Source: a virus
Virus record (IMG/VR): IMGVR_UViG_3300030108_001120
Coordinates: 1 to 55,190 of that record
Length of the DNA stretch: 55,190 nucleotides
Strand: one strand, 5' to 3'
The first letter of the stretch is position 1. Each line of letters opens with the position of its first letter. This document shows, piece by piece, positions 1 through 55,190 of the stretch. Position numbers and translations under genes: made by a program. The notes beneath the pieces were generated by a model, which had not been told where the DNA came from, did not search any database, and saw only the letters and a list, made by a program, of their open reading frames with translations.

Positions 1-342
1 TGCATATTCGTGTAAGAAGTTTAATCTAGCCAAACCTGACCAGATCAGTGCTCTTGACCACGTTGTAAATCTTTGAGTAGTTAACTCAGTACCATTAAGC
101 ATTACCCATCTTACTTCACGTTGATACTTAGGATTTAGCTGCCATATTCTATCGCTGCTATCACACCTACGTACATAACCTGATTTGTAAGTCGCTAACA
201 TTTGCCCTGTTGGTAATTTAAATTGACGTGTACCGTTTTTCCACTGTCTTTTAGTAGTAACTTCTACAATACCGTCTTCGTGAAGCATAGCGCGTGCGTA
301 TGCATTTTCTAGTCGTAATTGTTCTTGTCTCCATCTAGTCAT
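1..342 (-). CDS. Partial hypothetical protein (C-terminus beyond left edge)
   Basis: An open frame of 114 codons starts at the ATG at 340-342 (minus strand) and runs off the left edge without a stop. The visible protein is basic and rich in Arg, Trp and Gln (starts MTRWRQEQLRLENAYARAML). I do not recognise a family. Its start overlaps the stop of the next upstream gene by 8 bases, as is usual for this tightly packed minus-strand cluster. The composition is coding-like, but function is unknown. Confidence 0.6.
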   Translation of the reverse strand, partial: MTRWRQEQLRLENAYARAMLHEDGIVEVTTKRQWKNGTRQFKLPTGQMLATYKSGYVRRCDSSDRIWQLNPKYQREVRWVMLNGTELTTQRFTTWSRALIWSGLARLNFLHEYA

Positions 343-574
343 CTGAGTCGGGTTTTAAAAATTCTGTTCCATACATAATATCTGTACCTGTAACATCAAA
401 GCTGTGTTTGTCAGTAAACATTAGTATGCTTCTAATAGTATCTAGTTGTAAATCATACCAGCCATCTGAAGCCATAAGTTTATACTTAAGTCTTTTAGCT
501 GAGGTATATTTATGCGCAGCTAATCTAATTTTTAGCTGATAATGAGGTTTTAGTTGTTTCCAAACGTTTTTCAT
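335..574 (-). CDS. Hypothetical protein, 79 aa
   Basis: Small basic N-terminus (MKNVWKQLKPHYQLKIRLAA) with an acidic tail ending PDSDD. No family recognised. The ATG lies 9 bases downstream of the core of one copy of the repeated 39-bp element (584-622), so this is the first gene of a short minus-strand unit that continues into the partial gene at the left edge. The AAAACTATG context has no Shine-Dalgarno sequence. Confidence 0.6.
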   Translation of the reverse strand: MKNVWKQLKPHYQLKIRLAAHKYTSAKRLKYKLMASDGWYDLQLDTIRSILMFTDKHSFDVTGTDIMYGTEFLKPDSDD

Positions 575-583
575 AGTTTTAAT

Positions 584-622
584 TTTATTATATTATCATT
601 TAGTGTTAATATTATATTTGTA
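584..622 (-). promoter_or_regulatory. 39-bp repeated element, copy 1
   Basis: Read on the minus strand it is TACAAA, 19 bases, then the core GATAATATAATAAA. The same 14-bp core and exactly the same 39-bp length occur five times in 3.6 kb, each time upstream of a minus-strand gene. This copy precedes the 79-aa gene by 9 bases. It is probably a phage-specific promoter or operator, but which of the two is not shown by the sequence. Confidence 0.65.
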
Positions 623-644
623 AACATGACATTTTGTCATATAG

Positions 645-716
<72 letters not shown>

Positions 717-1089
717 ATTTCTTGGGTGGTATCATGCATAATACCCACGCTTTCTGGGGCTAAGTAAACCAAGTCATTGACTCTAATACACTTCCGTACG
801 TTCGCTTATACCCGTCGGTAGTCGACACCACATAGTGTCCTGTATTCTCGGCTTCATAACCGTCCTTCGTGTTTTAACCCATAATATTTTACCCGGCTGT
901 CACTACGACTGGCTTTGTACAACTGATACCTCAAGGAAGCCAAGGCGTCGATTTACTGTTAAGCCGGGTTTTGTAACTCATTGATACCTAAAAACTTAGC
1001 AACTGCACCCGTTTACACCTAATGCCTAATGACTAGGTGTACGCTGCCTCGACTTACGTTGCCTTGTTACGGTTAGCTATTCAGTTATG
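717..1089 (-). ncRNA. Candidate structured non-coding RNA beside tRNA
   Basis: About 370 bases with no credible gene and clearly higher G+C than the flanking AT-rich genes. On the minus strand several strong helices can be drawn. A perfect 8-bp hairpin is 1014-1021/1034-1041. A perfect 8-bp long-range helix is 891-898/962-969, with a nested perfect 6-bp helix 910-915/937-942. There is a GACACT/GGTGTC hairpin near 827-842 and an imperfect hairpin near 726-748. It sits between a compact tRNA-like hairpin (1090-1136) and a tRNA gene. Large ornate phage RNAs (GOLLD, ROOL) are known to occur beside tRNAs, but I cannot show homology. A conserved RNA is inferred, not demonstrated. Confidence 0.45.
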
Positions 1090-1136
1090 TAGTGGTGGCA
1101 GGAGTCGAACCTGCACCTTAGTACCGTAGCACCACT
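1090..1136 (-). other. tRNA-like acceptor/T-arm minihelix 1
   Basis: On the minus strand: AGTGGTG, a 15-base connector, then T-stem GCAGG, T-loop TTCGACT, CCTGC, then CACCACT and an A in the discriminator position. The 7-bp acceptor stem and 5-bp T-stem are both perfect. D and anticodon arms are absent. The loop is identical to that of the tRNA-Met at 645-716. This is the minimal shape recognised by RNase P and other tRNA-processing enzymes. It could be a processing signal, part of the adjacent structured RNA, or a remnant of a tRNA. Confidence 0.55.
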
Positions 1137-1171
1137 CTAATTAACCTACTCGTCTAACTATCTATCAATGA

Positions 1172-1357
1172 TTACAAGTGCCATTCTTTTAATAGTTTAA
1201 TGGCTGATGCTTTTATTTTAGTGAAAGAACTATCATCTAACATATCTGTATAGTCTATTATTCTATTCAATGCTCTTTCAACTTCAGTGCATAGATAAGC
1301 TGATTCTCTATCAATCATTTCATCTTGCATTTGCTCATATGCTTTTTTACTATCCAT
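1172..1357 (-). CDS. Hypothetical protein, 61 aa
   Basis: Begins MDSKKAYEQMQDEMIDRESA. Charged and predicted helical throughout, no family recognised. The next gene upstream ends one base before this ATG, so the two are probably co-transcribed. Its stop is followed, 35 bases on, by the tRNA-like minihelix 1. Confidence 0.55.
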   Translation of the reverse strand: MDSKKAYEQMQDEMIDRESAYLCTEVERALNRIIDYTDMLDDSSFTKIKASAIKLLKEWHL

Positions 1358-1358
1358 A

Positions 1359-1544
1359 TTATTTAATTATTTTCTTATTTCTTGTTAACATCCACTCTAT
1401 ATTTGCTGGATTATGACCTAAGTCAATTAGATATTCTTCTATTTTCTCACTATCACGAGTAAATACATCATATCTATATACAAAACCTATTTCAAAATCA
1501 AGTACAAATACGTAGTTTCGTTTATTTATCATTTTATTTTCCAT
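1359..1544 (-). CDS. Hypothetical protein, 61 aa
   Basis: Starts MENKMINKRNYVFVLDFEIG. A mix of short hydrophobic strands and charged segments, with a basic tail (NKKIIK). No recognised domain. The start overlaps the end of the upstream TM protein by 11 bases. Confidence 0.55.
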   Translation of the reverse strand: MENKMINKRNYVFVLDFEIGFVYRYDVFTRDSEKIEEYLIDLGHNPANIEWMLTRNKKIIK

Positions 1545-1755
1545 ATATTATTCTTTCTAAGTCGTCTTTTTTATAATTTCTTTTAGTCGGGTAGTTTAAA
1601 TACCTCGTTTCTATGTCTCTAGCTTTTAATATATCTTCGTTCCATGTTCTCTGATCTATTTTGTAGAACGTGTAGAACACGCCACAAAAGAAACAAATAC
1701 CACATATTATTGTAAGATATAATAATCTTTCTAATTTATTTACTTGCGTCTCCAT
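1534..1755 (-). CDS. Single-TM hypothetical protein, 73 aa
   Basis: A hydrophobic segment at about residues 11-31 (LLYLTIICGICFFCGVFYTF) is followed by a charged C-terminal tail, giving a small membrane protein with a cytoplasmic or periplasmic tail. Its ATG overlaps the 3' end of the zinc-ribbon gene by 16 bases. Function unknown; small early phage membrane proteins often act on host envelope or defence, but nothing here shows that. Confidence 0.6.
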   Translation of the reverse strand: METQVNKLERLLYLTIICGICFFCGVFYTFYKIDQRTWNEDILKARDIETRYLNYPTKRNYKKDDLERIIYGK

Positions 1756-1928
1756 GATTTGTGTACTGCTGCGGATAGTTCTTGCGATACTACTTGTACC
1801 TCAAGAACTTGTTTGTTTGCTATGATAGGTATATAGCTGACTTTTTTAGTCGAACTACAACTTACACAGTTGTTATAACCTAGCTCGATACGAACTGGGT
1901 GAACAGTATTTCCACATTTACAGTACAT
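1740..1928 (-). CDS. Small zinc-ribbon-like protein, 62 aa
   Basis: Cys3, Cys5, Cys21 and Cys24 form a CxC...CxxC arrangement consistent with a small zinc ribbon (starts MYCKCGNTVHPVRIELGYNN). Such modules in phages often bind nucleic acid or RNA polymerase, but that is inference. The ATG is only 2 bases from the core of copy 2 of the 39-bp element, so it is the promoter-proximal gene of the 1740-1172 unit. Confidence 0.6.
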   Translation of the reverse strand: MYCKCGNTVHPVRIELGYNNCVSCSSTKKVSYIPIIANKQVLEVQVVSQELSAAVHKSWRRK

Positions 1929-1930
1929 TT

Positions 1931-1969
1931 TTTATTATATTATCAATTACTTACGTTATTTTGTTTGTA
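1931..1969 (-). promoter_or_regulatory. 39-bp repeated element, copy 2
   Basis: Minus strand TACAAA-N19-GATAATATAATAAA, identical core and spacing to the other four copies. It ends 2 bases before the ATG of the zinc-ribbon protein and overlaps the 3' end (1956-1958) of the 32-codon gene upstream. Confidence 0.65.
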
Positions 1970-2054
1970 AATACCTTAAATATTCAGTATATTCTTGTAC
2001 GGTTACGTACTCGTCTATCTCATCAAGATAAACCATATTATCTATTTGATTCAT
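1956..2054 (-). CDS. Small acidic protein, 32 aa
   Basis: ATG at 2052-2054 overlaps the stop codon of the preceding gene, a typical translational coupling. The peptide (MNQIDNMVYLDEIDEYVTVQ and on) is acidic. Too short for family recognition; supported only by its position in an overlapping gene string. Confidence 0.4.
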   Translation of the reverse strand: MNQIDNMVYLDEIDEYVTVQEYTEYLRYLQTK

Positions 2055-2290
2055 AATTTAAAAGTTTTTAAGTCATATTTCTCGTTATTTCCACGCCATA
2101 TTTTACTGTATGCAGCTTTATATTGTTTAGGAAACGATTTTTTTTGACTATGCTTTACATATCTATATTCTCTATCTGTCAAACCAGAGCAACTCCCGTT
2201 GATTCGTAGGAGCTCTCTGTGTTGATGGTTGCGAGCTTTTCTTTTATTTGAAACATACTCGCATAATTCTTTCATATTAGTAATTACCAT
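2051..2290 (-). CDS. Basic hypothetical protein, 79 aa
   Basis: Starts MVITNMKELCEYVSNKRKAR, rich in Lys, Arg and Tyr, possibly nucleic-acid binding by composition only. No family recognised. Overlaps the upstream gene by 7 bases and the downstream one by 4. Confidence 0.55.
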   Translation of the reverse strand: MVITNMKELCEYVSNKRKARNHQHRELLRINGSCSGLTDREYRYVKHSQKKSFPKQYKAAYSKIWRGNNEKYDLKTFKL

Positions 2291-2496
2291 TTCATTGGAG
2301 CTTCTATAAATGTTAAACCTTTATACTTGAACCAGTGTGATTTTCCGTATTTGTATAAATCATCGCCATCTTCATCAAAACCATTATGTTTTCTGTAATA
2401 GCCAAATGAGTTAGGTAAATCACCAACAGTATAACCTTTATACTCTATTCCATTTAAGAATATTGTATTTTTGCCTTTAAATTTAATTGTGTTCAT
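2284..2496 (-). CDS. Hypothetical protein, 70 aa
   Basis: Starts MNTIKFKGKNTIFLNGIEYK and contains an aromatic, beta-rich composition with a central acidic loop (DEDGDD). No family recognised. The ATG lies 5 bases from the core of element copy 3, so this is the first gene of its unit. Confidence 0.55.
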   Translation of the reverse strand: MNTIKFKGKNTIFLNGIEYKGYTVGDLPNSFGYYRKHNGFDEDGDDLYKYGKSHWFKYKGLTFIEAPMKW

Positions 2497-2501
2497 AAGT
2501 T

Positions 2502-2540
2502 TTTATTATATTATCGATTAGTAATTATATTTTGTTTGTA
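2502..2540 (-). promoter_or_regulatory. 39-bp repeated element, copy 3
   Basis: Same TACAAA-N19-GATAATATAATAAA layout on the minus strand. It starts inside the last 30 bases of the 42-aa gene upstream and ends 5 bases before the next ATG, so it acts inside a tightly packed gene string. Confidence 0.65.
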
Positions 2541-2639
2541 ATATTCTTCATTATGTTTCTTGTGCCATTCAGCTTCCCACATATAAATTCTTTCACCGTG
2601 TCTTCTTGCTTTTGCAAATCTGTATAAATCTCTTTTCAT
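2511..2639 (-). CDS. Basic hypothetical protein, 42 aa
   Basis: ATG at 2637-2639; starts MKRDLYRFAKARRHGERIYM, strongly basic and helical, with a tail rich in Asn, Tyr and Lys. Its stop lies inside element copy 3. No family recognised. Confidence 0.45.
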   Translation of the reverse strand: MKRDLYRFAKARRHGERIYMWEAEWHKKHNEEYYKQNIITNR

Positions 2640-2651
2640 AGTTATAAGTTT

Positions 2652-2876
2652 TTAGTCGCCAGTATAATTATCCCATCTAGTTTTACTAGCATAATATTCA
2701 GCGATAGATGCTCGCTCTAATTCTTTTAGTTCTTTGTAATAATCACTGTTTTGTAATCTATCATCTCGCCAAGCTTCAACATCTTCACGATTAGGTGATG
2801 AGAATCTGTGATAATCTATCTCACAATGATACCAGTTACATTGGAACTTCTCGTTATAAGTAGTTGTTATTCGCAT
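2652..2876 (-). CDS. Hypothetical protein, 74 aa
   Basis: Starts MRITTTYNEKFQCNWYHCEI. Tyr/Trp/Arg-rich with two cysteines near the N-terminus, ends TRWDNYTGD. No family recognised. One base separates its start from the stop of the 39-aa gene upstream. Confidence 0.55.
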   Translation of the reverse strand: MRITTTYNEKFQCNWYHCEIDYHRFSSPNREDVEAWRDDRLQNSDYYKELKELERASIAEYYASKTRWDNYTGD

Positions 2877-2877
2877 T

Positions 2878-2997
2878 TTAATTAGTTTTATTATAGATTT
2901 CTAATACTTGTTGTCTTTGATTTTTAGTTAATAAAAATGGAGACTTGTTAAATAGTTTTTGAGAAATCATTATTATTTGAGTTTGGTTATAAATCAT
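2878..2997 (-). CDS. Small hypothetical protein, 39 aa
   Basis: ATG at 2995-2997, 3 bases from the core of element copy 4. The peptide begins MIYNQTQIIMISQKLFNKSP. Too short to assign; the promoter-element position and abutment to the next gene are the main support. Confidence 0.45.
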   Translation of the reverse strand: MIYNQTQIIMISQKLFNKSPFLLTKNQRQQVLEIYNKTN

Positions 2998-3000
2998 AGT

Positions 3001-3039
3001 TTTATTATATTATCAATTAGTGATTATATTAAGTTTGTA
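3001..3039 (-). promoter_or_regulatory. 39-bp repeated element, copy 4
   Basis: Minus strand TACAAA-N19-GATAATATAATAAA. It fills exactly the space between the stop of the 44-aa membrane protein (3040) and the ATG of the 39-aa protein (2997). Confidence 0.65.
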
Positions 3040-3174
3040 CTACCATCCACCAAATGTTATAGTTGGATTGTTAAACATTAAGTGATATGAAATCATTAGT
3101 ATTCCAGATATTGCAAGAGTTGCTAATGAATATAATAGTGTATTGATTGCGTAGTGTTGAAATTTTCTTTTCAT
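3040..3174 (-). CDS. Small single-TM protein, 44 aa
   Basis: ATG at 3172-3174. A basic N-terminus (MKRKFQHYA) leads into one hydrophobic segment (INTLLYSLATLAISGILMIS) and a short polar tail, giving a small inner-membrane protein. No family recognised. Confidence 0.5.
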   Translation of the reverse strand: MKRKFQHYAINTLLYSLATLAISGILMISYHLMFNNPTITFGGW

Positions 3175-3195
3175 TTTATAATATTTAAGTGTTAG

Positions 3196-3239
3196 TTCTA
3201 GTGTGGGTAGTCGAAACCCACCAGTGCTCCAAGACTAGA
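3196..3239 (-). other. tRNA-like acceptor/T-arm minihelix 2
   Basis: On the minus strand: TCTAGTC, a 12-base connector, T-stem TGGGT, loop TTCGACT, ACCCA, then CACTAGA and an A. Six of the seven acceptor pairs form, the T-stem is perfect, and the loop is identical to that of minihelix 1 and of the tRNA-Met. There is no room for D or anticodon arms. It begins 15 bases after the stop of the 76-aa gene, i.e. in its 3' untranslated region. Confidence 0.5.
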
Positions 3240-3254
3240 TTTTGAGAGTGTTGA

Positions 3255-3485
3255 TTACTTTACTTCAACAACACTTCTCACTTTTACAGGTACATTAGTT
3301 GAACTAGTGTATGATTTGTACTTTAACCAGCAAGGTAATTTTGTAAGTGTATCTTTCATAATTTCAAACACTTTGTCATGATTGTAAGTGCATGATTTAC
3401 CATTTTTGAAATTAACAGTGATAGTTTGATTTTTACCTACTAGTGATTGTCTAAGAACAAATCTTTTTGAATTTAATTGAGTCAT
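3255..3485 (-). CDS. Hypothetical protein, 76 aa
   Basis: Starts MTQLNSKRFVLRQSLVGKNQ, beta-rich and basic, ends VPVKVRSVVEVK. No family recognised. It is the first gene of the minus-strand module next to the divergent region; element copy 5 lies 38 bases upstream of its ATG. Confidence 0.55.
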   Translation of the reverse strand: MTQLNSKRFVLRQSLVGKNQTITVNFKNGKSCTYNHDKVFEIMKDTLTKLPCWLKYKSYTSSTNVPVKVRSVVEVK

Positions 3486-3523
3486 AATTTTAATTTTAAG
3501 TTATTATTATTAAGTTATTTAAG

Positions 3524-3562
3524 TTTATTATATTATCATTAAGTTATAATATTTTATTTGTA
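3524..3562 (-). promoter_or_regulatory. 39-bp repeated element, copy 5
   Basis: Same TACAAA-N19-GATAATATAATAAA arrangement on the minus strand. This copy is 38 bases from the next ATG, farther than the other four, leaving room for a real leader. Confidence 0.65.
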
Positions 3563-3595
3563 ATCAAGAGTGTATAATTGTTTATTAGTTAAATG

Positions 3596-3642
3596 TGTCA
3601 AGATGTCATTGCACAAAGTGTCATAATATGTCATAATGTCAT
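3596..3642. repeat. TGTCAT direct-repeat cluster
   Basis: TGTCA at 3596 and TGTCAT at 3604, 3619, 3629 and 3637, all in the same orientation, starting 34 bases beyond element copy 5. A further TGTCAT lies at 635-640, close to element copy 1. Clustered short repeats beside promoters commonly bind a regulator; that is inference here. Confidence 0.45.
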
Positions 3643-3904
3643 TATTAAATAGTATCATTTAACTTTGTTTATTATTATTCTTTTTACATTTAAATTATCA
3701 TTGTATAAGAATATTAAGTTTGTAAAGTTAGTTTTAAAAAAATAGTAAATATAAAATATAGTAGGCGAAAAGGTAAAAACGTAAAACATTTTGGTATTGT
3801 GGTAAAAAACATGGGGGGCCCAGGTAAATCTAAACCATTTTGTAACGTATTGATTATCAGCCAGTTAGGGGTATGATGCAAATATTCTCTATTAGTAACA
3901 AGCT

Positions 3905-3912
3905 TATAAATA
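3905..3912 (+). promoter_or_regulatory. TATAAATA box upstream of virion module
   Basis: An exact TATAAATA, the T4-type late promoter sequence. A second copy precedes the chaperonin operon (10185). In an AT-rich genome this can occur by chance and no late sigma factor is visible in the window. Confidence 0.2.
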
Positions 3913-3927
3913 TCTCTCGCCCCTTAT

Positions 3928-3950
3928 GATATTATACTACGTATAATATC
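3928..3950. repeat. Perfect inverted repeat, 10-bp arms
   Basis: GATATTATAC, a TAC loop, GTATAATATC. It lies in the divergent region upstream of the rightward genes and could be an operator or a hairpin in the leader transcript. There is no T-run, so it is not an ordinary terminator. Confidence 0.5.
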
Positions 3951-4094
3951 TAGATAGGAGTAATATATTATATATTATATTATATAATAGAAGTATATAT
4001 TACACAGCAATTTTTAAATTTACCCAAATAAATGTAAATTTTTTTATTTATATGTAAGTATACTTAATGTACACTTCACACAAAAAACAATACT

Positions 4095-4250
4095 ATGAAC
4101 GGAGCATTTACACCAAAACTTATTAAAAATTTAAAAGGTGCTATGAAAGCTAAACATGCTGGATCAGCACTTAGAAAATTAGAAAAAGATACTGACGTTG
4201 TTGGAAATAACCGCGTGGACAACGTATTAATGAAAAATTACAAGAAATAA
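4095..4250 (+). CDS. Small basic hypothetical protein, 51 aa
   Basis: First gene of the rightward module. Starts MNGAFTPKLIKNLKGAMKAK, lysine-rich and helical. It ends 7 bases before the first fibre gene, so it is co-transcribed with virion genes. No family recognised; it might be a minor virion protein. Confidence 0.55.
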   Translation: MNGAFTPKLIKNLKGAMKAKHAGSALRKLEKDTDVVGNNRVDNVLMKNYKK

Positions 4251-4257
4251 ATAGAAC

Positions 4258-6159
4258 ATGGCAATAATATATTCATATCCTCAAGCTACGGTAAAACCTA
4301 GTGACCGTATACTTGCATCTGATACTACACAAACAGGTAATCCTACAATAAACATTACTGTTGGAGGTATTGCCAACTATATTCTTACACTACTAGGTTT
4401 TGGATCAGGAACTCCTGGTTACATGCCAGTGTGGGTAACAGATCAACAACTAGGTAACTCATACGTTTATCAAATAACAGGTCCTAATACTTCAATACAT
4501 ACAGAAAAAGCTACGTTTGAAAAAAATGTAGGTGTATTAGGTGACGCAGGAATAGATGGAAACCTTGTAGTTGGTGGAGCAGTTCCAACAACAGCTGAGT
4601 TTTTAGCTGATGTAACAACTAATGTTCGTGGTGACGCTAACTTTTACAAAAGAGTTAATGTAGGAACAATAGGTACGTTAAATGCTAATCCTTTTCAAAT
4701 ATACAATACTACTCAATTTTACGGAGATATAAGAGATTCAGGTGGTAACATTGGTACGAATACACAGGTATTATCTTCCCTTGGTACAGGAAACGGAGTT
4801 GAGTGGGTAGATCAACTACCATCAGGCCTAAACTTTAAAGGAACATGGGACGCGTTTAACAATATTCCAGTTTTAGCCTCTGGTGTAGGTGTACAAGGCG
4901 ACTACTACATCGTTAGTGCAGATGGTACAACTAACTTAGATGGTTTTAATTCTTGGGAAATAGGTGATTGGTGTGTATTCAATGGAACCGTATGGCAAGA
5001 AATAGATAACCAAAATATATTTTCTGGTACAGGTACAGCAAATACTATGACTAAATGGACAGGTACAACCTCATTAGGAGATTCTCAAACAACTGATAAT
5101 GGTACTGATATAGTAATGAGCGCAGCTGGTTTATTATCTCTTGGAGGTGCTGCAGCTGTTGGAATAGATATTGGTAATAGTCAAGTAAGTACTATAGAAT
5201 TTACAAATACAGGAAATATAAATATAAATGGTACAGTAGGTACTTTTAGATTTAATAACTCAGAGGTAAGTTTTTCACCTGGAGTAGCTGTTATGGATGC
5301 AGCTGCAAACTCTGGGGCTGCTGGACAAGTGTTATCTTCAACTGGAACTCAAGTAGAGTGGATAGATGTATCGGCTGGAGCAGGTGCAATAAGCGGTAGC
5401 GGAACAGTTGATACAGTAGTTAGATGGACACCATCAGGTGTAGAGCTAGGTGATAGCTCTATAAAAGATGATTTAAATGCTTTGTTAATTAAACCTACTC
5501 TTAAAACAACTTTAGATTGTCCAACTATCGAACTTCTTCCAACAGTGGCTGCTACTATAGGTACAGCGGGTGTTACTACTACTTTTGATGGAATAAACGA
5601 TTTTCAAAATGACGCTAAATTTAATGCTAAAGTAATAGACACAACTGGATCTTCAGGAACAAGTGGTCAAGTATTAGCTAGTACAATTGCAGCAACACAA
5701 TGGGTGAGTCCTTTACTTAACACATCCGGAGCAAGACAAATAAGTGTATCAGTTGATTTTAATGAATTAGGTAATTTAGCAACAACACCTAAACAACTTA
5801 TAGCGTCTCCAGGAGTAGGTAAAGTAATAGAAGTATTAAGCGTAGCATTTAAGTATACATTTAATACAACCGTATATGACTTTACAAGTTATTTAGTAGT
5901 TTGTGCTGATGGTTTTATAGGTAATACAGATGCTATACAGTCAGGATTTAAAGAAACACTTATTAACGGAGCAAGTGATGTACTTATAGGTAATCAAAAC
6001 GGTGTTAATTTAGGATTTGGCGGACAGTCAATAGTAGAAAACACAGCACTAGTACTTGGAACACCAGGTATTGATCCAACTCAAGGAGATGGAAATTTAA
6101 GACTAAACATAATATATAGAATTTTAAACGTCAGTAATATGACGGTAGACATAACATAA
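4258..6159 (+). CDS. Tail fibre / receptor-binding structural protein
   Basis: A 633-aa protein rich in Gly, Ser, Thr and Asn with fibre-like repeats: units ending in VLSS(L/T)GTG..VEW(V/I)D occur around residues 175-190 and 355-375, with a variant SGQVLAS...QWV near 470. These pseudo-repeats are typical of trimeric beta-structured phage fibres. A globular C-terminal domain (about 485-633, aromatic and hydrophobic) is a candidate receptor-binding or trimerisation tip. It is followed by four further fibre or modifying genes. Start ATG follows AATAGAAC without Shine-Dalgarno. Exact place in the particle is inferred. Confidence 0.75.
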   Translation: MAIIYSYPQATVKPSDRILASDTTQTGNPTINITVGGIANYILTLLGFGSGTPGYMPVWVTDQQLGNSYVYQITGPNTSIHTEKATFEKNVGVLGDAGIDGNLVVGGAVPTTAEFLADVTTNVRGDANFYKRVNVGTIGTLNANPFQIYNTTQFYGDIRDSGGNIGTNTQVLSSLGTGNGVEWVDQLPSGLNFKGTWDAFNNIPVLASGVGVQGDYYIVSADGTTNLDGFNSWEIGDWCVFNGTVWQEIDNQNIFSGTGTANTMTKWTGTTSLGDSQTTDNGTDIVMSAAGLLSLGGAAAVGIDIGNSQVSTIEFTNTGNININGTVGTFRFNNSEVSFSPGVAVMDAAANSGAAGQVLSSTGTQVEWIDVSAGAGAISGSGTVDTVVRWTPSGVELGDSSIKDDLNALLIKPTLKTTLDCPTIELLPTVAATIGTAGVTTTFDGINDFQNDAKFNAKVIDTTGSSGTSGQVLASTIAATQWVSPLLNTSGARQISVSVDFNELGNLATTPKQLIASPGVGKVIEVLSVAFKYTFNTTVYDFTSYLVVCADGFIGNTDAIQSGFKETLINGASDVLIGNQNGVNLGFGGQSIVENTALVLGTPGIDPTQGDGNLRLNIIYRILNVSNMTVDIT

Positions 6160-6171
6160 AAAAAAATTAAA

Positions 6172-7398
6172 ATGGCAATTATACCAGCATCAAGAGGGGT
6201 TGTATTTTACGACCCAACACACAGGCTTTATCAAACATCGTATCAGGCAAATGCTAACTTGACTGATTTTACGTATACGATGCAAGATATTATAGATACA
6301 GTTAATGCATCAGAATCAATTAGTACAACAACTCAAACGTTGATGAGTTCAATTCCTCCTGCTGGACAATCAGGGAATTATGACATTTATACTGACGAAA
6401 TGGCTCAATCTGTTTCTGAAGATGTAATGCCAGGTGATGTAGCTTTAATATTCCCTATAAAATCAATTAGAGGTGGCGGTAGTAATAATAATTCACCAAA
6501 CTATCTTGATCCACATCCTGGTTCTCAAGGTATTGGACATTTTTGTTTGTTTGAAAAACCTATTGTTATTAACAAAAGCCAATATACAAATGAGCAATTA
6601 TTTGGAAGCCACACCCTGCCTTATGGACAATTTCAGGCAAGTTATATTACTGTACTTAATTTAGGAAATGTTTCTACTGGATGGCTGTTAAAAGGTTTGT
6701 GGGAAATGGAAGTAAATGTTCAATATTCTGCGTGGAGACAAAATTTACATGATGGCACGAATCCAACGCCAATACATATAATGACTACTGTAGGTGGTGG
6801 TAAGAATAATCAAATTGACTATATGGTAAACTCAGAAGAAGATGGCACTTTTAGTGAGTTATTTCAAAATGAAACAATTATAGGTTCACACAAGTTTGAA
6901 TCTGATACTAAATATAGAGATGTTGACGATGGAAACGGTGGTATATTTCAAGCTCAAGCAGATTTCTTTACTCATGAAATAATACATAGACAATTAGTTA
7001 ATAACTGGCAATGGAATTATATGAATGTACAAACATATGCTAACGGCGGTGACGGTGTAGGACCTGGTGGAGCTGCTAGATTATATGGTGGTGCAACTGA
7101 AATGAATGTTTCTTTTGTTAATGCAAACCCAGGAGGTTGGTCACAATATAATGGAATAAACGACGCGGTACGTATTAACGACGTTACACTTCCTTTCCAC
7201 AACCAAAATAATCTTGGAGAACTTACTGGAGGTCCTCTTGATTTTATAACTAGTCTTACAGGAACAGTAACTGATACTAATATTCCAGAAAAAACTTATG
7301 GAGTTGGATTTGTAAGACTTACATGGGCTGGAGCTACTGAAGGTCTTCCTTCATATTATTACTACGGCGGCGATGGTATTGGCGTAGGTAATTTATAA
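6172..7398 (+). CDS. Fibre-like structural protein with shared N-terminal module
   Basis: 408 aa. Residues 1-42 (MAIIPASRGVVFYDPTHRLY and on to YTMQDIIDTV) match the N-termini of the proteins at 8310 and 8983, indicating a common particle-attachment module. The remaining protein is unrelated to those two, beta-rich, with several aromatic/glycine stretches, ending in a YYYYGG-containing segment. This is the usual design of exchangeable receptor-binding proteins: conserved anchor, variable tip. The leader is a run of A (AAAAAAAATTAAAATG). Confidence 0.65.
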   Translation: MAIIPASRGVVFYDPTHRLYQTSYQANANLTDFTYTMQDIIDTVNASESISTTTQTLMSSIPPAGQSGNYDIYTDEMAQSVSEDVMPGDVALIFPIKSIRGGGSNNNSPNYLDPHPGSQGIGHFCLFEKPIVINKSQYTNEQLFGSHTLPYGQFQASYITVLNLGNVSTGWLLKGLWEMEVNVQYSAWRQNLHDGTNPTPIHIMTTVGGGKNNQIDYMVNSEEDGTFSELFQNETIIGSHKFESDTKYRDVDDGNGGIFQAQADFFTHEIIHRQLVNNWQWNYMNVQTYANGGDGVGPGGAARLYGGATEMNVSFVNANPGGWSQYNGINDAVRINDVTLPFHNQNNLGELTGGPLDFITSLTGTVTDTNIPEKTYGVGFVRLTWAGATEGLPSYYYYGGDGIGVGNL

Positions 7399-7407
7399 AA
7401 AAAAACA

Positions 7408-7521
7408 ATGATACGATTTATATTAAATTTAATTAAAAAAATGTTTAGAAAAAAAGTTAAAAAACCTGTTTATTACGAAAATGAATTTATAGTTGGTTAT
7501 ACCAATTTAAAAGATGATTAA
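7408..7521 (+). CDS. Small basic protein, 37 aa
   Basis: Starts MIRFILNLIKKMFRKKVKKP: an amphipathic hydrophobic/basic N-terminal helix followed by a short polar tail. Its end overlaps the start of the glycosyltransferase-like gene by 8 bases, which supports translation. Function unknown; could associate with membrane. Confidence 0.45.
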   Translation: MIRFILNLIKKMFRKKVKKPVYYENEFIVGYTNLKDD

Positions 7522-8335
7522 TAAAGTTGTTTATAGTCACTGGTCAAAACCAGCAAAAGACGACACTGTAGGGTTTAACAGTAAAGAAGCATTTTCAAAT
7601 AGCTTTAAGCTTTCACTTTTAACAAGTAAACAGTGGGCTAATGAAGTAGAATTAGTAACTGATAAAAAAGGTTACGATCTTTTAATAAAAGATTTAAAGC
7701 TGCCATTTGATAATGTTAAGATAGAACTAGATACACTAAACAAAATAGACAAAAGATTTTGGGCTATAGGTAAACTACACGCTTGTTTATTGCAAGACAA
7801 ACCTTTTATGCATTTAGATATGGATGCTTTTTGGTTTAAAAAACCTCCTGCTCATATATTAAATGCTGACGCGTGTTTTCAAAACTGGGAAACAGACGAG
7901 TATAGTCATCAATACTATAGAAGGTTAATAGAAGACTGTCATAGAACACCTGAGTTAAAAATGCATAAATATGTAGATTTTTCTAAGGTTGTATTAAACG
8001 CTGTTTGTTGTGGTTTTATGGGTTATAATAATTTAACACATATACCTGAGTGGTATGATTTAGCTTTAGATTATATTAATACAGCTGGTAAAATTGCAGA
8101 TCCTATGAATGTTCCTTCAATAATGTTTGAACAATATTTTATTAGCAATTTATTGTTACACTACAAAGTACCAATAACAACACTTGGTAAACAATGGGTT
8201 GATGAAAGAGATGCTGAAGCATACGGATATACTCATTTAATATCACAATCAAAAAGAAAAAAAGAAATAGAAATAAAAGTAAAAAACAGATTAAAAAAAG
8301 AAATAGAAAATGGCTTTAATACCTACAACTTATAA
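7514..8335 (+). CDS. Putative glycosyltransferase (DxD)
   Basis: 273 aa. A DxD motif in HLDMDAFWFKKP (Asp102-Met-Asp104) fits metal-dependent, GT-A-like sugar transferases, and the overall layout resembles the DUF6734 group common in Bacteroidetes; that family call is from memory. The N-terminus (KVVYSHWSKP) and a downstream NAVCCGFMGYNN segment fit the fold. It sits between fibre genes and overlaps the next fibre gene by 26 bases, so its substrate may be the fibres (or the host surface sugars). The C-terminal 30 residues are a strongly charged Lys/Glu helix. Confidence 0.6.
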   Translation: MINKVVYSHWSKPAKDDTVGFNSKEAFSNSFKLSLLTSKQWANEVELVTDKKGYDLLIKDLKLPFDNVKIELDTLNKIDKRFWAIGKLHACLLQDKPFMHLDMDAFWFKKPPAHILNADACFQNWETDEYSHQYYRRLIEDCHRTPELKMHKYVDFSKVVLNAVCCGFMGYNNLTHIPEWYDLALDYINTAGKIADPMNVPSIMFEQYFISNLLLHYKVPITTLGKQWVDERDAEAYGYTHLISQSKRKKEIEIKVKNRLKKEIENGFNTYNL

Positions 8336-8978
8336 ACTTTCATGGTATGACCCATCTAAACCAGGTGGAGTTATAACCGCGCAAAATGACAATGTTAATA
8401 TAACTACATCTGCTGCTACTCAATATACAATGCAAGACGTTATTGATACTGTAATTGCAGGTGGATCAACTCCAGGAATTAACGATAGACTAGCAGTGTA
8501 TCAAGAAACATCGCCTGGTCAATTTACACTAGCACCCTCTGCAGCTTCCGTTACTTATCCATCTGTAGCAGGAGCAAACTATATGATATTAAGAGATGCT
8601 TATAGTATGGTATTATCAAGAGAACCAGGAGCAGCTGGTGGTGATCCAGAATATATAATTGTAGACGAAAACTTTGGATACAGAGTTTCTTTTGGATACG
8701 ATGATGATGGTGGTAATTTTGGTTATTTATATAACTGGAACGCTGGAGACTGGAGAATAGGAAGCACAACTCAAAACCCAACGCTTACAATTAAATCATC
8801 TGTAGTAAACGGAGGTATTGAAATTGATGGAGGTATTTTATTTACACAAAATTTAGCCGCTTATGCGGATGACGCAGCCGCTGGTGCAGCGGGTGTTGCA
8901 ACTGGAACATTATACCAAACAGACGGATCAGGAGCAGCTCCGTTGAATGCTGCCGGAATAGTAATGATTAAACAATAA
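8310..8978 (+). CDS. Fibre-like protein with shared N-terminal module
   Basis: 222 aa. Residues 1-47 are highly similar to those of the next gene (YKLSWYDPS.PGGV.T.QNDNVN and YTMQD.IDTV) and more distantly to the 408-aa protein upstream. The C-terminal part (Ala/Gly-rich, IEIDGGILFTQ) differs. Probably a short fibre or tip protein that attaches at the same site as its paralogues. Start overlaps the glycosyltransferase gene. Confidence 0.65.
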   Translation: MALIPTTYKLSWYDPSKPGGVITAQNDNVNITTSAATQYTMQDVIDTVIAGGSTPGINDRLAVYQETSPGQFTLAPSAASVTYPSVAGANYMILRDAYSMVLSREPGAAGGDPEYIIVDENFGYRVSFGYDDDGGNFGYLYNWNAGDWRIGSTTQNPTLTIKSSVVNGGIEIDGGILFTQNLAAYADDAAAGAAGVATGTLYQTDGSGAAPLNAAGIVMIKQ

Positions 8979-8982
8979 ACAA

Positions 8983-9981
8983 ATGGCAAACATTCCTTTA
9001 AATTATAAACTTTCGTGGTACGATCCTTCTCAACCAGGAGGAGTTGTTACAACGCAGAACGACAACGTAAACACGGCTACTACTGCTGCTACACAGTATA
9101 CAATGCAGGATATTATTGATACTGTATCTTTTAGTGGTGGAGCAATAGATGGATCTGGTATAGCTAATCAAATAGCTTACTTTACAGATACTAATACGCT
9201 AAGCAGCGTTAATGATGCGTTAATTACTAATGGTTCACTTTTAACCGGTGGAGGTGGTAATCCGCCTTCTTTCACTGTAGCTCAAGGAGTAGCTGGTCAA
9301 CTTTTAGTTTCAAATGGAATAGGGTCTGATCCTTCTTTCCAATCAGTAGTTACAGGAGTACCTTCATCTTCAGCTAATTTTGATGCAAACACGTTTATAG
9401 ACCTTGAAGCAGTATTTATAGAAGAAAGATTTGAGGCATTTCAATTTGGAAGTTTGTGGGATACTGCAGTTACTTCTCCAAACGGACATAATGAATTTTT
9501 GGCCGTTCCTATAGCACCAGGTCAAATGGAATATAGTAATCCATTAGAAATTGGTGTAGGTATGGGTTCTAACCCAGGAAGTGATTACAGTAAATACGAC
9601 ATTGTACTTAATCCATTTAAATATGCTGACTTTGGTATTTCAGGTGGTCCTAATGGTTGGGCTTTTAATACAGTTAGTGTTGGTAATCCTCAATATATAT
9701 GGACTAATGTTATGGTTGCTAATTATGGTTATGCTGCTAATGACCCTAGTAAACCTACTACTGATGTGAGATATATGGGCGAAGTTATATGTAACAATGG
9801 TGTTGTTCCAATTACAATGGCTCAATATATTCAATGTGATGTTAGTAATCTTGGAGCCGCTAATCTTATGGGTTGGATTGCTTATATTAAAAATTACGGA
9901 TTTGATTTTGCTAGCAATGTTGGTGTTAACAAAATAACAATTTATTTTTCAGGAACTACAGCTGACGTAACAGTTGTATAA
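8983..9981 (+). CDS. Fibre-like protein with shared N-terminal module
   Basis: 332 aa. The N-terminal 47 residues are the paralogous anchor module (MANIPLNYKLSWYDPSQPGG). Residues 50-125 carry fibre-style sequence, including GQLLVSNGIGSDPSFQSV. A C-terminal domain of about 200 residues is aromatic and beta-rich and unlike those of the paralogues. Five bases separate it from the 222-aa gene. Candidate receptor-binding protein. Confidence 0.65.
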   Translation: MANIPLNYKLSWYDPSQPGGVVTTQNDNVNTATTAATQYTMQDIIDTVSFSGGAIDGSGIANQIAYFTDTNTLSSVNDALITNGSLLTGGGGNPPSFTVAQGVAGQLLVSNGIGSDPSFQSVVTGVPSSSANFDANTFIDLEAVFIEERFEAFQFGSLWDTAVTSPNGHNEFLAVPIAPGQMEYSNPLEIGVGMGSNPGSDYSKYDIVLNPFKYADFGISGGPNGWAFNTVSVGNPQYIWTNVMVANYGYAANDPSKPTTDVRYMGEVICNNGVVPITMAQYIQCDVSNLGAANLMGWIAYIKNYGFDFASNVGVNKITIYFSGTTADVTVV

Positions 9982-9998
9982 TTTTAAAAAAAAAAATA

Positions 9999-10166
9999 AT
10001 GACTACAGAAAAATTACAAAAAATTTTAGACAATGCAAAAGGAGCTAGTGAAGCAGGTTATACTGCATTAGCTGGCTATCTTGTTGAGGCATTAAAAAGA
10101 GAAAAAGTTCAAGAAGTTTTAACAGACGCTCAAAAAGCAGAATTAGACCAGTTAGAAGTAAATTAA
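9999..10166 (+). CDS. Small helical protein, 55 aa
   Basis: Starts MTTEKLQKILDNAKGASEAG, an all-helical charged peptide ending ELDQLEVN. Preceded by a run of A. Last gene before the hairpin-containing gap, so likely the end of the fibre unit. No family recognised. Confidence 0.5.
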   Translation: MTTEKLQKILDNAKGASEAGYTALAGYLVEALKREKVQEVLTDAQKAELDQLEVN

Positions 10167-10240
10167 CACTTTAACAAGTGATTATATAAATATACCTGCT
10201 CGGTGAGAGCAATACCAATTATTAATTAAAACCAAAACCA
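10167..10240 (+). promoter_or_regulatory. Intergenic hairpins and TATAAATA upstream of chaperonin unit
   Basis: A CACTT-TAAC-AAGTG hairpin (10167-10180) directly follows the stop codon, then TATAAATA at 10185-10192, then a TGCTC-GGTGA-GAGCA hairpin (10197-10211) in what would be the leader of the following genes. This looks like a weak terminator plus promoter for the 10241-12389 unit; the promoter call rests on motif alone. Confidence 0.35.
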
Positions 10241-10558
10241 ATGACGTTTTATTATTCGACTAGAACGTGGAATAGTCAACCACAAATATCCGAAGACCAA
10301 ATTAAACTTTGGAAACATCTTTCAGAAAAGAAAAACTGGAGGATAACACAATTACCAAACGGTTTCTTCCAAACGGAATATAAAGACATAGATTGTCCTT
10401 GTAATCCCGATGAAGATCATTGCTGTGAAAAATGGCATGACGTTACAAGAAGAGAAACTATTGAAGGAGCAGAAGCTGCTATTGATGGATCAGTAGAGCA
10501 CTATGCTAAAAAAGTAGACTTTTTAAAAGGACCAAAGGTAGTTAAAACCTTTAAATAA
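10241..10558 (+). CDS. Cys-rich hypothetical protein, 105 aa
   Basis: Starts MTFYYSTRTWNSQPQISEDQ. A cluster CPCNPDEDHCCEKW (about residues 47-60) could bind a metal. No family recognised. It precedes groEL by 33 bases and is probably in the same transcript. An involvement with the chaperonin is only suggested by position. Confidence 0.5.
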   Translation: MTFYYSTRTWNSQPQISEDQIKLWKHLSEKKNWRITQLPNGFFQTEYKDIDCPCNPDEDHCCEKWHDVTRRETIEGAEAAIDGSVEHYAKKVDFLKGPKVVKTFK

Positions 10559-10591
10559 TATCTAAACCACAATAAAATTTAATTAAATAAT

Positions 10592-12148
10592 ATGACAGAT
10601 AAACTTGTTAAAAATCTTAACTTTGGTCAAGAAGCTCAAGGTAAGATATTAAATGGAATAGATAAACTCACAAAAGCTGTTAGCTCCACTCTTGGGGCTA
10701 ACGGTAAGTGTGTTATCTTAGAAGACAATTTAGGTAAACCCACCATAACAAAAGATGGTATTACAGTAGCAGAAAGTATTACACTGCTTGACCCTGTTGA
10801 AAACATGGGTGCAGCTTTAATTAAAGAAGCGGCTCGTAAAACAGTAAAAGAAGCGGGTGATGGTACTACAACTGCAACAATACTAGCTCATTCAATTTTA
10901 CAGCTAGCTAAAAAGCAAGATAATAACAATGTAAGATCGCTAAAAGAAGGTATTGACTCAGCTGTAAACAAAACAATAAAATACTTAGATAAAATAAGTA
11001 TACCTGTTGTAGATGATATGGTAGAACAAGTAGCAACAATATCAGCTAATAATGATAATGAATTAGGTAAAAAAATTGCTGAAGCATTTTTATCAGTAGG
11101 AAAAACTGGTGTTGTAGCTATGGAAGAATCTGATACAGATCAGACGTATATAGAAATAGTAGATGGTATACAATATGAAAAAGGTTTAAAAAACATGAGT
11201 TTTGTTACCGATAAAGCAGGTAAAAAAGCAGAGCTTATAAAACCTTTAGTGTTAATTGTAGAATCTGAAATAGAAAATATACGCAAAATACAAGCTGTAT
11301 TAGAACATGTTATAAAAACTAATAGACCTTTGTTAATTATAGCTGACGCCGATACTAAAGTTCTTGCTGCTTTAGCTATGAATAAAATAAAAGGTAATAT
11401 AAAAATAAATATAGTTGATGCTCCAAATTTTGGTGTTACTAAAAAACAAGTGTTAAATGACATTGCTTTAATGACTGGGGCTACAGTTATTAATGAACAT
11501 TTGGGTGATGATTTAGATTTAATACAACCAGAACATTTAGGTGAATGTATAAAATCAGTAACAACAGAATATGAAACCATTATACAGGTAGCAGGTGTTT
11601 CACCAGAAGTAGAAGATGTTATTGAGCAGGTGAAAAAAGATATAGCTAATGAAACAAAACCTGGCCCTATAACAAGACTTGAAAAAAGATTAGCATTACT
11701 ATCTGCTAAAATAGCCAATGTAAAAGTTGGTGCTAATTCTGACGTAGAATTAAAAGAAAAGAAAGATAGAGTAGAAGATGCTGTTTGTGCTACAAAAGCC
11801 GCGATAAAAGAAGGTATAGTTCCAGGTGGAGGTATAGCTCTACTTAACGCGTCAACAAAAATTAAAGCTGCTAACAAAGCAGAACAAGTTTTATTTGATG
11901 CTATTAAATCTCCTTTTAATATTATACTTAGCAATGCTGGTATAAAAAATGATATACCCATAGTTAAAGAAAAAATGGGTATTGATGTGGTTACAGGAAA
12001 TATGGTAAACATGATTGATAGTGGTATTATTGATCCACTATTGGTTACAAAGAGCGCCCTAAAAAATGCGGCTTCTGTGGCTACAACTATTTTATCAACT
12101 GATTGTGTAATAAATAATATTAGAATACATGAAGGCGATAGGAGATAA
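10592..12148 (+). CDS. groEL: GroEL-type chaperonin (Hsp60)
   Basis: 518 aa, group I chaperonin subunit forming ATP-driven folding rings. Visible hallmarks: TLGANGKCVILEDNLGKP in the equatorial domain, the ATP site GDGTTTAT (residues 89-96, catalytic Asp at 90), and GIVPGGGIALLNAS in the second equatorial part. It is about 30 residues shorter than the bacterial protein and lacks the GGM-rich tail, ending NNIRIHEGDRR. Its 3' end overlaps groES by 20 bases, and the order is EL-ES, the reverse of the usual bacterial operon. Probably folds the capsid or other virion proteins. Codon use matches the surrounding phage genes, so it is not a recent host acquisition. Confidence 0.95.
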   Translation: MTDKLVKNLNFGQEAQGKILNGIDKLTKAVSSTLGANGKCVILEDNLGKPTITKDGITVAESITLLDPVENMGAALIKEAARKTVKEAGDGTTTATILAHSILQLAKKQDNNNVRSLKEGIDSAVNKTIKYLDKISIPVVDDMVEQVATISANNDNELGKKIAEAFLSVGKTGVVAMEESDTDQTYIEIVDGIQYEKGLKNMSFVTDKAGKKAELIKPLVLIVESEIENIRKIQAVLEHVIKTNRPLLIIADADTKVLAALAMNKIKGNIKINIVDAPNFGVTKKQVLNDIALMTGATVINEHLGDDLDLIQPEHLGECIKSVTTEYETIIQVAGVSPEVEDVIEQVKKDIANETKPGPITRLEKRLALLSAKIANVKVGANSDVELKEKKDRVEDAVCATKAAIKEGIVPGGGIALLNASTKIKAANKAEQVLFDAIKSPFNIILSNAGIKNDIPIVKEKMGIDVVTGNMVNMIDSGIIDPLLVTKSALKNAASVATTILSTDCVINNIRIHEGDRR

Positions 12149-12389
12149 TTTAATTATAACACCTATGCAACAAGGTGTAGAAAAAACAAAAGGTGGTTTG
12201 CTTTTAACTCACAGCCAAAGAGAAGACATTAGATTTGAAAAAGCTAAAGTATTAACTCAAGGTGAAGATGTTAAAGGTATAAATGAAGGCGATGAAATTT
12301 ATTTTGATAGTAGAGCAGGCCACAAAATAGAAATAAATAAAGATACATATCACGTTATTAAGTTAAGAGACGTGGTCGTTGTTTTATGA
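12129..12389 (+). CDS. groES: GroES-type co-chaperonin
   Basis: 86 aa, the lid of the GroEL cage. The N-terminal strand (MKAIGDNLIITPMQQG), the mobile loop with GGLLLTHSQ (residues 22-30, corresponding to the GGIVLTGSA loop of bacterial GroES) and the C-terminal strand VIKLRDVVVVL are all recognisable. Slightly shorter than the usual 95-97 aa. Start lies inside the end of groEL (20-base overlap), ensuring paired expression; the stop overlaps the next ATG by 4 bases. Confidence 0.9.
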   Translation: MKAIGDNLIITPMQQGVEKTKGGLLLTHSQREDIRFEKAKVLTQGEDVKGINEGDEIYFDSRAGHKIEINKDTYHVIKLRDVVVVL

Positions 12390-12844
12390 AAAAGCTAAAT
12401 GCAAGTGATATTAAAGATCTACACTTGTTGAAACATTACCGTATAATACGCAAATGGGCTTGTAAAAACAACGGCTTAACTGATGCTGAACTAGAGTTGA
12501 TAATATATTTAGACTGTATAGGTTTATTTACAAAAAATGATTTTGAAATAGGTACATATTCATATAGTTGGAACAATAGACGTTGGAACAAATTAATACA
12601 AAACGGTTGGATAATTGTTTGGCGTAATAGAAATAGAACAACACAAAAATATAATATATATAAAATTTCATTTAAAGGTAAACAATTAATAAGTAGAATA
12701 TATAGAATAATGACTGGTGAGGAAGATATACCTACAAGCGTTAAAAGAAACGTTATAATGAAAGGTGATACGTATATGAATAAGGTTTTACAAACCTCAA
12801 TAGATAATGTTAACAAAGACAAATCAAGATGGCAGACGAAATAA
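12386..12844 (+). CDS. Putative winged-helix protein, 152 aa
   Basis: Residues 10-110 have the rhythm of a winged helix: GLTDAELELIIYLDCIGLF, then a recognition-like helix WNNRRWNKLIQNGWIIVW and a basic wing NRNRTTQKYNIYKISFKGK. It resembles MarR-type modules, but no firm family can be given. Could regulate transcription or be a minor virion protein; it is embedded among structural genes and starts inside groES. Confidence 0.5.
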   Translation: MKKLNASDIKDLHLLKHYRIIRKWACKNNGLTDAELELIIYLDCIGLFTKNDFEIGTYSYSWNNRRWNKLIQNGWIIVWRNRNRTTQKYNIYKISFKGKQLISRIYRIMTGEEDIPTSVKRNVIMKGDTYMNKVLQTSIDNVNKDKSRWQTK

Positions 12845-13662
12845 TAGACAAATCTAATGTTACAGCTCCAGTAAGTTATCAAGCAAATACTATTCAATTT
12901 AGTTCGGATGATGCTATAGCTAACGCTGAAGCAAGAGAGCGTAGGTCTACTGGACTAAGTAGATTAGAGCAAAAACTAGGTGAATTAAAACCTGGAAGTC
13001 CTGAGTATGTTAAGCTAGATGCTAAAATAAAAAAGAAAAATTTTAGACGTGAAGCTAGAGCTATTAAAAAGAATATTAGAAAGTTTGGAAAAGATGCTGA
13101 TTTTAGTAACATGTCTACAGAATTTAAAAACCAATTAACAGCTGGTGGATCTGTAGGTGATGTAGCTCGTAGAGTAAATAAAAGATTAGAAAACTTTTTA
13201 GATAGAGATACTCTCGGTGATCAAATAAGAGGTAATGATGTAGATAGAAAAAATATACTTGAACAAGGTTTAAAAAATAGAGATATAAAGATTGCTGAAG
13301 CAAAGAAAAAGAAAGAAGAAGAAGACCAGTTAATTAAAAACAAAACTAAGAATGAAAATAATATTTTACCAGCGGTAAGAGATTATTTTAATTTTAATAG
13401 AGATAGTAATTTTTCTTCAGGTTTAAATAATAGAACTTTTAATCTTAATAGCAACTATGGTATAGACTATAATAATCGTGGTTTGCTTCCTGGTTTTAAT
13501 TCGTATGATTTTTTAAATAAAGATTATTCAATTGGTACTACTACGTTTACTTCACCACGAGAAGATCTTGGACCAAATAAAAACGGTAGACCTTTTATAG
13601 CTGATGCTAATTCAATAACAGGTGGTCAACCTATTAGTAAAATGTTAAAAAATTTTAGATAA
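12829..13662 (+). CDS. Coiled-coil hypothetical protein, 277 aa
   Basis: Starts MADEIIDKSNVTAPVSYQAN. Residues 35-180 are highly charged and helical (KKKNFRREARAIKKNIRKFG; KKKKEEEDQLIKNKTKNENN); the C-terminal 90 residues are Asn/Phe-rich and low complexity. Likely a minor virion or assembly protein given context. Overlaps the gene before (16 bases) and shares ATG/stop bases with the gene after. Confidence 0.5.
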   Translation: MADEIIDKSNVTAPVSYQANTIQFSSDDAIANAEARERRSTGLSRLEQKLGELKPGSPEYVKLDAKIKKKNFRREARAIKKNIRKFGKDADFSNMSTEFKNQLTAGGSVGDVARRVNKRLENFLDRDTLGDQIRGNDVDRKNILEQGLKNRDIKIAEAKKKKEEEDQLIKNKTKNENNILPAVRDYFNFNRDSNFSSGLNNRTFNLNSNYGIDYNNRGLLPGFNSYDFLNKDYSIGTTTFTSPREDLGPNKNGRPFIADANSITGGQPISKMLKNFR

Positions 13663-14102
13663 TGCCTTATCAAGATTGGTACACACAAGCAACAAACGCG
13701 GCGGTAACTATGAACATGCCTCCAGCTTTAGTTCCACCAACTCAAAGTTTTGTGGCACCGCCTAGACAACCATTAGTACCTGTTAATGCTAGACCACTAA
13801 ACAATACTGATGCACCAGTTGAACAAGAAGATAGATCAACATTTGCTGGTAGTAATTTAAGATCTGCTGGAAGATTTGAAAAGCAAACAGCAATGATTAA
13901 TCCTTTTGCTGCACAATCAATGATATTAGGTGGTACTGATACTGGCATGATTACAGAAGCGGCAGAAAACAAAAAAAGAAAAAACGTTTATACAGATAAG
14001 TTTGAATTTAGAACTCAAGCAGATATGGCTGCTGATCAATATAATTCAGATATAGGTATGAACAATATGAACAGTTTATACGAAGACACATATTTATTAT
14101 AA
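13662..14102 (+). CDS. Pro/Ala-rich hypothetical protein, 146 aa
   Basis: Starts MPYQDWYTQATNAAVTMNMP with a proline-rich stretch (ALVPPTQSFVAPPRQPLVPV). Mostly low-complexity, probably extended. TAATG coupling with the preceding gene. Possible minor capsid or internal protein; unassigned. Confidence 0.5.
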   Translation: MPYQDWYTQATNAAVTMNMPPALVPPTQSFVAPPRQPLVPVNARPLNNTDAPVEQEDRSTFAGSNLRSAGRFEKQTAMINPFAAQSMILGGTDTGMITEAAENKKRKNVYTDKFEFRTQADMAADQYNSDIGMNNMNSLYEDTYLL

Positions 14103-14117
14103 ATTTAAAAATAACTT

Positions 14118-14279
14118 ATGGCAACAAATAAAACACAAGTAGGACAACAATGGATATGGGAAGGACCTCTAGATCCAACCGGTATGCCAATGGCTAAAGG
14201 TAATAGTAGAAATGGCATGCATTTAAAATGTGCGCCATGTAAATATAGCCCAGGTCCAATAACAGAAAAAGCAAAATAA
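14118..14279 (+). CDS. Small hypothetical protein, 53 aa
   Basis: ATG at 14118. Starts MATNKTQVGQQWIWEGPLDP and contains a CAPC pair near residue 41. One base from the next gene. No family recognised. Confidence 0.5.
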   Translation: MATNKTQVGQQWIWEGPLDPTGMPMAKGNSRNGMHLKCAPCKYSPGPITEKAK

Positions 14280-14280
14280 A

Positions 14281-14763
14281 ATGGCAATATCAAACTTTCC
14301 ACAAAATCAAGCTAGCTATGCTATTGATGTAATACCTAGCGATACTATAAATATTCCACAGCCCTATGATATAGCTAGTGGAAACAATACAGCTGTTGCA
14401 GCAAGTGAATTAGTAGACGGAGGTGCTGATTTTATAGCAGCAAACGTATCAGAAGGTGATGCAGTTTATAATTTAACTGATGGAACCATTGCTACGGTAA
14501 CAAGCAAAATAGATGCTACAAGATTAGGATTAAGCGCGAATATATTTGCTGCTACTCCAAAAGCTTATGCTATATATCAAGGTAATTCTAAACCTAATTC
14601 TTTTTTATTATACGTAGGAACTGGTGGTGATGTAAATATTCAAACATCTGCTACTGCTCCAGTATTGTTAAAAAATGTAGCGGACGCTTCATTTATTCCT
14701 ATTAATGTAGGAAGAGTAAACGCTTCTAGCACAACAGCATCTGATATAATAGCTTTATTGTAA
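14281..14763 (+). CDS. Putative virion decoration/spike protein, 160 aa
   Basis: Starts MAISNFPQNQASYAIDVIPS, Ala/Thr/Asn-rich and beta-predicted, ending VGRVNASSTTASDIIALL. The composition (many small residues, no charged clusters) resembles phage capsid decoration or short spike proteins. Overlaps the next ATG at 14763 by one base. Assignment is by composition and context only. Confidence 0.45.
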   Translation: MAISNFPQNQASYAIDVIPSDTINIPQPYDIASGNNTAVAASELVDGGADFIAANVSEGDAVYNLTDGTIATVTSKIDATRLGLSANIFAATPKAYAIYQGNSKPNSFLLYVGTGGDVNIQTSATAPVLLKNVADASFIPINVGRVNASSTTASDIIALL

Positions 14764-14921
14764 TGGCACCAACAATATTAGGAACAGCTAATGCTAATTT
14801 AGCTATACCAAATAAAAATAAAATATCACCACCTGTTATTACTAATTTTATAATAATGGAAAATGGTGTTGATAGGATGCTAACAGAAAATGGATTAGAC
14901 TTAATGATCCGAGAAAACTAA
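14763..14921 (+). CDS. Small hypothetical protein, 52 aa
   Basis: Starts MAPTILGTANANLAIPNKNK. The C-terminal half carries a short internal repeat (MENGVDRMLTENGLDLMIREN is the region; the unit is ENG.D.ML). Such units occur at ends of some phage head and fibre proteins. Five bases from the next gene. Confidence 0.5.
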   Translation: MAPTILGTANANLAIPNKNKISPPVITNFIIMENGVDRMLTENGLDLMIREN

Positions 14922-14926
14922 ACAAC

Positions 14927-16012
14927 ATGGCAGATATAAAATTTTCACAATTTACCGCTGAGGCGGATATTAATAATTTTACTGGAATAGTAGGTTACGA
15001 CGGAGTTGGACCTGCTAATCTTCGTATTACACCAGCTGATCTAGCTTCTAGCTTAGAACCACTTATTGGTCCTTATTTACCTTTAACAGCTGGACCAACA
15101 GTACCTTTAACAGGTGATTTAAACCTAGCTGCTACAGGCGCTGGACCAAGCGTGGGTAGTCAAGCTGTAGTATTTAACGGTGTTGATGATACTAGCGCTG
15201 CAGTTGTTGCTGCTAAAATATTTACGCTAGACAGTACTATAAATCCTTCTGGTCAAGATCTTTATATACAAAATGCAAATGACGCTGGAACTCTACAAAC
15301 AAATATATTTATTGATGCTTTTGGTTTTGTAGGTTTACAAAATACTAGTCCACAAGAAATACTACATGTTACAGGAAACGCTATAGTTGACGGAGAATTA
15401 TCAATGCAGAGTTTTTATCCTGTTGGTGGAGTATCAGGTCAACCATTAGAAGTTCCACAAAACAACAACAGTGGTGGATGGCAATGGCAAAACATAGGTT
15501 ATAAATCATTTCAAACATTTGTATGGACAAATGGTAGTCCAGTAGCTTATACAAACTGGCTAAGTGCTACTGCTAGTTATTTACCATTTGACGCTACCCC
15601 CTTAATAAATCAAAATAATTTACCTGGTTGGACAGTGCAATCAGATTACAACTGGACGTGTACTAATGCCGCTGGTGGAACAGCTGGTCAAGTAGCAACA
15701 TTTACATTAGGAGCTAGTGGTGCTGGTACTTGGAAAATTAGAACTTGCCAGCATTGGTTTGATCAAACAAGTCAAGTAGAAATGAGAGTATCTTTAGAAG
15801 GTACAGCTACTGGTGGAGCTAAAATAGATATTATTGATCAAAAATCAACAGAGTTAACAGGAGATAAAATATTTTATGGTGAACTGGTTCAGGTTTGTGG
15901 AGCTGGAGATACCATACAAGTTGAGGTTGAATTTACAGTAGGTGGTGTAAATCCATTTCCATCAGCTTCAGGTAATAGACCAATAGAAATAACTTTTGAA
16001 AGAGTAATATAA
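14927..16012 (+). CDS. Tail fibre-like structural protein, 361 aa
   Basis: The N-terminus MADIKFSQFTAEADINNFTG is typical of phage fibre attachment modules. It is followed by LPLTAG.TVPLTGDL and a GLQNTSPQEILHVTGNAIVD motif, the LHV(T)G type found in fibres with intramolecular chaperone-like or trimerising stalks. Residues 210-361 form a compact beta-rich domain (VQSDYNWTCTNAAGGTAG onward) resembling a jelly-roll receptor-binding head. It is distant from the fibre cluster at 4.3-10 kb and does not share the YTMQDIIDTV module. Confidence 0.7.
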   Translation: MADIKFSQFTAEADINNFTGIVGYDGVGPANLRITPADLASSLEPLIGPYLPLTAGPTVPLTGDLNLAATGAGPSVGSQAVVFNGVDDTSAAVVAAKIFTLDSTINPSGQDLYIQNANDAGTLQTNIFIDAFGFVGLQNTSPQEILHVTGNAIVDGELSMQSFYPVGGVSGQPLEVPQNNNSGGWQWQNIGYKSFQTFVWTNGSPVAYTNWLSATASYLPFDATPLINQNNLPGWTVQSDYNWTCTNAAGGTAGQVATFTLGASGAGTWKIRTCQHWFDQTSQVEMRVSLEGTATGGAKIDIIDQKSTELTGDKIFYGELVQVCGAGDTIQVEVEFTVGGVNPFPSASGNRPIEITFERVI

Positions 16013-16030
16013 TAATTTAAAACTAAAACA

Positions 16031-16441
16031 ATGGGACACGGATACACGGGTAATCACCCAAGATATACAATGATTCACGATAGAGAATTAATTTACGATG
16101 CAAAACAACAATTGCGTAGAGCAGATAAATCAATGCACGCTTATGATGACAAACATCATGTGACTAAAAAAGTAGATGAAAAAGATGAAACATTAATGGC
16201 TTATGATAGAGCAGCTACTAAAATGCTTCCAGGTAACATACATCCATTAAGCGATGTTTATGGAAAGGTTAGAAACCTAGAAACATATATGCCAGTTGAC
16301 GATAGAGCTGCAGCAAAATTAAATAAAGGCGGCCAAAAAATCGATGCAATGGGAGATGGCGACGGTGATGTAGATGCTAACGATTTTGCTATGATTGAAA
16401 GAAAAGGCGCTAAGAAAAAAGGTTGTAAGTATAAAAGGTAA
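16031..16441 (+). CDS. Hypothetical protein with Asp-rich Ca-binding-like loop
   Basis: 136 aa, basic overall with many His/Asp/Lys. Near the C-terminus GDGDGDVDANDF (about 108-119) resembles an EF-hand or dockerin-type calcium loop, followed by a basic tail (KKKGCKYKR). Function unknown; overlaps the next ATG by one base. Confidence 0.5.
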   Translation: MGHGYTGNHPRYTMIHDRELIYDAKQQLRRADKSMHAYDDKHHVTKKVDEKDETLMAYDRAATKMLPGNIHPLSDVYGKVRNLETYMPVDDRAAAKLNKGGQKIDAMGDGDGDVDANDFAMIERKGAKKKGCKYKR

Positions 16442-16758
16442 TGGCCTTTAAAATAAAAGCTCCATACACAATAGATAATACTCCTGTGTATAGAGTAGAG
16501 TTTAAAGACCCAGCAGTCCATGGTGTTACATTAAATACTGGGTGTATTGTTATAAATAAAAACCTACCCAAGGATGTTGAGGAACAAACTATAAGTCATG
16601 AAAAAGTACACACTGATCAAATAATGAGAGGTGATTTATATTATGATGACAAGTATGTTTATTGGAAAGGTAAAAAATATTTAAGATCTAAAATGAACGA
16701 GGGTGATAAAAATTTACCCTGGGAAAAAGAAGCTTATGCCAAACAAAAAAAAATTTAG
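16441..16758 (+). CDS. Small HExxH metallopeptidase-like protein
   Basis: 105 aa with SHEKVHTDQI (His53-Glu54-x-x-His57), the zinc-binding motif of zincins, and a glutamate downstream (PWEKEAYA, about 93-100) that could be the third ligand. It is close to a minimal zincin core without obvious extra domains. It lies just before the holin; it could act on peptidoglycan or a virion protein. Metal motif is seen; peptidase activity is inferred. Confidence 0.55.
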   Translation: MAFKIKAPYTIDNTPVYRVEFKDPAVHGVTLNTGCIVINKNLPKDVEEQTISHEKVHTDQIMRGDLYYDDKYVYWKGKKYLRSKMNEGDKNLPWEKEAYAKQKKI

Positions 16759-17200
16759 CGAAACAAAAGTCGGAGCGTTTTTAAGTAAAGCAGCTCCAGG
16801 TATATTAGGTACTGTTGGTGATGTGTTACCAGACAGTGGTGTATTTGGTGTAGTAAAAAACTTAATACAAAAAGAACCTGATACGGTGTTGCCACCGGAA
16901 GATAAAGAAAAAGCTATGAAGCTTTTAGAAATGGATATTGTAGAAATGAAAGAAGTATCAAAACGTTGGGCTGCAGATATGAAGTCTGATTCATGGTTAA
17001 GTAAAAACACTAGGCCTATGTCTTTAATATTTCTTACAGTTTCTATGGTTATATTAATATTATTAGATAGTTTTGAAATAGACTTTAGCGTTGCTGATGG
17101 CTGGGTACAGTTGTTACAAACGCTTTTAGTTACTGTTTATGTGGCTTATTTTGGTTCACGTGGAGCGGAAAAATTTAAATCTATAGGTAATAATAAATAA
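16736..17200 (+). CDS. 3TM-type holin
   Basis: 154 aa from the ATG at 16736 (a GTG at 16703 is in frame but less likely). The motif RWAADMKSDSWLSKNTRP before the first membrane segment, then SLIFLTVSMVILILLDSF and LLQTLLVTVYVAYFGSRG, matches the phage/GTA 3TM holin family: an inner-membrane protein that times lysis. Notably it lies before terL, more than 30 kb from the endolysin gene at 49.3 kb. Overlaps the HExxH gene by 23 bases. Confidence 0.8.
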   Translation: MPNKKKFSETKVGAFLSKAAPGILGTVGDVLPDSGVFGVVKNLIQKEPDTVLPPEDKEKAMKLLEMDIVEMKEVSKRWAADMKSDSWLSKNTRPMSLIFLTVSMVILILLDSFEIDFSVADGWVQLLQTLLVTVYVAYFGSRGAEKFKSIGNNK

Positions 17201-17235
17201 GTAAAGTATATTAAAAATTAAATTAAATTAAAATT

Positions 17236-17496
17236 ATGAGTAAAGAAGTAAAAAAAATAACTGAAGAACAGTTAAAACAAATTCAAGAAGCACAAGCGCA
17301 AATGGCCGCGGTAATAAATCAAGTTGGAGCTGTTGAGGCTCAAAAGCAAGATATGCTAGCGCAGGTTCCAGTTCTTAAATCTAAAATGGATGAGCTTAAA
17401 AAAGAGCTAGAAGAACAATATGGCGCTATTAATATTAACGTGCAAGACGGGTCTTACGAAGAACTTCCTCAAGAAAACTTAAAAAAAGTTGACTAA
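17236..17496 (+). CDS. Coiled-coil protein, 86 aa
   Basis: Starts MSKEVKKITEEQLKQIQEAQ; residues 1-65 form one uninterrupted heptad-like helix, followed by a short acidic tail ending NLKKVD. No enzyme motif. ATG shared with the stop of this gene starts the next. Possibly an assembly or chaperone-accessory protein. Confidence 0.55.
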   Translation: MSKEVKKITEEQLKQIQEAQAQMAAVINQVGAVEAQKQDMLAQVPVLKSKMDELKKELEEQYGAININVQDGSYEELPQENLKKVD

Positions 17497-17723
17497 TGGA
17501 GTCTAATATAAGAAAGATCAGTATTGGCGCTGACTATAAAAACGACGCTATGCACTATTCTATTGGCCAACAAGTTTATGGTGGTCACGAAATATCTTGC
17601 ATATTGTTAGATTCAACTGATAGTTCTTATAATATTTATATAAAGAAAAACAATGAGGTATTGCCATGGAAGAAATTTAATTCTAACATGGCTATATCTG
17701 TTGAGTATGATTTAGAATATTAA
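17496..17723 (+). CDS. Hypothetical protein, 75 aa
   Basis: Starts MESNIRKISIGADYKNDAMH; beta-rich, with GQQVYGGHEISCILL suggesting a small barrel. No family recognised. It is coupled on both sides (A overlap with each neighbour), hence one translational string with the co-chaperonin-like gene that follows. Confidence 0.5.
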   Translation: MESNIRKISIGADYKNDAMHYSIGQQVYGGHEISCILLDSTDSSYNIYIKKNNEVLPWKKFNSNMAISVEYDLEY

Positions 17724-18322
17724 TGAGAAGTATTCAAAACTTTATTATTACGCCTCTTAATAAAAGATATGAAAATGAATTAAGAGTTGGTAATAAAAAA
17801 TTAATTATAAACACTTCAATAGAAGAGTTTGAGTTTATAAGTAGGTTTGCTAAAGTTATAGCAGTGCCTACAGCATATCAAACAGAAATAAATGTTGGTG
17901 ACATTATAGTTGTACATCATAATATATTTAGAAGATGGTATGATCAAAATGGAGAAGAAAGAAACTCTGCGTCTTATTTTAATGAAGACATGTATTTTGC
18001 TTCTCCTGACCAAATATATTTATTTAATCAAAGTAATAAATGGAAAACATTTGGTGACTATTGTTTTATAAAACCAATAAAAGATAAAGACTTAGTTGGT
18101 ATTATAAAATATAATAACAATCAGTTAAAACAAAAAGGTTTAAAAACAGGAGATGTAGTAGGTTATCCACCGGGTAGAGAGTGGAGGTTTTTAATTGATG
18201 AAGAACTTTTATATTGTATGAAATCTAAAAATATCTTTGCTAAGTATGAACACAAAGGAAACGAAGTTGAATATAATCCACGCTGGGCAAAAGGCGGTGG
18301 ACGAATTAATAAAGGTTGCTAA
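17723..18322 (+). CDS. Tandem GroES-fold (cpn10-like) protein
   Basis: 199 aa that reads as two cpn10-type domains. Domain 1 (about 1-90): FIITPLNKRYENEL, then FAKVIAVPTAYQTEINVGDI and VVHHNIFRRWYD. Domain 2 (about 100-185): FGDYCFIKPIKDKDLVGII, LKTGDVVGYPPGREWRFLID and LYCMKSKNIFAKYE. Both show the GroES order of a first strand with PL or KPI, a GD(I/V)V turn, and a final strand after a hydrophobic residue. It is separate from the single-domain groES at 12129 and sits just before the terminase genes. It may be a second lid for the phage or host GroEL, comparable in layout to chloroplast Cpn20. The fold is inferred from pattern. Confidence 0.6.
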   Translation: MRSIQNFIITPLNKRYENELRVGNKKLIINTSIEEFEFISRFAKVIAVPTAYQTEINVGDIIVVHHNIFRRWYDQNGEERNSASYFNEDMYFASPDQIYLFNQSNKWKTFGDYCFIKPIKDKDLVGIIKYNNNQLKQKGLKTGDVVGYPPGREWRFLIDEELLYCMKSKNIFAKYEHKGNEVEYNPRWAKGGGRINKGC

Positions 18323-18518
18323 AGAACCTATTGTAGATTCAGACGACGACATATCAGCTGATCGTTTAAAAAACGCTGCCGCTACTAAAAAGCTAGCAAT
18401 ATTTGATGCGTTTGAAATACTTAATCGTATACAAGAAGAAAAAGATATGTTAGAAGCTAAACCAAAAGAAGTTAAACAAAAAACTTTTAAAGGTTTTGCA
18501 GAAGGGAGATCTAAGTAA
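18246..18518 (+). CDS. Putative terminase small subunit
   Basis: 90 aa from the ATG at 18246 (an in-frame TTG lies 9 bases upstream). Predicted helical: NIIHAGQKAVDELIKVAKEP and ADRLKNAAATKKLAIFDAFE. Its position directly before terL, with the last A of its stop serving as the first base of the terL ATG, and its size fit a DNA-recognition terminase subunit. It overlaps the previous gene by 77 bases, an unusually long overlap. No sequence motif proves the function. Confidence 0.55.
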   Translation: MNTKETKLNIIHAGQKAVDELIKVAKEPIVDSDDDISADRLKNAAATKKLAIFDAFEILNRIQEEKDMLEAKPKEVKQKTFKGFAEGRSK

Positions 18519-20743
18519 TGTATAAGCAAAGTTTATATAAAATATTAGAGGAACATATAAATCCTAAAGTAGTAAAAAGATTAAACAAATCTAAAAAATG
18601 GGAGTATGGTTACAACAAAGAATATGATGTAGTTGTAATAAGTAAAGATGGAACTATTGGAGATATATATGAAATACAAAATCTTAAAATAGCTTTACCA
18701 AAACAAAAAGATGTTTATAGATTTAAAAACAATAAATGGAGTAAGTTTGAATATCCAAAAGAGTTAAATAAAATAAAAACTGTTTTTGATTTTAAACAAT
18801 ATCCAGAAGATTTTAAAGAACAATGGTATGATTACATCGATAATGAATTTACTCGTAGGGAAGAAGGTTTTTGGTTTTATAACAAAGACGTTCCTACTTA
18901 CATTAGTGGTACTCATTACATGTACTTGCAGTGGTCTAAGATTGACGTCGGGGCACCAGACTTTAGGGAATCAAATAGATTATTCTTTATTTTCTGGGAA
19001 GCTTGTAAGGCAGATACACGATCCTATGGGATGTGTTACCTTAAGAATAGGCGGTCCGGGTTTTCTTTTATGGCCTCAGGAGAGGTGGTTAACTTGGCAA
19101 CCATATCAAGTGACTCCAGGTATGGTATATTATCCAAGTCTGGACCTGATGCAAAGTCCATGTTCACAGATAAGGTGGTACCCATATCAGTTAATTACCC
19201 CTTCTTTTTCAAGCCGACCCAGGACGGAATGGACCGTCCAAAGACCGAGCTTGCCTACCGTGTCCCAGCCAGTAAATTTACCAGACGTAAACTTACCGCC
19301 GCCACCACCGATGAAACCTTACAAGATACCCTCAAGGGACTTGATACCACTATCGACTGGAAGAACACCGGTGATAACTCCTACGACGGTGAGAAACTCA
19401 AACTCCTCGTTCATGATGAGTCGGGGAAGTGGGAACGCCCCAACAACATCCTCAACAACTGGAGGGTCACCAAGACCACGTTACGATTAGGTAGTAGAAT
19501 AGTTGGAAAATGCATGATGGGTTCAACAAGTAACTCATTAGATAAAGGAGGTGATAACTTTAAAAAATTATACTATGATTCCGATGTTACTAAACGAAAC
19601 GCCAACGGACAGACTCGTTCGGGACTCTATTCTTTGTTCATACCTATGGAATGGAACTACGAAGGATACATCGATACTTATGGCATACCTGTATTCGATA
19701 CACCTAGAACAAAAACAGTTGGCCCAGATGGGTATGAAATTACACTAGGAGTTATTGATTATTGGCAAAATGAAGTTGATGGTTTAAAACAAGATCAAGA
19801 TGCTTTAAACGAGTTTTATAGACAGTTTCCTCGTACAGAAAAACATGCATTTAGAGATGAAACAAAAGCTTCATTATTTAATTTAACAAAGCTTTATGAG
19901 CAAATAGATTATAATGAAGAAGTTTTAGCAATGAGTCCTTTAGTTACACAAGGTAATTTTCAATGGGAAAATGGAATAAAAGACACTAAAGTAATATTTA
20001 TGCCAAGTAAAAACGGTAGATTTAATATTAGTTGGGTTCCAAACAAAAATTTGCAAAACAATATTATTTTAAAAAATAATACAAAATATCCTGGTAATGA
20101 GCACATAGGTGCTTTTGGTTGTGATAGTTACGATATATCAGGTACAGTAGACAAAAAAGGTTCTAAAGGTGCATTACATGGTTTAACAAAGTTTAGCATG
20201 GAAGACGCGCCTCCTCATCATTTCTTTTTAGAATATATAGCTAGACCACAAACAGCTGATATATTTTTTGAAGATGTTTTAATGGCTTTAGTATTTTACG
20301 GCATGCCGTTATTAGCAGAAAATAATAAACCAAGATTGCTTTATTATTTAAAAAGAAGAGGATATAGAGGCTACTCTATGAATAGACCTGATAAAGTTTG
20401 GAATAAGTTATCAGCTACTGAAAAAGAAGTAGGTGGTATACCAAACTCAAGTGAAGATATAAAACAAGCTCACGCCGCTGCTATTGAGATGTATATAGAA
20501 AATTATGTAGGATACGGTAACGATGGTTATGGTGATATATATTTTCAACGTACTCTTGAAGACTGGGCTAAATTTAATATAAACAATAGAACTAAGTTTG
20601 ATGCAGCAATTAGTTCGGGGTTAGCTATAATGGCTTGTAATAAAAATAAATACAAACCAGTTGCTGATTTTAAAAGACAGGTAGTACCTTTGGGTTTTAA
20701 AAAATACAGTAACTCTGGTTATACTTCAAAAATTATAGAATAA
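18518..20743 (+). CDS. terL: Terminase large subunit
   Basis: 741 aa DNA-packaging motor. A degenerate Walker A-type segment KNRRSGFSF is at about residue 175, a Walker B-like LLVHDESGKW at about 297-306, and the nuclease-domain start FGCDSYDISG at about 534, with the first acidic ligand Asp. Gene order terS-terL-portal supports it. The stretch of about 500 bases from 18950 to 19480 uses G/C-ending codons (ACC, CTC, AAC, CGC, GTC) almost throughout, whereas the rest of the gene uses A/T-ending ones; see findings. The length is larger than T7-type (about 590 aa) and near the size seen in crAss-like phages. Confidence 0.85.
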   Translation: MYKQSLYKILEEHINPKVVKRLNKSKKWEYGYNKEYDVVVISKDGTIGDIYEIQNLKIALPKQKDVYRFKNNKWSKFEYPKELNKIKTVFDFKQYPEDFKEQWYDYIDNEFTRREEGFWFYNKDVPTYISGTHYMYLQWSKIDVGAPDFRESNRLFFIFWEACKADTRSYGMCYLKNRRSGFSFMASGEVVNLATISSDSRYGILSKSGPDAKSMFTDKVVPISVNYPFFFKPTQDGMDRPKTELAYRVPASKFTRRKLTAATTDETLQDTLKGLDTTIDWKNTGDNSYDGEKLKLLVHDESGKWERPNNILNNWRVTKTTLRLGSRIVGKCMMGSTSNSLDKGGDNFKKLYYDSDVTKRNANGQTRSGLYSLFIPMEWNYEGYIDTYGIPVFDTPRTKTVGPDGYEITLGVIDYWQNEVDGLKQDQDALNEFYRQFPRTEKHAFRDETKASLFNLTKLYEQIDYNEEVLAMSPLVTQGNFQWENGIKDTKVIFMPSKNGRFNISWVPNKNLQNNIILKNNTKYPGNEHIGAFGCDSYDISGTVDKKGSKGALHGLTKFSMEDAPPHHFFLEYIARPQTADIFFEDVLMALVFYGMPLLAENNKPRLLYYLKRRGYRGYSMNRPDKVWNKLSATEKEVGGIPNSSEDIKQAHAAAIEMYIENYVGYGNDGYGDIYFQRTLEDWAKFNINNRTKFDAAISSGLAIMACNKNKYKPVADFKRQVVPLGFKKYSNSGYTSKIIE

Positions 20744-23158
20744 ATGAATGGTGTTGACACTAATTATCTAAGTGGCTTTCCTAGTCAGGTGGTACCTTTT
20801 GAGGAAAAGAACACATATGAATACGGCTTGAAAGTAGCTAGAGCTATTGAAAACGAATGGTTTAGTAATAATAGGTATGGTAGCGGTAGCGTTAGATATG
20901 GTCTATATAAAACTAATTATTCTGAATATCACAATAGAAGACTTTATGCTAGAGGCGAGCAATCAATACAAAAGTATAAAGATGAGTTAGCTATAAACGG
21001 TGATTTATCTTATTTAAATTTAGACTGGAAGCCTGTTCCTATTATATCTAAGTTTGTTGATATAGTAGTAAATGGATTAGCTGATAGAGATTATGATATA
21101 AAAGCTTATTCACAAGACCCTGATTCACAAAAGAAAAGAACTGATTATGCAACTGCTTTAATGCGTGATATATCTGCTAGAGATTATTTAAGAAAAGCAA
21201 AAGATATATTAGGTATAGATTTATATTCTACTCAACATAAAGAAAATTTACCTGAAAACAAAGAAGAATTATCTTTACACATGCAGCTTAATTATAAGCA
21301 AAGTATAGAAATAGCTGAAGAAGAGGTAATATCTAATGTATTAGCTAAAAATAAATTTGAACAAACTAAAAAAAGAATATTACAAGATTTAGTAGTGCTG
21401 GGTATTGGCGCTGTTAAAACTAATTTTAATACTTCAAACGGTGTAACCGTAGAATATGTAGATCCAGCTGAGTTAGTTTATTCTTATACAAAAGATCCTA
21501 ACTTTGAAGACTTATATTATGTTGGTGAAGTTAAAATGATAAGTATAGCTGAGCTTAAAAAACAATTTCCTTATTTAACAGATGCTCAGTTAAAAGAAAT
21601 AGAAAAGTTTCCAGGTGAACAAAATTATTTAAGAAACTGGAATGAAGCACCAGATGTAGTTGCTGTTATGTTTTTTGAGTACAAAACATATATGGATCAG
21701 GTGTTTAAAATTAAAAAGACAGATCAAGGTTTAGAAAAAGCTCTTGAAAAACCAGATACATTTAACCCTGAAGAAAACGATAACTTTGATAGAGTTTCAA
21801 GATCTATAGAGGTTTTATTTACTGGTGCTAAAGTATTAGGTATAAATGATATGATTCAGTGGAAGTTATCTGAAAATATGTCTAGACCTTTTGCTGATAG
21901 TACAAAAGTACATATGAATTATTCTATTTGTGCGCCACGTATGTATCACGGTAGAATAGAGTCTATTGTAAGTAGAATAACTGGGTTTGCTGATATGATA
22001 CAGTTAACACATTTAAAACTACAACAAGTAATATCGCGTATGGTACCAGATGGTGTATATGTAGATGTAGATGGCTTAGCTGAAGTTGATTTAGGTAATG
22101 GTACAAACTATAATCCACAAGAAGCATTAAACATGTATTTTCAAACTGGTAGTATAGTTGGTAGAAGTTTAACTCAAGAAGGTGATCCTAACAGAGGTAA
22201 AGTTCCAATACAAGAACTGAGAACATCAAATGCTGGGGCTAAACTACAAAGTCTTATACAAACTTATCAATACTATTTACAAATGATAAGAGACGTGACC
22301 GGATTAAATGAAGCTAGAGACGCTAGTACTCCAGACCCAGACGCGTTAGTAGGACTACAGAAACTAGCTGCTTATAATTCTAATGTGGCAACTAGACATA
22401 TATTACAAGCTGGTTTATATTTAGCTGTTAGAACTGCAGAAAATATATCGCTTAGAATAGCCGATTGTTTAGACCATGAGTTGTTGGCTCAGTCTTTAAA
22501 ATCATCTATTAGTACTTTTAATGTAGGTACGTTAGATGAAATACAACATTTAAACCTTCATGACTTTGGTATTTATTTAGAACTAGAACCAGATGAAGAA
22601 GAAAAAGCTATGTTAGAAAAAAGTATACAAATAGCTTTACAGAGTGGTGGTATTAATTTAGAAGACGCAATTGATATTAGAGAAATAAAAAATATTAAAC
22701 TAGCTAATCAATTATTAAAACTAAGACGTAAACAAAAACAAGCTCAAGAGCAACAACAGCAACAAGCCAATATACAAATGCAAGCTCAAGCTAATGCTAA
22801 AGCAGCTGAGTCTGCGGCTATGTCTGAAGTTCAAAAACAAGAAGCTATAGCACAAACACAATTACAAATTGAACAAGGTAAGTCTCAATTTGAAATACAA
22901 AAGCTAGAAAAAGAAGCTCAAATTAAAAAAGAGTTAATGCAGATGAAGTATCAGTTTGACATGAAGTTGGCTGAAATGGATATGTTAGCAAGACAAGAAA
23001 AAGAAAAAGAAATAGAAGATCGTAAAGATCAAAGAACAAAGATTCAAGCTACACAACAAAGTGAAATGATTTCACAAAGAAATAATGATTCACAACCTAT
23101 TGACTTTGAAACTAATGAACAGTTACCGGGTGGTTATGATTTAGATCAATTTGTGTAG
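20744..23158 (+). CDS. Portal protein
   Basis: 804 aa, immediately after terL and before scaffold/capsid. Forms the ring at the DNA-entry vertex. Visible features: an N-terminal alpha/beta region, a central VEYVDPAELVYSYTKDPNFE strand region, the crown-like helical region GLNEARDASTPDPDALVGLQ (about 515-535), and a long C-terminal coiled coil (about 665-790) very rich in Gln, Ala, Glu and Lys (RRKQKQAQEQQQQQ). Length and coiled-coil barrel match P22-like or crAss-like portals more than T7. Starts after the terL stop with an AAATG join. Confidence 0.8.
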   Translation: MNGVDTNYLSGFPSQVVPFEEKNTYEYGLKVARAIENEWFSNNRYGSGSVRYGLYKTNYSEYHNRRLYARGEQSIQKYKDELAINGDLSYLNLDWKPVPIISKFVDIVVNGLADRDYDIKAYSQDPDSQKKRTDYATALMRDISARDYLRKAKDILGIDLYSTQHKENLPENKEELSLHMQLNYKQSIEIAEEEVISNVLAKNKFEQTKKRILQDLVVLGIGAVKTNFNTSNGVTVEYVDPAELVYSYTKDPNFEDLYYVGEVKMISIAELKKQFPYLTDAQLKEIEKFPGEQNYLRNWNEAPDVVAVMFFEYKTYMDQVFKIKKTDQGLEKALEKPDTFNPEENDNFDRVSRSIEVLFTGAKVLGINDMIQWKLSENMSRPFADSTKVHMNYSICAPRMYHGRIESIVSRITGFADMIQLTHLKLQQVISRMVPDGVYVDVDGLAEVDLGNGTNYNPQEALNMYFQTGSIVGRSLTQEGDPNRGKVPIQELRTSNAGAKLQSLIQTYQYYLQMIRDVTGLNEARDASTPDPDALVGLQKLAAYNSNVATRHILQAGLYLAVRTAENISLRIADCLDHELLAQSLKSSISTFNVGTLDEIQHLNLHDFGIYLELEPDEEEKAMLEKSIQIALQSGGINLEDAIDIREIKNIKLANQLLKLRRKQKQAQEQQQQQANIQMQAQANAKAAESAAMSEVQKQEAIAQTQLQIEQGKSQFEIQKLEKEAQIKKELMQMKYQFDMKLAEMDMLARQEKEKEIEDRKDQRTKIQATQQSEMISQRNNDSQPIDFETNEQLPGGYDLDQFV

Positions 23159-23188
23159 ATTTTTTTATTAATTTTATATTATTTTATT

Positions 23189-24364
23189 ATGGCAAATACT
23201 AAAGATTCTGGATCTCTAAAGATCAAGAAAAAATCTATTAAACAACAGACTGAAAATAAAGAACCTGTAAAAGTAGATTTAAGTAAAAAAGCAGAAGAAA
23301 CAGTTGAACCAACTGTTGAAGCTAAAGTAGATTTAACACAAGAAAAACCAAAGGAAGATGCCGTTCAAGAGCAAAGCACAAATGACAGCAATGCTGCTGT
23401 CGAACAACCCAAAGACAGTAGCGACAGCGAAAAAGTGGTTGAAGAAGTACGGGACACCGAAACGAAAGAAGTAGAAGAAGTTACACCTTTACAAGAAGTT
23501 ACTGATGAGCCTATAGTTGAAACAAAAACAACTGTTGAAAAAGAGCAGCCAGTATTACCAGAAAATATTGAAAAGCTTGTAAAGTTTATGGAAGAAACAA
23601 ATGGAACAATTGAAGACTTCGTTAGACTTAATGCTGATTATTCTGATGTAGATTCTAATGTGTTATTAAAAGAATATTACAAACAAAGCAAACCACATCT
23701 TAATGATGAGGAAATAAAATTTATCATGGAAGAAAACTTCGACTATGATGAAGATGTTGATGAAGAGCGAGACATCAAACGAAAAAAACTCGCTTACAAA
23801 GAAGAGGTTGCTAAAGCCAAAAACTTTTTAGATGATCTTAAAAACAAGTATTATGATCAGGTTAGATTAAGACCTGGTGTTACTGAAGAACAACAAAAAG
23901 CTATTGACTTTTTTAATCGCTACAAAAAAAATCAGGAAGTTGCTTTACAACAACATGAAGATTTTAAACAAAAAACATCTGGTTTATTCAATGAGGAGTT
24001 CAAAGGTTTTGACTTCGCGGTTGGTGAAAAGAAATTTAGATATGGTGTTAAAAATCCTAATGAAGTTGCAAAGGCTCAGAGTAATTTACAAGACTTTGTT
24101 CAGAGGTTCTTGGACGATAAGGGCAATGTAAAAGATACTCAAGGTTATCATAAAGCAATCTTTGCTGCTAGAAACGCGGACAAAATAGCACATCATTTTT
24201 ATGAGCAAGGTAAAGCCGACGCTGTTAAAGATGTTGTTAATAAATCAAAAAATGTATCTACAGAGGCGCGTACGTCTCCAAGTGGTGATGTATTTGTTGG
24301 TGGTTTAAAGGTTCGTGCAATTAGTGGTTCTGATACTAGTAAATTGAAAATTAAAAAACGATAA
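23189..24364 (+). CDS. Putative capsid scaffolding protein
   Basis: 391 aa, between portal and major capsid. The N-terminal 120 residues are very acidic and low complexity (Glu/Val/Thr/Lys repeats), the middle is helical (LAYKEEVAKAKNFLDDLKNK), and the C-terminal tail is basic (SGSDTSKLKIKKR), the classical scaffold layout where the basic tail binds the capsid protein. It would guide procapsid assembly and then leave. The KLKIKKR tail echoes the N-terminal SLKIKKKSIK. Assigned by position and composition. Confidence 0.65.
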   Translation: MANTKDSGSLKIKKKSIKQQTENKEPVKVDLSKKAEETVEPTVEAKVDLTQEKPKEDAVQEQSTNDSNAAVEQPKDSSDSEKVVEEVRDTETKEVEEVTPLQEVTDEPIVETKTTVEKEQPVLPENIEKLVKFMEETNGTIEDFVRLNADYSDVDSNVLLKEYYKQSKPHLNDEEIKFIMEENFDYDEDVDEERDIKRKKLAYKEEVAKAKNFLDDLKNKYYDQVRLRPGVTEEQQKAIDFFNRYKKNQEVALQQHEDFKQKTSGLFNEEFKGFDFAVGEKKFRYGVKNPNEVAKAQSNLQDFVQRFLDDKGNVKDTQGYHKAIFAARNADKIAHHFYEQGKADAVKDVVNKSKNVSTEARTSPSGDVFVGGLKVRAISGSDTSKLKIKKR

Positions 24365-24381
24365 TTTAAAAACAATTAATT

Positions 24382-25863
24382 ATGCCCTTAAATCCTTTAT
24401 TTGGTAGTTTAAATCCTTCACAGATCCAACAGATCACGTCGGATAACTACCTTAGTTTTACAGATGGTACTAATGACTTTGCTCAACAGTACCTACCTGA
24501 AATCTATGAAGCTGAAGTAGAGAGATATGGAAATAGAACTCTAGGTGGCTTTATTAGAATGGTCGGCGCTGAAATGCCGATGACTTCTGACCAAGTAGTT
24601 TGGTCTGAACAAAATAGATTACATATATCTTACGATACTGTGCAGCCATTAGGTGCGCCAGGAAACGTATTAGATTTATTTGTCGCTCCAACAGCTGGAC
24701 TTGCAAACGTTATTACTCCAGGTATGACTGTAGTAATTATGCCTAAGTCTGGTGGTGATTCAATCAAAGCTTATGTTGCTGACTCTGGTATTGTTACTGG
24801 ATCTGCGCTTAACGCAAATGAAATCCAAGTTTTCCCATATCAGGAAACTTCTGCTGGTGGTGGTCAAATTCCTGCTGATGCTGTAGGATATAAAGTATTC
24901 GTATATGGTTCTGAATATCCAAAAGGAAGTTCAGGAGTATTAGAAAACGTTGAGCCTTCTTTCACTCAGTTCTCTAACAAACCAGTTATTATTAGAGATA
25001 GATACGTTGTATCTGGATCTGATACTGCACAAATTGGTTGGGTTGAAGTAACTACAGAAGATGGTGCAACTGGATACTTATGGTATCTAAAAGCTGAATC
25101 AGAAACTAGATTAAGATTTGAAGATTACTTAGAAATGGTTATGGTTGAAGGTGAAAACGCTGCTGTTAACGGTGCGTCTGCAAACTTATTCCATACTCAA
25201 GCACAAGCTGGTATTACAGACTTTAATGCTGCCAATGCTGCTTTACTAGGTACTGAAGGTTTATTTGCTGCTATCCAAGCTAGAGGTAATGTATTCTCTG
25301 CTTTCGCTGGCGCATTAGCTGACTTCGATACAATTCTTGAGAACTTAGATAGCCAAGGAGCTATTGAAGAAAATATGTTATTCTTAGACAGAGCTACTGA
25401 GCTTGATATTGATAACATGCTTGCTTCACAAAACTCTTATGGTATCGGTGGTACATCTTATGGTGTATTTGAAAATTCTGAAGAAATGGCTCTTAATTTA
25501 CAGTTCTCAGGATTTAGAAGAGGATCTTACGATTTTTATAAGACAAGCTGGAAATACTTAAACGATGCTTCTACAAGAGGTGGTTCTAGTAACTTTACTA
25601 CTGGAGATGACATCGAAGGAGTATTAATTCCTGCTGGTACTTCAACTGTTTATGACCAAATTCTTGGTACAAACATTAGAAGACCTTTCTTACACGTAAG
25701 ATATAGAGCTTCTCAAACTGATGACAGAAGAATGAAATCATGGATCACTGGTTCTGTCGGTGGTGCTTTCACTTCTGATCTTGATGCGATGGAAGTTCAC
25801 TTCTTATCTGAAAGATGTTTATGTGTACAAGGTGCTAATAACTTTGTATTAATGACAGCTTAA
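24382..25863 (+). CDS. Major capsid protein
   Basis: 493 aa. It follows the scaffold, is followed by a strong hairpin, and its codon use is the most C-rich of the long genes (TTC, AAC, TAC), as in very highly expressed proteins. An early RYGNRTLGGFIRMVGAEMPM region, a long helix with ETRLRFEDYLEMVMVEGENA (about 235-255), and the C-terminal VHFLSERCLCVQGANNFVLM fit an HK97-type capsid arrangement. No direct motif exists for the family; order terL-portal-scaffold-capsid is the main argument. Confidence 0.75.
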   Translation: MPLNPLFGSLNPSQIQQITSDNYLSFTDGTNDFAQQYLPEIYEAEVERYGNRTLGGFIRMVGAEMPMTSDQVVWSEQNRLHISYDTVQPLGAPGNVLDLFVAPTAGLANVITPGMTVVIMPKSGGDSIKAYVADSGIVTGSALNANEIQVFPYQETSAGGGQIPADAVGYKVFVYGSEYPKGSSGVLENVEPSFTQFSNKPVIIRDRYVVSGSDTAQIGWVEVTTEDGATGYLWYLKAESETRLRFEDYLEMVMVEGENAAVNGASANLFHTQAQAGITDFNAANAALLGTEGLFAAIQARGNVFSAFAGALADFDTILENLDSQGAIEENMLFLDRATELDIDNMLASQNSYGIGGTSYGVFENSEEMALNLQFSGFRRGSYDFYKTSWKYLNDASTRGGSSNFTTGDDIEGVLIPAGTSTVYDQILGTNIRRPFLHVRYRASQTDDRRMKSWITGSVGGAFTSDLDAMEVHFLSERCLCVQGANNFVLMTA

Positions 25864-25872
25864 TACTTTTAT

Positions 25873-25903
25873 AAGGTAAGGGCGCTTCGGCGCCCATATA
25901 CCT
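25873..25903 (+). terminator. Stem-loop after major capsid gene
   Basis: GGGCGC-TTCG-GCGCCC, a perfect 6-bp stem with a UUCG tetraloop (25880-25895), flanked by AAGGTA and TACCTT that extend the pairing. There is no long T-run, so it may be a partial terminator or an mRNA 3'-end stabiliser for capsid transcripts. Confidence 0.75.
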
Positions 25904-25928
25904 TTAACTTATTTAATTATATTATATC

Positions 25929-26705
25929 ATGACAAAAAAGAAAAAACAAAAAGAGGTTGTTGTTGACAACTCTTGGGAAATAAAAGATAGACAGTATTAT
26001 TTATTAGGTGGTAAAGAACCACTTACATATACACTATCTTCAAGACATACACAAAGATACCCATTACTGTGGTTTGACGAGGAAAAAAATGAGCAAAGAG
26101 CTTTAAGATATGCTACTAATCAAAACTCACCATTTGTTGATGAGCAAAAAGGAGAAGTAACATTAAAACATATTCAATTTAAAGATGGTGTTTTAAATGT
26201 TCCAAAGCAATATCAAGCTTTACAAAAATTGTTATCATTATATCACCCAAGTTTAAACAAGAAATATGCAGAAAGGAAACCAGTTCAAGTAGCTATTAAT
26301 GAGGTAGAAGAAATAGAATTTGAAATAGATGCAATGAACATAGCTAGATCACTAGACATTGACTTAGCTGAAGCTATATTAAGAGTAGAAAAAGGAACTA
26401 AAGTATCTCAATTAAGTACTAAAGAATTAAAAAGAGATATACTAGTATTTGCTAGAAAAAATCCTAAACTATTTATTCAATTAGCTAGCGATGAAAATGT
26501 TCAGTTAAGAAACATAGCTATTAAATCGGTTGAACAAGGTATAATAACTTTGTCTAATAAAAACAAAGATTTTTTATGGGCAGAAACAAAAGAAGTTATT
26601 ATGAAAGTTCCTTATGGTGAAAATCCATATACTGCTTTTGCAGGTTTCTTACAAACAGATGAGGGAATCATGGTGATGAAATCTATAGAAAAGAAACTAT
26701 ACTAA
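25929..26705 (+). CDS. Hypothetical virion-associated protein, 258 aa
   Basis: Starts MTKKKKQKEVVVDNSWEIKD. A middle region with two helical segments (FEIDAMNIARSLDIDLAEAI; LSTKELKRDILVFARKNPKL) resembles small head-completion or assembly factors, but no family is recognised. It is flanked by stem-loops on both sides, so it forms a one-gene segment between the capsid and connector genes. Confidence 0.55.
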   Translation: MTKKKKQKEVVVDNSWEIKDRQYYLLGGKEPLTYTLSSRHTQRYPLLWFDEEKNEQRALRYATNQNSPFVDEQKGEVTLKHIQFKDGVLNVPKQYQALQKLLSLYHPSLNKKYAERKPVQVAINEVEEIEFEIDAMNIARSLDIDLAEAILRVEKGTKVSQLSTKELKRDILVFARKNPKLFIQLASDENVQLRNIAIKSVEQGIITLSNKNKDFLWAETKEVIMKVPYGENPYTAFAGFLQTDEGIMVMKSIEKKLY

Positions 26706-26713
26706 TAATAAAC

Positions 26714-26737
26714 AGGCGGGTTAACGCCCGCCTTTAT
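26714..26737 (+). terminator. Intrinsic terminator-like stem-loop
   Basis: AGGCGGG, loop TTAACG, CCCGCCT (26714-26733), followed by TTATTAT. A 7-bp GC-rich stem with a short T-rich tail, located between the 258-aa gene and the connector gene. Confidence 0.75.
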
Positions 26738-26754
26738 TATAACAAAAATATACT

Positions 26755-27501
26755 ATGGCTATAAACGTAAATGCTGTATATAGAACTGTATTATCAATTT
26801 TAAATAAAGAGCAGCGTGGTTATATGACGCCTGACGAATTTAATAAAACAGCTACTCAAGTACAGTTAGATATATTTGAAAAATATTTTGATGATTTAAA
26901 TCAACAGATGCGTATTCCGCAGACTGATACTGATTATGCTGACAGGCAGATGAATATAGATGAGAAAATAGCTATATTTAAAACCTTTGGTGATTGCGCT
27001 TATCAAGCACCAGGAGGTTATTTTACCCTTCCTACCGTAGACTTTCTCGGTAATACAGTCGAGCTTTATAGGCTTGGCAGTGTCGTATACAATGATGAAG
27101 TAGAAATGCAAAGACTAGATAGAAACGATTTTTACTATGTAGAAAAATCTGGATTAACTAGAGCTTCATTACAATTTCCAAATTACTTATATGAAAACGA
27201 ATTTTTATTTGTTAGACCCACAGCTATAACTAGTAGGGTTACGGCTAACTATGTTCGTAAACCTCTTGATGTAAGATGGGGTTATAATATTGGTCCACAA
27301 GGACAATACTTATACGACAGCACAGTTTATGAACCTACATTAAACCCAACTGGTTCTACACAATTTGAACTTCACCCATCCGAACAAAGTGAAGTAGTTA
27401 TAAAAATATTAATGTACGCGGGTATTATTATTAGAGACCCACAAATAGTACAAGCAGCTGCTCAAGAGGCTGCAATGAATGAGCAAAACGAAAAATTATA
27501 A
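26755..27501 (+). CDS. Head-tail connector/adaptor-like protein
   Basis: 248 aa beginning MAINVNAVYRTVLSILNKEQ followed by RGYMTPDEFNKTATQVQLDI. This N-terminal pattern is familiar from virion proteins of marine podovirus-like phages located after the capsid gene, where it fits a connector or ring protein. A central beta region (EVEMQRLDRNDFYYVEKSGL) and a helical C-terminus follow. Three bases separate it from the next gene. Role inferred from location. Confidence 0.6.
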   Translation: MAINVNAVYRTVLSILNKEQRGYMTPDEFNKTATQVQLDIFEKYFDDLNQQMRIPQTDTDYADRQMNIDEKIAIFKTFGDCAYQAPGGYFTLPTVDFLGNTVELYRLGSVVYNDEVEMQRLDRNDFYYVEKSGLTRASLQFPNYLYENEFLFVRPTAITSRVTANYVRKPLDVRWGYNIGPQGQYLYDSTVYEPTLNPTGSTQFELHPSEQSEVVIKILMYAGIIIRDPQIVQAAAQEAAMNEQNEKL

Positions 27502-27504
27502 TAA

Positions 27505-28680
27505 ATGACGCTAATCTCTGAAAACAACAGACAGTATTACATCGGTGCTCAAAGCTTTATAGCATCCGGAGGTTTACCTGAATCGTTTACTACTACATTT
27601 AACACTGATCTAGTTTTTGCAACAGCTGATCCCACTAATGTTAATTGGCCTGCAAATAATTTTTATTTAGAAGTTAGTGTTGATGGTGGTTTTACTTACA
27701 CACCTTTATACAATACGTATACTGTTGTAGATAATACTATTACAGTTACAGGTGGTTTAGCAGCTGGTAATTATTTAAGGGTACAACTTACTGAAAACAC
27801 TGTGTGGCAAAATTACGGTGGATATGCCTACACTAGATTATCAGATGTTATTACAAACTACATGATAGCTTATGTTGGTGCAGGTAAATTAATATCTAAT
27901 GTAAAAAGAACTGATGTTATATTTCATGCCAAGCGAGGTTTACAAGAGTTTAGTTATGACACGTTAAAAAGTGTTAAGTCGCAAGAGCTACAAATACCAC
28001 CAAGTTTATCGCTTATTATACCACAAGATTATGTCAACATTGTTAGGGTATCATGGAAGGACGAATTAGGAGTGTTACATACTATATATCCTAATAATGG
28101 TTTGACAACTAACCCATATGAAAGTATAGCACAAGATCAAGATGGTATACCAATACAAGATGCTTTAAACGAAAACCTAGAAACTACATCGTTAACTAAA
28201 CAAGCTTGGAGACAAGCTAATACTAGACTAATATCTGGTTGGAACGGTAACTACTGGAGTTATTATACAGATTATTTTAATACTCCATATCCTTTATATT
28301 GGAACGTAATTGTAGGTCAAAGATATGGTTTAAATCCTCAAACTAGTCAAATAAATGGTTGGTATGGATTAGACGAAAGACAAGGTAAGTTTACTTTTTC
28401 TAGTAATTTAGCTGGAAGATGCATTGTGTTAGAATACATTTCTGATGGACTTTCTTGTGATTTAGATACAAGAATACCTAAGATGGCAGAAGAAGCTCTC
28501 TACGCTTATATAAACTACCAAATATTAGCTACTAGAGCTCGTATGCCTGAGTATATAGTTAAAAGGTATCAAAAAGAAAAATACGCTAAGCTAAGAAATG
28601 CAAAAATTAGATTATCTAATATTAAGTTAGATCAAATAGTACAAGTAATGCGTGGTAAATCTAAATGGATTAAACATTAA
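27505..28680 (+). CDS. Tail tubular / neck adaptor-like protein
   Basis: 391 aa. The N-terminal 110 residues are beta-rich (sandwich-like, TTTFNTDLVFATADPTNVNW). The rest carries KRGLQEFSYDTLKSVKSQEL and a C-terminal helical region with EYISDGLSCDLDTRIPKMAE and NAKIRLSNIKLDQIVQVMRG. The second half has the pattern of T7 gp11/P22 gp4-like gatekeeper adaptors fused to an N-terminal sandwich. Located between connector and stabiliser genes. Family assigned by pattern, moderate confidence. Confidence 0.6.
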   Translation: MTLISENNRQYYIGAQSFIASGGLPESFTTTFNTDLVFATADPTNVNWPANNFYLEVSVDGGFTYTPLYNTYTVVDNTITVTGGLAAGNYLRVQLTENTVWQNYGGYAYTRLSDVITNYMIAYVGAGKLISNVKRTDVIFHAKRGLQEFSYDTLKSVKSQELQIPPSLSLIIPQDYVNIVRVSWKDELGVLHTIYPNNGLTTNPYESIAQDQDGIPIQDALNENLETTSLTKQAWRQANTRLISGWNGNYWSYYTDYFNTPYPLYWNVIVGQRYGLNPQTSQINGWYGLDERQGKFTFSSNLAGRCIVLEYISDGLSCDLDTRIPKMAEEALYAYINYQILATRARMPEYIVKRYQKEKYAKLRNAKIRLSNIKLDQIVQVMRGKSKWIKH

Positions 28681-28686
28681 AATTAA

Positions 28687-31600
28687 ATGGCAGAAATAAA
28701 AAATACTTTTCTAAAGTCTAAAATGAATAAAGACTTAGATGAAAGATTACTACCCAACGGTGAATATCGCGACGCTCAAAACATAGCAATATCAAAGTCA
28801 GAAGATAGTAACGTTGGAGCTGCTGAAAACATACAAGGTACAGAATTAATATTCAATGGTAACGTAGGTGAAATTGTTGGTGTAGATGTATTAGGTGGTA
28901 ATCGTTTACTTATTGTTGGTCAGTACGCAGATGAAGTAAATAGTAGAATATATTTATTTTTAACAGATAATACAGATCCTAGACCAGGTTATAGTAGTAT
29001 AAGTCAAAATGCTATTATAAGATACGACATAGATAATGGGGATATATATTTATATGCAGCTGGACCGTTTTTAAATTTTTCTACAGGTTATCAAATACGT
29101 AGTGTTAATTTAATAGAAGAGCTTTTATTTTGGACGGATAATAGAAACCAACCAAGAGTAATAAATATAAATAATCCAGATGCTGTTTTATGGACTAATT
29201 TTGTTTCTATTGCCGGATTACCTTATACTAGTGAAGATCATATAACTGTTTGTAAATATAATCCTTATAAAGCTATTGAGGTTTGGAAAGACAATGCTGG
29301 TGTAATTGAAACAACTATGACTGATGCTGTTTCACCAGTTACCCCAATGATAGGTCAAATGGAATTAGATTCAACATTAGCACCGTCTACACCACAAGTA
29401 ATAAGAGTGATTGCACCACCTACTGACGCTACACCCGGGCTTACTACAGCTTTAGCGGCGGCAAATGGTATGAATGTTTGGACTAGTGATGGTCAAATAT
29501 TACCAGAAGATGATGTTATAGTTATATCTGCTCCTAACCTTAACGAAATAGAAGTTCAAAAAAGAAATGGTGATAATATAGTTTTTAGATTTAACGCTCT
29601 TAACGATGGTCAAATATATTTTGGTTATGCAAATCCTAATTTTGTAAACACCGGTGCGCCTGACTATATACCAAGCTATGCTGGTAATCAAGATTTTTTA
29701 ACTGATAAATTTGTTAGGTTTAGTTATAGATTTAAGTTTGTTGATGGTGAATTTTCTTTAATGGCTCCGTTTACACAATCAATGTTTATACCTAAACAAT
29801 TTGGTTATTTTTTAGAAAATCAAGAAGCTAGTGATGAAGATAGAACTTATGAAAGCACAGTTGTTTCATTTATGGAAAACCAAGTTAATAGAGTTTTACT
29901 TCAAATTCCTATGCCAGATGAAATGGATGGTACTCAAATAAACGCTGATGAGTTACTAGAGAAATTAAAAGTTGAAGAAATAGAAATACTATATAAAGAA
30001 TCTGATGGTTTATCTGTTTCTGTTGTAGATAGAATTACAAGTGAACAATTAAATGCGGCTGGCGCTGTGAGTATATACGAATATGATTATCAAGCTACTG
30101 AGCCATTTAAGGTATTACCAGAAGACCAAACAACAAGGGTATATGACAAAGTACCTGTAAAAGCTTTAGGCCAAGAAATAATAAGCAACAGAGTTGTATA
30201 TAGTAATTTTCAAAACAAACACACTCCACCAACCGCATTAGATTATAATGTAGGTATTTCAGCTAAAATTCCTTATAATGAACCTAATAGTAATTACTCT
30301 TATTCAGCATATCCTAATCATAATGTAAAACAAAATAGGTATTATCAAGTTGGTGTAGTATTATCTGATAGATATGGTAGAACATCTACGGTGTTACTTT
30401 CTAATAATCAAGGCTTTATAGCTGCTTCATCTCCTAATCCAGAGTTTGGTGCTGACACTATATATGTTCCATATCAAAACGAATATGATACTCAAAATTT
30501 TAACAATATAGTTGACTGGCCTGGTAATAGTTTAAAAGTATATTTTAATAGTATTATAGATTCAGCTAAAGATAATGCTAGTGGAACTCCTGGTTTATAT
30601 AATGGTGATCCTACAGATCCTCGTTATAACCCACTTGGTTGGTACACTTATAAAATAGTAGTAAAACAAAAACAACAAGAATATTACAATGTTTATTTAC
30701 CTGGTATATTAACTGGAGAGCCTGGTGATTCTAGTGCTTCATTTGATGATCAACAATATTATACCTCGACAATTACACTTTTTAATGACAATATAAATAA
30801 AGTACCACGAGATTTAAAAGAGGTTGGACCAGATCAAACTTCTTTTAGAAGTAGCGTACAGCTTTATGGTAAGGTAAGTCCTGAGTTGCCTATAGCACCA
30901 GTTACAGTAGCTGTAACTACTCCTAGGTATAACACGCAGTATTTATCTAACATTGTTTCAGATACTGTTACTCAAATAGCTAGACAAACAGAGTTATATC
31001 CGGAGTTATATTTTGATATATCATCTTCGTGGACGCCTCTTGAAGATGTCTATGATACTAAAAATAATCCTTATTTAGCAAGAGTAGCAACGCAAAAGCT
31101 AATTGGTAGCGCGGGTGCTCCAGGTCCATTACCATCTGGTTATCCATTTTTCTTAAGTGTTTATGAAACTAAACCAGTAGAATCTAGACTAGAATTATTT
31201 TGGGAAACATCTACATCAGGTAAAATTAAAGACTTAAACGACGCTATACAAACAACAGTAGCATCTGTGCCAGATGATTTAGAAAATTTTACAGTTAATT
31301 TTATTGAAGATAGAAATTATACTTTTCCAGTCCAACCATATTCAAATGGTCAAGGACCAATTATAACAGATGACTTTTATGTTGAAGATGCGCTAGGTGG
31401 TTCAATAGCTAATTCTTCTATATCAATGACAGTTGTTGATGGCGCTGGTACTGATGTAAGTGGTCTATTTACTTTAGTTGAAACAGCGGCCGGGGTTTTA
31501 ACCCCTAATGGAAATACCCATGCTTATGATAGTTATACGCTGCAAATAAGTAGTTACTTTGTATTTTTAGCAGATTCACTTATAAGAACATTTACATTTG

Positions 31601-33267
31601 ATTTTATAGCTACAAATGATACAAGTGGTGACATTGGACCGGTTATACAAAAACAAATACAATTAGGTAATGCTGCGCCTGTATTTGATCCACCTGGTGG
31701 AGGATATAGAATATTTCCTTATAATAGTTTTGGACTAGGAAATCCAGTATATAGTGGTGAAAATGGAACCGCAGATCCAGGGCCTAACGATGCTTTAGAA
31801 TTACAGTTTTCTATATTAACGCAAACACAATACGGTCAAGATGTAAACATATTTGCAGTAGATGAGTTTACAGGTGAATTTACACAGCTGCCTCAAACAA
31901 TAATGTCTGGGCCATATAATATACAGTTAGCTGTTACAGACGCCTTAGGTGTGGTTGGAAGCTTAACAACAGTAATAGAGTTACAATGGGACTTTGGCGA
32001 AGCTTCTGTAACATGTACTTTTATTGATTCAGGTGAAGCAATTAACTTGCTTAAAGGTTCTGATGCTGGTATGGTAATATGGTCAAATAAATCTACAGGC
32101 CTTACAGTACCTGGTTATAATTTAAACAGACCGGTTGCTCCTCAAAACTACGCGAGTAATATATGGAATCAAATACCAGATCCACAAAACCCAGTTAATG
32201 TCAACACTGTTCCATATGGACCTCCTGGTTCTGGGTTTTCATATAATGTTAAGTCGTTAGATTTATCTGATGGACCTATCTGGTGTAATTTAGATGCTAA
32301 TAAAAGAGGTTTATATAAAGGTTGTATGTATATTACTGTTCAATTAGTACAAACAATAGACCCAAGCGCCGCAAGTAATTTACAAATCCCTGATCCATTA
32401 AATATAGACGCAAATGTGTGGATACAAAGAAGAGATGGTTCTGCTTTTCCTGGTCCTTGGGCAGATGCTATTGATAAAAATGGAGATGTAGTTGGGCCAG
32501 ACACAACAATGGGTGGTATTTGGAAAGTAAATTATCCTGTTAATAATCAAAATGATTATGCTTTAAACCTTGGTAGTTTAGATGATATATCAGAGGGAGC
32601 TGGTTATCCTCAGCCATATGTACAACATACTTTAGTTGGACAAATGGATAAACCTCAATCAGTAGCAAGTCAGCAATTAACAGTTGTGTGTACTAGAACT
32701 TTTGCTTTTGATTCTAATAATCCATCAGCATTAGGTGATTATAGAGTTATGGTTGATCAAATACGAGGTAGCCAAACAGAAGCTCCTAATCCAAATGTAA
32801 CAGATTCTAATAACGGTATTTACAACAATGATAATATTAGTTGCAGTATTACTTATGGTGATTTTTATTATCCATATGGTATAACTAATCCAGCTTGGCA
32901 GTATTCTGTAATGGAAACATCACAGCCAAGTGTACAAGATGCTGAAAACTATACAGGTCCACAGTGGCAAAATGTTTTTGCAAGAGAACCTTTCTTTAGA
33001 TATGTAACTCAATTTTATACAGACTCTACATTAACCACGCCTTGGACACCCAATCAAACAGGTACTAATCAGTGGCATGCCTACAAATCAAGACCAACGG
33101 CGGGTATACCAGGTGGTCAAGGTAATCCTATTGGTAATGATGGAGCGGCTGTAACTTTAAACAATTTTAATAACTCAAATTCTAATCCTCAAAACGATAG
33201 AATATGGTTAGCTAGATTTAACAACACAGGTAGCAGAATTGGAGAGACTTATCCTAAATCAATATAA
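28687..33267 (+). CDS. Large tail stabilisation/nozzle protein, N-terminal part
   Basis: 1526 aa. The opening KSKMNKDLDERLLPNGEYRD followed by AQNIAISKSEDSNVGAAENI is the recognisable start of phage stabilisation-type tail proteins (beta-propeller or nozzle forming). An extended Gly/Asn/Pro-rich beta structure follows. Residues about 880-1120 look like cadherin or Ig-like extracellular modules (NGQGPIITDDFYVEDALGGS; VFDPPGGGYRIFPYNSFGLG). In related phages the C-terminal nozzle part usually seems to be on the same chain; here it is a separate gene 34 bases downstream. Likely to form the tail nozzle together with that partner. Confidence 0.7.
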   Translation: MAEIKNTFLKSKMNKDLDERLLPNGEYRDAQNIAISKSEDSNVGAAENIQGTELIFNGNVGEIVGVDVLGGNRLLIVGQYADEVNSRIYLFLTDNTDPRPGYSSISQNAIIRYDIDNGDIYLYAAGPFLNFSTGYQIRSVNLIEELLFWTDNRNQPRVININNPDAVLWTNFVSIAGLPYTSEDHITVCKYNPYKAIEVWKDNAGVIETTMTDAVSPVTPMIGQMELDSTLAPSTPQVIRVIAPPTDATPGLTTALAAANGMNVWTSDGQILPEDDVIVISAPNLNEIEVQKRNGDNIVFRFNALNDGQIYFGYANPNFVNTGAPDYIPSYAGNQDFLTDKFVRFSYRFKFVDGEFSLMAPFTQSMFIPKQFGYFLENQEASDEDRTYESTVVSFMENQVNRVLLQIPMPDEMDGTQINADELLEKLKVEEIEILYKESDGLSVSVVDRITSEQLNAAGAVSIYEYDYQATEPFKVLPEDQTTRVYDKVPVKALGQEIISNRVVYSNFQNKHTPPTALDYNVGISAKIPYNEPNSNYSYSAYPNHNVKQNRYYQVGVVLSDRYGRTSTVLLSNNQGFIAASSPNPEFGADTIYVPYQNEYDTQNFNNIVDWPGNSLKVYFNSIIDSAKDNASGTPGLYNGDPTDPRYNPLGWYTYKIVVKQKQQEYYNVYLPGILTGEPGDSSASFDDQQYYTSTITLFNDNINKVPRDLKEVGPDQTSFRSSVQLYGKVSPELPIAPVTVAVTTPRYNTQYLSNIVSDTVTQIARQTELYPELYFDISSSWTPLEDVYDTKNNPYLARVATQKLIGSAGAPGPLPSGYPFFLSVYETKPVESRLELFWETSTSGKIKDLNDAIQTTVASVPDDLENFTVNFIEDRNYTFPVQPYSNGQGPIITDDFYVEDALGGSIANSSISMTVVDGAGTDVSGLFTLVETAAGVLTPNGNTHAYDSYTLQISSYFVFLADSLIRTFTFDFIATNDTSGDIGPVIQKQIQLGNAAPVFDPPGGGYRIFPYNSFGLGNPVYSGENGTADPGPNDALELQFSILTQTQYGQDVNIFAVDEFTGEFTQLPQTIMSGPYNIQLAVTDALGVVGSLTTVIELQWDFGEASVTCTFIDSGEAINLLKGSDAGMVIWSNKSTGLTVPGYNLNRPVAPQNYASNIWNQIPDPQNPVNVNTVPYGPPGSGFSYNVKSLDLSDGPIWCNLDANKRGLYKGCMYITVQLVQTIDPSAASNLQIPDPLNIDANVWIQRRDGSAFPGPWADAIDKNGDVVGPDTTMGGIWKVNYPVNNQNDYALNLGSLDDISEGAGYPQPYVQHTLVGQMDKPQSVASQQLTVVCTRTFAFDSNNPSALGDYRVMVDQIRGSQTEAPNPNVTDSNNGIYNNDNISCSITYGDFYYPYGITNPAWQYSVMETSQPSVQDAENYTGPQWQNVFAREPFFRYVTQFYTDSTLTTPWTPNQTGTNQWHAYKSRPTAGIPGGQGNPIGNDGAAVTLNNFNNSNSNPQNDRIWLARFNNTGSRIGETYPKSI

Positions 33268-33301
33268 TGTTAATTTATTAAAAAACAAGTGATTATAAAT
33301 T

Positions 33302-34843
33302 ATGCCAGCAATAGTAGAAGTAAATTATTTTAACTCTTTTTGGTTAAAGAAGGTTGTAGACGGTAGAGCACAGACTGTCGGTGGAACAGCTTTTCCAGAA
33401 ATAGATCCAGCATCCTTGCCTAGTAAACTTGTATACCCAGGTGTTATATCACCTAATACATCTACTACTGGGGCAGCATTTCCATATTTTGCGCAAGCTG
33501 GTGTTTTAACTTTAGCAAGCTTTACTCCTGATCAAGGGGTTGTATCCTTATTAGATTGGCACGTGGAAGAAGCTAGAATACGAGGTGGGTATAACAATGT
33601 AAATGTAGACTATGGTGTTAAAGCTTATATAGAAGAAGAGTACCCAGAAGCAGCTATTAGATTTAACTCTATGATTTACAGCGGTATATACAATGCTAGA
33701 ACAGGTGTAAACAATACTAATCAATTTCCAGTTGGAGAAGACATTATAAAAAGTGTAGATCCAAGAAATGGTAGTATACAAAAAATATATGCTGAAGATA
33801 CTAACCTAATAATTTTCCAAGAAAATAAAGTTAATAGAGCATTAATAGATAAAGATGCTATATATTCTGCAGAAGGCGGTGGAACAGTTACATCTGCTAA
33901 TGTTGTAATTGGACAAATAGTTCCTTATGCTGGTGAGTATGGTATTAGTGATAACCCTGAAAGTTTTGCAGTATATGGTTTTAGAAAATATTTTACAGAT
34001 AAAAACAAAGGCGCTGTTCTTAGATTATCTCATGATGGTATAACAGAAATATCAAGATACGGTATGACTGACTTTTTTAGAGATCAGTTTCAAACTGTAG
34101 ATACTATTGATAGTTTTGGACAGTTAATAGGTGGTTGGGATAATTATACCAAGCAATACACTTTAAACATTAAACCACACAACCAAACAGGCGCTGCTGG
34201 TTTTAGAACATTAGCTTTTGATGAATCTGTTTTAGGTTGGCCAACTTTTTATAGTTACAATCCTAACTTTGTATTTAGTGTAAATGGTACTATGTATTCT
34301 ATACCTGATTACAATGCTAACTCTGATTTACCTGATCCAGGTGGAAACATATATAGGCATTATGTCGAAGGTACCGGTGTTAATAGAAATAATTTTTATG
34401 GAGTATCTTACCCGTCAAGTATAGAATTTTTATTAAACCCTAATCCTTCTACACAAAAAGTATTTAAAACAATTGCGTATGAAGGAAACAATGGCTGGCA
34501 AGTAGACTCTATAACATCAGATATTACAGGTTTAGATTTAGTAAATGCCAACTGGCAAACATCAAGCGACAACAGTGCGCAAATAGCTAGTTATTATGAA
34601 GGTGCTTATACAGAAGACAATGTACAGTACTATGCTGGATTTAATAGAAAAGAAAATAAATACGTAGCTAATTTAGTTAATAACTCACCTGTGGCACCTG
34701 GTGAAGTTATATTTGGTGTGGATATAAGTGGTATAAAAGGTTATGTAGCTACGGTTAAAATGTCTACAGATCAAACAACAAACCCTGGCGGAACAAAAGA
34801 ATTATTTGCCGCATCATCAGAGTTTGTTATATCATCAATTTAA
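33302..34843 (+). CDS. Tail stabilisation/nozzle protein, C-terminal part
   Basis: 513 aa. It contains NSMIYSGIYNARTGVNNTNQ, EDTNLIIFQENKVNRALIDK, GQIVPYAGEYGISDNPESFA and KGAVLRLSHDGITEISRYGM, a conserved region that I associate with the C-terminal half of stabilisation/nozzle proteins. Its own N-terminus (EVNYFNSFWLKKVVDG) looks like a natural domain start rather than a broken frame. The upstream gene ends with a normal stop and a 34-base A/T-rich spacer with GATTATAAATTATG follows, so this is a split rather than a sequencing frameshift. Placement in the tail is inferred. Confidence 0.65.
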   Translation: MPAIVEVNYFNSFWLKKVVDGRAQTVGGTAFPEIDPASLPSKLVYPGVISPNTSTTGAAFPYFAQAGVLTLASFTPDQGVVSLLDWHVEEARIRGGYNNVNVDYGVKAYIEEEYPEAAIRFNSMIYSGIYNARTGVNNTNQFPVGEDIIKSVDPRNGSIQKIYAEDTNLIIFQENKVNRALIDKDAIYSAEGGGTVTSANVVIGQIVPYAGEYGISDNPESFAVYGFRKYFTDKNKGAVLRLSHDGITEISRYGMTDFFRDQFQTVDTIDSFGQLIGGWDNYTKQYTLNIKPHNQTGAAGFRTLAFDESVLGWPTFYSYNPNFVFSVNGTMYSIPDYNANSDLPDPGGNIYRHYVEGTGVNRNNFYGVSYPSSIEFLLNPNPSTQKVFKTIAYEGNNGWQVDSITSDITGLDLVNANWQTSSDNSAQIASYYEGAYTEDNVQYYAGFNRKENKYVANLVNNSPVAPGEVIFGVDISGIKGYVATVKMSTDQTTNPGGTKELFAASSEFVISSI

Positions 34844-34853
34844 ATTATATTAT

Positions 34854-35261
34854 ATGGATTTTAATGTAAGAGCTCTTACTACTAAAGACTGGGATACCTT
34901 AGTCGAGTGGTGGGATTGGTGGCCAGGTTGGACTGCGCCGCCTAAAGATTTTTTACCTAACCATGGAACTGGAGGTTTTATGGTAGAAAAAAATAACAAG
35001 CCCATAGTGGCTGGTTTTGTTTATTTTACAAACTCTAAAATAGCGTGGGTAGAATATATTATATCTAACCCTGATTACAAAGAAGATGATAGACAAGACG
35101 CAATTAAAAAATTATTAACAGAATTAGAAGAATTTATTACTACAATGGGATATAAATACATGTTCAGTGTAGTACAAAATAAACATTTAATAGAAATACA
35201 TAAAAATTTAGACTGGAATATAGACGAAAAACCGTCATACGAATTATCAAAAAATTTATAA
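34854..35261 (+). CDS. GNAT-like acetyltransferase, 135 aa
   Basis: ATG at 34854 (an in-frame TTG at 34806 would overlap the previous gene). VRALTTKDWDTLVEWWDWWP, then GGFMVEKNNKPIVAGFVYFT and AWVEYIISNPDYKEDDRQDA follow the GNAT pattern: N-terminal strand/helix, beta2-4 with substrate wall, and the acyl-CoA-binding turn region. In virion gene clusters such proteins occur as small accessory proteins; substrate unknown. Confidence 0.6.
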   Translation: MDFNVRALTTKDWDTLVEWWDWWPGWTAPPKDFLPNHGTGGFMVEKNNKPIVAGFVYFTNSKIAWVEYIISNPDYKEDDRQDAIKKLLTELEEFITTMGYKYMFSVVQNKHLIEIHKNLDWNIDEKPSYELSKNL

Positions 35262-35262
35262 T

Positions 35263-35991
35263 ATGGGAGCAGGAACAACAGCATTAGTCGGCATGGGAGT
35301 GTCAGCTTTATCTTCATCTATTGGTGCGGGTGTAAGCGCTAGGCGAGCTGCGCGTAGAGCAAGAGAAATGCGTTTAGCACTTGAAAACTTTGAAAACAAT
35401 AGGCAAGACGTAATTAATCCTTATGCTGGCGTAGAAGACCTTAGCGATATGGCTACTAACTTATCGGATAGAATTACAAATCCTTTTGCAGATCTAGCTG
35501 TTGCAACCCAAGCTGCAGAGATGCAAGCTGAAGAAGCTGATATAGCTTTAGCTAATACCTTAGATACATTAAGAGCTACAGGCGCAAGTGCTGGTGGTGC
35601 TACAGCTTTAGCTCAAGCAGCATTAAGAAGTAAAAAAGGAATAGCCGCTAATATAGAACAACAAGAGGCTCAAAATCAAAAGTTAAGAGCTGAAGGAGAG
35701 CGAATGAGACAACAAGCTGTGCTTGATGAAGAAAGAAGAATACAGGGTATTGAAATATCTGAAGGACAGAGAGTTCAATCAGCAGAAGCACAAGGCTTAG
35801 CCTTTGAGTTTCAGGCTCAAGAAGCTAGAGACAACGCTAAGATTAATCGTATGTACGGTGAAATGAGATCAGCTCAACTACAACAAGAGCAAAGTCAAGC
35901 AGATCTTTTTGGAAACATATCAGGAGCATTTGGTAATATAGCACAATTTGCTGGTACAGAAGTTGGTGCTGATTTCTTTGACGGACTATAA
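35263..35991 (+). CDS. Internal virion (ejection) protein-like, 242 aa
   Basis: N-terminal Gly/Ala/Ser-rich hydrophobic segment (ALVGMGVSALSSSIGAGVSA) followed by long Ala/Gln/Glu/Arg-rich helices (about 25-210) and a C-terminal GNISGAFGNIAQFAG segment. This is the usual composition of podovirus internal proteins of the T7 gp14 type, which leave the capsid with the DNA and insert in the envelope. Overlaps the alternative start of the next frame only; the next real ATG is 10 bases on. Confidence 0.6.
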   Translation: MGAGTTALVGMGVSALSSSIGAGVSARRAARRAREMRLALENFENNRQDVINPYAGVEDLSDMATNLSDRITNPFADLAVATQAAEMQAEEADIALANTLDTLRATGASAGGATALAQAALRSKKGIAANIEQQEAQNQKLRAEGERMRQQAVLDEERRIQGIEISEGQRVQSAEAQGLAFEFQAQEARDNAKINRMYGEMRSAQLQQEQSQADLFGNISGAFGNIAQFAGTEVGADFFDGL

Positions 35992-36001
35992 AAATAATAA
36001 C

Positions 36002-37738
36002 ATGGCAAAAAATAATTTTATTACAGGACCTGTTTCATATGGAGGCAAAGCACAGCAGTTAGCTATTGGAGCTGGTGTAGCTAAAGCTTTTGGTAGAGGC
36101 GGTTATGACTCATTAAGAAGAGATTACTTACAAAAGCAGTTAATAGACCAAGAATTAAATGAGTTTTCATCTGTATATGATAAAATAAATAGTATACCAC
36201 AAACCGGTGTAGAAACTTTTGATTCAAATATTAATTCGTTTTTTAATCAAGGTGCGGATAAAATATTTAAAGTAAAAAACTTGATGGCCAATGGACATAT
36301 GAGTCAACAAGAAGGAGCAAAGATTATATCTGAAACAGAAAACTATATAGATAAATACAATATATTAGCTCCTAAAATTGTTGAGCAAATAAAATATTAT
36401 AGAGATTCTAAAGCTACAAACAAAATATCTAGAGTAAATGATGATGGTTTATCTGCAATGCTAGACGCTATAGCTAATAATGCTGGTGGTATAGAGCTTT
36501 TAGAAAAAGATGGTAAAATGTATTTAACAGGTAGTGGAAATGTAGGTGGTCAAGACTGGCAATACAATATGAACTTAGACGAACTTGGCGGTTTGCTTAG
36601 TCAAGAAGGTTTTGCTATGATTAAAACAATACCTAGCTATGATGATTTAGGTATTGACGCTTTGTTTGAAGCTCAAAAAGGTTTATTAAAAGGAGCTACA
36701 GATACATATGAATATACAGATAGTCAAGGTAATATTAAAACAAAACAAGTATATAATCCAGAAAGACTAGGCGAGTTAATGGTTGAAAGAGGTTTATTTG
36801 CAGAGCTTATTAATGATCCTGAAATGGAGGTTGTCTGGTCAGACATGGTTAATGCTGATAAAGAATTAGGTTCTTTTCAACAATGGGATCCTTCTAATAA
36901 AGATATGAGACAAACAATGGAGGCTTTTTTAATAGACAAAGCTATTGCAAGAAATATTCCTGCTGATGAAATTATAGACGTAAGACAACCTAAATCTCCT
37001 AGTTCAAAAGAAGGTTTTAACACTGGCGGCGGGTTTAACTTTGCTCAAACTTTATTTAAAGATGTAGCGCCGATAATAAAAGAATTTACAGAGCTAGAAG
37101 CTTTTGATCCAGTTGAAGGAGAAAATATTGATGGAAAAGGTGGGGGTATGACTTCGCTTAAAAGCCCTAGAACAAAACTAACACCAACAAGTATAACATT
37201 AGATCCACAAAAAGCTATTGACTTATTACAAAAATATACAGATGGACAATCTTTTTATACTACACTAGACGCTAATAGTAAAGGTGATTTATTAGCAGAT
37301 GCTTTCAACATGATTGACGCCTTAACAGAAGATGAAATTAAAACTGATTATTCAGAGTTTTATGTAGAGGATGGTGATTTAGATAAAATGAAAAAAGATA
37401 TTAAAAAAGCACAAAGTAACGCAATAGAAAGAACAATACAATCATTAACGCCTAACGATCCTAAGTCTAGACAAGTAGTTGTTATAAGAAAAGGAGAATT
37501 AAAACCTACAAAAGTAGAGGGTAATATATATTCTGTATTAAAAGAAGTTATAGAAAACACAAATTATATTTCTGGAAAAGATGTTGGTTATGCTTTAAAC
37601 GCATTAAATATATTTACAAATCCTAATCAAGGTGGTTTTGATGTTAATAAGTGGGGTGATTATATTGTTGAAGAAGAAATAATTACAGATCCTAATAGGC
37701 TTCAATTAAATACAGACTTTAATACAAACGCTAGATAA
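36002..37738 (+). CDS. Internal virion/structural protein, 578 aa
   Basis: ATG at 36002 (MAKNNFITGPVSYGGKAQQL). Helical and acidic through most of its length, with an N-terminal region similar in style to ejection proteins (FITGPVSYGGKAQQLAIGAG; AFGRGGYDSLRRDYLQKQLI). No enzyme motif seen. It lies between the small internal protein and the giant polyvalent protein, so is probably the second of three ejected proteins. Confidence 0.55.
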   Translation: MAKNNFITGPVSYGGKAQQLAIGAGVAKAFGRGGYDSLRRDYLQKQLIDQELNEFSSVYDKINSIPQTGVETFDSNINSFFNQGADKIFKVKNLMANGHMSQQEGAKIISETENYIDKYNILAPKIVEQIKYYRDSKATNKISRVNDDGLSAMLDAIANNAGGIELLEKDGKMYLTGSGNVGGQDWQYNMNLDELGGLLSQEGFAMIKTIPSYDDLGIDALFEAQKGLLKGATDTYEYTDSQGNIKTKQVYNPERLGELMVERGLFAELINDPEMEVVWSDMVNADKELGSFQQWDPSNKDMRQTMEAFLIDKAIARNIPADEIIDVRQPKSPSSKEGFNTGGGFNFAQTLFKDVAPIIKEFTELEAFDPVEGENIDGKGGGMTSLKSPRTKLTPTSITLDPQKAIDLLQKYTDGQSFYTTLDANSKGDLLADAFNMIDALTEDEIKTDYSEFYVEDGDLDKMKKDIKKAQSNAIERTIQSLTPNDPKSRQVVVIRKGELKPTKVEGNIYSVLKEVIENTNYISGKDVGYALNALNIFTNPNQGGFDVNKWGDYIVEEEIITDPNRLQLNTDFNTNAR

Positions 37739-37743
37739 ATAAT

Positions 37744-40700
37744 ATGTTTGAAGAATATCAAGATGGTAATACTATTTTTGAAGTATCACCAGATAGACTA
37801 CAAGACTTTTTGAAGCAATATCCTAACGCTCAGAAAAGAATAAAAGAAACTGAAACACCAAGTATTGTGCTTGAATCAGAGTATATAGGAGAGCCTTTAC
37901 CTACAACTGATCCGCCAAGACAATACATTACGTTTAATACTACTCAACCTAAAGTAACAAATAATAAAGGTCAAGTATTACGCGGTGGTCTTAAAGAAAA
38001 CTTTGTTGTATATAAAGACGAGTATAACCCTGATGACTACGGTATGAGCTTTGAAGAATATGCTAAACGTATGGGTGTTGATATTAAAGAAGAAAAAGAT
38101 TCTGATTTTGAAGTTGATGAAAGCATTGAACCAGTTGTGCTAGGTGAAAAGAAAACTAGATTAGTACCTAGTGATAAGCCAACGGCGTTTCCAGCCTTGG
38201 GCGCAGAAGTTGTAGAAGATGAAATAGAAAGTATAACACCTACCAAAAAAAGTAAAGCTTTAAATGATTACAGATCAGAGTTTTTAGAAAGAATGAAGTT
38301 TATAAAACCTGATAATTATAAAAACGAAGCAGTTAGCTATGTGTTTGATAGTTATACAGATAAAGTTTATAAAGAAAATGCTGAAAAGTTTAGAGCAAAC
38401 TTACGTATTGATGAAGGAGAAACATTTAAAGATGAGGCTTCAAAGACTATTGGTTTTGGAAATGTAGGTAGAAGAATATTAAAAAGAGGTAAAGATGGTG
38501 TTGTTGAAGGTGAATACGAACAAATGTATAATTTATTACAAGAGCAAATGCCCGCAGAACTATTTTCAATGTTTGAGCAGGTTGGTTTTGATTCATCTAA
38601 AATAGATTATTCTACAGTTATGAAAATGGCTGAAGAAAATCCTAATATAAGAAATCAAATTAATAATTTTATACAAGAAACAAAAGCTAAAGAAACAACT
38701 TACATACAAAATAAATATTCCAATGTATTAAGCACTGATCAAATGTATTTAGCTATACCTCAACCCAACCCTGATTGGAATACAAGACAAAATAGAGTTG
38801 CTTCACAAAATGAAGAAGTTAAAAAAAGATATAGAGCTAAATTAGCTGAAGCTGGTTTTACACCTGATTTAATAGCTTATTATACCAACAATATGGAGTT
38901 TGGTTCTAATAAAATACCTGATCAATTCCAAGCTGCTTCAATGCCTGGTTATGACGATGATTTTATATTACAAGATCCTAAAAAAGCTATATCACCAGAA
39001 GAACGTAAAGCTTATTTTAAAGGTTTAGAAGAGTTTGAAAAAAATCAAAGAGAAATTTTTAAACAAGAAATAAATAATTATAATATAAGAAACGCTCCTG
39101 TTGTTCAAGAAATAGCAGACATGAGATCTCAAATAGAATCTATAAATGTAGATGATATTAAAACAGATGGTGATGCTGATTATTATAACTCTTTAATAGA
39201 GCAATACAATAATAAAGTTGCAGAGTATGCAACTAGTGATTTAGCTCAAGAAGGTTTAACCTTATATAGCCAATCAGAATATTTAGCAGACATAGGAAAT
39301 CAAATAATGAACCAAGCTAATATGCAGCAAAATGTAGATTTAGCAGCATATGGTGCGCAGTTTAATTATAATAATTTAGATAAATTCATAGCAACTATTG
39401 AAACACAGTTGCTAGCGCCGGGCGCAATGTTAGGCGCAAGCATAATAAATAGAATTGCTGAAGGAATTGTTAGTGGACCATTTGGAAATAATCCAATATC
39501 ACAGGTCTATAATAGTGCTGATGAATTTTTAAGTGGTGAAGAAGTTGGAGATATAATGTTAGGTACTAGCAAACCTGATTATACTGGTTTAAAAAACGGT
39601 GCGCTTAATTATTATAAAGCTGTAACAGAAGATTATGAAAAAGAATTTGCTCCTCCTATAAAAATTAGTGATGTAATGGACGATAGGTCTGCCGCTAATT
39701 TTGGTGACTGGCTTAGTGGAGCTACAGCTGAAAACGGTTTAACTATAGCGCAAGTATTAGGACCAAGTTTAGTTGCTCGTGTAAGTGTTCAACTTCAAAA
39801 ACAAGCTTTTAAAAAAGCCCTTACAAAAGGTAAAAACTTTGATCCTGATTTATATAAATTAAGACCAGGTGGTAACATTGCTAACAAAGAAGACTGGATA
39901 CCAAACGTAAGTGCTGGTAAAGGATATTATAAAAAGAAACCTGGTAAAGAATTGTTTTTTGACGAAAGTAGTTTAGACAGTAGGTTGTTTGATTTAACTA
40001 TAAAGAAAAAAGCTTTACAAAGAGCCAACAACGTTACCATGGCTAGTTTTTTTACTGCTACAGGCGGTGGAGAAATGGGTAGACTAGAAGCTAGTTTTCA
40101 AAAAGCAGAGTCTGAATTAGTAAAATTAAGAGCAGCTTTAGCTGAAGAAAAAGATCCTAGCAAACAAAACGAAATACTAAGCCAAATAGATTATTATGAA
40201 AACGTAGCTGATAGCGCTGCTTGGCAAAGAACTTTTCAAGGATTATTGTTTGGTACAACAGAAATGTATGCAGAAAAATTTGGTACATTAAGATATGTTA
40301 ACGATGTTAGGTTTACTAGGAACATGTATGGTAGAAAAGGTCTTGAAGATACGTTTACTAAAGGTTGGAGAAATACTAGTTACTGGAAAAATAGAGCTAA
40401 AGATTTAGGCGCTGGAACTTACAATCTAGGATATGGAGTTGCTATAGAAAATGTAGAAGAAATACTTACAGCAGCAGGACATGGTTTAATTAAAAGAACT
40501 GTGGTTGGAAGTAATGATCCTGTTTTAAAAGAAGTAAACATGGATTTAATAGCAAACACTACATTTGCTAGCTTGATGATGCAGTCACCTAATACTGCTA
40601 GTAATGTTTATAACTTTATTAGATACGAGTCTAGCACTTATAGTGATTATCAAAGAGCTGTACAATACGGTACTGAAAGAGCTAAAATACAAGAGCAATT

Positions 40701-43700
40701 AAATGATTTAAATATTACTCCTGAAAAAAGAAAAGAGTTAAATAAAAAAATGGAGAAATTAAATCAACTTGTTAGATTAGATAGTCATAACAAGCTGATG
40801 AGATACAACAGGTTAAGTGATAAAAACAAAGAGCTTTATTTAGAACTTAGAGCTAAACAAAATTTCCAAGAAAAACAACTTTATCAAATAGCTGGTAGTG
40901 CAAACTTTGGACAAGATGGATTTGCTGAAAATTTTGAAGCAGCAAAGAAAAGAGTTTTAAAAACAAATGATCAACTTCAAGAAGTATTAACTGATACAAG
41001 ATCAAGACAGAAATATAAAGACAAGCTTAAAGAACTTAAAAAATTTAATGAAGATGGAGGTTTAAATCTTTCGTTTGTAAATCCAGAAGTTGCTAATGCT
41101 AATCGATTACTATATGAAACAGCAAAAGAAATGGCAGAGTTGTTGTCTGAAAAACAAGTAATATCTTTTAGTAGCGCGCAAGAAATTGAAAGCTTTATTA
41201 AGACAAACAATATATCTGATTCAGTTGCAGAAGAGTTAAGAAAAATGGGTTATGCCTACAACGATCCCAATGGCAATATATATTTAAATGAAAATAATAT
41301 ATATTCTTCTTTGGTAGGTGTTAACTCTCTAGAGCTAGGTCTTACTTTTATGGACGCAAAAGATGTAATAAAAGCTTTAAAGACTGGAGAAGTAGAAACT
41401 AATATATTAACTCAAGCAAGTACATACGAGCAGTTTAGAGCAGCAATAGCCCCATTACATGAGGTAATACATGATGAAATAGATAGAAGAAAAATATTTA
41501 GCGGTGTTTATGAAAACGCTAAAGAAGCTGCTATGGGTATTTCAAATGTTTTAAAAAATAAAGTAGACAGCGGTCAATTAGATAGAGGTATATACGAGAA
41601 GATAACAAAAATTATTGATAAGTATAAAAATGAAGATGGAGAGGTTGTAGACGCTAGTGAATTTATAACAGTGTTAGGTGAAGCAATGCTTGGTGGTTAT
41701 TTAAGTGTTAATGATTTAGCAAACATGCATGGTGTTAAATCTTTTCTTAATAACATATTTAGAAAATTAGGACCGTTGGGTAGTGCTATGGTAGATATTA
41801 CTGATCCTTTTGGAACACCTCAAGACATGTATAATTTTATGGCTGAGTATGTTAGAAAGCAAATTGTAAAAGGAGATGTAACAGCTGTAAGAATACCTGA
41901 AGAAGAAAAAGAAAGATTAAAGCTTGAAACAGAAGGTAGACAATCTGTTGCAAATGTTGATGCGCCTAGACTTGATAAGAAAAAATTTAACCTTCAAAAC
42001 CTTACTAACGAGCAATTAATTAGAAAACTTAAAAATGCTAAAGGTTACGAAAAACAAGTTATAGAAGATATATTAATAGACGCAGCAGCTAGAGTAGGTT
42101 TAAGAACAATGGGCTTTGATAGTAGAGCTGGTCTTGGAAATATAACGTATGAAGAAGGTTATCAAGTTGCTAGAGAAAGAGTTGTTGATAGAGGTTTATT
42201 AAATAAATTTGATCCCCGTATAAATGATAATTGGAGTACATACGCTGGTAGTCAATTAAAGTTTGATTTAACAGATGTCATAGAGAGAAATAAAAAGAAA
42301 CTTGATACTGAAAGTACAGATAGTGAAATTGCTAAACAAGTTGAAGACACTACAGATACTACAACTGAAGTGGTTGAAGAAACTGCTGTTGAAGAAGTAG
42401 AACCTACTATAGATATATTTGATATATTGCCTCCAGAAATTAGACAAGAAGCTCAAGAAGAAATAGATAGAAAAATAAAAGATAATAACATTGATCTAGG
42501 CGATGCTAACTTAACGTTTAAGGAGCTACAACAGATAGCTCCATACGAAACATTAGCAAAATATTTTGGAATCCCCGTATCGCGTATTACACAACCGTCA
42601 GATAATTTAAGAAAAGGCGATGACATTTCTAAAATACAAATGTTTATATTAAAAAATGTAGATAGACTTATAAACACTAGACCAAAAGGTAATGCAGATG
42701 TTGTTCAGACTAAAGCTGTTGGTAATCTTAAAGCTAAACTAGAAGGTGGTCAATCAGCTGGTATAAGATCAAGAAACTTTTTAAACACAGAATACGATAA
42801 GGTTTTAGACGCAAAGGGTAGACAAAAAAAGATAAACAATAACTTACAGTATAGAATAAAGCCAGGTAATAGAAATAGATTTTTAAAAGCTTCTGGTATT
42901 ACTAACAATAAAGTAGATAAAAACTATATACCAAGAGGTCCTGAGTCTCAATATATAAAAGGTGTATTAGAGTTATTAGCTAGAAACATGGCGTTAACAG
43001 GATTTGGCCAAGCTGTTGATCAGCAACAAGATCAAGCTGTGCAAGAAGAAACTACAACACCAGAAAAAGCAGCAACAAGAAAAGCTACTGTAAGACAAAA
43101 GACAGCGCCTGCTAAAGCACCACTACTTAGGTTTTCTCAAATGGCAAATGAAGTAGAGAAGATTATAAATATAAGAGGTGATTTTAATCTTGATGAAAAA
43201 GGTATAGATAGATTATTAGAAAATTTAAAGTTAGATAAAACTTTTGATTTAAAAAAATCTGATGGAAGAACTAAGTTTATAGAAGTAATTAAAAAGAACT
43301 TACTACCTTTAATGCCTAAAGAATTTTGGTTTAGTACAAGAAAAGACGGAAAAGTAACTGGTTCTGCTTTTACAGCTAGCAACAAAACGTATGGTTTAAG
43401 CATGGGTAACAAAGAAGAAGCTGATGCTTACAATGCTTTTAAAGATGAAATATTTGCTATAGGTAATAACCCTGAAACTAAATTTGGAAAACCTATAGAG
43501 TATAAAGATGAAAATGGAAAAACTATAACTGTTGATTTAAAAAGTGTTACAAAAAATTATAAAACAATTTTTGGTGACAAGACTAATTATAAAGATAAAA
43601 TAGTAAAAGGTTTTGAAGATGGATCTATAGATACTTGGAATAAAAGTGTAGCTGCAATACACAAAGAGATGTGGAAGCGTTTTAACAAAGCTCTTAATTC

Positions 43701-46700
43701 TGAAAATAGAACTGCTGAAGCACAAGCTATTGGTACTTATTTAAAACTAGTTGCTAATGACACTTCTAGTTGGCACAAACTTGGTGCTCAATTAGTTGGC
43801 TACTCAAAAGAATTACAGCAAAGAAAAGAAGGTAAAGCTCTTAATATAGAGTTTGAGCACGCTATGCCTGCCACAGCTGCTTACTTGTATTTAATGGATG
43901 CAGCGCTGCAAGATCAAGTAGACTTTAATACAGCATACGATTTAGTTATAGATAACTATAAGCTTATTGTTTTAGATAAAGCCATGGACGATAAACTTCG
44001 TAACGCTAGAACAGCATCGGGTTATAGTTTACAAAGACGTATGCCAGACAACTGGAGTGTTGTAGATGGTAAATGGTGGCAAAGATATTTTAACGAAATA
44101 GTTGCTGCTCAAAATGGAGGTATTGATCCTAACTCTATAATAGGTTTAGATGGCAAATCATTTGCTGAAACATTTAAAGTTGATGCTAAGGGTCAACCAA
44201 CTACAAAAGAAATAGAAGACTCTAAACAAAAAGCAGCTAAACCAAATGCTAAAAGATTACCAAAACAAGTTGCTCCAAAGAGACAATCAGTAAGTAATAA
44301 TGAGATATTAGATAGATTAGGTAACTTACAAAAAGCTTTTTTAATAGCACAAAACCCAAACAACGAAAGTAAAGGTATAAGTGTTTACGATTTTGATGAC
44401 ACATTGGCTTTTAGTAAAAGTAAAATTATAGTTACATTTCCTGATGGTAGAGTAACTAAAATTACACCAGCTGAATTTGCGACAGACTCTGTTGATCTTG
44501 AAGCCCAAGGCGCTGTATTTAATTTTGAAGAGTTTAATAAAGTTGTTGGTGGTAAACCTGGTCCATTAGCAGCTAGGCTTAAAAAAGCTATTGACAAGTT
44601 TGGTAATAAAAATATATATGTTTTAACAGCTAGACCAGCGGCGGCAGCTCCAGCTATATATGAGTTTTTAAAAGGTATTGGATTAGAAATACCACTAAAT
44701 AATATAGTTGGTTTAGAAGACGGTAGTCCTCAAGCAAAAGCCGATTGGATTATAAGTAAAGCAGCTCAAGGTTTTAATGATTTTTATTTTGTTGATGACG
44801 CTGTTAAAAATGTAAAAGCTGTTCAAGACGCTTTAAATATATTAGATGTTAAATCAAAAGTACAAGTAGCTAGACGTAGAAACAGTGTCCAGATGGACAA
44901 TGAGTTCAACGAAATGATTGAAAGAAAAACCGGTATTAAATCCTATAAAGAATATTCAAAAGCAAAAGCTGCATTAGTTGGTAAGACCAGAAAGGATAAA
45001 AAGTTTTTTATTCCACCTAGCGCCGATGATTTTGTAGGGTTATTATATAGTATTGTTGGTCAAGGTAAACAAGGAGATGCAGATTTAAAATGGATAAATG
45101 ATAATTTATTAATGCCGTTTGCATATGCTATGCAAGCAATATCACAAGCTAATATATCAATGCAAAATGATTATAAGGCATTAAAGAAAGAATTAAAAAT
45201 TGTACCTAAAGATTTAAGAAAAAAAATACCTGGTTCTGTATTTAACAAAGAACAAGCAGTAAGAATTTATATATGGAATAAACAAGGTATGTCTGTTCCA
45301 GGTTTAAGCAAGTCTGATTTAAAAGAAATAGACGATTATATAAATGAAAATGAGTATTTAAAGGTTTTTGCAGATCAACTTATTAATATATTAAAGGGAG
45401 AGAAATATGCTAAGCCAAGAGAGGGATGGTTAGCTGGTAGTATTACAACAGATTTATTTGATACATTACAAACAGATACGCGTGCCATGTATCTACAAGA
45501 CTGGCAGAGAAATGTTGACGTTATATTTTCTGAAAAGAATTTAAATAAATTAGAAGCAGCATTTGGCAAGCCATATAGAGTAGCTTTAGAAAATATATTA
45601 AAGCGTATGAAAACCGGTATTAATAGAACTGGTTTTAGTGATAAGCTAACTTCAAATGTTACTGATTGGTTTACTAATAGTATTGGTGTAATAATGTTCT
45701 TTAATACTAGATCAGCATTACTTCAAACTATATCTTCAGTTAACTTTATTAATTTAGAAGACAACAATATAATCGCTGCTGGTAAAGCTTTTGCAGATCA
45801 AAAACAATATTGGAAAGACTTTATGATGATAATGAACTCACCGTTTTTAAAAGAAAGACGAGGAGGTTTAAGGTTCAATGTAAATGAAAGTGATATTGCT
45901 GATATGGCTAGAAAAGATGGTATGCGAGGTGTAGTAGCTAAATTATTACAACTAGGTTTCTTACCAACTCAAATAGCAGATAGTGTAGCTATTGCAACAG
46001 GTGGCGCTACTTTTTATAGAAATAGAGTTAATACTTATATTAAAGAAGGCTTTAGCCAAAGTGAAGCTCAAGAAAAAGCATTTATAGATTTTAGAGAAAT
46101 AGCTGAAGAGTCTCAACAATCAAGTAGACCTGATAGAATATCAATGCAACAAGCTGGTCCATTAGGTAGATTAATTCTAGCCTTTGCTAACACACCTATG
46201 CAGTATGCAAGACTTATTGGAAAAGCTATAGATGATTTAAAAAATAGAAGGGGTAATTGGAAATCTAGTGTTTCTAAAGTTATACATTATAGTATAATGC
46301 AAAACTTAATATTCACAGCTACTCAACAAGCTCTGTTTGCAATTGGTATGGGAGACTTTGATGAAGAAGATAAAGAACAAAAATATGTAGGAACAGCAAA
46401 CAACATGATGGATGGTTTGCTTAGAGGTTTAGGTTTTGCAGGTGCCGTAGCTTCTGTTATTAAAAATGCTATACTAAGAGGTGTTAAAGAAAGTAAAAAA
46501 TCAAGACCAGAGTATGAAAAAATAGCATATGAATTATCTAGAATTTCTCCACCTATATCTTCTAAATACTCTAAAATTACTCAAGTTGGTAGGGCTCTCA
46601 ACTGGGATATGGACGATATGCAAAGCATGGGATGGGATATACAAAATCCAGCATATTTAGCCGCAGCGCAAGTTATAGCAGTTGCATTTAATATACCATT

Positions 46701-46908
46701 AGATAGAGCTGTAATAAAAGCTAGAAATATAGATGATGCATTATATTCTGATCTTCAAACTTGGGAACGATTAGCTTTAATAGGTGGTTGGAGAGCTTGG
46801 GAGTTAGGATTAGAGGATAGAATAAGACCTAAGAAAAAGAAAAGAAAGAAAAGAAAACCGAACGTATTACGAAGCGGTGTTAAAATTAAAGGTGTAAAAA
46901 TAAATTAA
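37744..46908 (+). CDS. Giant polyvalent virion protein with HExxH and HAD domains
   Basis: 3054 aa, the largest gene in the window. Seen in order: an acidic N-terminal region; a helical middle; a zincin motif LHEVIHDEIDRR at about 1237-1250 followed by EFITVLGEAMLGGY at about 1305, with the downstream Glu as possible third ligand; an IEFEHAMPATAAYLYLMD segment near 2035-2055 that recalls a His-metal nuclease site; a HAD hydrolase domain with VYDFDDTLAF (about 2213), VLTARP (about 2293) and FYFVDDAVKNV (about 2347); and a long C-terminal region with WFTNSIGVIMFFNTRSALLQ and FANTPMQYARLIGK typical of large polyvalent proteins, ending in a Lys/Arg tail. Probably packaged and ejected; it would bring hydrolytic functions into the cell. 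Distinct from N4 virion RNA polymerase: no polymerase motifs were found. Confidence 0.7.
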   Translation: MFEEYQDGNTIFEVSPDRLQDFLKQYPNAQKRIKETETPSIVLESEYIGEPLPTTDPPRQYITFNTTQPKVTNNKGQVLRGGLKENFVVYKDEYNPDDYGMSFEEYAKRMGVDIKEEKDSDFEVDESIEPVVLGEKKTRLVPSDKPTAFPALGAEVVEDEIESITPTKKSKALNDYRSEFLERMKFIKPDNYKNEAVSYVFDSYTDKVYKENAEKFRANLRIDEGETFKDEASKTIGFGNVGRRILKRGKDGVVEGEYEQMYNLLQEQMPAELFSMFEQVGFDSSKIDYSTVMKMAEENPNIRNQINNFIQETKAKETTYIQNKYSNVLSTDQMYLAIPQPNPDWNTRQNRVASQNEEVKKRYRAKLAEAGFTPDLIAYYTNNMEFGSNKIPDQFQAASMPGYDDDFILQDPKKAISPEERKAYFKGLEEFEKNQREIFKQEINNYNIRNAPVVQEIADMRSQIESINVDDIKTDGDADYYNSLIEQYNNKVAEYATSDLAQEGLTLYSQSEYLADIGNQIMNQANMQQNVDLAAYGAQFNYNNLDKFIATIETQLLAPGAMLGASIINRIAEGIVSGPFGNNPISQVYNSADEFLSGEEVGDIMLGTSKPDYTGLKNGALNYYKAVTEDYEKEFAPPIKISDVMDDRSAANFGDWLSGATAENGLTIAQVLGPSLVARVSVQLQKQAFKKALTKGKNFDPDLYKLRPGGNIANKEDWIPNVSAGKGYYKKKPGKELFFDESSLDSRLFDLTIKKKALQRANNVTMASFFTATGGGEMGRLEASFQKAESELVKLRAALAEEKDPSKQNEILSQIDYYENVADSAAWQRTFQGLLFGTTEMYAEKFGTLRYVNDVRFTRNMYGRKGLEDTFTKGWRNTSYWKNRAKDLGAGTYNLGYGVAIENVEEILTAAGHGLIKRTVVGSNDPVLKEVNMDLIANTTFASLMMQSPNTASNVYNFIRYESSTYSDYQRAVQYGTERAKIQEQLNDLNITPEKRKELNKKMEKLNQLVRLDSHNKLMRYNRLSDKNKELYLELRAKQNFQEKQLYQIAGSANFGQDGFAENFEAAKKRVLKTNDQLQEVLTDTRSRQKYKDKLKELKKFNEDGGLNLSFVNPEVANANRLLYETAKEMAELLSEKQVISFSSAQEIESFIKTNNISDSVAEELRKMGYAYNDPNGNIYLNENNIYSSLVGVNSLELGLTFMDAKDVIKALKTGEVETNILTQASTYEQFRAAIAPLHEVIHDEIDRRKIFSGVYENAKEAAMGISNVLKNKVDSGQLDRGIYEKITKIIDKYKNEDGEVVDASEFITVLGEAMLGGYLSVNDLANMHGVKSFLNNIFRKLGPLGSAMVDITDPFGTPQDMYNFMAEYVRKQIVKGDVTAVRIPEEEKERLKLETEGRQSVANVDAPRLDKKKFNLQNLTNEQLIRKLKNAKGYEKQVIEDILIDAAARVGLRTMGFDSRAGLGNITYEEGYQVARERVVDRGLLNKFDPRINDNWSTYAGSQLKFDLTDVIERNKKKLDTESTDSEIAKQVEDTTDTTTEVVEETAVEEVEPTIDIFDILPPEIRQEAQEEIDRKIKDNNIDLGDANLTFKELQQIAPYETLAKYFGIPVSRITQPSDNLRKGDDISKIQMFILKNVDRLINTRPKGNADVVQTKAVGNLKAKLEGGQSAGIRSRNFLNTEYDKVLDAKGRQKKINNNLQYRIKPGNRNRFLKASGITNNKVDKNYIPRGPESQYIKGVLELLARNMALTGFGQAVDQQQDQAVQEETTTPEKAATRKATVRQKTAPAKAPLLRFSQMANEVEKIINIRGDFNLDEKGIDRLLENLKLDKTFDLKKSDGRTKFIEVIKKNLLPLMPKEFWFSTRKDGKVTGSAFTASNKTYGLSMGNKEEADAYNAFKDEIFAIGNNPETKFGKPIEYKDENGKTITVDLKSVTKNYKTIFGDKTNYKDKIVKGFEDGSIDTWNKSVAAIHKEMWKRFNKALNSENRTAEAQAIGTYLKLVANDTSSWHKLGAQLVGYSKELQQRKEGKALNIEFEHAMPATAAYLYLMDAALQDQVDFNTAYDLVIDNYKLIVLDKAMDDKLRNARTASGYSLQRRMPDNWSVVDGKWWQRYFNEIVAAQNGGIDPNSIIGLDGKSFAETFKVDAKGQPTTKEIEDSKQKAAKPNAKRLPKQVAPKRQSVSNNEILDRLGNLQKAFLIAQNPNNESKGISVYDFDDTLAFSKSKIIVTFPDGRVTKITPAEFATDSVDLEAQGAVFNFEEFNKVVGGKPGPLAARLKKAIDKFGNKNIYVLTARPAAAAPAIYEFLKGIGLEIPLNNIVGLEDGSPQAKADWIISKAAQGFNDFYFVDDAVKNVKAVQDALNILDVKSKVQVARRRNSVQMDNEFNEMIERKTGIKSYKEYSKAKAALVGKTRKDKKFFIPPSADDFVGLLYSIVGQGKQGDADLKWINDNLLMPFAYAMQAISQANISMQNDYKALKKELKIVPKDLRKKIPGSVFNKEQAVRIYIWNKQGMSVPGLSKSDLKEIDDYINENEYLKVFADQLINILKGEKYAKPREGWLAGSITTDLFDTLQTDTRAMYLQDWQRNVDVIFSEKNLNKLEAAFGKPYRVALENILKRMKTGINRTGFSDKLTSNVTDWFTNSIGVIMFFNTRSALLQTISSVNFINLEDNNIIAAGKAFADQKQYWKDFMMIMNSPFLKERRGGLRFNVNESDIADMARKDGMRGVVAKLLQLGFLPTQIADSVAIATGGATFYRNRVNTYIKEGFSQSEAQEKAFIDFREIAEESQQSSRPDRISMQQAGPLGRLILAFANTPMQYARLIGKAIDDLKNRRGNWKSSVSKVIHYSIMQNLIFTATQQALFAIGMGDFDEEDKEQKYVGTANNMMDGLLRGLGFAGAVASVIKNAILRGVKESKKSRPEYEKIAYELSRISPPISSKYSKITQVGRALNWDMDDMQSMGWDIQNPAYLAAAQVIAVAFNIPLDRAVIKARNIDDALYSDLQTWERLALIGGWRAWELGLEDRIRPKKKKRKKRKPNVLRSGVKIKGVKIN

Positions 46909-46913
46909 TATGA

Positions 46914-46970
46914 ATGAAAAAAATACTTGCCCTATCTGCAGTGGTTACTGTGGTTTGTGCTAATTTGTAA
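46914..46970 (+). CDS. 18-aa hydrophobic peptide ORF
   Basis: MKKILALSAVVTVVCANL then stop: a signal-peptide-like or minimal membrane peptide starting 3 bases after the ATG of an alternative 17-codon frame (46910-46963, MNEKNTCPICSGYCGLC, cysteine-rich). Only one of the two is likely to be translated. Too short for certainty; supported by strong hydrophobic bias and position just before the envelope/lysis cassette. Confidence 0.3.
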   Translation: MKKILALSAVVTVVCANL

Positions 46971-46980
46971 TTTAAAAAAA

Positions 46981-47070
46981 ATGAAAGAAAAAATAAAAAA
47001 AGGAATAGACAAGATCCAAAAAGCATGGAATAAATTGCTGTATAAACTAATGTTTAAAAATTATAAATAA
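46981..47070 (+). CDS. Cationic amphipathic peptide, 29 aa
   Basis: MKEKIKKGIDKIQKAWNKLL and then YKLMFKNYK: a short Lys-rich amphipathic helix. Its stop overlaps the ATG of the exported protein (TAATG), so translation is plausible. Composition resembles membrane-active peptides; a role in lysis is a guess. Confidence 0.45.
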   Translation: MKEKIKKGIDKIQKAWNKLLYKLMFKNYK

Positions 47071-48242
47071 TGAAAAAACTCTTTACATTACTATTATTAT
47101 TAATAACTTTTACTACAAGTTCTCAAAATATTTTTAAAGAATTATATAAAGATTTTTTAAAATATGGAACTATATATGTAGCTGGTGATTTAGAAAATCC
47201 AAAAGAAAATCCACCAGATTATTTTGTAAGAACAAATCCTGACGGAAATCTATATACACCACCTGTAGTTGTAGATGGTACTGACTACTATGATTTTGAT
47301 TATCGTTATGGTTTTGGTATACGTAAACTAGCTAGATTTGATTACGAAATAAAAAGTAAAAGCTATTATGATGGAACAGAAAATAATGTAGGTTTAATTG
47401 CTACCAACTCTCCTGTTAAAGGTTTAGAGTATGTATTTCACTATGAAAAAGAAAGATCAAGAGATGAGATATATAAAAACCATAGATACTTTGTTAAGCA
47501 TAGTGGAAAATACCACATTGTTAAGTTAGAAAGTAGAGCACAAGGTAGAATTAATTTTAACTATAAATCAGCTGAAGTTAGAGCTAAGTTACCTATTGGT
47601 GATAAGTTTAGTATATCTGCAGGAGCTATTTATCGTACACATGAAAGAGCGTACGGATATAATCCAATTGAAATATGGTTAAATGAAACAGATAGTAATG
47701 GTTGGCCAATTAATTATTGGTATCAATTAGGTTACAACTATGGGTTTACTGATCAATGGGTAACAATTAATATTGATGGTGAAGAGGTTTTTGATTACTA
47801 CTGGTACGATCCACAAGGTAATCCTGTAGCTTATACTGATTTACAGTTTCGTGATACAGTTTTTGAATCATTAATTAATCGCTACAATAATGAACAATGG
47901 GATTTACTAGATCCGTTTGGTGTAGTTTCACCTGTGGTCGGTTTTGATTTTTATCATTATAAAAATAACTTTTGGCTTCACGCGTTTGGTAGTTATTTAT
48001 TACCATACCACAAGTATGTAGAAGGTGATGTTGATTTTAGTTATTTAAATAGAAACAATTGGGGTCTCGGAGGATTACGACAAGACGCTGATCTAGAGCA
48101 ATGGGAGGACTATCAAGCTGGTATAGTTTTTGGATGGAAACTTAGTAGATCGATAGGTGTATTCTTTGAGGGAGAATATACTAAATTTTGGGATAGTAAA
48201 ATATATAACGGTTCAGTTGGTCTGAACATAACACTTAGATAA
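47070..48242 (+). CDS. Exported outer-membrane-type protein, 390 aa
   Basis: A clear signal peptide (MKKLFTLLLLLITFTTSSQN, cleavage near 18-19) is followed by alternating aromatic/polar strands: FDYEIKSKSYYD, YHIVKLESRAQGRINFNYKS, FSISAGAIYRTHERAYG, VSPVVGFDFYHYKNNFWLHA and, at the C-terminus, GVFFEGEYTKF and SVGLNITLR. This looks like a medium-sized beta-barrel or beta-rich envelope protein of the host outer membrane. Codon use is like the other phage genes. Possible jobs: blocking superinfection by masking a receptor, or aiding lysis. No family recognised. Confidence 0.6.
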   Translation: MKKLFTLLLLLITFTTSSQNIFKELYKDFLKYGTIYVAGDLENPKENPPDYFVRTNPDGNLYTPPVVVDGTDYYDFDYRYGFGIRKLARFDYEIKSKSYYDGTENNVGLIATNSPVKGLEYVFHYEKERSRDEIYKNHRYFVKHSGKYHIVKLESRAQGRINFNYKSAEVRAKLPIGDKFSISAGAIYRTHERAYGYNPIEIWLNETDSNGWPINYWYQLGYNYGFTDQWVTINIDGEEVFDYYWYDPQGNPVAYTDLQFRDTVFESLINRYNNEQWDLLDPFGVVSPVVGFDFYHYKNNFWLHAFGSYLLPYHKYVEGDVDFSYLNRNNWGLGGLRQDADLEQWEDYQAGIVFGWKLSRSIGVFFEGEYTKFWDSKIYNGSVGLNITLR

Positions 48243-48243
48243 A

Positions 48244-48534
48244 ATGGCAGGAGCACCACAAATAGGAGAAGAAACTAAAGTAACGCTAGATCTTAAAACA
48301 ATAGGTATGATAGTAGGTTTTGTAATAACCTTAGCAGGTATGTGGTTTGGCTTACAGTCTGACATAGCAGAAGCTAAAGAACTACCTTTACCAGCAATTG
48401 ATAGAATTGAGTATGATTTAAAAGACGAGTTGATACGTCAGACGATTATGGATACTCAAGAAGATGTAGAAGAAATAAAAGAAACTATTGATAAAATAGA
48501 CGAAAGATTGTACGAGATACAAAAACAAAAATAG
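48244..48534 (+). CDS. Single-TM coiled-coil protein, 96 aa
   Basis: MAGAPQIGEETKVTLDLKTI, then a TM segment (IGMIVGFVITLAGMWFGL, about 20-37) and a charged coiled coil to the C-terminus (DVEEIKETIDKIDERLYEIQ). The layout of an N-terminal anchor and long periplasmic coil fits an i-spanin-like or similar envelope lysis protein. One base separates it from the OM protein gene and from the following gene. Function inferred by layout. Confidence 0.5.
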   Translation: MAGAPQIGEETKVTLDLKTIGMIVGFVITLAGMWFGLQSDIAEAKELPLPAIDRIEYDLKDELIRQTIMDTQEDVEEIKETIDKIDERLYEIQKQK

Positions 48535-48535
48535 T

Positions 48536-48934
48536 ATGAAATACTTAAATATAATTTTAATTTTAATCACATTTAATTCATTTGGTCAAGAGTGGATAAT
48601 AGATGATAACTTTGATAGTAAGATAAATGAAAAGCAAGCTTTTGGTGATGATCAAAACAAACCTGTTATTGTAGAGTTTTACGCTAAGTTTAATGACGCA
48701 AATAAGTTTGAACAATGGTCTGAGTTGAAAGATGTTATATATTATAGAGCAGATATAGCTACGTGCCCAGCTGCTAAAAAAAAATATAAGGTACGTATGG
48801 CCCCAACATTAATTATATTTAAAGACGGTATAAAAGAAATTGTTTTTAAAGCAGGACTAGACTTAATGTTACCGGCAGATTTAAATGAAATACAAGAAGC
48901 GGTTGATGAGGTAAATGCCGCGAGTCAATTTTAA
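48536..48934 (+). CDS. Exported thioredoxin-fold protein, 132 aa
   Basis: A signal peptide (MKYLNIILILITFNSFGQ) followed by a thioredoxin-like order: KPVIVEFYAKFNDANKFEQW in place of the usual WCxxC helix, then YRADIATCPAAKKKYKVRMA and the cis-Pro loop APTLIIFKDGIKEIVFKAGL. The CxxC redox pair is absent; only one Cys (CPAA) remains. So the protein is likely a binding or structural thioredoxin-like protein in the periplasm, not a classical oxidoreductase. Confidence 0.65.
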   Translation: MKYLNIILILITFNSFGQEWIIDDNFDSKINEKQAFGDDQNKPVIVEFYAKFNDANKFEQWSELKDVIYYRADIATCPAAKKKYKVRMAPTLIIFKDGIKEIVFKAGLDLMLPADLNEIQEAVDEVNAASQF

Positions 48935-48935
48935 A

Positions 48936-49085
48936 ATGAAAAAAAGAAAATTAAATAGTACAAATCCTAAATATTATCCTGTAAAGGAAGAAGAAGTAAA
49001 AGAAAAAAAAGAATTAATAGCTACAATACGTAAAGGCAGAAATAGAAATATACGTGTCTATGCTGTGTTTAGCGAAATAGAATAA
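48936..49085 (+). CDS. Small basic protein, 49 aa
   Basis: MKKRKLNSTNPKYYPVKEEE, then a charged middle and KGRNRNIRVYAVFSEIE. One of several small basic proteins at the end of the virion module. One base from the preceding stop. No family recognised. Confidence 0.45.
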   Translation: MKKRKLNSTNPKYYPVKEEEVKEKKELIATIRKGRNRNIRVYAVFSEIE

Positions 49086-49087
49086 TT

Positions 49088-49315
49088 ATGGCTTATATAC
49101 AACCAAGAAACATGTTCTTATATAAAAAAGAAGATAGTGATATATCTATTGATCCTAAGAACAAAGGAAAATTTACAGCATGGGTAAAAAAGAATATGCC
49201 CGGCAAAGACAATTGTGAAGCAGCTAACGCTGTTATGAGAAACAAAGATGAATACTCAGGTAGCGTAGTTAAAATGGCTAACTATGCTAAGAACTTTGGG
49301 TGTAGTAAAAAATAA
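49088..49315 (+). CDS. Small conserved-type protein, 75 aa
   Basis: Contains KGKFTAWVKKNMPGKDNCEA and VVKMANYAKNFGCSKK, a pattern I associate with small proteins common in marine phage late regions. Basic, with two Cys. Role unknown. One base before the M15 gene's ATG (49317) on the far side. Confidence 0.55.
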   Translation: MAYIQPRNMFLYKKEDSDISIDPKNKGKFTAWVKKNMPGKDNCEAANAVMRNKDEYSGSVVKMANYAKNFGCSKK

Positions 49316-49316
49316 T

Positions 49317-49781
49317 ATGGATAGAATTAGTAAACATATAACCTACGCAGAATCAATACATTCAAATACAGCTAAGCGTAGAGGTATAGATAATACACCT
49401 AATCCAACACAGGTTGAAAACATGAGGCTAACAGCTGAAAAAATATTTGAACCATTAAGAGAGTGGGTTGGTGGACCTATAAAAGTTAATTCTTTTTTTA
49501 GATCACCAGAGTTGAATACAGCTATTGGTGGGTCTAAGACGTCTCAACATTGTAAAGGACAAGCAATAGATGTAGACGATGTATATGGTTATAAAACAAA
49601 TGCAGAGATGTATACATGGGTAAAAGAAAATTTAAATTTTGATCAAATGATATGGGAGTTTGGAACAGACATGAATCCTAACTGGGTGCATATATCATAC
49701 GTATCAGAAGAAGACAACAGAAACAGATGTTTAAAAGCCTATAAAGATGATATGGGTAGAACTAAATATAAAGTAATATAG
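49317..49781 (+). CDS. M15-type peptidase endolysin
   Basis: 154 aa from ATG 49317. Zinc/catalytic residues are visible: SQHCKGQAIDVDD (His78, Asp85) and NWVHIS (His125), with Glu114 (IWEFG) as possible catalytic acid, matching M15 D-Ala-D-Ala/L-Ala-D-Glu type peptidases that cut peptidoglycan cross-links. Single catalytic domain, no wall-binding module. It lies with the exported envelope proteins, giving a lysis cassette. An in-frame earlier ATG at 49284 would overlap the previous gene. Confidence 0.8.
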   Translation: MDRISKHITYAESIHSNTAKRRGIDNTPNPTQVENMRLTAEKIFEPLREWVGGPIKVNSFFRSPELNTAIGGSKTSQHCKGQAIDVDDVYGYKTNAEMYTWVKENLNFDQMIWEFGTDMNPNWVHISYVSEEDNRNRCLKAYKDDMGRTKYKVI

Positions 49782-49783
49782 TT

Positions 49784-49963
49784 ATGGGATATAAAATGGA
49801 ACCAACAACGCCATTATTTGGCAAGATCAGCGGTCCTTGTAAAGCTGCTGCTAAAAGAAAGTTTGATGTTTGGCCTAGCGCTTACGCTTCTGGATGGGGT
49901 GTAAGATGTACTAAGGCTGGTGGACCAAGTAAAATGGGTAAATCTAAAAAGAAAAAGAAATGA
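49784..49963 (+). CDS. Small basic protein, 59 aa
   Basis: MGYKMEPTTPLFGKISGPCK, then KRKFDVWPSAYASGWGVRCT and a lysine-only tail (GKSKKKKK). The PSAYAS..GVRCTKAGG pattern belongs to a small family common in marine phage late genes (possibly DUF5872-related, from memory). Its stop overlaps the next ATG. Confidence 0.55.
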   Translation: MGYKMEPTTPLFGKISGPCKAAAKRKFDVWPSAYASGWGVRCTKAGGPSKMGKSKKKKK

Positions 49964-50244
49964 TATATTCTGGCAACTCTCCATTCATGAAGAAAAAGAA
50001 AAGTAAAGTAAAGGGTGGAGGAACTAAAAAGGTTTGTTTACCTGCTGCTAAAGTAAGATCAATGAGTAAAGCTGAAAGAGCTAAAGTTGTTAGAGCTAAA
50101 GAGTCTGCTGGTAAAAAAGGAAAGTATAAAAGATCAAGTAAGTCTAATGTTAAAGGTGCTCGTAAAAAAGGAGCAACACTAAGAGACTGGTTTGAAAAAG
50201 AAAACTGGATTAACGTTAAAACAGGAAAGCCTTGCGGCGATTAA
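49960..50244 (+). CDS. Lysine-rich DUF5872-like protein, 94 aa
   Basis: Very basic; middle LPAAKVRSMSKAERAKVVRA and C-terminal LRDWFEKENWINVKTGKPCG. The C-terminal DWF..E.W(I/V).(V/T)GKPCG signature is the part I associate with DUF5872. Possibly a DNA- or RNA-binding virion protein. Overlaps the previous stop by 4 bases. Confidence 0.55.
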   Translation: MIYSGNSPFMKKKKSKVKGGGTKKVCLPAAKVRSMSKAERAKVVRAKESAGKKGKYKRSSKSNVKGARKKGATLRDWFEKENWINVKTGKPCGD

Positions 50245-50248
50245 TATT

Positions 50249-50533
50249 ATGGCATATAAATTACCACCGATTTTAAAAGTAGATAAGTCTACTTTAAAAT
50301 GTAATAAACCTAGAAAAACACCTGGTCACAAAACTAAATCACATATAGTTAAAGCTTGTGAAGGAGGTAGAGAAAAAATAATTAGATTTGGTCAGCAAGG
50401 AGTAAGTACTGCTGGTAAAAAGACTGACGCTAAGTCAAAAGCAAGACGTAAAAGTTTTAAAGCGCGTCACGCTAAAAATATTAAAAAAGGTAAAATGTCC
50501 GCTGCATACTGGGCAAATAAAGTAAAATGGTAA
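50249..50533 (+). CDS. Basic small protein, 94 aa
   Basis: ATG at 50249. Middle HKTKSHIVKACEGGREKIIR and C-terminus KARHAKNIKKGKMSAAYWAN-KVKW. Highly basic, ends with an aromatic VKW. Same style as the neighbouring small proteins, so possibly packaged with the DNA. It is the last gene of the plus-strand module, 47 bases before the shared terminator. Confidence 0.55.
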   Translation: MAYKLPPILKVDKSTLKCNKPRKTPGHKTKSHIVKACEGGREKIIRFGQQGVSTAGKKTDAKSKARRKSFKARHAKNIKKGKMSAAYWANKVKW

Positions 50534-50580
50534 GGAACAAATAAATAATGGGCGTACCATACCCAAATGTTCCTGTAACC

Positions 50581-50610
50581 AAGGGAGGCTTAATCGGCCT
50601 CCCTTTTTTT
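50581..50610. terminator. Bidirectional terminator between convergent modules
   Basis: AAGGGAGG-CTTAATCGG-CCTCCCTT followed by a run of T on the plus strand and preceded by AA on the other side, so it can end transcripts from both directions. It sits between the last plus-strand gene and the 3' end of nrdA. Confidence 0.88.
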
Positions 50611-52304
50611 TATCCATCACACGCCACGCACTCTTCCATAGCCTTAGCAGCTATGTCTCCACGTAGTACTGATTCAGTTCTCATATAGTATAATGTTTTA
50701 ATTCCTTTTTTCCATGCGTCTAAATGTACTTGATTAATCCATTTAGGATCTGCTTGAGATGGAAAAGCTAGATTTAAACTTACGCTCTGATCTATATACT
50801 GTTGGCGTATACCAGCTTGTCTTACTAATTCTAACTGGTTTATTTCTTTAAATGTTTTAAATACTTCTTTGGTATCTTCGTCTAATTCTTTTATATCCTG
50901 GACCGAACCACCATCTGCTAATATTTTGTCCCATACTTCTTTTGTATTTAATTTTAATTTGTCTAACACTTTTTCTAGTGTAGGATTTTTTCTTATGAAT
51001 GTTCCTTTAGCCGACTGCTCCGTGAATACGTTTGCTGCCCAAGGCTCGATTCCGGGAGAAATATTTCCAGACAATTTGCTATTAGATACAGTGGGAGCAA
51101 TAGCACGTAGATGGGTATTGCGAAAGCCAGTACCGACACACCAAAGAGGTTCTCCATAAACATCAGCAAGAGCCATGCTAGCTCTTTCAGACTCGATTTT
51201 AATTTGACTAAAAATTCTTCTTGTTTCATATTGTGATAATAAACCCTCAAATGGTAAACCTTTTTCTTGTAAATATGTATGCCAACCTAATACACCAAGA
51301 CCTAATGCTCTACCTTTTTCAGCAGCTCTTACAGAATTTTCAAAACCTTTTCTGTATTTAGATCTTTGTATAAACTCTTCTAGCACTCCATCAAGAAACC
51401 ATATTGAGTCATAAATAATATTTGTATTTTTCCATTCGTCATACTTAGCTAGGTTTAAACTAGATAGACAACAAACGAATGAATGATTTTCATCGGTATG
51501 TAATGTGATCTCACTACATATGTTTGTCATGTGTACTTTTAAAGCGTTGTCTTTGTAAGCCGCTGGATTTTGTTTGTTAGTGTTACCCTTAAAAAGTATA
51601 TAAGGTTCTCCAGTCGCTTTACGTTTTTGCAATAGCTTTCCCCACTTCTGTCTAGCTTTTTTATCCCCGCTAATAAGTCTTCGCATGAATTTATCGCCGA
51701 CGACAGCGCATTGATGTAAGTTGAGCGATTGTCTGTTAACGTCTCCTTTAGGTTCTCTAATCTCGAGCCACTCTTCAAAATCGGGGTGATCAATGTTAAT
51801 GTTAACTGATGCAGCTCCTCGTCTGACAGATCCTTGATTAGTGGCAAGTATTGTGCTATCGTATATTTTACAAAAAGGCACAACTCCGTCGCTTGTTCCA
51901 TTACCTGTTATTTTTGCACCGGCGGGTCTGATTTGATTTATACCGATACCAACTCCACCGCCGTGTTTAGCGAGTAGCATCATCTCCAAATTTTTCTGAC
52001 CAATGTCAATAATACTGTCAGCAACGTCAATACCAAAGCAAGAAATAGGAAGCCCACGATCAGTTCCAGTATTTGAAAGAACCGGAGAAGCAAGGCATAA
52101 CCAGCCCTTCCATATGTAATCAAAAAATGTTTCAGCATACTCTGGTTTTTTTAAACGTTTAGCTACAGTAGTAGCAACTCTCATATAAGCTTCTCTAGGT
52201 GTTTCACCATTATATAAATAACCTCCACCTATAGTTTTCTTATATACCTCTGTGTCACCCCAACTTGGGTAGTCCACACCTTTAACCCAATTGTTATTCC
52301 ACAT
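50610..52304 (-). CDS. nrdA: Ribonucleotide reductase, class I large (alpha) subunit
   Basis: 564 aa; reduces ribonucleoside diphosphates to deoxy forms together with NrdB. Seen: first active-site cysteine in ISCFG (Cys89), the NxCxE catalytic triad in TNICSEI (Asn261, Cys263, Glu265), the partner cysteine in SFVCCLSSLNL (278/279), the radical-transfer tyrosines in TLYYMRTES, and the C-terminal CVACDG tail that re-reduces the active site. The N-terminal ATP-cone is missing, so this enzyme lacks the usual dATP activity switch, common in phage versions. The stop is inside the terminator, and the gene before it ends 11 bases into its start. Confidence 0.93.
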   Translation of the reverse strand: MWNNNWVKGVDYPSWGDTEVYKKTIGGGYLYNGETPREAYMRVATTVAKRLKKPEYAETFFDYIWKGWLCLASPVLSNTGTDRGLPISCFGIDVADSIIDIGQKNLEMMLLAKHGGGVGIGINQIRPAGAKITGNGTSDGVVPFCKIYDSTILATNQGSVRRGAASVNINIDHPDFEEWLEIREPKGDVNRQSLNLHQCAVVGDKFMRRLISGDKKARQKWGKLLQKRKATGEPYILFKGNTNKQNPAAYKDNALKVHMTNICSEITLHTDENHSFVCCLSSLNLAKYDEWKNTNIIYDSIWFLDGVLEEFIQRSKYRKGFENSVRAAEKGRALGLGVLGWHTYLQEKGLPFEGLLSQYETRRIFSQIKIESERASMALADVYGEPLWCVGTGFRNTHLRAIAPTVSNSKLSGNISPGIEPWAANVFTEQSAKGTFIRKNPTLEKVLDKLKLNTKEVWDKILADGGSVQDIKELDEDTKEVFKTFKEINQLELVRQAGIRQQYIDQSVSLNLAFPSQADPKWINQVHLDAWKKGIKTLYYMRTESVLRGDIAAKAMEECVACDG

Positions 52305-52509
52305 CTTTTTCAGTAATTATTCTTTTTTCTTTTTGTTTTAATTCTTCTACAAGTTTAGTCCACTCATCTTTACCTATGTGTAATTGAAAAGCTGTTAGTG
52401 TTCCTTTACATAATGTTTCATTAGCGGAAACTTGTTTTAATAAATGGCTAACAACATTTGTTAACGCATCTATTTTCTTTTTCATTTCTATTAATTTACT
52501 TTCTTTCAT
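52294..52509 (-). CDS. Small coiled-coil protein between nrdB and nrdA, 71 aa
   Basis: MKESKLIEMKKKIDALTNVV; helical, charged, with a second helix DEWTKLVEELKQKEKRIITE. It begins 2 bases after the nrdB stop and overlaps nrdA by 11 bases, so it is expressed with the reductase. No family recognised. It may simply be a conserved operon filler or an accessory factor. Confidence 0.55.
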   Translation of the reverse strand: MKESKLIEMKKKIDALTNVVSHLLKQVSANETLCKGTLTAFQLHIGKDEWTKLVEELKQKEKRIITEKDVE

Positions 52510-52511
52510 GT

Positions 52512-53480
52512 CTACCAAATATCTTCAAAGTCTTCGTTTTCATTTGCTTTACTATAGTCAGTTGGCCTAATAGCGAAAAAATCAGTATGAGTATGACCAC
52601 CTGTAAGATGATAAAACCAATCAAGATTCGCAGCAGCTTCTTCATCGTAATTAAAAAAGCGTCTTTTATCCGTATAACCAAGCTCAACAAGTTTTTCATT
52701 TGTTCTTTTTCTAATAAATTGTTTTAAATCGTTTGATGATAAGTTTTCTATATCACCCATCTCAAACATTTTGTCTATATATTTTTCTTCTAGCTCTAAC
52801 ATAATTTTAGCAGCTGAATATATATCTTCTTTACACTCTTGTTTTAGATCAGGTATTTCATCACACATATGTCTAAACAATTGACAACCCATACGGCTAT
52901 GTAATGACTCATCTCTTACAGACCATTTCATTTGTTGACCTATTCCTTTGAGAAGATTACGAAGTTGAAAACTATATAGAACAGCAAAAGCGCTATACAA
53001 GCTAACTCCCTCAGCAAAGGCTGAAAAGATAGCCAAGCTACGGCCAATGCCCCGTGGATCAGTACCGTTATAAGCAACCAGATTATCAAATCTATCAGCA
53101 GTCGCCTCTTCATGTAAAAACGCTTCAAAGTTTTCCAGTCCCAGTGTTTCATTTAAATAACTATAAGCTACAGCATGTATTGTTTCTTGTGAGCCGAACA
53201 TCATAGCCATCTGCTGTATCTCATGTTTTGGAAACCATGATACGACTTTTTGTGTCCAATAATCAGACACCGCACACTCTGTTTGTGCAAATCCTAATAA
53301 TATATTACCTACTAAATTTTTTTCTGCATCAGTAAGCTTTTCGTTCCAGTCTTTAACATCACCCGACATAGGTATTTCTGTGTGTAACCAGAAAGCTTGT
53401 GCTTGCTTTAACCAACCTTCATTATAATATATTGGGTATTCAAAAGGTTTATAAGGTATTCTTTCTTTAAATAAACTCAT
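52512..53480 (-). CDS. nrdB: Ribonucleotide reductase, class I small (beta) subunit
   Basis: 322 aa from the ATG at 53480 (a TTG 21 bases upstream is in frame). It carries the di-iron/tyrosyl-radical site: Glu68 (AQTECAV), Glu99 and His102 (SQETIHAVAY) with Tyr106 four residues after the His as the radical tyrosine, Glu157 (FAEGVS), and Glu191/His194 (VRDESLH). The tail is short and acidic (ANENEDFEDIW), the part that docks on NrdA. Same strand and order nrdB-nrdA. Confidence 0.92.
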   Translation of the reverse strand: MSLFKERIPYKPFEYPIYYNEGWLKQAQAFWLHTEIPMSGDVKDWNEKLTDAEKNLVGNILLGFAQTECAVSDYWTQKVVSWFPKHEIQQMAMMFGSQETIHAVAYSYLNETLGLENFEAFLHEEATADRFDNLVAYNGTDPRGIGRSLAIFSAFAEGVSLYSAFAVLYSFQLRNLLKGIGQQMKWSVRDESLHSRMGCQLFRHMCDEIPDLKQECKEDIYSAAKIMLELEEKYIDKMFEMGDIENLSSNDLKQFIRKRTNEKLVELGYTDKRRFFNYDEEAAANLDWFYHLTGGHTHTDFFAIRPTDYSKANENEDFEDIW

Positions 53481-53481
53481 T

Positions 53482-53631
53482 TTAATTATAAGGCATTTCA
53501 AATGCTATATCTACAAATGGTAGATACAACACATATGTTAATTGTTTTTCTTCTTCATAAGCTCTTATACCGAATAATATACCCGGATAAAAACCTATTG
53601 ACAAAGACCAGTTCCATTTTTCTTTATCCAT
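53482..53631 (-). CDS. Small hypothetical protein, 49 aa
   Basis: MDKEKWNWSLSIGFYPGILF, then GIRAYEEEKQLTYVLYLPFV. ATG at 53631 overlaps the stop of the preceding gene (ATGGATAA-type coupling). Beta-rich, no recognised domain. One base before the nrdB ATG. Confidence 0.5.
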   Translation of the reverse strand: MDKEKWNWSLSIGFYPGILFGIRAYEEEKQLTYVLYLPFVDIAFEMPYN

Positions 53632-53797
53632 AAACTTTAATATTGTATTGGTCTTGATAACCAACTAGTTCTTTATATTTTACTTTTCCTCTTTGTTCCC
53701 ACGACCATTTAACCCACTTGTCAATTTGTCGTTCTGCATATTTTTTCCTAGCTATTATTTTAGATAACTTAGGATTAACCTTACTGTTTCGTCGCAT
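53624..53797 (-). CDS. Basic hypothetical protein, 57 aa
   Basis: ATG at 53795-53797; MRRNSKVNPKLSKIIARKKY, then AERQIDKWVKWSWEQRGKVK. It starts inside the end of the endonuclease gene (43-base overlap) in another frame and ends overlapping the next start. The basic, Trp-containing helical sequence suggests nucleic-acid binding. Too small to name. Confidence 0.5.
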   Translation of the reverse strand: MRRNSKVNPKLSKIIARKKYAERQIDKWVKWSWEQRGKVKYKELVGYQDQYNIKVYG

Positions 53798-54213
53798 TCC
53801 TTTTGATTTTGTGGTTTAAATAGTATCGTGTTAGGATAATTTTTTACTACATATTTTTTAAATAATTTCCAACGTAAAGGAAAAGACTCGTTAGCTCTAC
53901 CTTTACATTCAATTATAAAACTATAATCAGGACAAATAAAATCAGGAGTATATTTAATTGGTAATATTTTTTTTCTACCACGTTGTTTAAACTCTCCTTT
54001 ACCATTTGCCGTACGTTCGTATGAAGCATTGTTAAACATATAGTCTTCAACTACTTCAAACGTAGCACCTTCATATGTAGCTTTTATCTTAGCTTTTTTA
54101 AGCGCTTGATACATATAACGCTCAAGACCTGAGGCAAATTTAATACCATCATATGTTACTTTTTTTGCCTGTACAGGTCCGCGTTTTTTTCTTTTATAGA
54201 TCTTCTTCTTCAT
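53755..54213 (-). CDS. T7 endonuclease I-like Holliday-junction resolvase
   Basis: 152 aa from ATG 54213 (an ATG at 54228 is also in frame and overlaps the upstream gene further). It carries the PD-(D/E)xK site: Glu31 in FASGLERYMYQAL, Asp91 in YTPDFICPD, and Glu102/Lys104 in IIECKGR. This matches T7 gp3, which cuts branched DNA and helps host-DNA breakdown and packaging. Basic N-terminus (MKKKIYKRKKRG). Confidence 0.85.
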   Translation of the reverse strand: MKKKIYKRKKRGPVQAKKVTYDGIKFASGLERYMYQALKKAKIKATYEGATFEVVEDYMFNNASYERTANGKGEFKQRGRKKILPIKYTPDFICPDYSFIIECKGRANESFPLRWKLFKKYVVKNYPNTILFKPQNQKECDETVRLILSYLK

Positions 54214-54499
54214 AATGTAATCCGTCATTACCGTTTTGACCTATAATGTTCATTCTATTTAACATACATTCTTCTACTTCATCTCTTAAACATTCTCTGG
54301 CTGCTTGTATATACAACAACGCATCCATTATTTCTTCTTGTACATCAATTAAAAAATCATTGAGATCTTTGTCTTTGCCCTCGACCTCTTCCATCATCAT
54401 TGCACCGTACTTAGCTTGACCAATCAGACTACGTTGGTCTATCTTTTCGATTACTTTATGTACGATTTTATCGTCTGTTTTTACTACGTATTTATTCAT
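54194..54499 (-). CDS. MazG-like NTP pyrophosphohydrolase-related protein, 101 aa
   Basis: KIDQRSLIGQAKYGAMMMEE and LNDFLIDVQEEIMDALLYIQ form the helical metal-site pattern (EExxD/E) of all-alpha NTP pyrophosphatases in phages. A Met/Cys/Glu-rich tail follows. Its start overlaps the MazG-type gene before it by 8 bases, so two related enzymes lie in tandem. Substrate unknown. Confidence 0.65.
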   Translation of the reverse strand: MNKYVVKTDDKIVHKVIEKIDQRSLIGQAKYGAMMMEEVEGKDKDLNDFLIDVQEEIMDALLYIQAARECLRDEVEECMLNRMNIIGQNGNDGLHYEEEDL

Positions 54500-55190
54500 C
54501 TTTTACAAATGTTCCGTTAATCATTTTACCTTTTCGTTTTGAAATTACATCGTAAGCATCAGCAATACATGTTTCTATGTGTGTACCGTGTAGATGTGCT
54601 AGGTTTGTTAATACTACAACCATATCACCAATAGCGTCATTTATTTCATCATGATCGTTATTTAGCAATGCTTGAGCTAATTCACCTGCTTCTTCTTGTA
54701 ACTTTACATATTGTATAATTGTATTACCTTTATCATACAAGCCTCTGCTTTCTGCCCATTGTCTAATATTTTCAAACATTTTAAGAGGTTTTTTACTGCA
54801 TTTAATTGCTGGTTTATATATTGTATCATCACCCCATAATTCAGGAGTTTTAAACCATTTAGCAAATGCTTTATTATATACATAACACCTGTTTTCATTA
54901 TACATAGATGTTTTAACGTTTTGCATTATCCAACGTATAGAATCTAAATTAAGTATACAATCACCGTGATCTGTATTCCATTTAAATCCTATATTATCCA
55001 TTAAATTACCTTTTAGTTTTTTAACAGGATATGGAAACGTAGTAGTTTGTTCTGTTACGTTTATATTCATTTTATTTAATTTAACTAATTCATTATATTT
55101 CTTACGGTCAACTTTGTAGCCATAAGACTTTTGAAGTTCTATCTCTTTCTCTGATATATAATTTATATCATCGGACTGATCAAGAACTTC
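54492..55190 (-). CDS. MazG-type pyrophosphohydrolase, start probably beyond right edge
   Basis: Residues after YVKLQEEAGELAQALLNNDH and EINDAIGDMVVVLTNLAHLH show the EExxE/D..ExxD metal-binding helices of MazG, which hydrolyses NTPs and can lower (p)ppGpp-type signals. The frame stays open upstream of the ATG at 55070 to the right edge (40 further codons: DDINYISEKEIELQKSYGYK and on), so the gene may be longer or fused to an N-terminal domain. Residues 25-110 of the shorter form (FKWNTDHGDCILNLDSIRWI) are not MazG and are unassigned. Confidence 0.7.
   Translation of the reverse strand, partial: EVLDQSDDINYISEKEIELQKSYGYKVDRKKYNELVKLNKMNINVTEQTTTFPYPVKKLKGNLMDNIGFKWNTDHGDCILNLDSIRWIMQNVKTSMYNENRCYVYNKAFAKWFKTPELWGDDTIYKPAIKCSKKPLKMFENIRQWAESRGLYDKGNTIIQYVKLQEEAGELAQALLNNDHDEINDAIGDMVVVLTNLAHLHGTHIETCIADAYDVISKRKGKMINGTFVKDE

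Follow-up and report, generated by a model that had tools for sequence, protein, structure and literature searches.

Fixed scaffolds and exchangeable modules in an RNA locus of marine phages

We describe a family of phage RNA loci built from fixed scaffolds and exchangeable plugs, in which the same plugs are mounted on different sockets by means of new self-complementary stems. The member studied here is encoded in a 55,190-nucleotide stretch of viral DNA (the window), which is part of a 56,049-base IMG/VR virus record. Its RNA locus occupies window positions 717-1172 on the minus strand, with an initiator-type tRNA-Met gene on one side and a 61-aa ORF on the other, and the RNA is a chain of separately folding domains (scaffold A with module M1, module M3, and domain D with module M4) that ends at this tRNA.

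The locus and its surroundings

Both small ORFs flanking the locus and the tRNA gene are on the minus strand, as is the comparative evidence, and on these sequence grounds the RNA is placed on that strand. The 61-aa ORF (1172-1357, minus strand) lies directly upstream of the RNA and has no Pfam family over its cut-off. The 79-aa ORF downstream of the tRNA (335-574, minus strand) has no Pfam match, nor did a tblastn search of phages return one. ARAGORN called the tRNA-Met(CAT) gene (644-716, minus strand), which scored 65 bits with the Rfam tRNA model, carries an A1.A72 mismatch and is followed by CUA, not CCA. Its anticodon stem has AGG/CCU pairs beside the loop (GGG/CCC in some relatives). 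We take it to be an initiator tRNA because it combines the CAT anticodon, the 1.72 mismatch and a G-C-rich anticodon stem. Right behind the tRNA lies the palindrome ATGACAAAATGTCAT (626-641), perhaps a terminator or operator, which also follows the RNA locus in L103, L136 and, in part, L104. The AT-rich element GATAATATAATAAA (575-600), ahead of the 79-aa ORF, recurs in relatives, where it is accompanied by a TACGA element and precedes the next ORF; it is a possible phage promoter. Elsewhere, the window encodes a GroEL (10592-12148, plus strand; PHROG E 6e-136) and, adjoining ribonucleotide reductase genes, a DUF1064 protein that weakly matches Phage_endo_I (53755-54228, minus strand). The nearest relative of the window's terminase is that of a podovirus from Manatee Spring (61.6%), followed by those of Flavobacterium, Cellulophaga and Tenacibaculum phages, so the host is likely flavobacterial.

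A sequence-only reading had singled out positions 717-1089 as a gene-free, GC-richer stretch that could encode a new RNA of the GOLLD or ROOL type. Indeed, 717-1171 contains no ORF of at least 60 aa, and 717-1170 has a G+C content of 44.7%, compared with 33.0% across the whole window; 0.75% of 1072 equal-length stretches elsewhere are at least as rich. The structured unit extends past that stretch, since its 5' domain begins at about 1177 and a minihelix at 1090-1136 lies inside it. No Rfam family except tRNA matched the window at gathering thresholds, and none covered the RNA. GOLLD and ROOL were both rejected as identities, as neither gave an Rfam match in the window, at E up to 10 on 560-1300, or in 17 relatives; tRNA was the only family found in these relatives. 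What stands of the proposal is a new, conserved and structured phage RNA in the same niche beside tRNA-Met, with an architecture unlike that of GOLLD or ROOL.

Three helices had been named in that reading, and all three are present at their positions in the minus-strand fold. In relatives, covariation supports 891-898/962-969, and the hairpin 1014-1021/1034-1041 has no comparative support because its arm was found in none of them. Helix 910-915/937-942 is neither supported nor refuted, as it is nearly invariant among the eight sequences compared. Folding energy was rejected as evidence for a structured RNA, being too weak for 717-1170 (z -1.04 on the minus strand, -0.19 on the plus strand) and ranging from z -1.1 to -2.0 for single domains. 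The case for non-chance structure is comparative, and the conserved pairing that the sequence-only reading had set as a test was found in scaffold A and in the M3 helix, both of which covary.

Scaffolds and plugs in relatives

Scaffold A (971-1177, minus strand) is closed by an outer helix, P1 (1163-1177/971-986, one bulge), which was read from the sequence and is present in the MFE fold. P1 incorporates the upstream ORF's stop codon (1172-1174), and its partners co-vary in relatives L109, L102 and L110. The core (1072-1158) consists of helices P2 (1155-1158/1072-1075) and P2b (1142-1145/1084-1087) with two conserved stretches, GACGAGTAGGTTAATTAG (1137-1154) and ACATAACTGAAT (1079-1090), between which lies the plug socket. 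The arm between P2 and P1 (989-1070), which holds hairpin 1034-1041/1014-1021, is absent from relatives, and comparison with L100, L102, L106 and L113 gave no support for its helices.

Eighty-one distinct copies of the scaffold A core were gathered with two short motifs that did not require pairing. Twelve other pattern hits were dropped: L232, L250, L253 and L263 had no 3' half in the range searched, L101, L112 and L114 ran into a contig end, L108 and L115 were apparent chance hits in coding sequence, and L291-L293 were bacterial chance hits. The helices of scaffold A covary, although pairing played no part in finding it. The P2b pair that joins the nucleotide following TAG in TAG(C/G)TTAA to the one following ATAA was C..G in 70 copies, G..C in 11 and mixed in none (Fisher p 8e-14), where copies, here and throughout, are counted as sequences and not as independent events. 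P2 pairs -1:4, -2:5, -3:6 and -4:7 were formed in 81, 75, 70 and 68 of the 81 copies (shuffle maxima of 76, 59, 66 and 67), and the position beyond P2 does not pair, with pairs in 20 of 81 against a shuffle mean of 21.6. Sixty-five distinct plugs occupied the socket; the smallest are a short loop (L261, L290) and the largest exceed 100 nt. Plug ends formed a closing stem no shorter than 5 with their own partner in 48 of these 65, compared with 9.9% when the ends of different plugs were combined.

Module M3 (891-969, minus strand; 10 distinct copies) has a closing helix, 962-969/891-898, and two inner helices, 947-950/906-909 and 937-942/910-915. Its core of some 60 nt is nearly identical across stems that differ by place (GCCGGG-type as a separate hairpin; AUUACU-type; and, in L270, within a tRNA-like domain). 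Among eight aligned copies, seven of the eight closing pairs were altered on both sides around a near-constant core; 97.2% of the alignment cells pair, the covariation score was reached in 0 of 500 shuffles, and slid structures dropped to 17-44%. L121 and L270 were omitted from this alignment because their closing stem is off by one column; by eye, both pair.

Domain D (724-880, minus strand; 18 distinct copies, with L117 excluded for its missing 3' half) comprises outer pairs 878-880/724-726, helix 868-871/746-749, hairpin 739-745/728-734 and a plug between 859 and 760. The helix reads CACG/CGTG in 15 copies and CAAG/CTTG in the other three. Its plug in the window contains module M4 (TATGTGGTGTCGA..arm..CGTACGGAAGTGTATT; 785-834, minus strand), which is mounted in domain D in L106, L107, L125 and L150 as well, in scaffold A elsewhere (e.g., L145, L165) and in tRNA-like domains (L174, L179, L143). 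Likewise, M2 was found in three sockets (L100, L106, L107), and M7 in scaffold A (L110, L246) and in tRNA-like domains (L130, L150). M6 (GGYGGCATACWGGTCACGTTAG..), too, forms a frame and bears a variable arm of its own; it was seen in 14 distinct contexts (L138, L145, L148, L203 and others). Locus length varies widely among relatives, down to two small domains, a P1 hairpin and a minimal domain D, in L116.

The relatives were collected in several ways. A DNA search of 47 capsid-relative records selected out of 80 loci gave matching pieces in G003 and G014, and the exact minihelix pattern gave L100-L102. Patterns made from conserved stretches hit 13, 11, 19, 105 and 74 viral-contig stretches, the fourth of these patterns being short and many of its 105 hits due to chance. 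Each of the 49 RNA-bearing records tested, taken from longer contigs among the collected loci, encodes the window's terminase (74-99% identity). This match is broken into several pieces in G080, G090, G057 and G051, with stop codons in two, and the breaks may reflect introns, frameshifts, the ends of records or faulty assembly. Scaffold A was not found in MW202828, a phage with 62% terminase identity, and a more distant relative (G045; L105:1000-2000, minus strand) has another structured-looking stretch ahead of tRNA-Pro. Three scaffold-pattern hits in a one-genome-per-species bacterial collection all lacked the 3' half of scaffold A and are attributed to chance; one of them (G048) was also the sole hit among 397 genomes of the Flavobacterium family. 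Plasmids gave no match to the RNA. Among the matches listed for annotated phages, the best were to the tRNA part; the long relative was unmatched in these phages, and the mini-tmRNA gave only short T-arm matches.

tRNA-like domains and the minihelix of the window

Many relatives carry a tRNA-like domain (TLD) laid out as an acceptor stem, a D-loop-like AUGGU without a D-stem, a variable insert, a T-arm, the acceptor strand, A73 and CUA. When T-arms before CUA were picked without regard to pairing, 181 had all five T-stem pairs and the other 172 were scattered over 0 to 4. From 188 T-arms, leaving out 55 in tRNAs, 32 without a D-loop anchor and 35 with one to five acceptor pairs, we obtained 66 non-tRNA TLDs with seven of seven acceptor pairs (where one T-arm had several D-loop anchors, the best was taken by pairing). 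In these, a wobble occurred at 3:70 in 62 and at 4:69 in two, and nowhere else. G3:U70 was present in 62 of the 66 and A73 in 63, while position 4:69 took six pair types. This count is fairer than an earlier one of 57 TLDs and 31 tRNAs, whose rule permitted one wobble only. In that set, CUA followed all 57 TLDs and 19 of the 31 tRNAs. PMC9976931 and PMC6451123 give G3:U70 and A73 as the bacterial alanine signal, the former also counting G4-C69, found in just 11 of the 66, among the determinants of bacterial alanyl-tRNA synthetase (AlaRS); tmRNA is charged with alanine according to PMC3929946.

The Rfam tmRNA model recognized two of these domains above its gathering score, L251 (66.1 bits, E 2.5e-24) and L246 (64.9 bits), skipping about 300 positions, which correspond to the missing mRNA-like domain; L280 and L261 matched below that score. 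Across the 50 RNA-bearing records, the model matched in 38, five of them over the cut-off and several of the weak ones in the T-loop only, and gave no match in 12. The D-loop stretch UGGUUUUGAC is common to the phage TLD and Flavobacterium tmRNA (L294), whose 5' starts are GGGGGUGACCUGGUUUUGAC (L251) and GGGGUCGACUGGUUUUGAC, respectively. A tRNA in L131:315-455 (plus strand; Rfam tRNA 51.6 bits) has normal acceptor, D and T arms and some 80-90 nt replacing the anticodon loop. In MW202828 (L299:520-630), the anticodon arm of a tRNA-Leu-like gene contains an approximately 30-nt loop, and another tRNA-like element, degenerate, follows directly; ARAGORN calls neither.

The plug of scaffold A in the window is M1 (1090-1136, minus strand; 17 distinct contexts among the collected loci), a 46-nt tRNA minihelix with a 7-bp acceptor stem, linker CUACGGUACUAAGGU and T-arm, plus discriminator A. 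A split or complete tRNA at 1090-1165 was ruled out with ARAGORN and Rfam. Lacking D and anticodon arms, M1 reached 22.3 bits with the tRNA model (threshold 29), and its match to the tmRNA model (RF00023) was weak (15.2 bits, E 9.9e-6; cut-off 47 bits). It has U3:A70, not G3:U70, is followed by CAU, not CUA, has no insert and at 46 nt leaves no room for an mRNA-like domain or pseudoknots. Given the weak tmRNA-model match, M1 is probably a minimal relative of the tmRNA-like domains, one that lacks both insert and G3:U70. A GG in its conserved 15-nt linker could dock in the T-loop.

Possible roles and known systems

One general reading comes close to an even chance in our estimation: a single lineage may keep a few RNA sockets (scaffold A, domain D, M4, M6 and the TLDs) and a shared set of mobile plugs, yielding combinatorial, fast-changing RNAs aimed at the host, with alanylatable TLDs as delivery heads. 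For the TLDs themselves, we tentatively propose, at somewhat less than even probability, that they act as decoys against host trans-translation. Host tRNA enzymes would process the transcript at its tRNA and tRNA-like ends, and such maturation would account for the CUA shared after the discriminator. The TLDs would then compete with tmRNA for the factors that it works with, foremost SmpB and, in the G3:U70 class, AlaRS and EF-Tu as well, so that trans-translation would be damped during infection, and swapping plugs would tune or add targets as host pressure changes. The decoy mechanism is suggested by a precedent: passages in PMC4131195 and PMC11915505 describe an RNA of mycobacteriophage DS6A that is little more than a TLD and inhibits endogenous tmRNA, alanylatable or not, perhaps by titrating SmpB. 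The TLD would depend on host SmpB, as none of the 50 phage records has an SmpB gene (control genomes were positive in 10 of 14). Several observations argue against this proposal. AlaRS determinant G4-C69 is infrequent in the TLDs, 12 of 50 records have no tmRNA-model match, and trans-translation leaves M2-M8, scaffold A and domain D unexplained. In the window, which has M1 as its minimal TLD, the claim is weaker than for relatives with full TLDs: SmpB or factors that bind the elbow are possible partners of M1, which has no G3:U70, making alanylation unlikely, scores low with the tmRNA model and is missing the greater part of the D-loop/P2 region through which SmpB would recognize tmRNA.

The modules might instead be decoys or inhibitors aimed at host defences based on RNA sensing or cleavage (tRNA nucleases, toxin-antitoxin RNases, RNA-sensing systems), with plug exchange as an arms race and the phage initiator tRNA as a substitute for a cleaved host one. 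Exchange on fixed scaffolds within a single phage lineage, the several mutually unrelated module types and the adjoining initiator-type tRNA all fit this idea, which we nevertheless consider unlikely: the modules match no known antitoxin or other Rfam family, and the anticodon loop that tRNA nucleases usually target is absent from the TLDs. A cis-acting element for operon processing or stability, in which scaffold A follows a small-ORF stop, the TLDs and tRNA are cut sites for RNase P and RNase Z, and the plugs are neutral ornaments, appears improbable. It would agree with the CUA behind the TLDs and tRNAs and with the small-ORF stop codon that precedes the core of scaffold A by 4-18 nt, both in the window and in 9 of 12 records inspected. 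However, neutral ornaments would not hold the M3 core near-identical on differing stems, nor would neutrality preserve G3:U70 while 4:69 varies. We give little credence to a structural RNA like GOLLD or ROOL that self-assembles or scaffolds a particle and has variable peripheral arms. The niche is the same, and GOLLD has a less conserved 5' region in the part of PMC12286853 that treats it, but the Rfam models of both are unmatched and the two-domain L116 would, by analogy, be too small for a cage. Finally, functionless debris, decayed tRNAs and hairpins gathered at a recombination hot spot, would suit the adjoining tRNA gene and the uneven lengths, but is largely refuted by covariation, along with the conserved cores and G3:U70, and hardly merits consideration.

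Compared with known systems, the decoy reading of the TLDs is closest to the TLD-only tmRNA of DS6A, with which we group the CDS-less plastid tmRNAs. The likeness is a phage-encoded tmRNA-like tRNA domain without a tag reading frame; here, in contrast, it serves as a socket that takes many different inserts and is found among other scaffolds across a marine phage lineage, and the M1 of the window has neither insert nor G3:U70. With tmRNA itself (RF00023), as represented by that of Flavobacterium, the relatives share the acceptor stem, the D-loop without D-stem, the T-arm, G3:U70, A73 and UGGUUUUGAC, whereas the mRNA-like domain and pseudoknots are absent and most inserts are unrelated to tmRNA. 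M1 resembles tRNA minihelices in joining an acceptor stem to a T-arm, but keeps its linker and sits within a larger RNA. GOLLD and ROOL, presented in passages of PMC12286853 as large structured phage RNAs near tRNA genes, are each one large conserved fold, unlike the small exchangeable modules found here. A TLD-only tmRNA is a known kind of RNA, and the plug-and-socket locus could not be matched to any known kind in the open-access literature, where we found neither a description of such a locus nor a precedent for its exchangeable architecture. If the TLDs are indeed decoys, RNA is the means by which a marine phage lineage attacks ribosome rescue, and the single case of DS6A becomes a family. 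Domain shuffling is well known for phage proteins, and stems rebuilt around conserved cores are sequence evidence of the same logic in RNA, with modules that are natural portable RNA domains whose ligands are open to direct search.

Follow-up and report, generated by a model that had tools for sequence, protein, structure and literature searches.

Roughly one in eight phages lacks a recognisable spanin: the survey of Kongari et al. (2018, PMC6139136) gives 13%, including Bacteroides phage B124-14 and Croceibacter phages P2559S/Y, and suggests an outer membrane protein (OMP) as a possible o-spanin. For phages of Bacteroidetes, which are poorly covered by lipobox-based searches, unimolecular spanins (as T1 gp11) are the only spanin type reported (PMC12596118). 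A conserved gene cassette with an outer-membrane-type protein beside the endolysin, for which cultured flavophages have a candidate fused counterpart, provides a testable case of an OMP acting as o-spanin.

The three core proteins of this cassette are called OM, TMcc and Trx. As in the two-component spanins (lambda Rz/Rz1), they are encoded beside the endolysin and combine a putative inner membrane protein that has a predicted periplasmic coiled coil with a predicted partner in the outer membrane. However, the outer partner is a predicted beta-barrel and not a lipoprotein, the third protein is a predicted periplasmic thioredoxin fold, and no sequence similarity was found. With the unimolecular spanins the cassette shares the occurrence in Bacteroidetes phages and, as proposed below, the outer-membrane step of lysis, but this genome has no lipobox protein and the cassette consists of three separate proteins.

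The phage and the layout of the cassette

The window, i.e. the whole stretch of DNA that was analysed, comprises 55,190 of the 56,049 bases of a viral record. The TerL encoded there shares 62% identity with that of a Manatee Spring phage and about 43% with those of the cultured Flavobacterium elemo phages, and matches were also found in phages of Cellulophaga, Tenacibaculum and Maribacter. Judging from these matches, the source is most likely a podovirus that infects marine Bacteroidetes. The gene order is GroEL/ES, holin, terL, portal, structural genes, a giant gene (3054 aa), the cassette, and the M15 endolysin. The GroEL and GroES genes (10592-12389, plus strand) are kept in every lineage examined. 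A tRNA-Met gene is located at 644-716 (minus strand), with a weak tRNA-like match close by (1090-1136, minus strand; 22 bits, below cut-off), and the RNA family search gave nothing beyond this one tRNA.

The ORF positions of the original prediction agree with our ORF calls, and the tight coupling that it described is borne out, as the genes are packed head to tail with gaps of 5, 10, -1, 1 and 1 bases. The two small ORFs between Trx and M15 were absent from its list. The features are:

46914-46970, plus strand: hydrophobic ORF of 18 aa, left over from a YfiM-like lipoprotein gene after the deletion of about 200 bp
46981-47070, plus strand: p29, cationic amphipathic 29-aa peptide; accessory, clade A only
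47070-48242, plus strand: OM, 390 aa, signal peptide and predicted outer-membrane beta-barrel of about 12 strands; core gene
48244-48534, plus strand: TMcc, 96 aa, one transmembrane (TM) segment (about residues 19-37) and charged C-terminal coiled coil; core gene
48536-48934, plus strand: Trx, 132 aa, exported thioredoxin fold without CxxC; core gene
48936-49085, plus strand: small basic ORF, 49 aa; 75 loci, kept in part of clade A
49088-49315, plus strand: small ORF, 75 aa, a variable insertion; 13 loci
49317-49781, plus strand: M15 peptidase endolysin (Peptidase_M15_3; PF08291, phrog_894)
16736-17200, plus strand: holin (phrog_3427, E 8e-19)

The endolysin matches PF08291 with an E-value of 1.6e-16 (60.8 bits, cut-off 23.2) and phrog_894 with 2.5e-30. 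According to its homologues it starts at 49317 and not at 49284.

The 18-aa ORF had been taken for a peptide gene in its own right but is what a truncation has left of the start of a gene for a YfiM-like lipoprotein. An intact gene of about 107 aa (VKKILALFAVVFVGCASSQ...) is found at the same place in L002, L003 and L048 (L and G numbers are our labels for records), and the 18-aa ORF consists of its first codons. A deletion of about 200 bases is common to the window, L001 and L082. An independent role as a small peptide is thus ruled out for this deletion relic. The 29-aa ORF is indeed cationic and amphipathic, with a charge of +8 and a hydrophobic moment of 0.73, compared to 0.36 in shuffled sequences (none of 2000 shuffles reached 0.73). 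Relatives of p29 that are 68-100% identical occur in about 56 loci. By its physical features p29 resembles disruptin of phiKT, likewise a cationic amphipathic peptide of small size that a phage encodes near its lysis genes, but p29 has 29 aa, is accessory, and occurs in only part of the clade. As one ORF is a relic and the other is confined to part of the clade, neither is a core part of the cassette.

The start of the lipoprotein gene is overlaid by a 17-codon ORF in another frame (46910-46963, plus strand), which is also found in L003, L004, L006 and L048. In several relatives it reads MxEK[N/D]TCPxCxGxCGLC, a zinc-knuckle-like pattern, which could simply follow from the conservation of the signal sequence.

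The core proteins

Among the 68 called genes, only OM and Trx have N termini of signal-peptide type; two small early genes also encode hydrophobic N termini, but these are TM segments. OM had been described as a beta-rich protein of outer-membrane type with a signal peptide, and this description holds. The signal peptide is a typical flavobacterial Sec signal peptide, and in an AlphaFold2 model derived from 52 sequences (pLDDT 72) about 12 strands are formed, with strand lengths and turns as in an outer-membrane barrel. Comparison with the PDB by VIA-align gave CymA (Z 11.8), OmpG (about 11), Omp33 (10.8) and KdgM (10.5). Foldseek TM-scores are low (0.2-0.3), so that our claim is limited to the barrel class. 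The C terminus carries a beta-signal-like motif, S-x-G-L-N-[IF]-x-L. Because of the VIA-align Z-scores of 10-12, the strand pattern and this beta-signal, together with the signal peptide and the amphipathic character of the modelled barrel, OM is predicted to be an outer-membrane beta-barrel. If the N terminus is periplasmic, loops L1, L4 (91 aa) and L5 (36 aa) lie outside the cell in the model, and the periplasmic turns are mostly short. These three loops hold many invariant residues.

No Pfam or PHROG family matched OM up to an E-value of 0.1; this includes sequence matches of Lom/Ail type, for which a distant kinship of fold is possible. The search against PDB sequences gave no match, no homologue was found in annotated phages (one search gave a match at chance level only), and none was found in the cultured relatives. 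Relatives of OM were found solely in phage contigs or in MAG bins holding such phage contigs. A host origin of OM was considered and rejected: its matches in the genome collection are solely in MAGs of unrelated taxa, and three of the four bins searched carry TerL of this phage group. The OM-bearing MAG contigs are therefore most likely mis-binned phage.

Trx could be confirmed as a signal-peptide-bearing thioredoxin-fold protein without CxxC. It has a Sec signal peptide of flavobacterial type and matches PF00085 (E 4.9e-7; 30.1 bits, cut-off 23.5), and its AlphaFold2 model (pLDDT 83) shows a classic thioredoxin fold with structural Z-scores of 13 to 15.3. The CxxC of a redox enzyme is found neither in Trx of the window, nor in 19 aligned relatives, nor in the consensus of 44 sequences; the proline of the cis-Pro loop is kept.

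TMcc is, as described originally, a TM/coiled-coil protein, with one TM segment and heptads; its orientation is a guess from flank charge only. Depending on the lineage it has 94-97 or 101-105 aa. This step corresponds to about one heptad (about seven residues), as would be expected of a coiled coil. Neither a homologue in annotated phages nor a match to a spanin family was found for TMcc. A relative that lacks OM and Trx encodes a diverged TMcc-like protein (phrog_20984) beside p29 (L109:7063-7368).

Lipoproteins and spanins

That no canonical spanin pair is visible was upheld, since there is no credible lipoprotein in any frame of the window. An any-frame lipobox scan of the window and the end piece of the record, for which lambda Rz1 and Bor, T7 gp18.7, and T1 gp11 and Cor were recovered as controls, had an antisense artefact as its sole match. 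The window thus has neither the lipobox protein expected as o-spanin of a two-component system nor a protein that combines a lipobox with a C-terminal TM segment, as in a unimolecular spanin; it holds only the truncated lipoprotein relic. For this reason the cassette is not to be classed as a spanin. Ten further records were read nearly whole, and the scan found no credible lipoprotein in most of them. There is one in G016 (YfiM-like, family c22). Other matches lie in antisense direction, are short, or carry their cysteine at the extreme end, and a few matches in G002, G020, G021 and G034 are unplaced.

A Pro-rich lipoprotein family of about 147 aa (c24) is encoded directly before TMcc or after M15 in L026 (10240-10671) and at about 20 other loci. 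Together with TMcc, c24 would resemble a separated spanin pair, and its position just before TMcc in some loci means that a lipoprotein partner is occasionally present. As OM persists beside these lipoprotein genes (c22 in G016, c24 in about 20 loci), it is no plain substitute for them.

Conservation and mobility of the gene set

The OM scan of IMG/VR gave 206 relatives, and an independent scan with M15 gave 510. Co-occurrence in relatives had been named beforehand as a refutation test for the proposed system, which clearly withstood it. We found OM, TMcc and Trx together in 64 of the 70 endolysin-seeded loci with enough upstream DNA, and a recurrence of this extent shows that the gene set is not due to chance. 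Two gene orders prevail, counted with inclusion of contigs that were found by both scans. In 85 loci OM comes first (giant gene-OM-TMcc-Trx-M15), while 52 loci have the order TMcc-Trx-OM-endolysin. Of the latter, 44 have M15 as their endolysin and the other 8 have Amidase_2, which has an unrelated fold; a GTA-type/phrog_3427 holin directly follows the endolysin. The second order is probably the older one, as we infer from L112, which joins the giant gene to this order. TMcc and Trx are in most cases separated by -4 to +1 bases.

Records of lineages C and D have TerL (66-68% identity), portal and structural genes in common with the window. However, their TMcc-Trx-OM-M15 block is located upstream of terL, whereas in clade A the genes are found downstream of the giant gene. 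Lineages with a common terL-portal core thus carry the block at different sites, to which it has been relocated as a whole. In C and D records, homologues of the phrog_3427 holin of the window adjoin the OM cassette just downstream of the endolysin. Compared to the window, OM of C and D is 57-71% and TMcc 54-56% identical, while Trx is below the detection threshold used; OM is thus about as conserved as TerL. Across the cassettes, whose sequences are related and not independent, identities correlate with r 0.48 for OM-TMcc, 0.53 for OM-Trx and 0.80 for TMcc-Trx.

In G004, G005 and G010 no OM was detected and the M15 gene is kept. A secreted protein of 118-126 aa with a signal peptide is common to the three records in which OM was not detected (L217:10591-10947, L218:1620-1979, L221:7298-7678).

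Possible role of the cassette

The original prediction offered outer-membrane disruption or receptor masking. This was the right pair of alternatives, and the evidence leans to lysis, although the 18-aa and 29-aa ORFs that it had included are not core parts. We see about an even chance that the cassette performs an outer-membrane step of lysis which is independent of spanins and has a true outer membrane protein as its outer component. The separate holin would give the M15 endolysin access to the wall. TMcc would be anchored in the inner membrane and extend its coiled coil into the periplasm, OM would insert into the outer membrane as a beta-barrel, and Trx, exported and devoid of redox cysteines, may be a periplasmic binding module between or beside the two. 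Together they would do what is done elsewhere by lipoprotein spanins and would be a functional spanin analogue. Lysis is favoured because of the linkage to an endolysin of either fold, with a holin adjoining in other lineages, the movement as a block, the export signals and the missing lipoproteins. The large outward loops and short periplasmic turns of OM speak against it, being odd for a tether that spans the periplasm. Other points against it are the moderate correlation of OM identity with TMcc and Trx, the presence of OM beside lipoprotein genes in some relatives, the M15 gene of the three relatives without detected OM, and the lack of a spanin family match for TMcc.

The same conserved loops, predicted to be outside the cell, and the moderate extent to which OM covaries with TMcc-Trx leave room for receptor masking. 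OM would then be a late surface protein which blocks receptors or adsorption, thereby stopping superinfection and keeping progeny off debris, while TMcc and Trx have a separate role in lysis or assembly. T5 Llp, lambda Lom and the Lc porin of PA-2 are analogues, being phage-encoded outer-membrane proteins of late or lysogenic regions, and lom of lambda lies in the late region. No Pfam relation was found for OM, however, Lom is not coupled to an endolysin, and Llp is a lipoprotein. In favour of masking, the position of OM relative to TMcc-Trx varies, but OM is nearly always linked to these genes and the endolysin, and a protein masking one receptor would be expected to vary more between lineages than TerL-like conservation permits. 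We consider this main alternative rather unlikely.

Two further readings are improbable. One is lysis timing, for which T4 RI and the T holin are the comparison: OM would sense the outside (e.g. a superinfecting phage), Trx would act as periplasmic relay, and TMcc would be a one-TM partner of holin/antiholin type. The outward loops of OM, the export of Trx, and the single TM segment of TMcc with its coiled coil predicted outside would suit such a trio, as would a similarity of TMcc to holin phrog_1296; yet this match is marginal (E 0.05) and covers the TM segment only, and the family scans revealed no RI-like family. In the other, OM would serve uptake or secretion in the infected cell as a porin-like channel, and would adjoin the lysis genes only because both are late. 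The best structural matches of OM (CymA, OmpG, KdgM) are monomeric channels, although such matches indicate the barrel type only, and this reading is at odds with the constant linkage to the endolysin and TMcc-Trx in rearranged lineages. It is very improbable that OM belongs to the virion, for example as a tail tip or injected pore whose N terminus is signal-like. Its place in clade A, after the giant gene that is probably virion-associated, would fit, but OM has a flavobacterial-type signal peptide and a beta-signal-like C terminus, and in C and D it is located away from the giant gene, before holin and terL.

Fused proteins in cultured or named relatives

Near the endolysin of cultured or named relatives we found phi38:1 gp084, elemo gp32, and a 207-aa protein of MW202828 (L160, 15491-16114), whose gene is flanked by a Phage_holin_4_1 holin and M15. 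All three proteins start with a TM segment, followed by a stem and a C-terminal stretch with a strong two-residue alternation, a crude score on which the assignment of these beta ends rests; elemo gp32 ends with ISLGIGIPIF. Similarity among them is weak for phi38:1 gp084 and the MW202828 protein (E 0.001 in one comparison), and elemo gp32 has no clear similarity to the compared fused protein. They resemble the cassette in belonging to the same broad phage group, in their position near the endolysin, and in combining an inner membrane anchor with a predicted OMP-like end. Unlike the cassette they are one polypeptide, and no homology to OM was detected. When scanned alike, five OM-carrying records had no such fused protein, nor had the three records without OM.

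These findings suggest that one fused inner-to-outer membrane protein may act at the step for which the cassette uses separate proteins. We may tentatively be dealing with a further kind of outer-membrane lysis system, consisting of a beta-barrel, a redox-dead Trx and an inner membrane coiled coil, which is widespread in marine Bacteroidetes phages and has a fused counterpart in cultured flavophages and perhaps in phi14:2. The phi38:1 protein (L215:44184-44783) has a 33% identical relative in this 100-kb Cellulophaga phage (NC_021806, 69233-69778).
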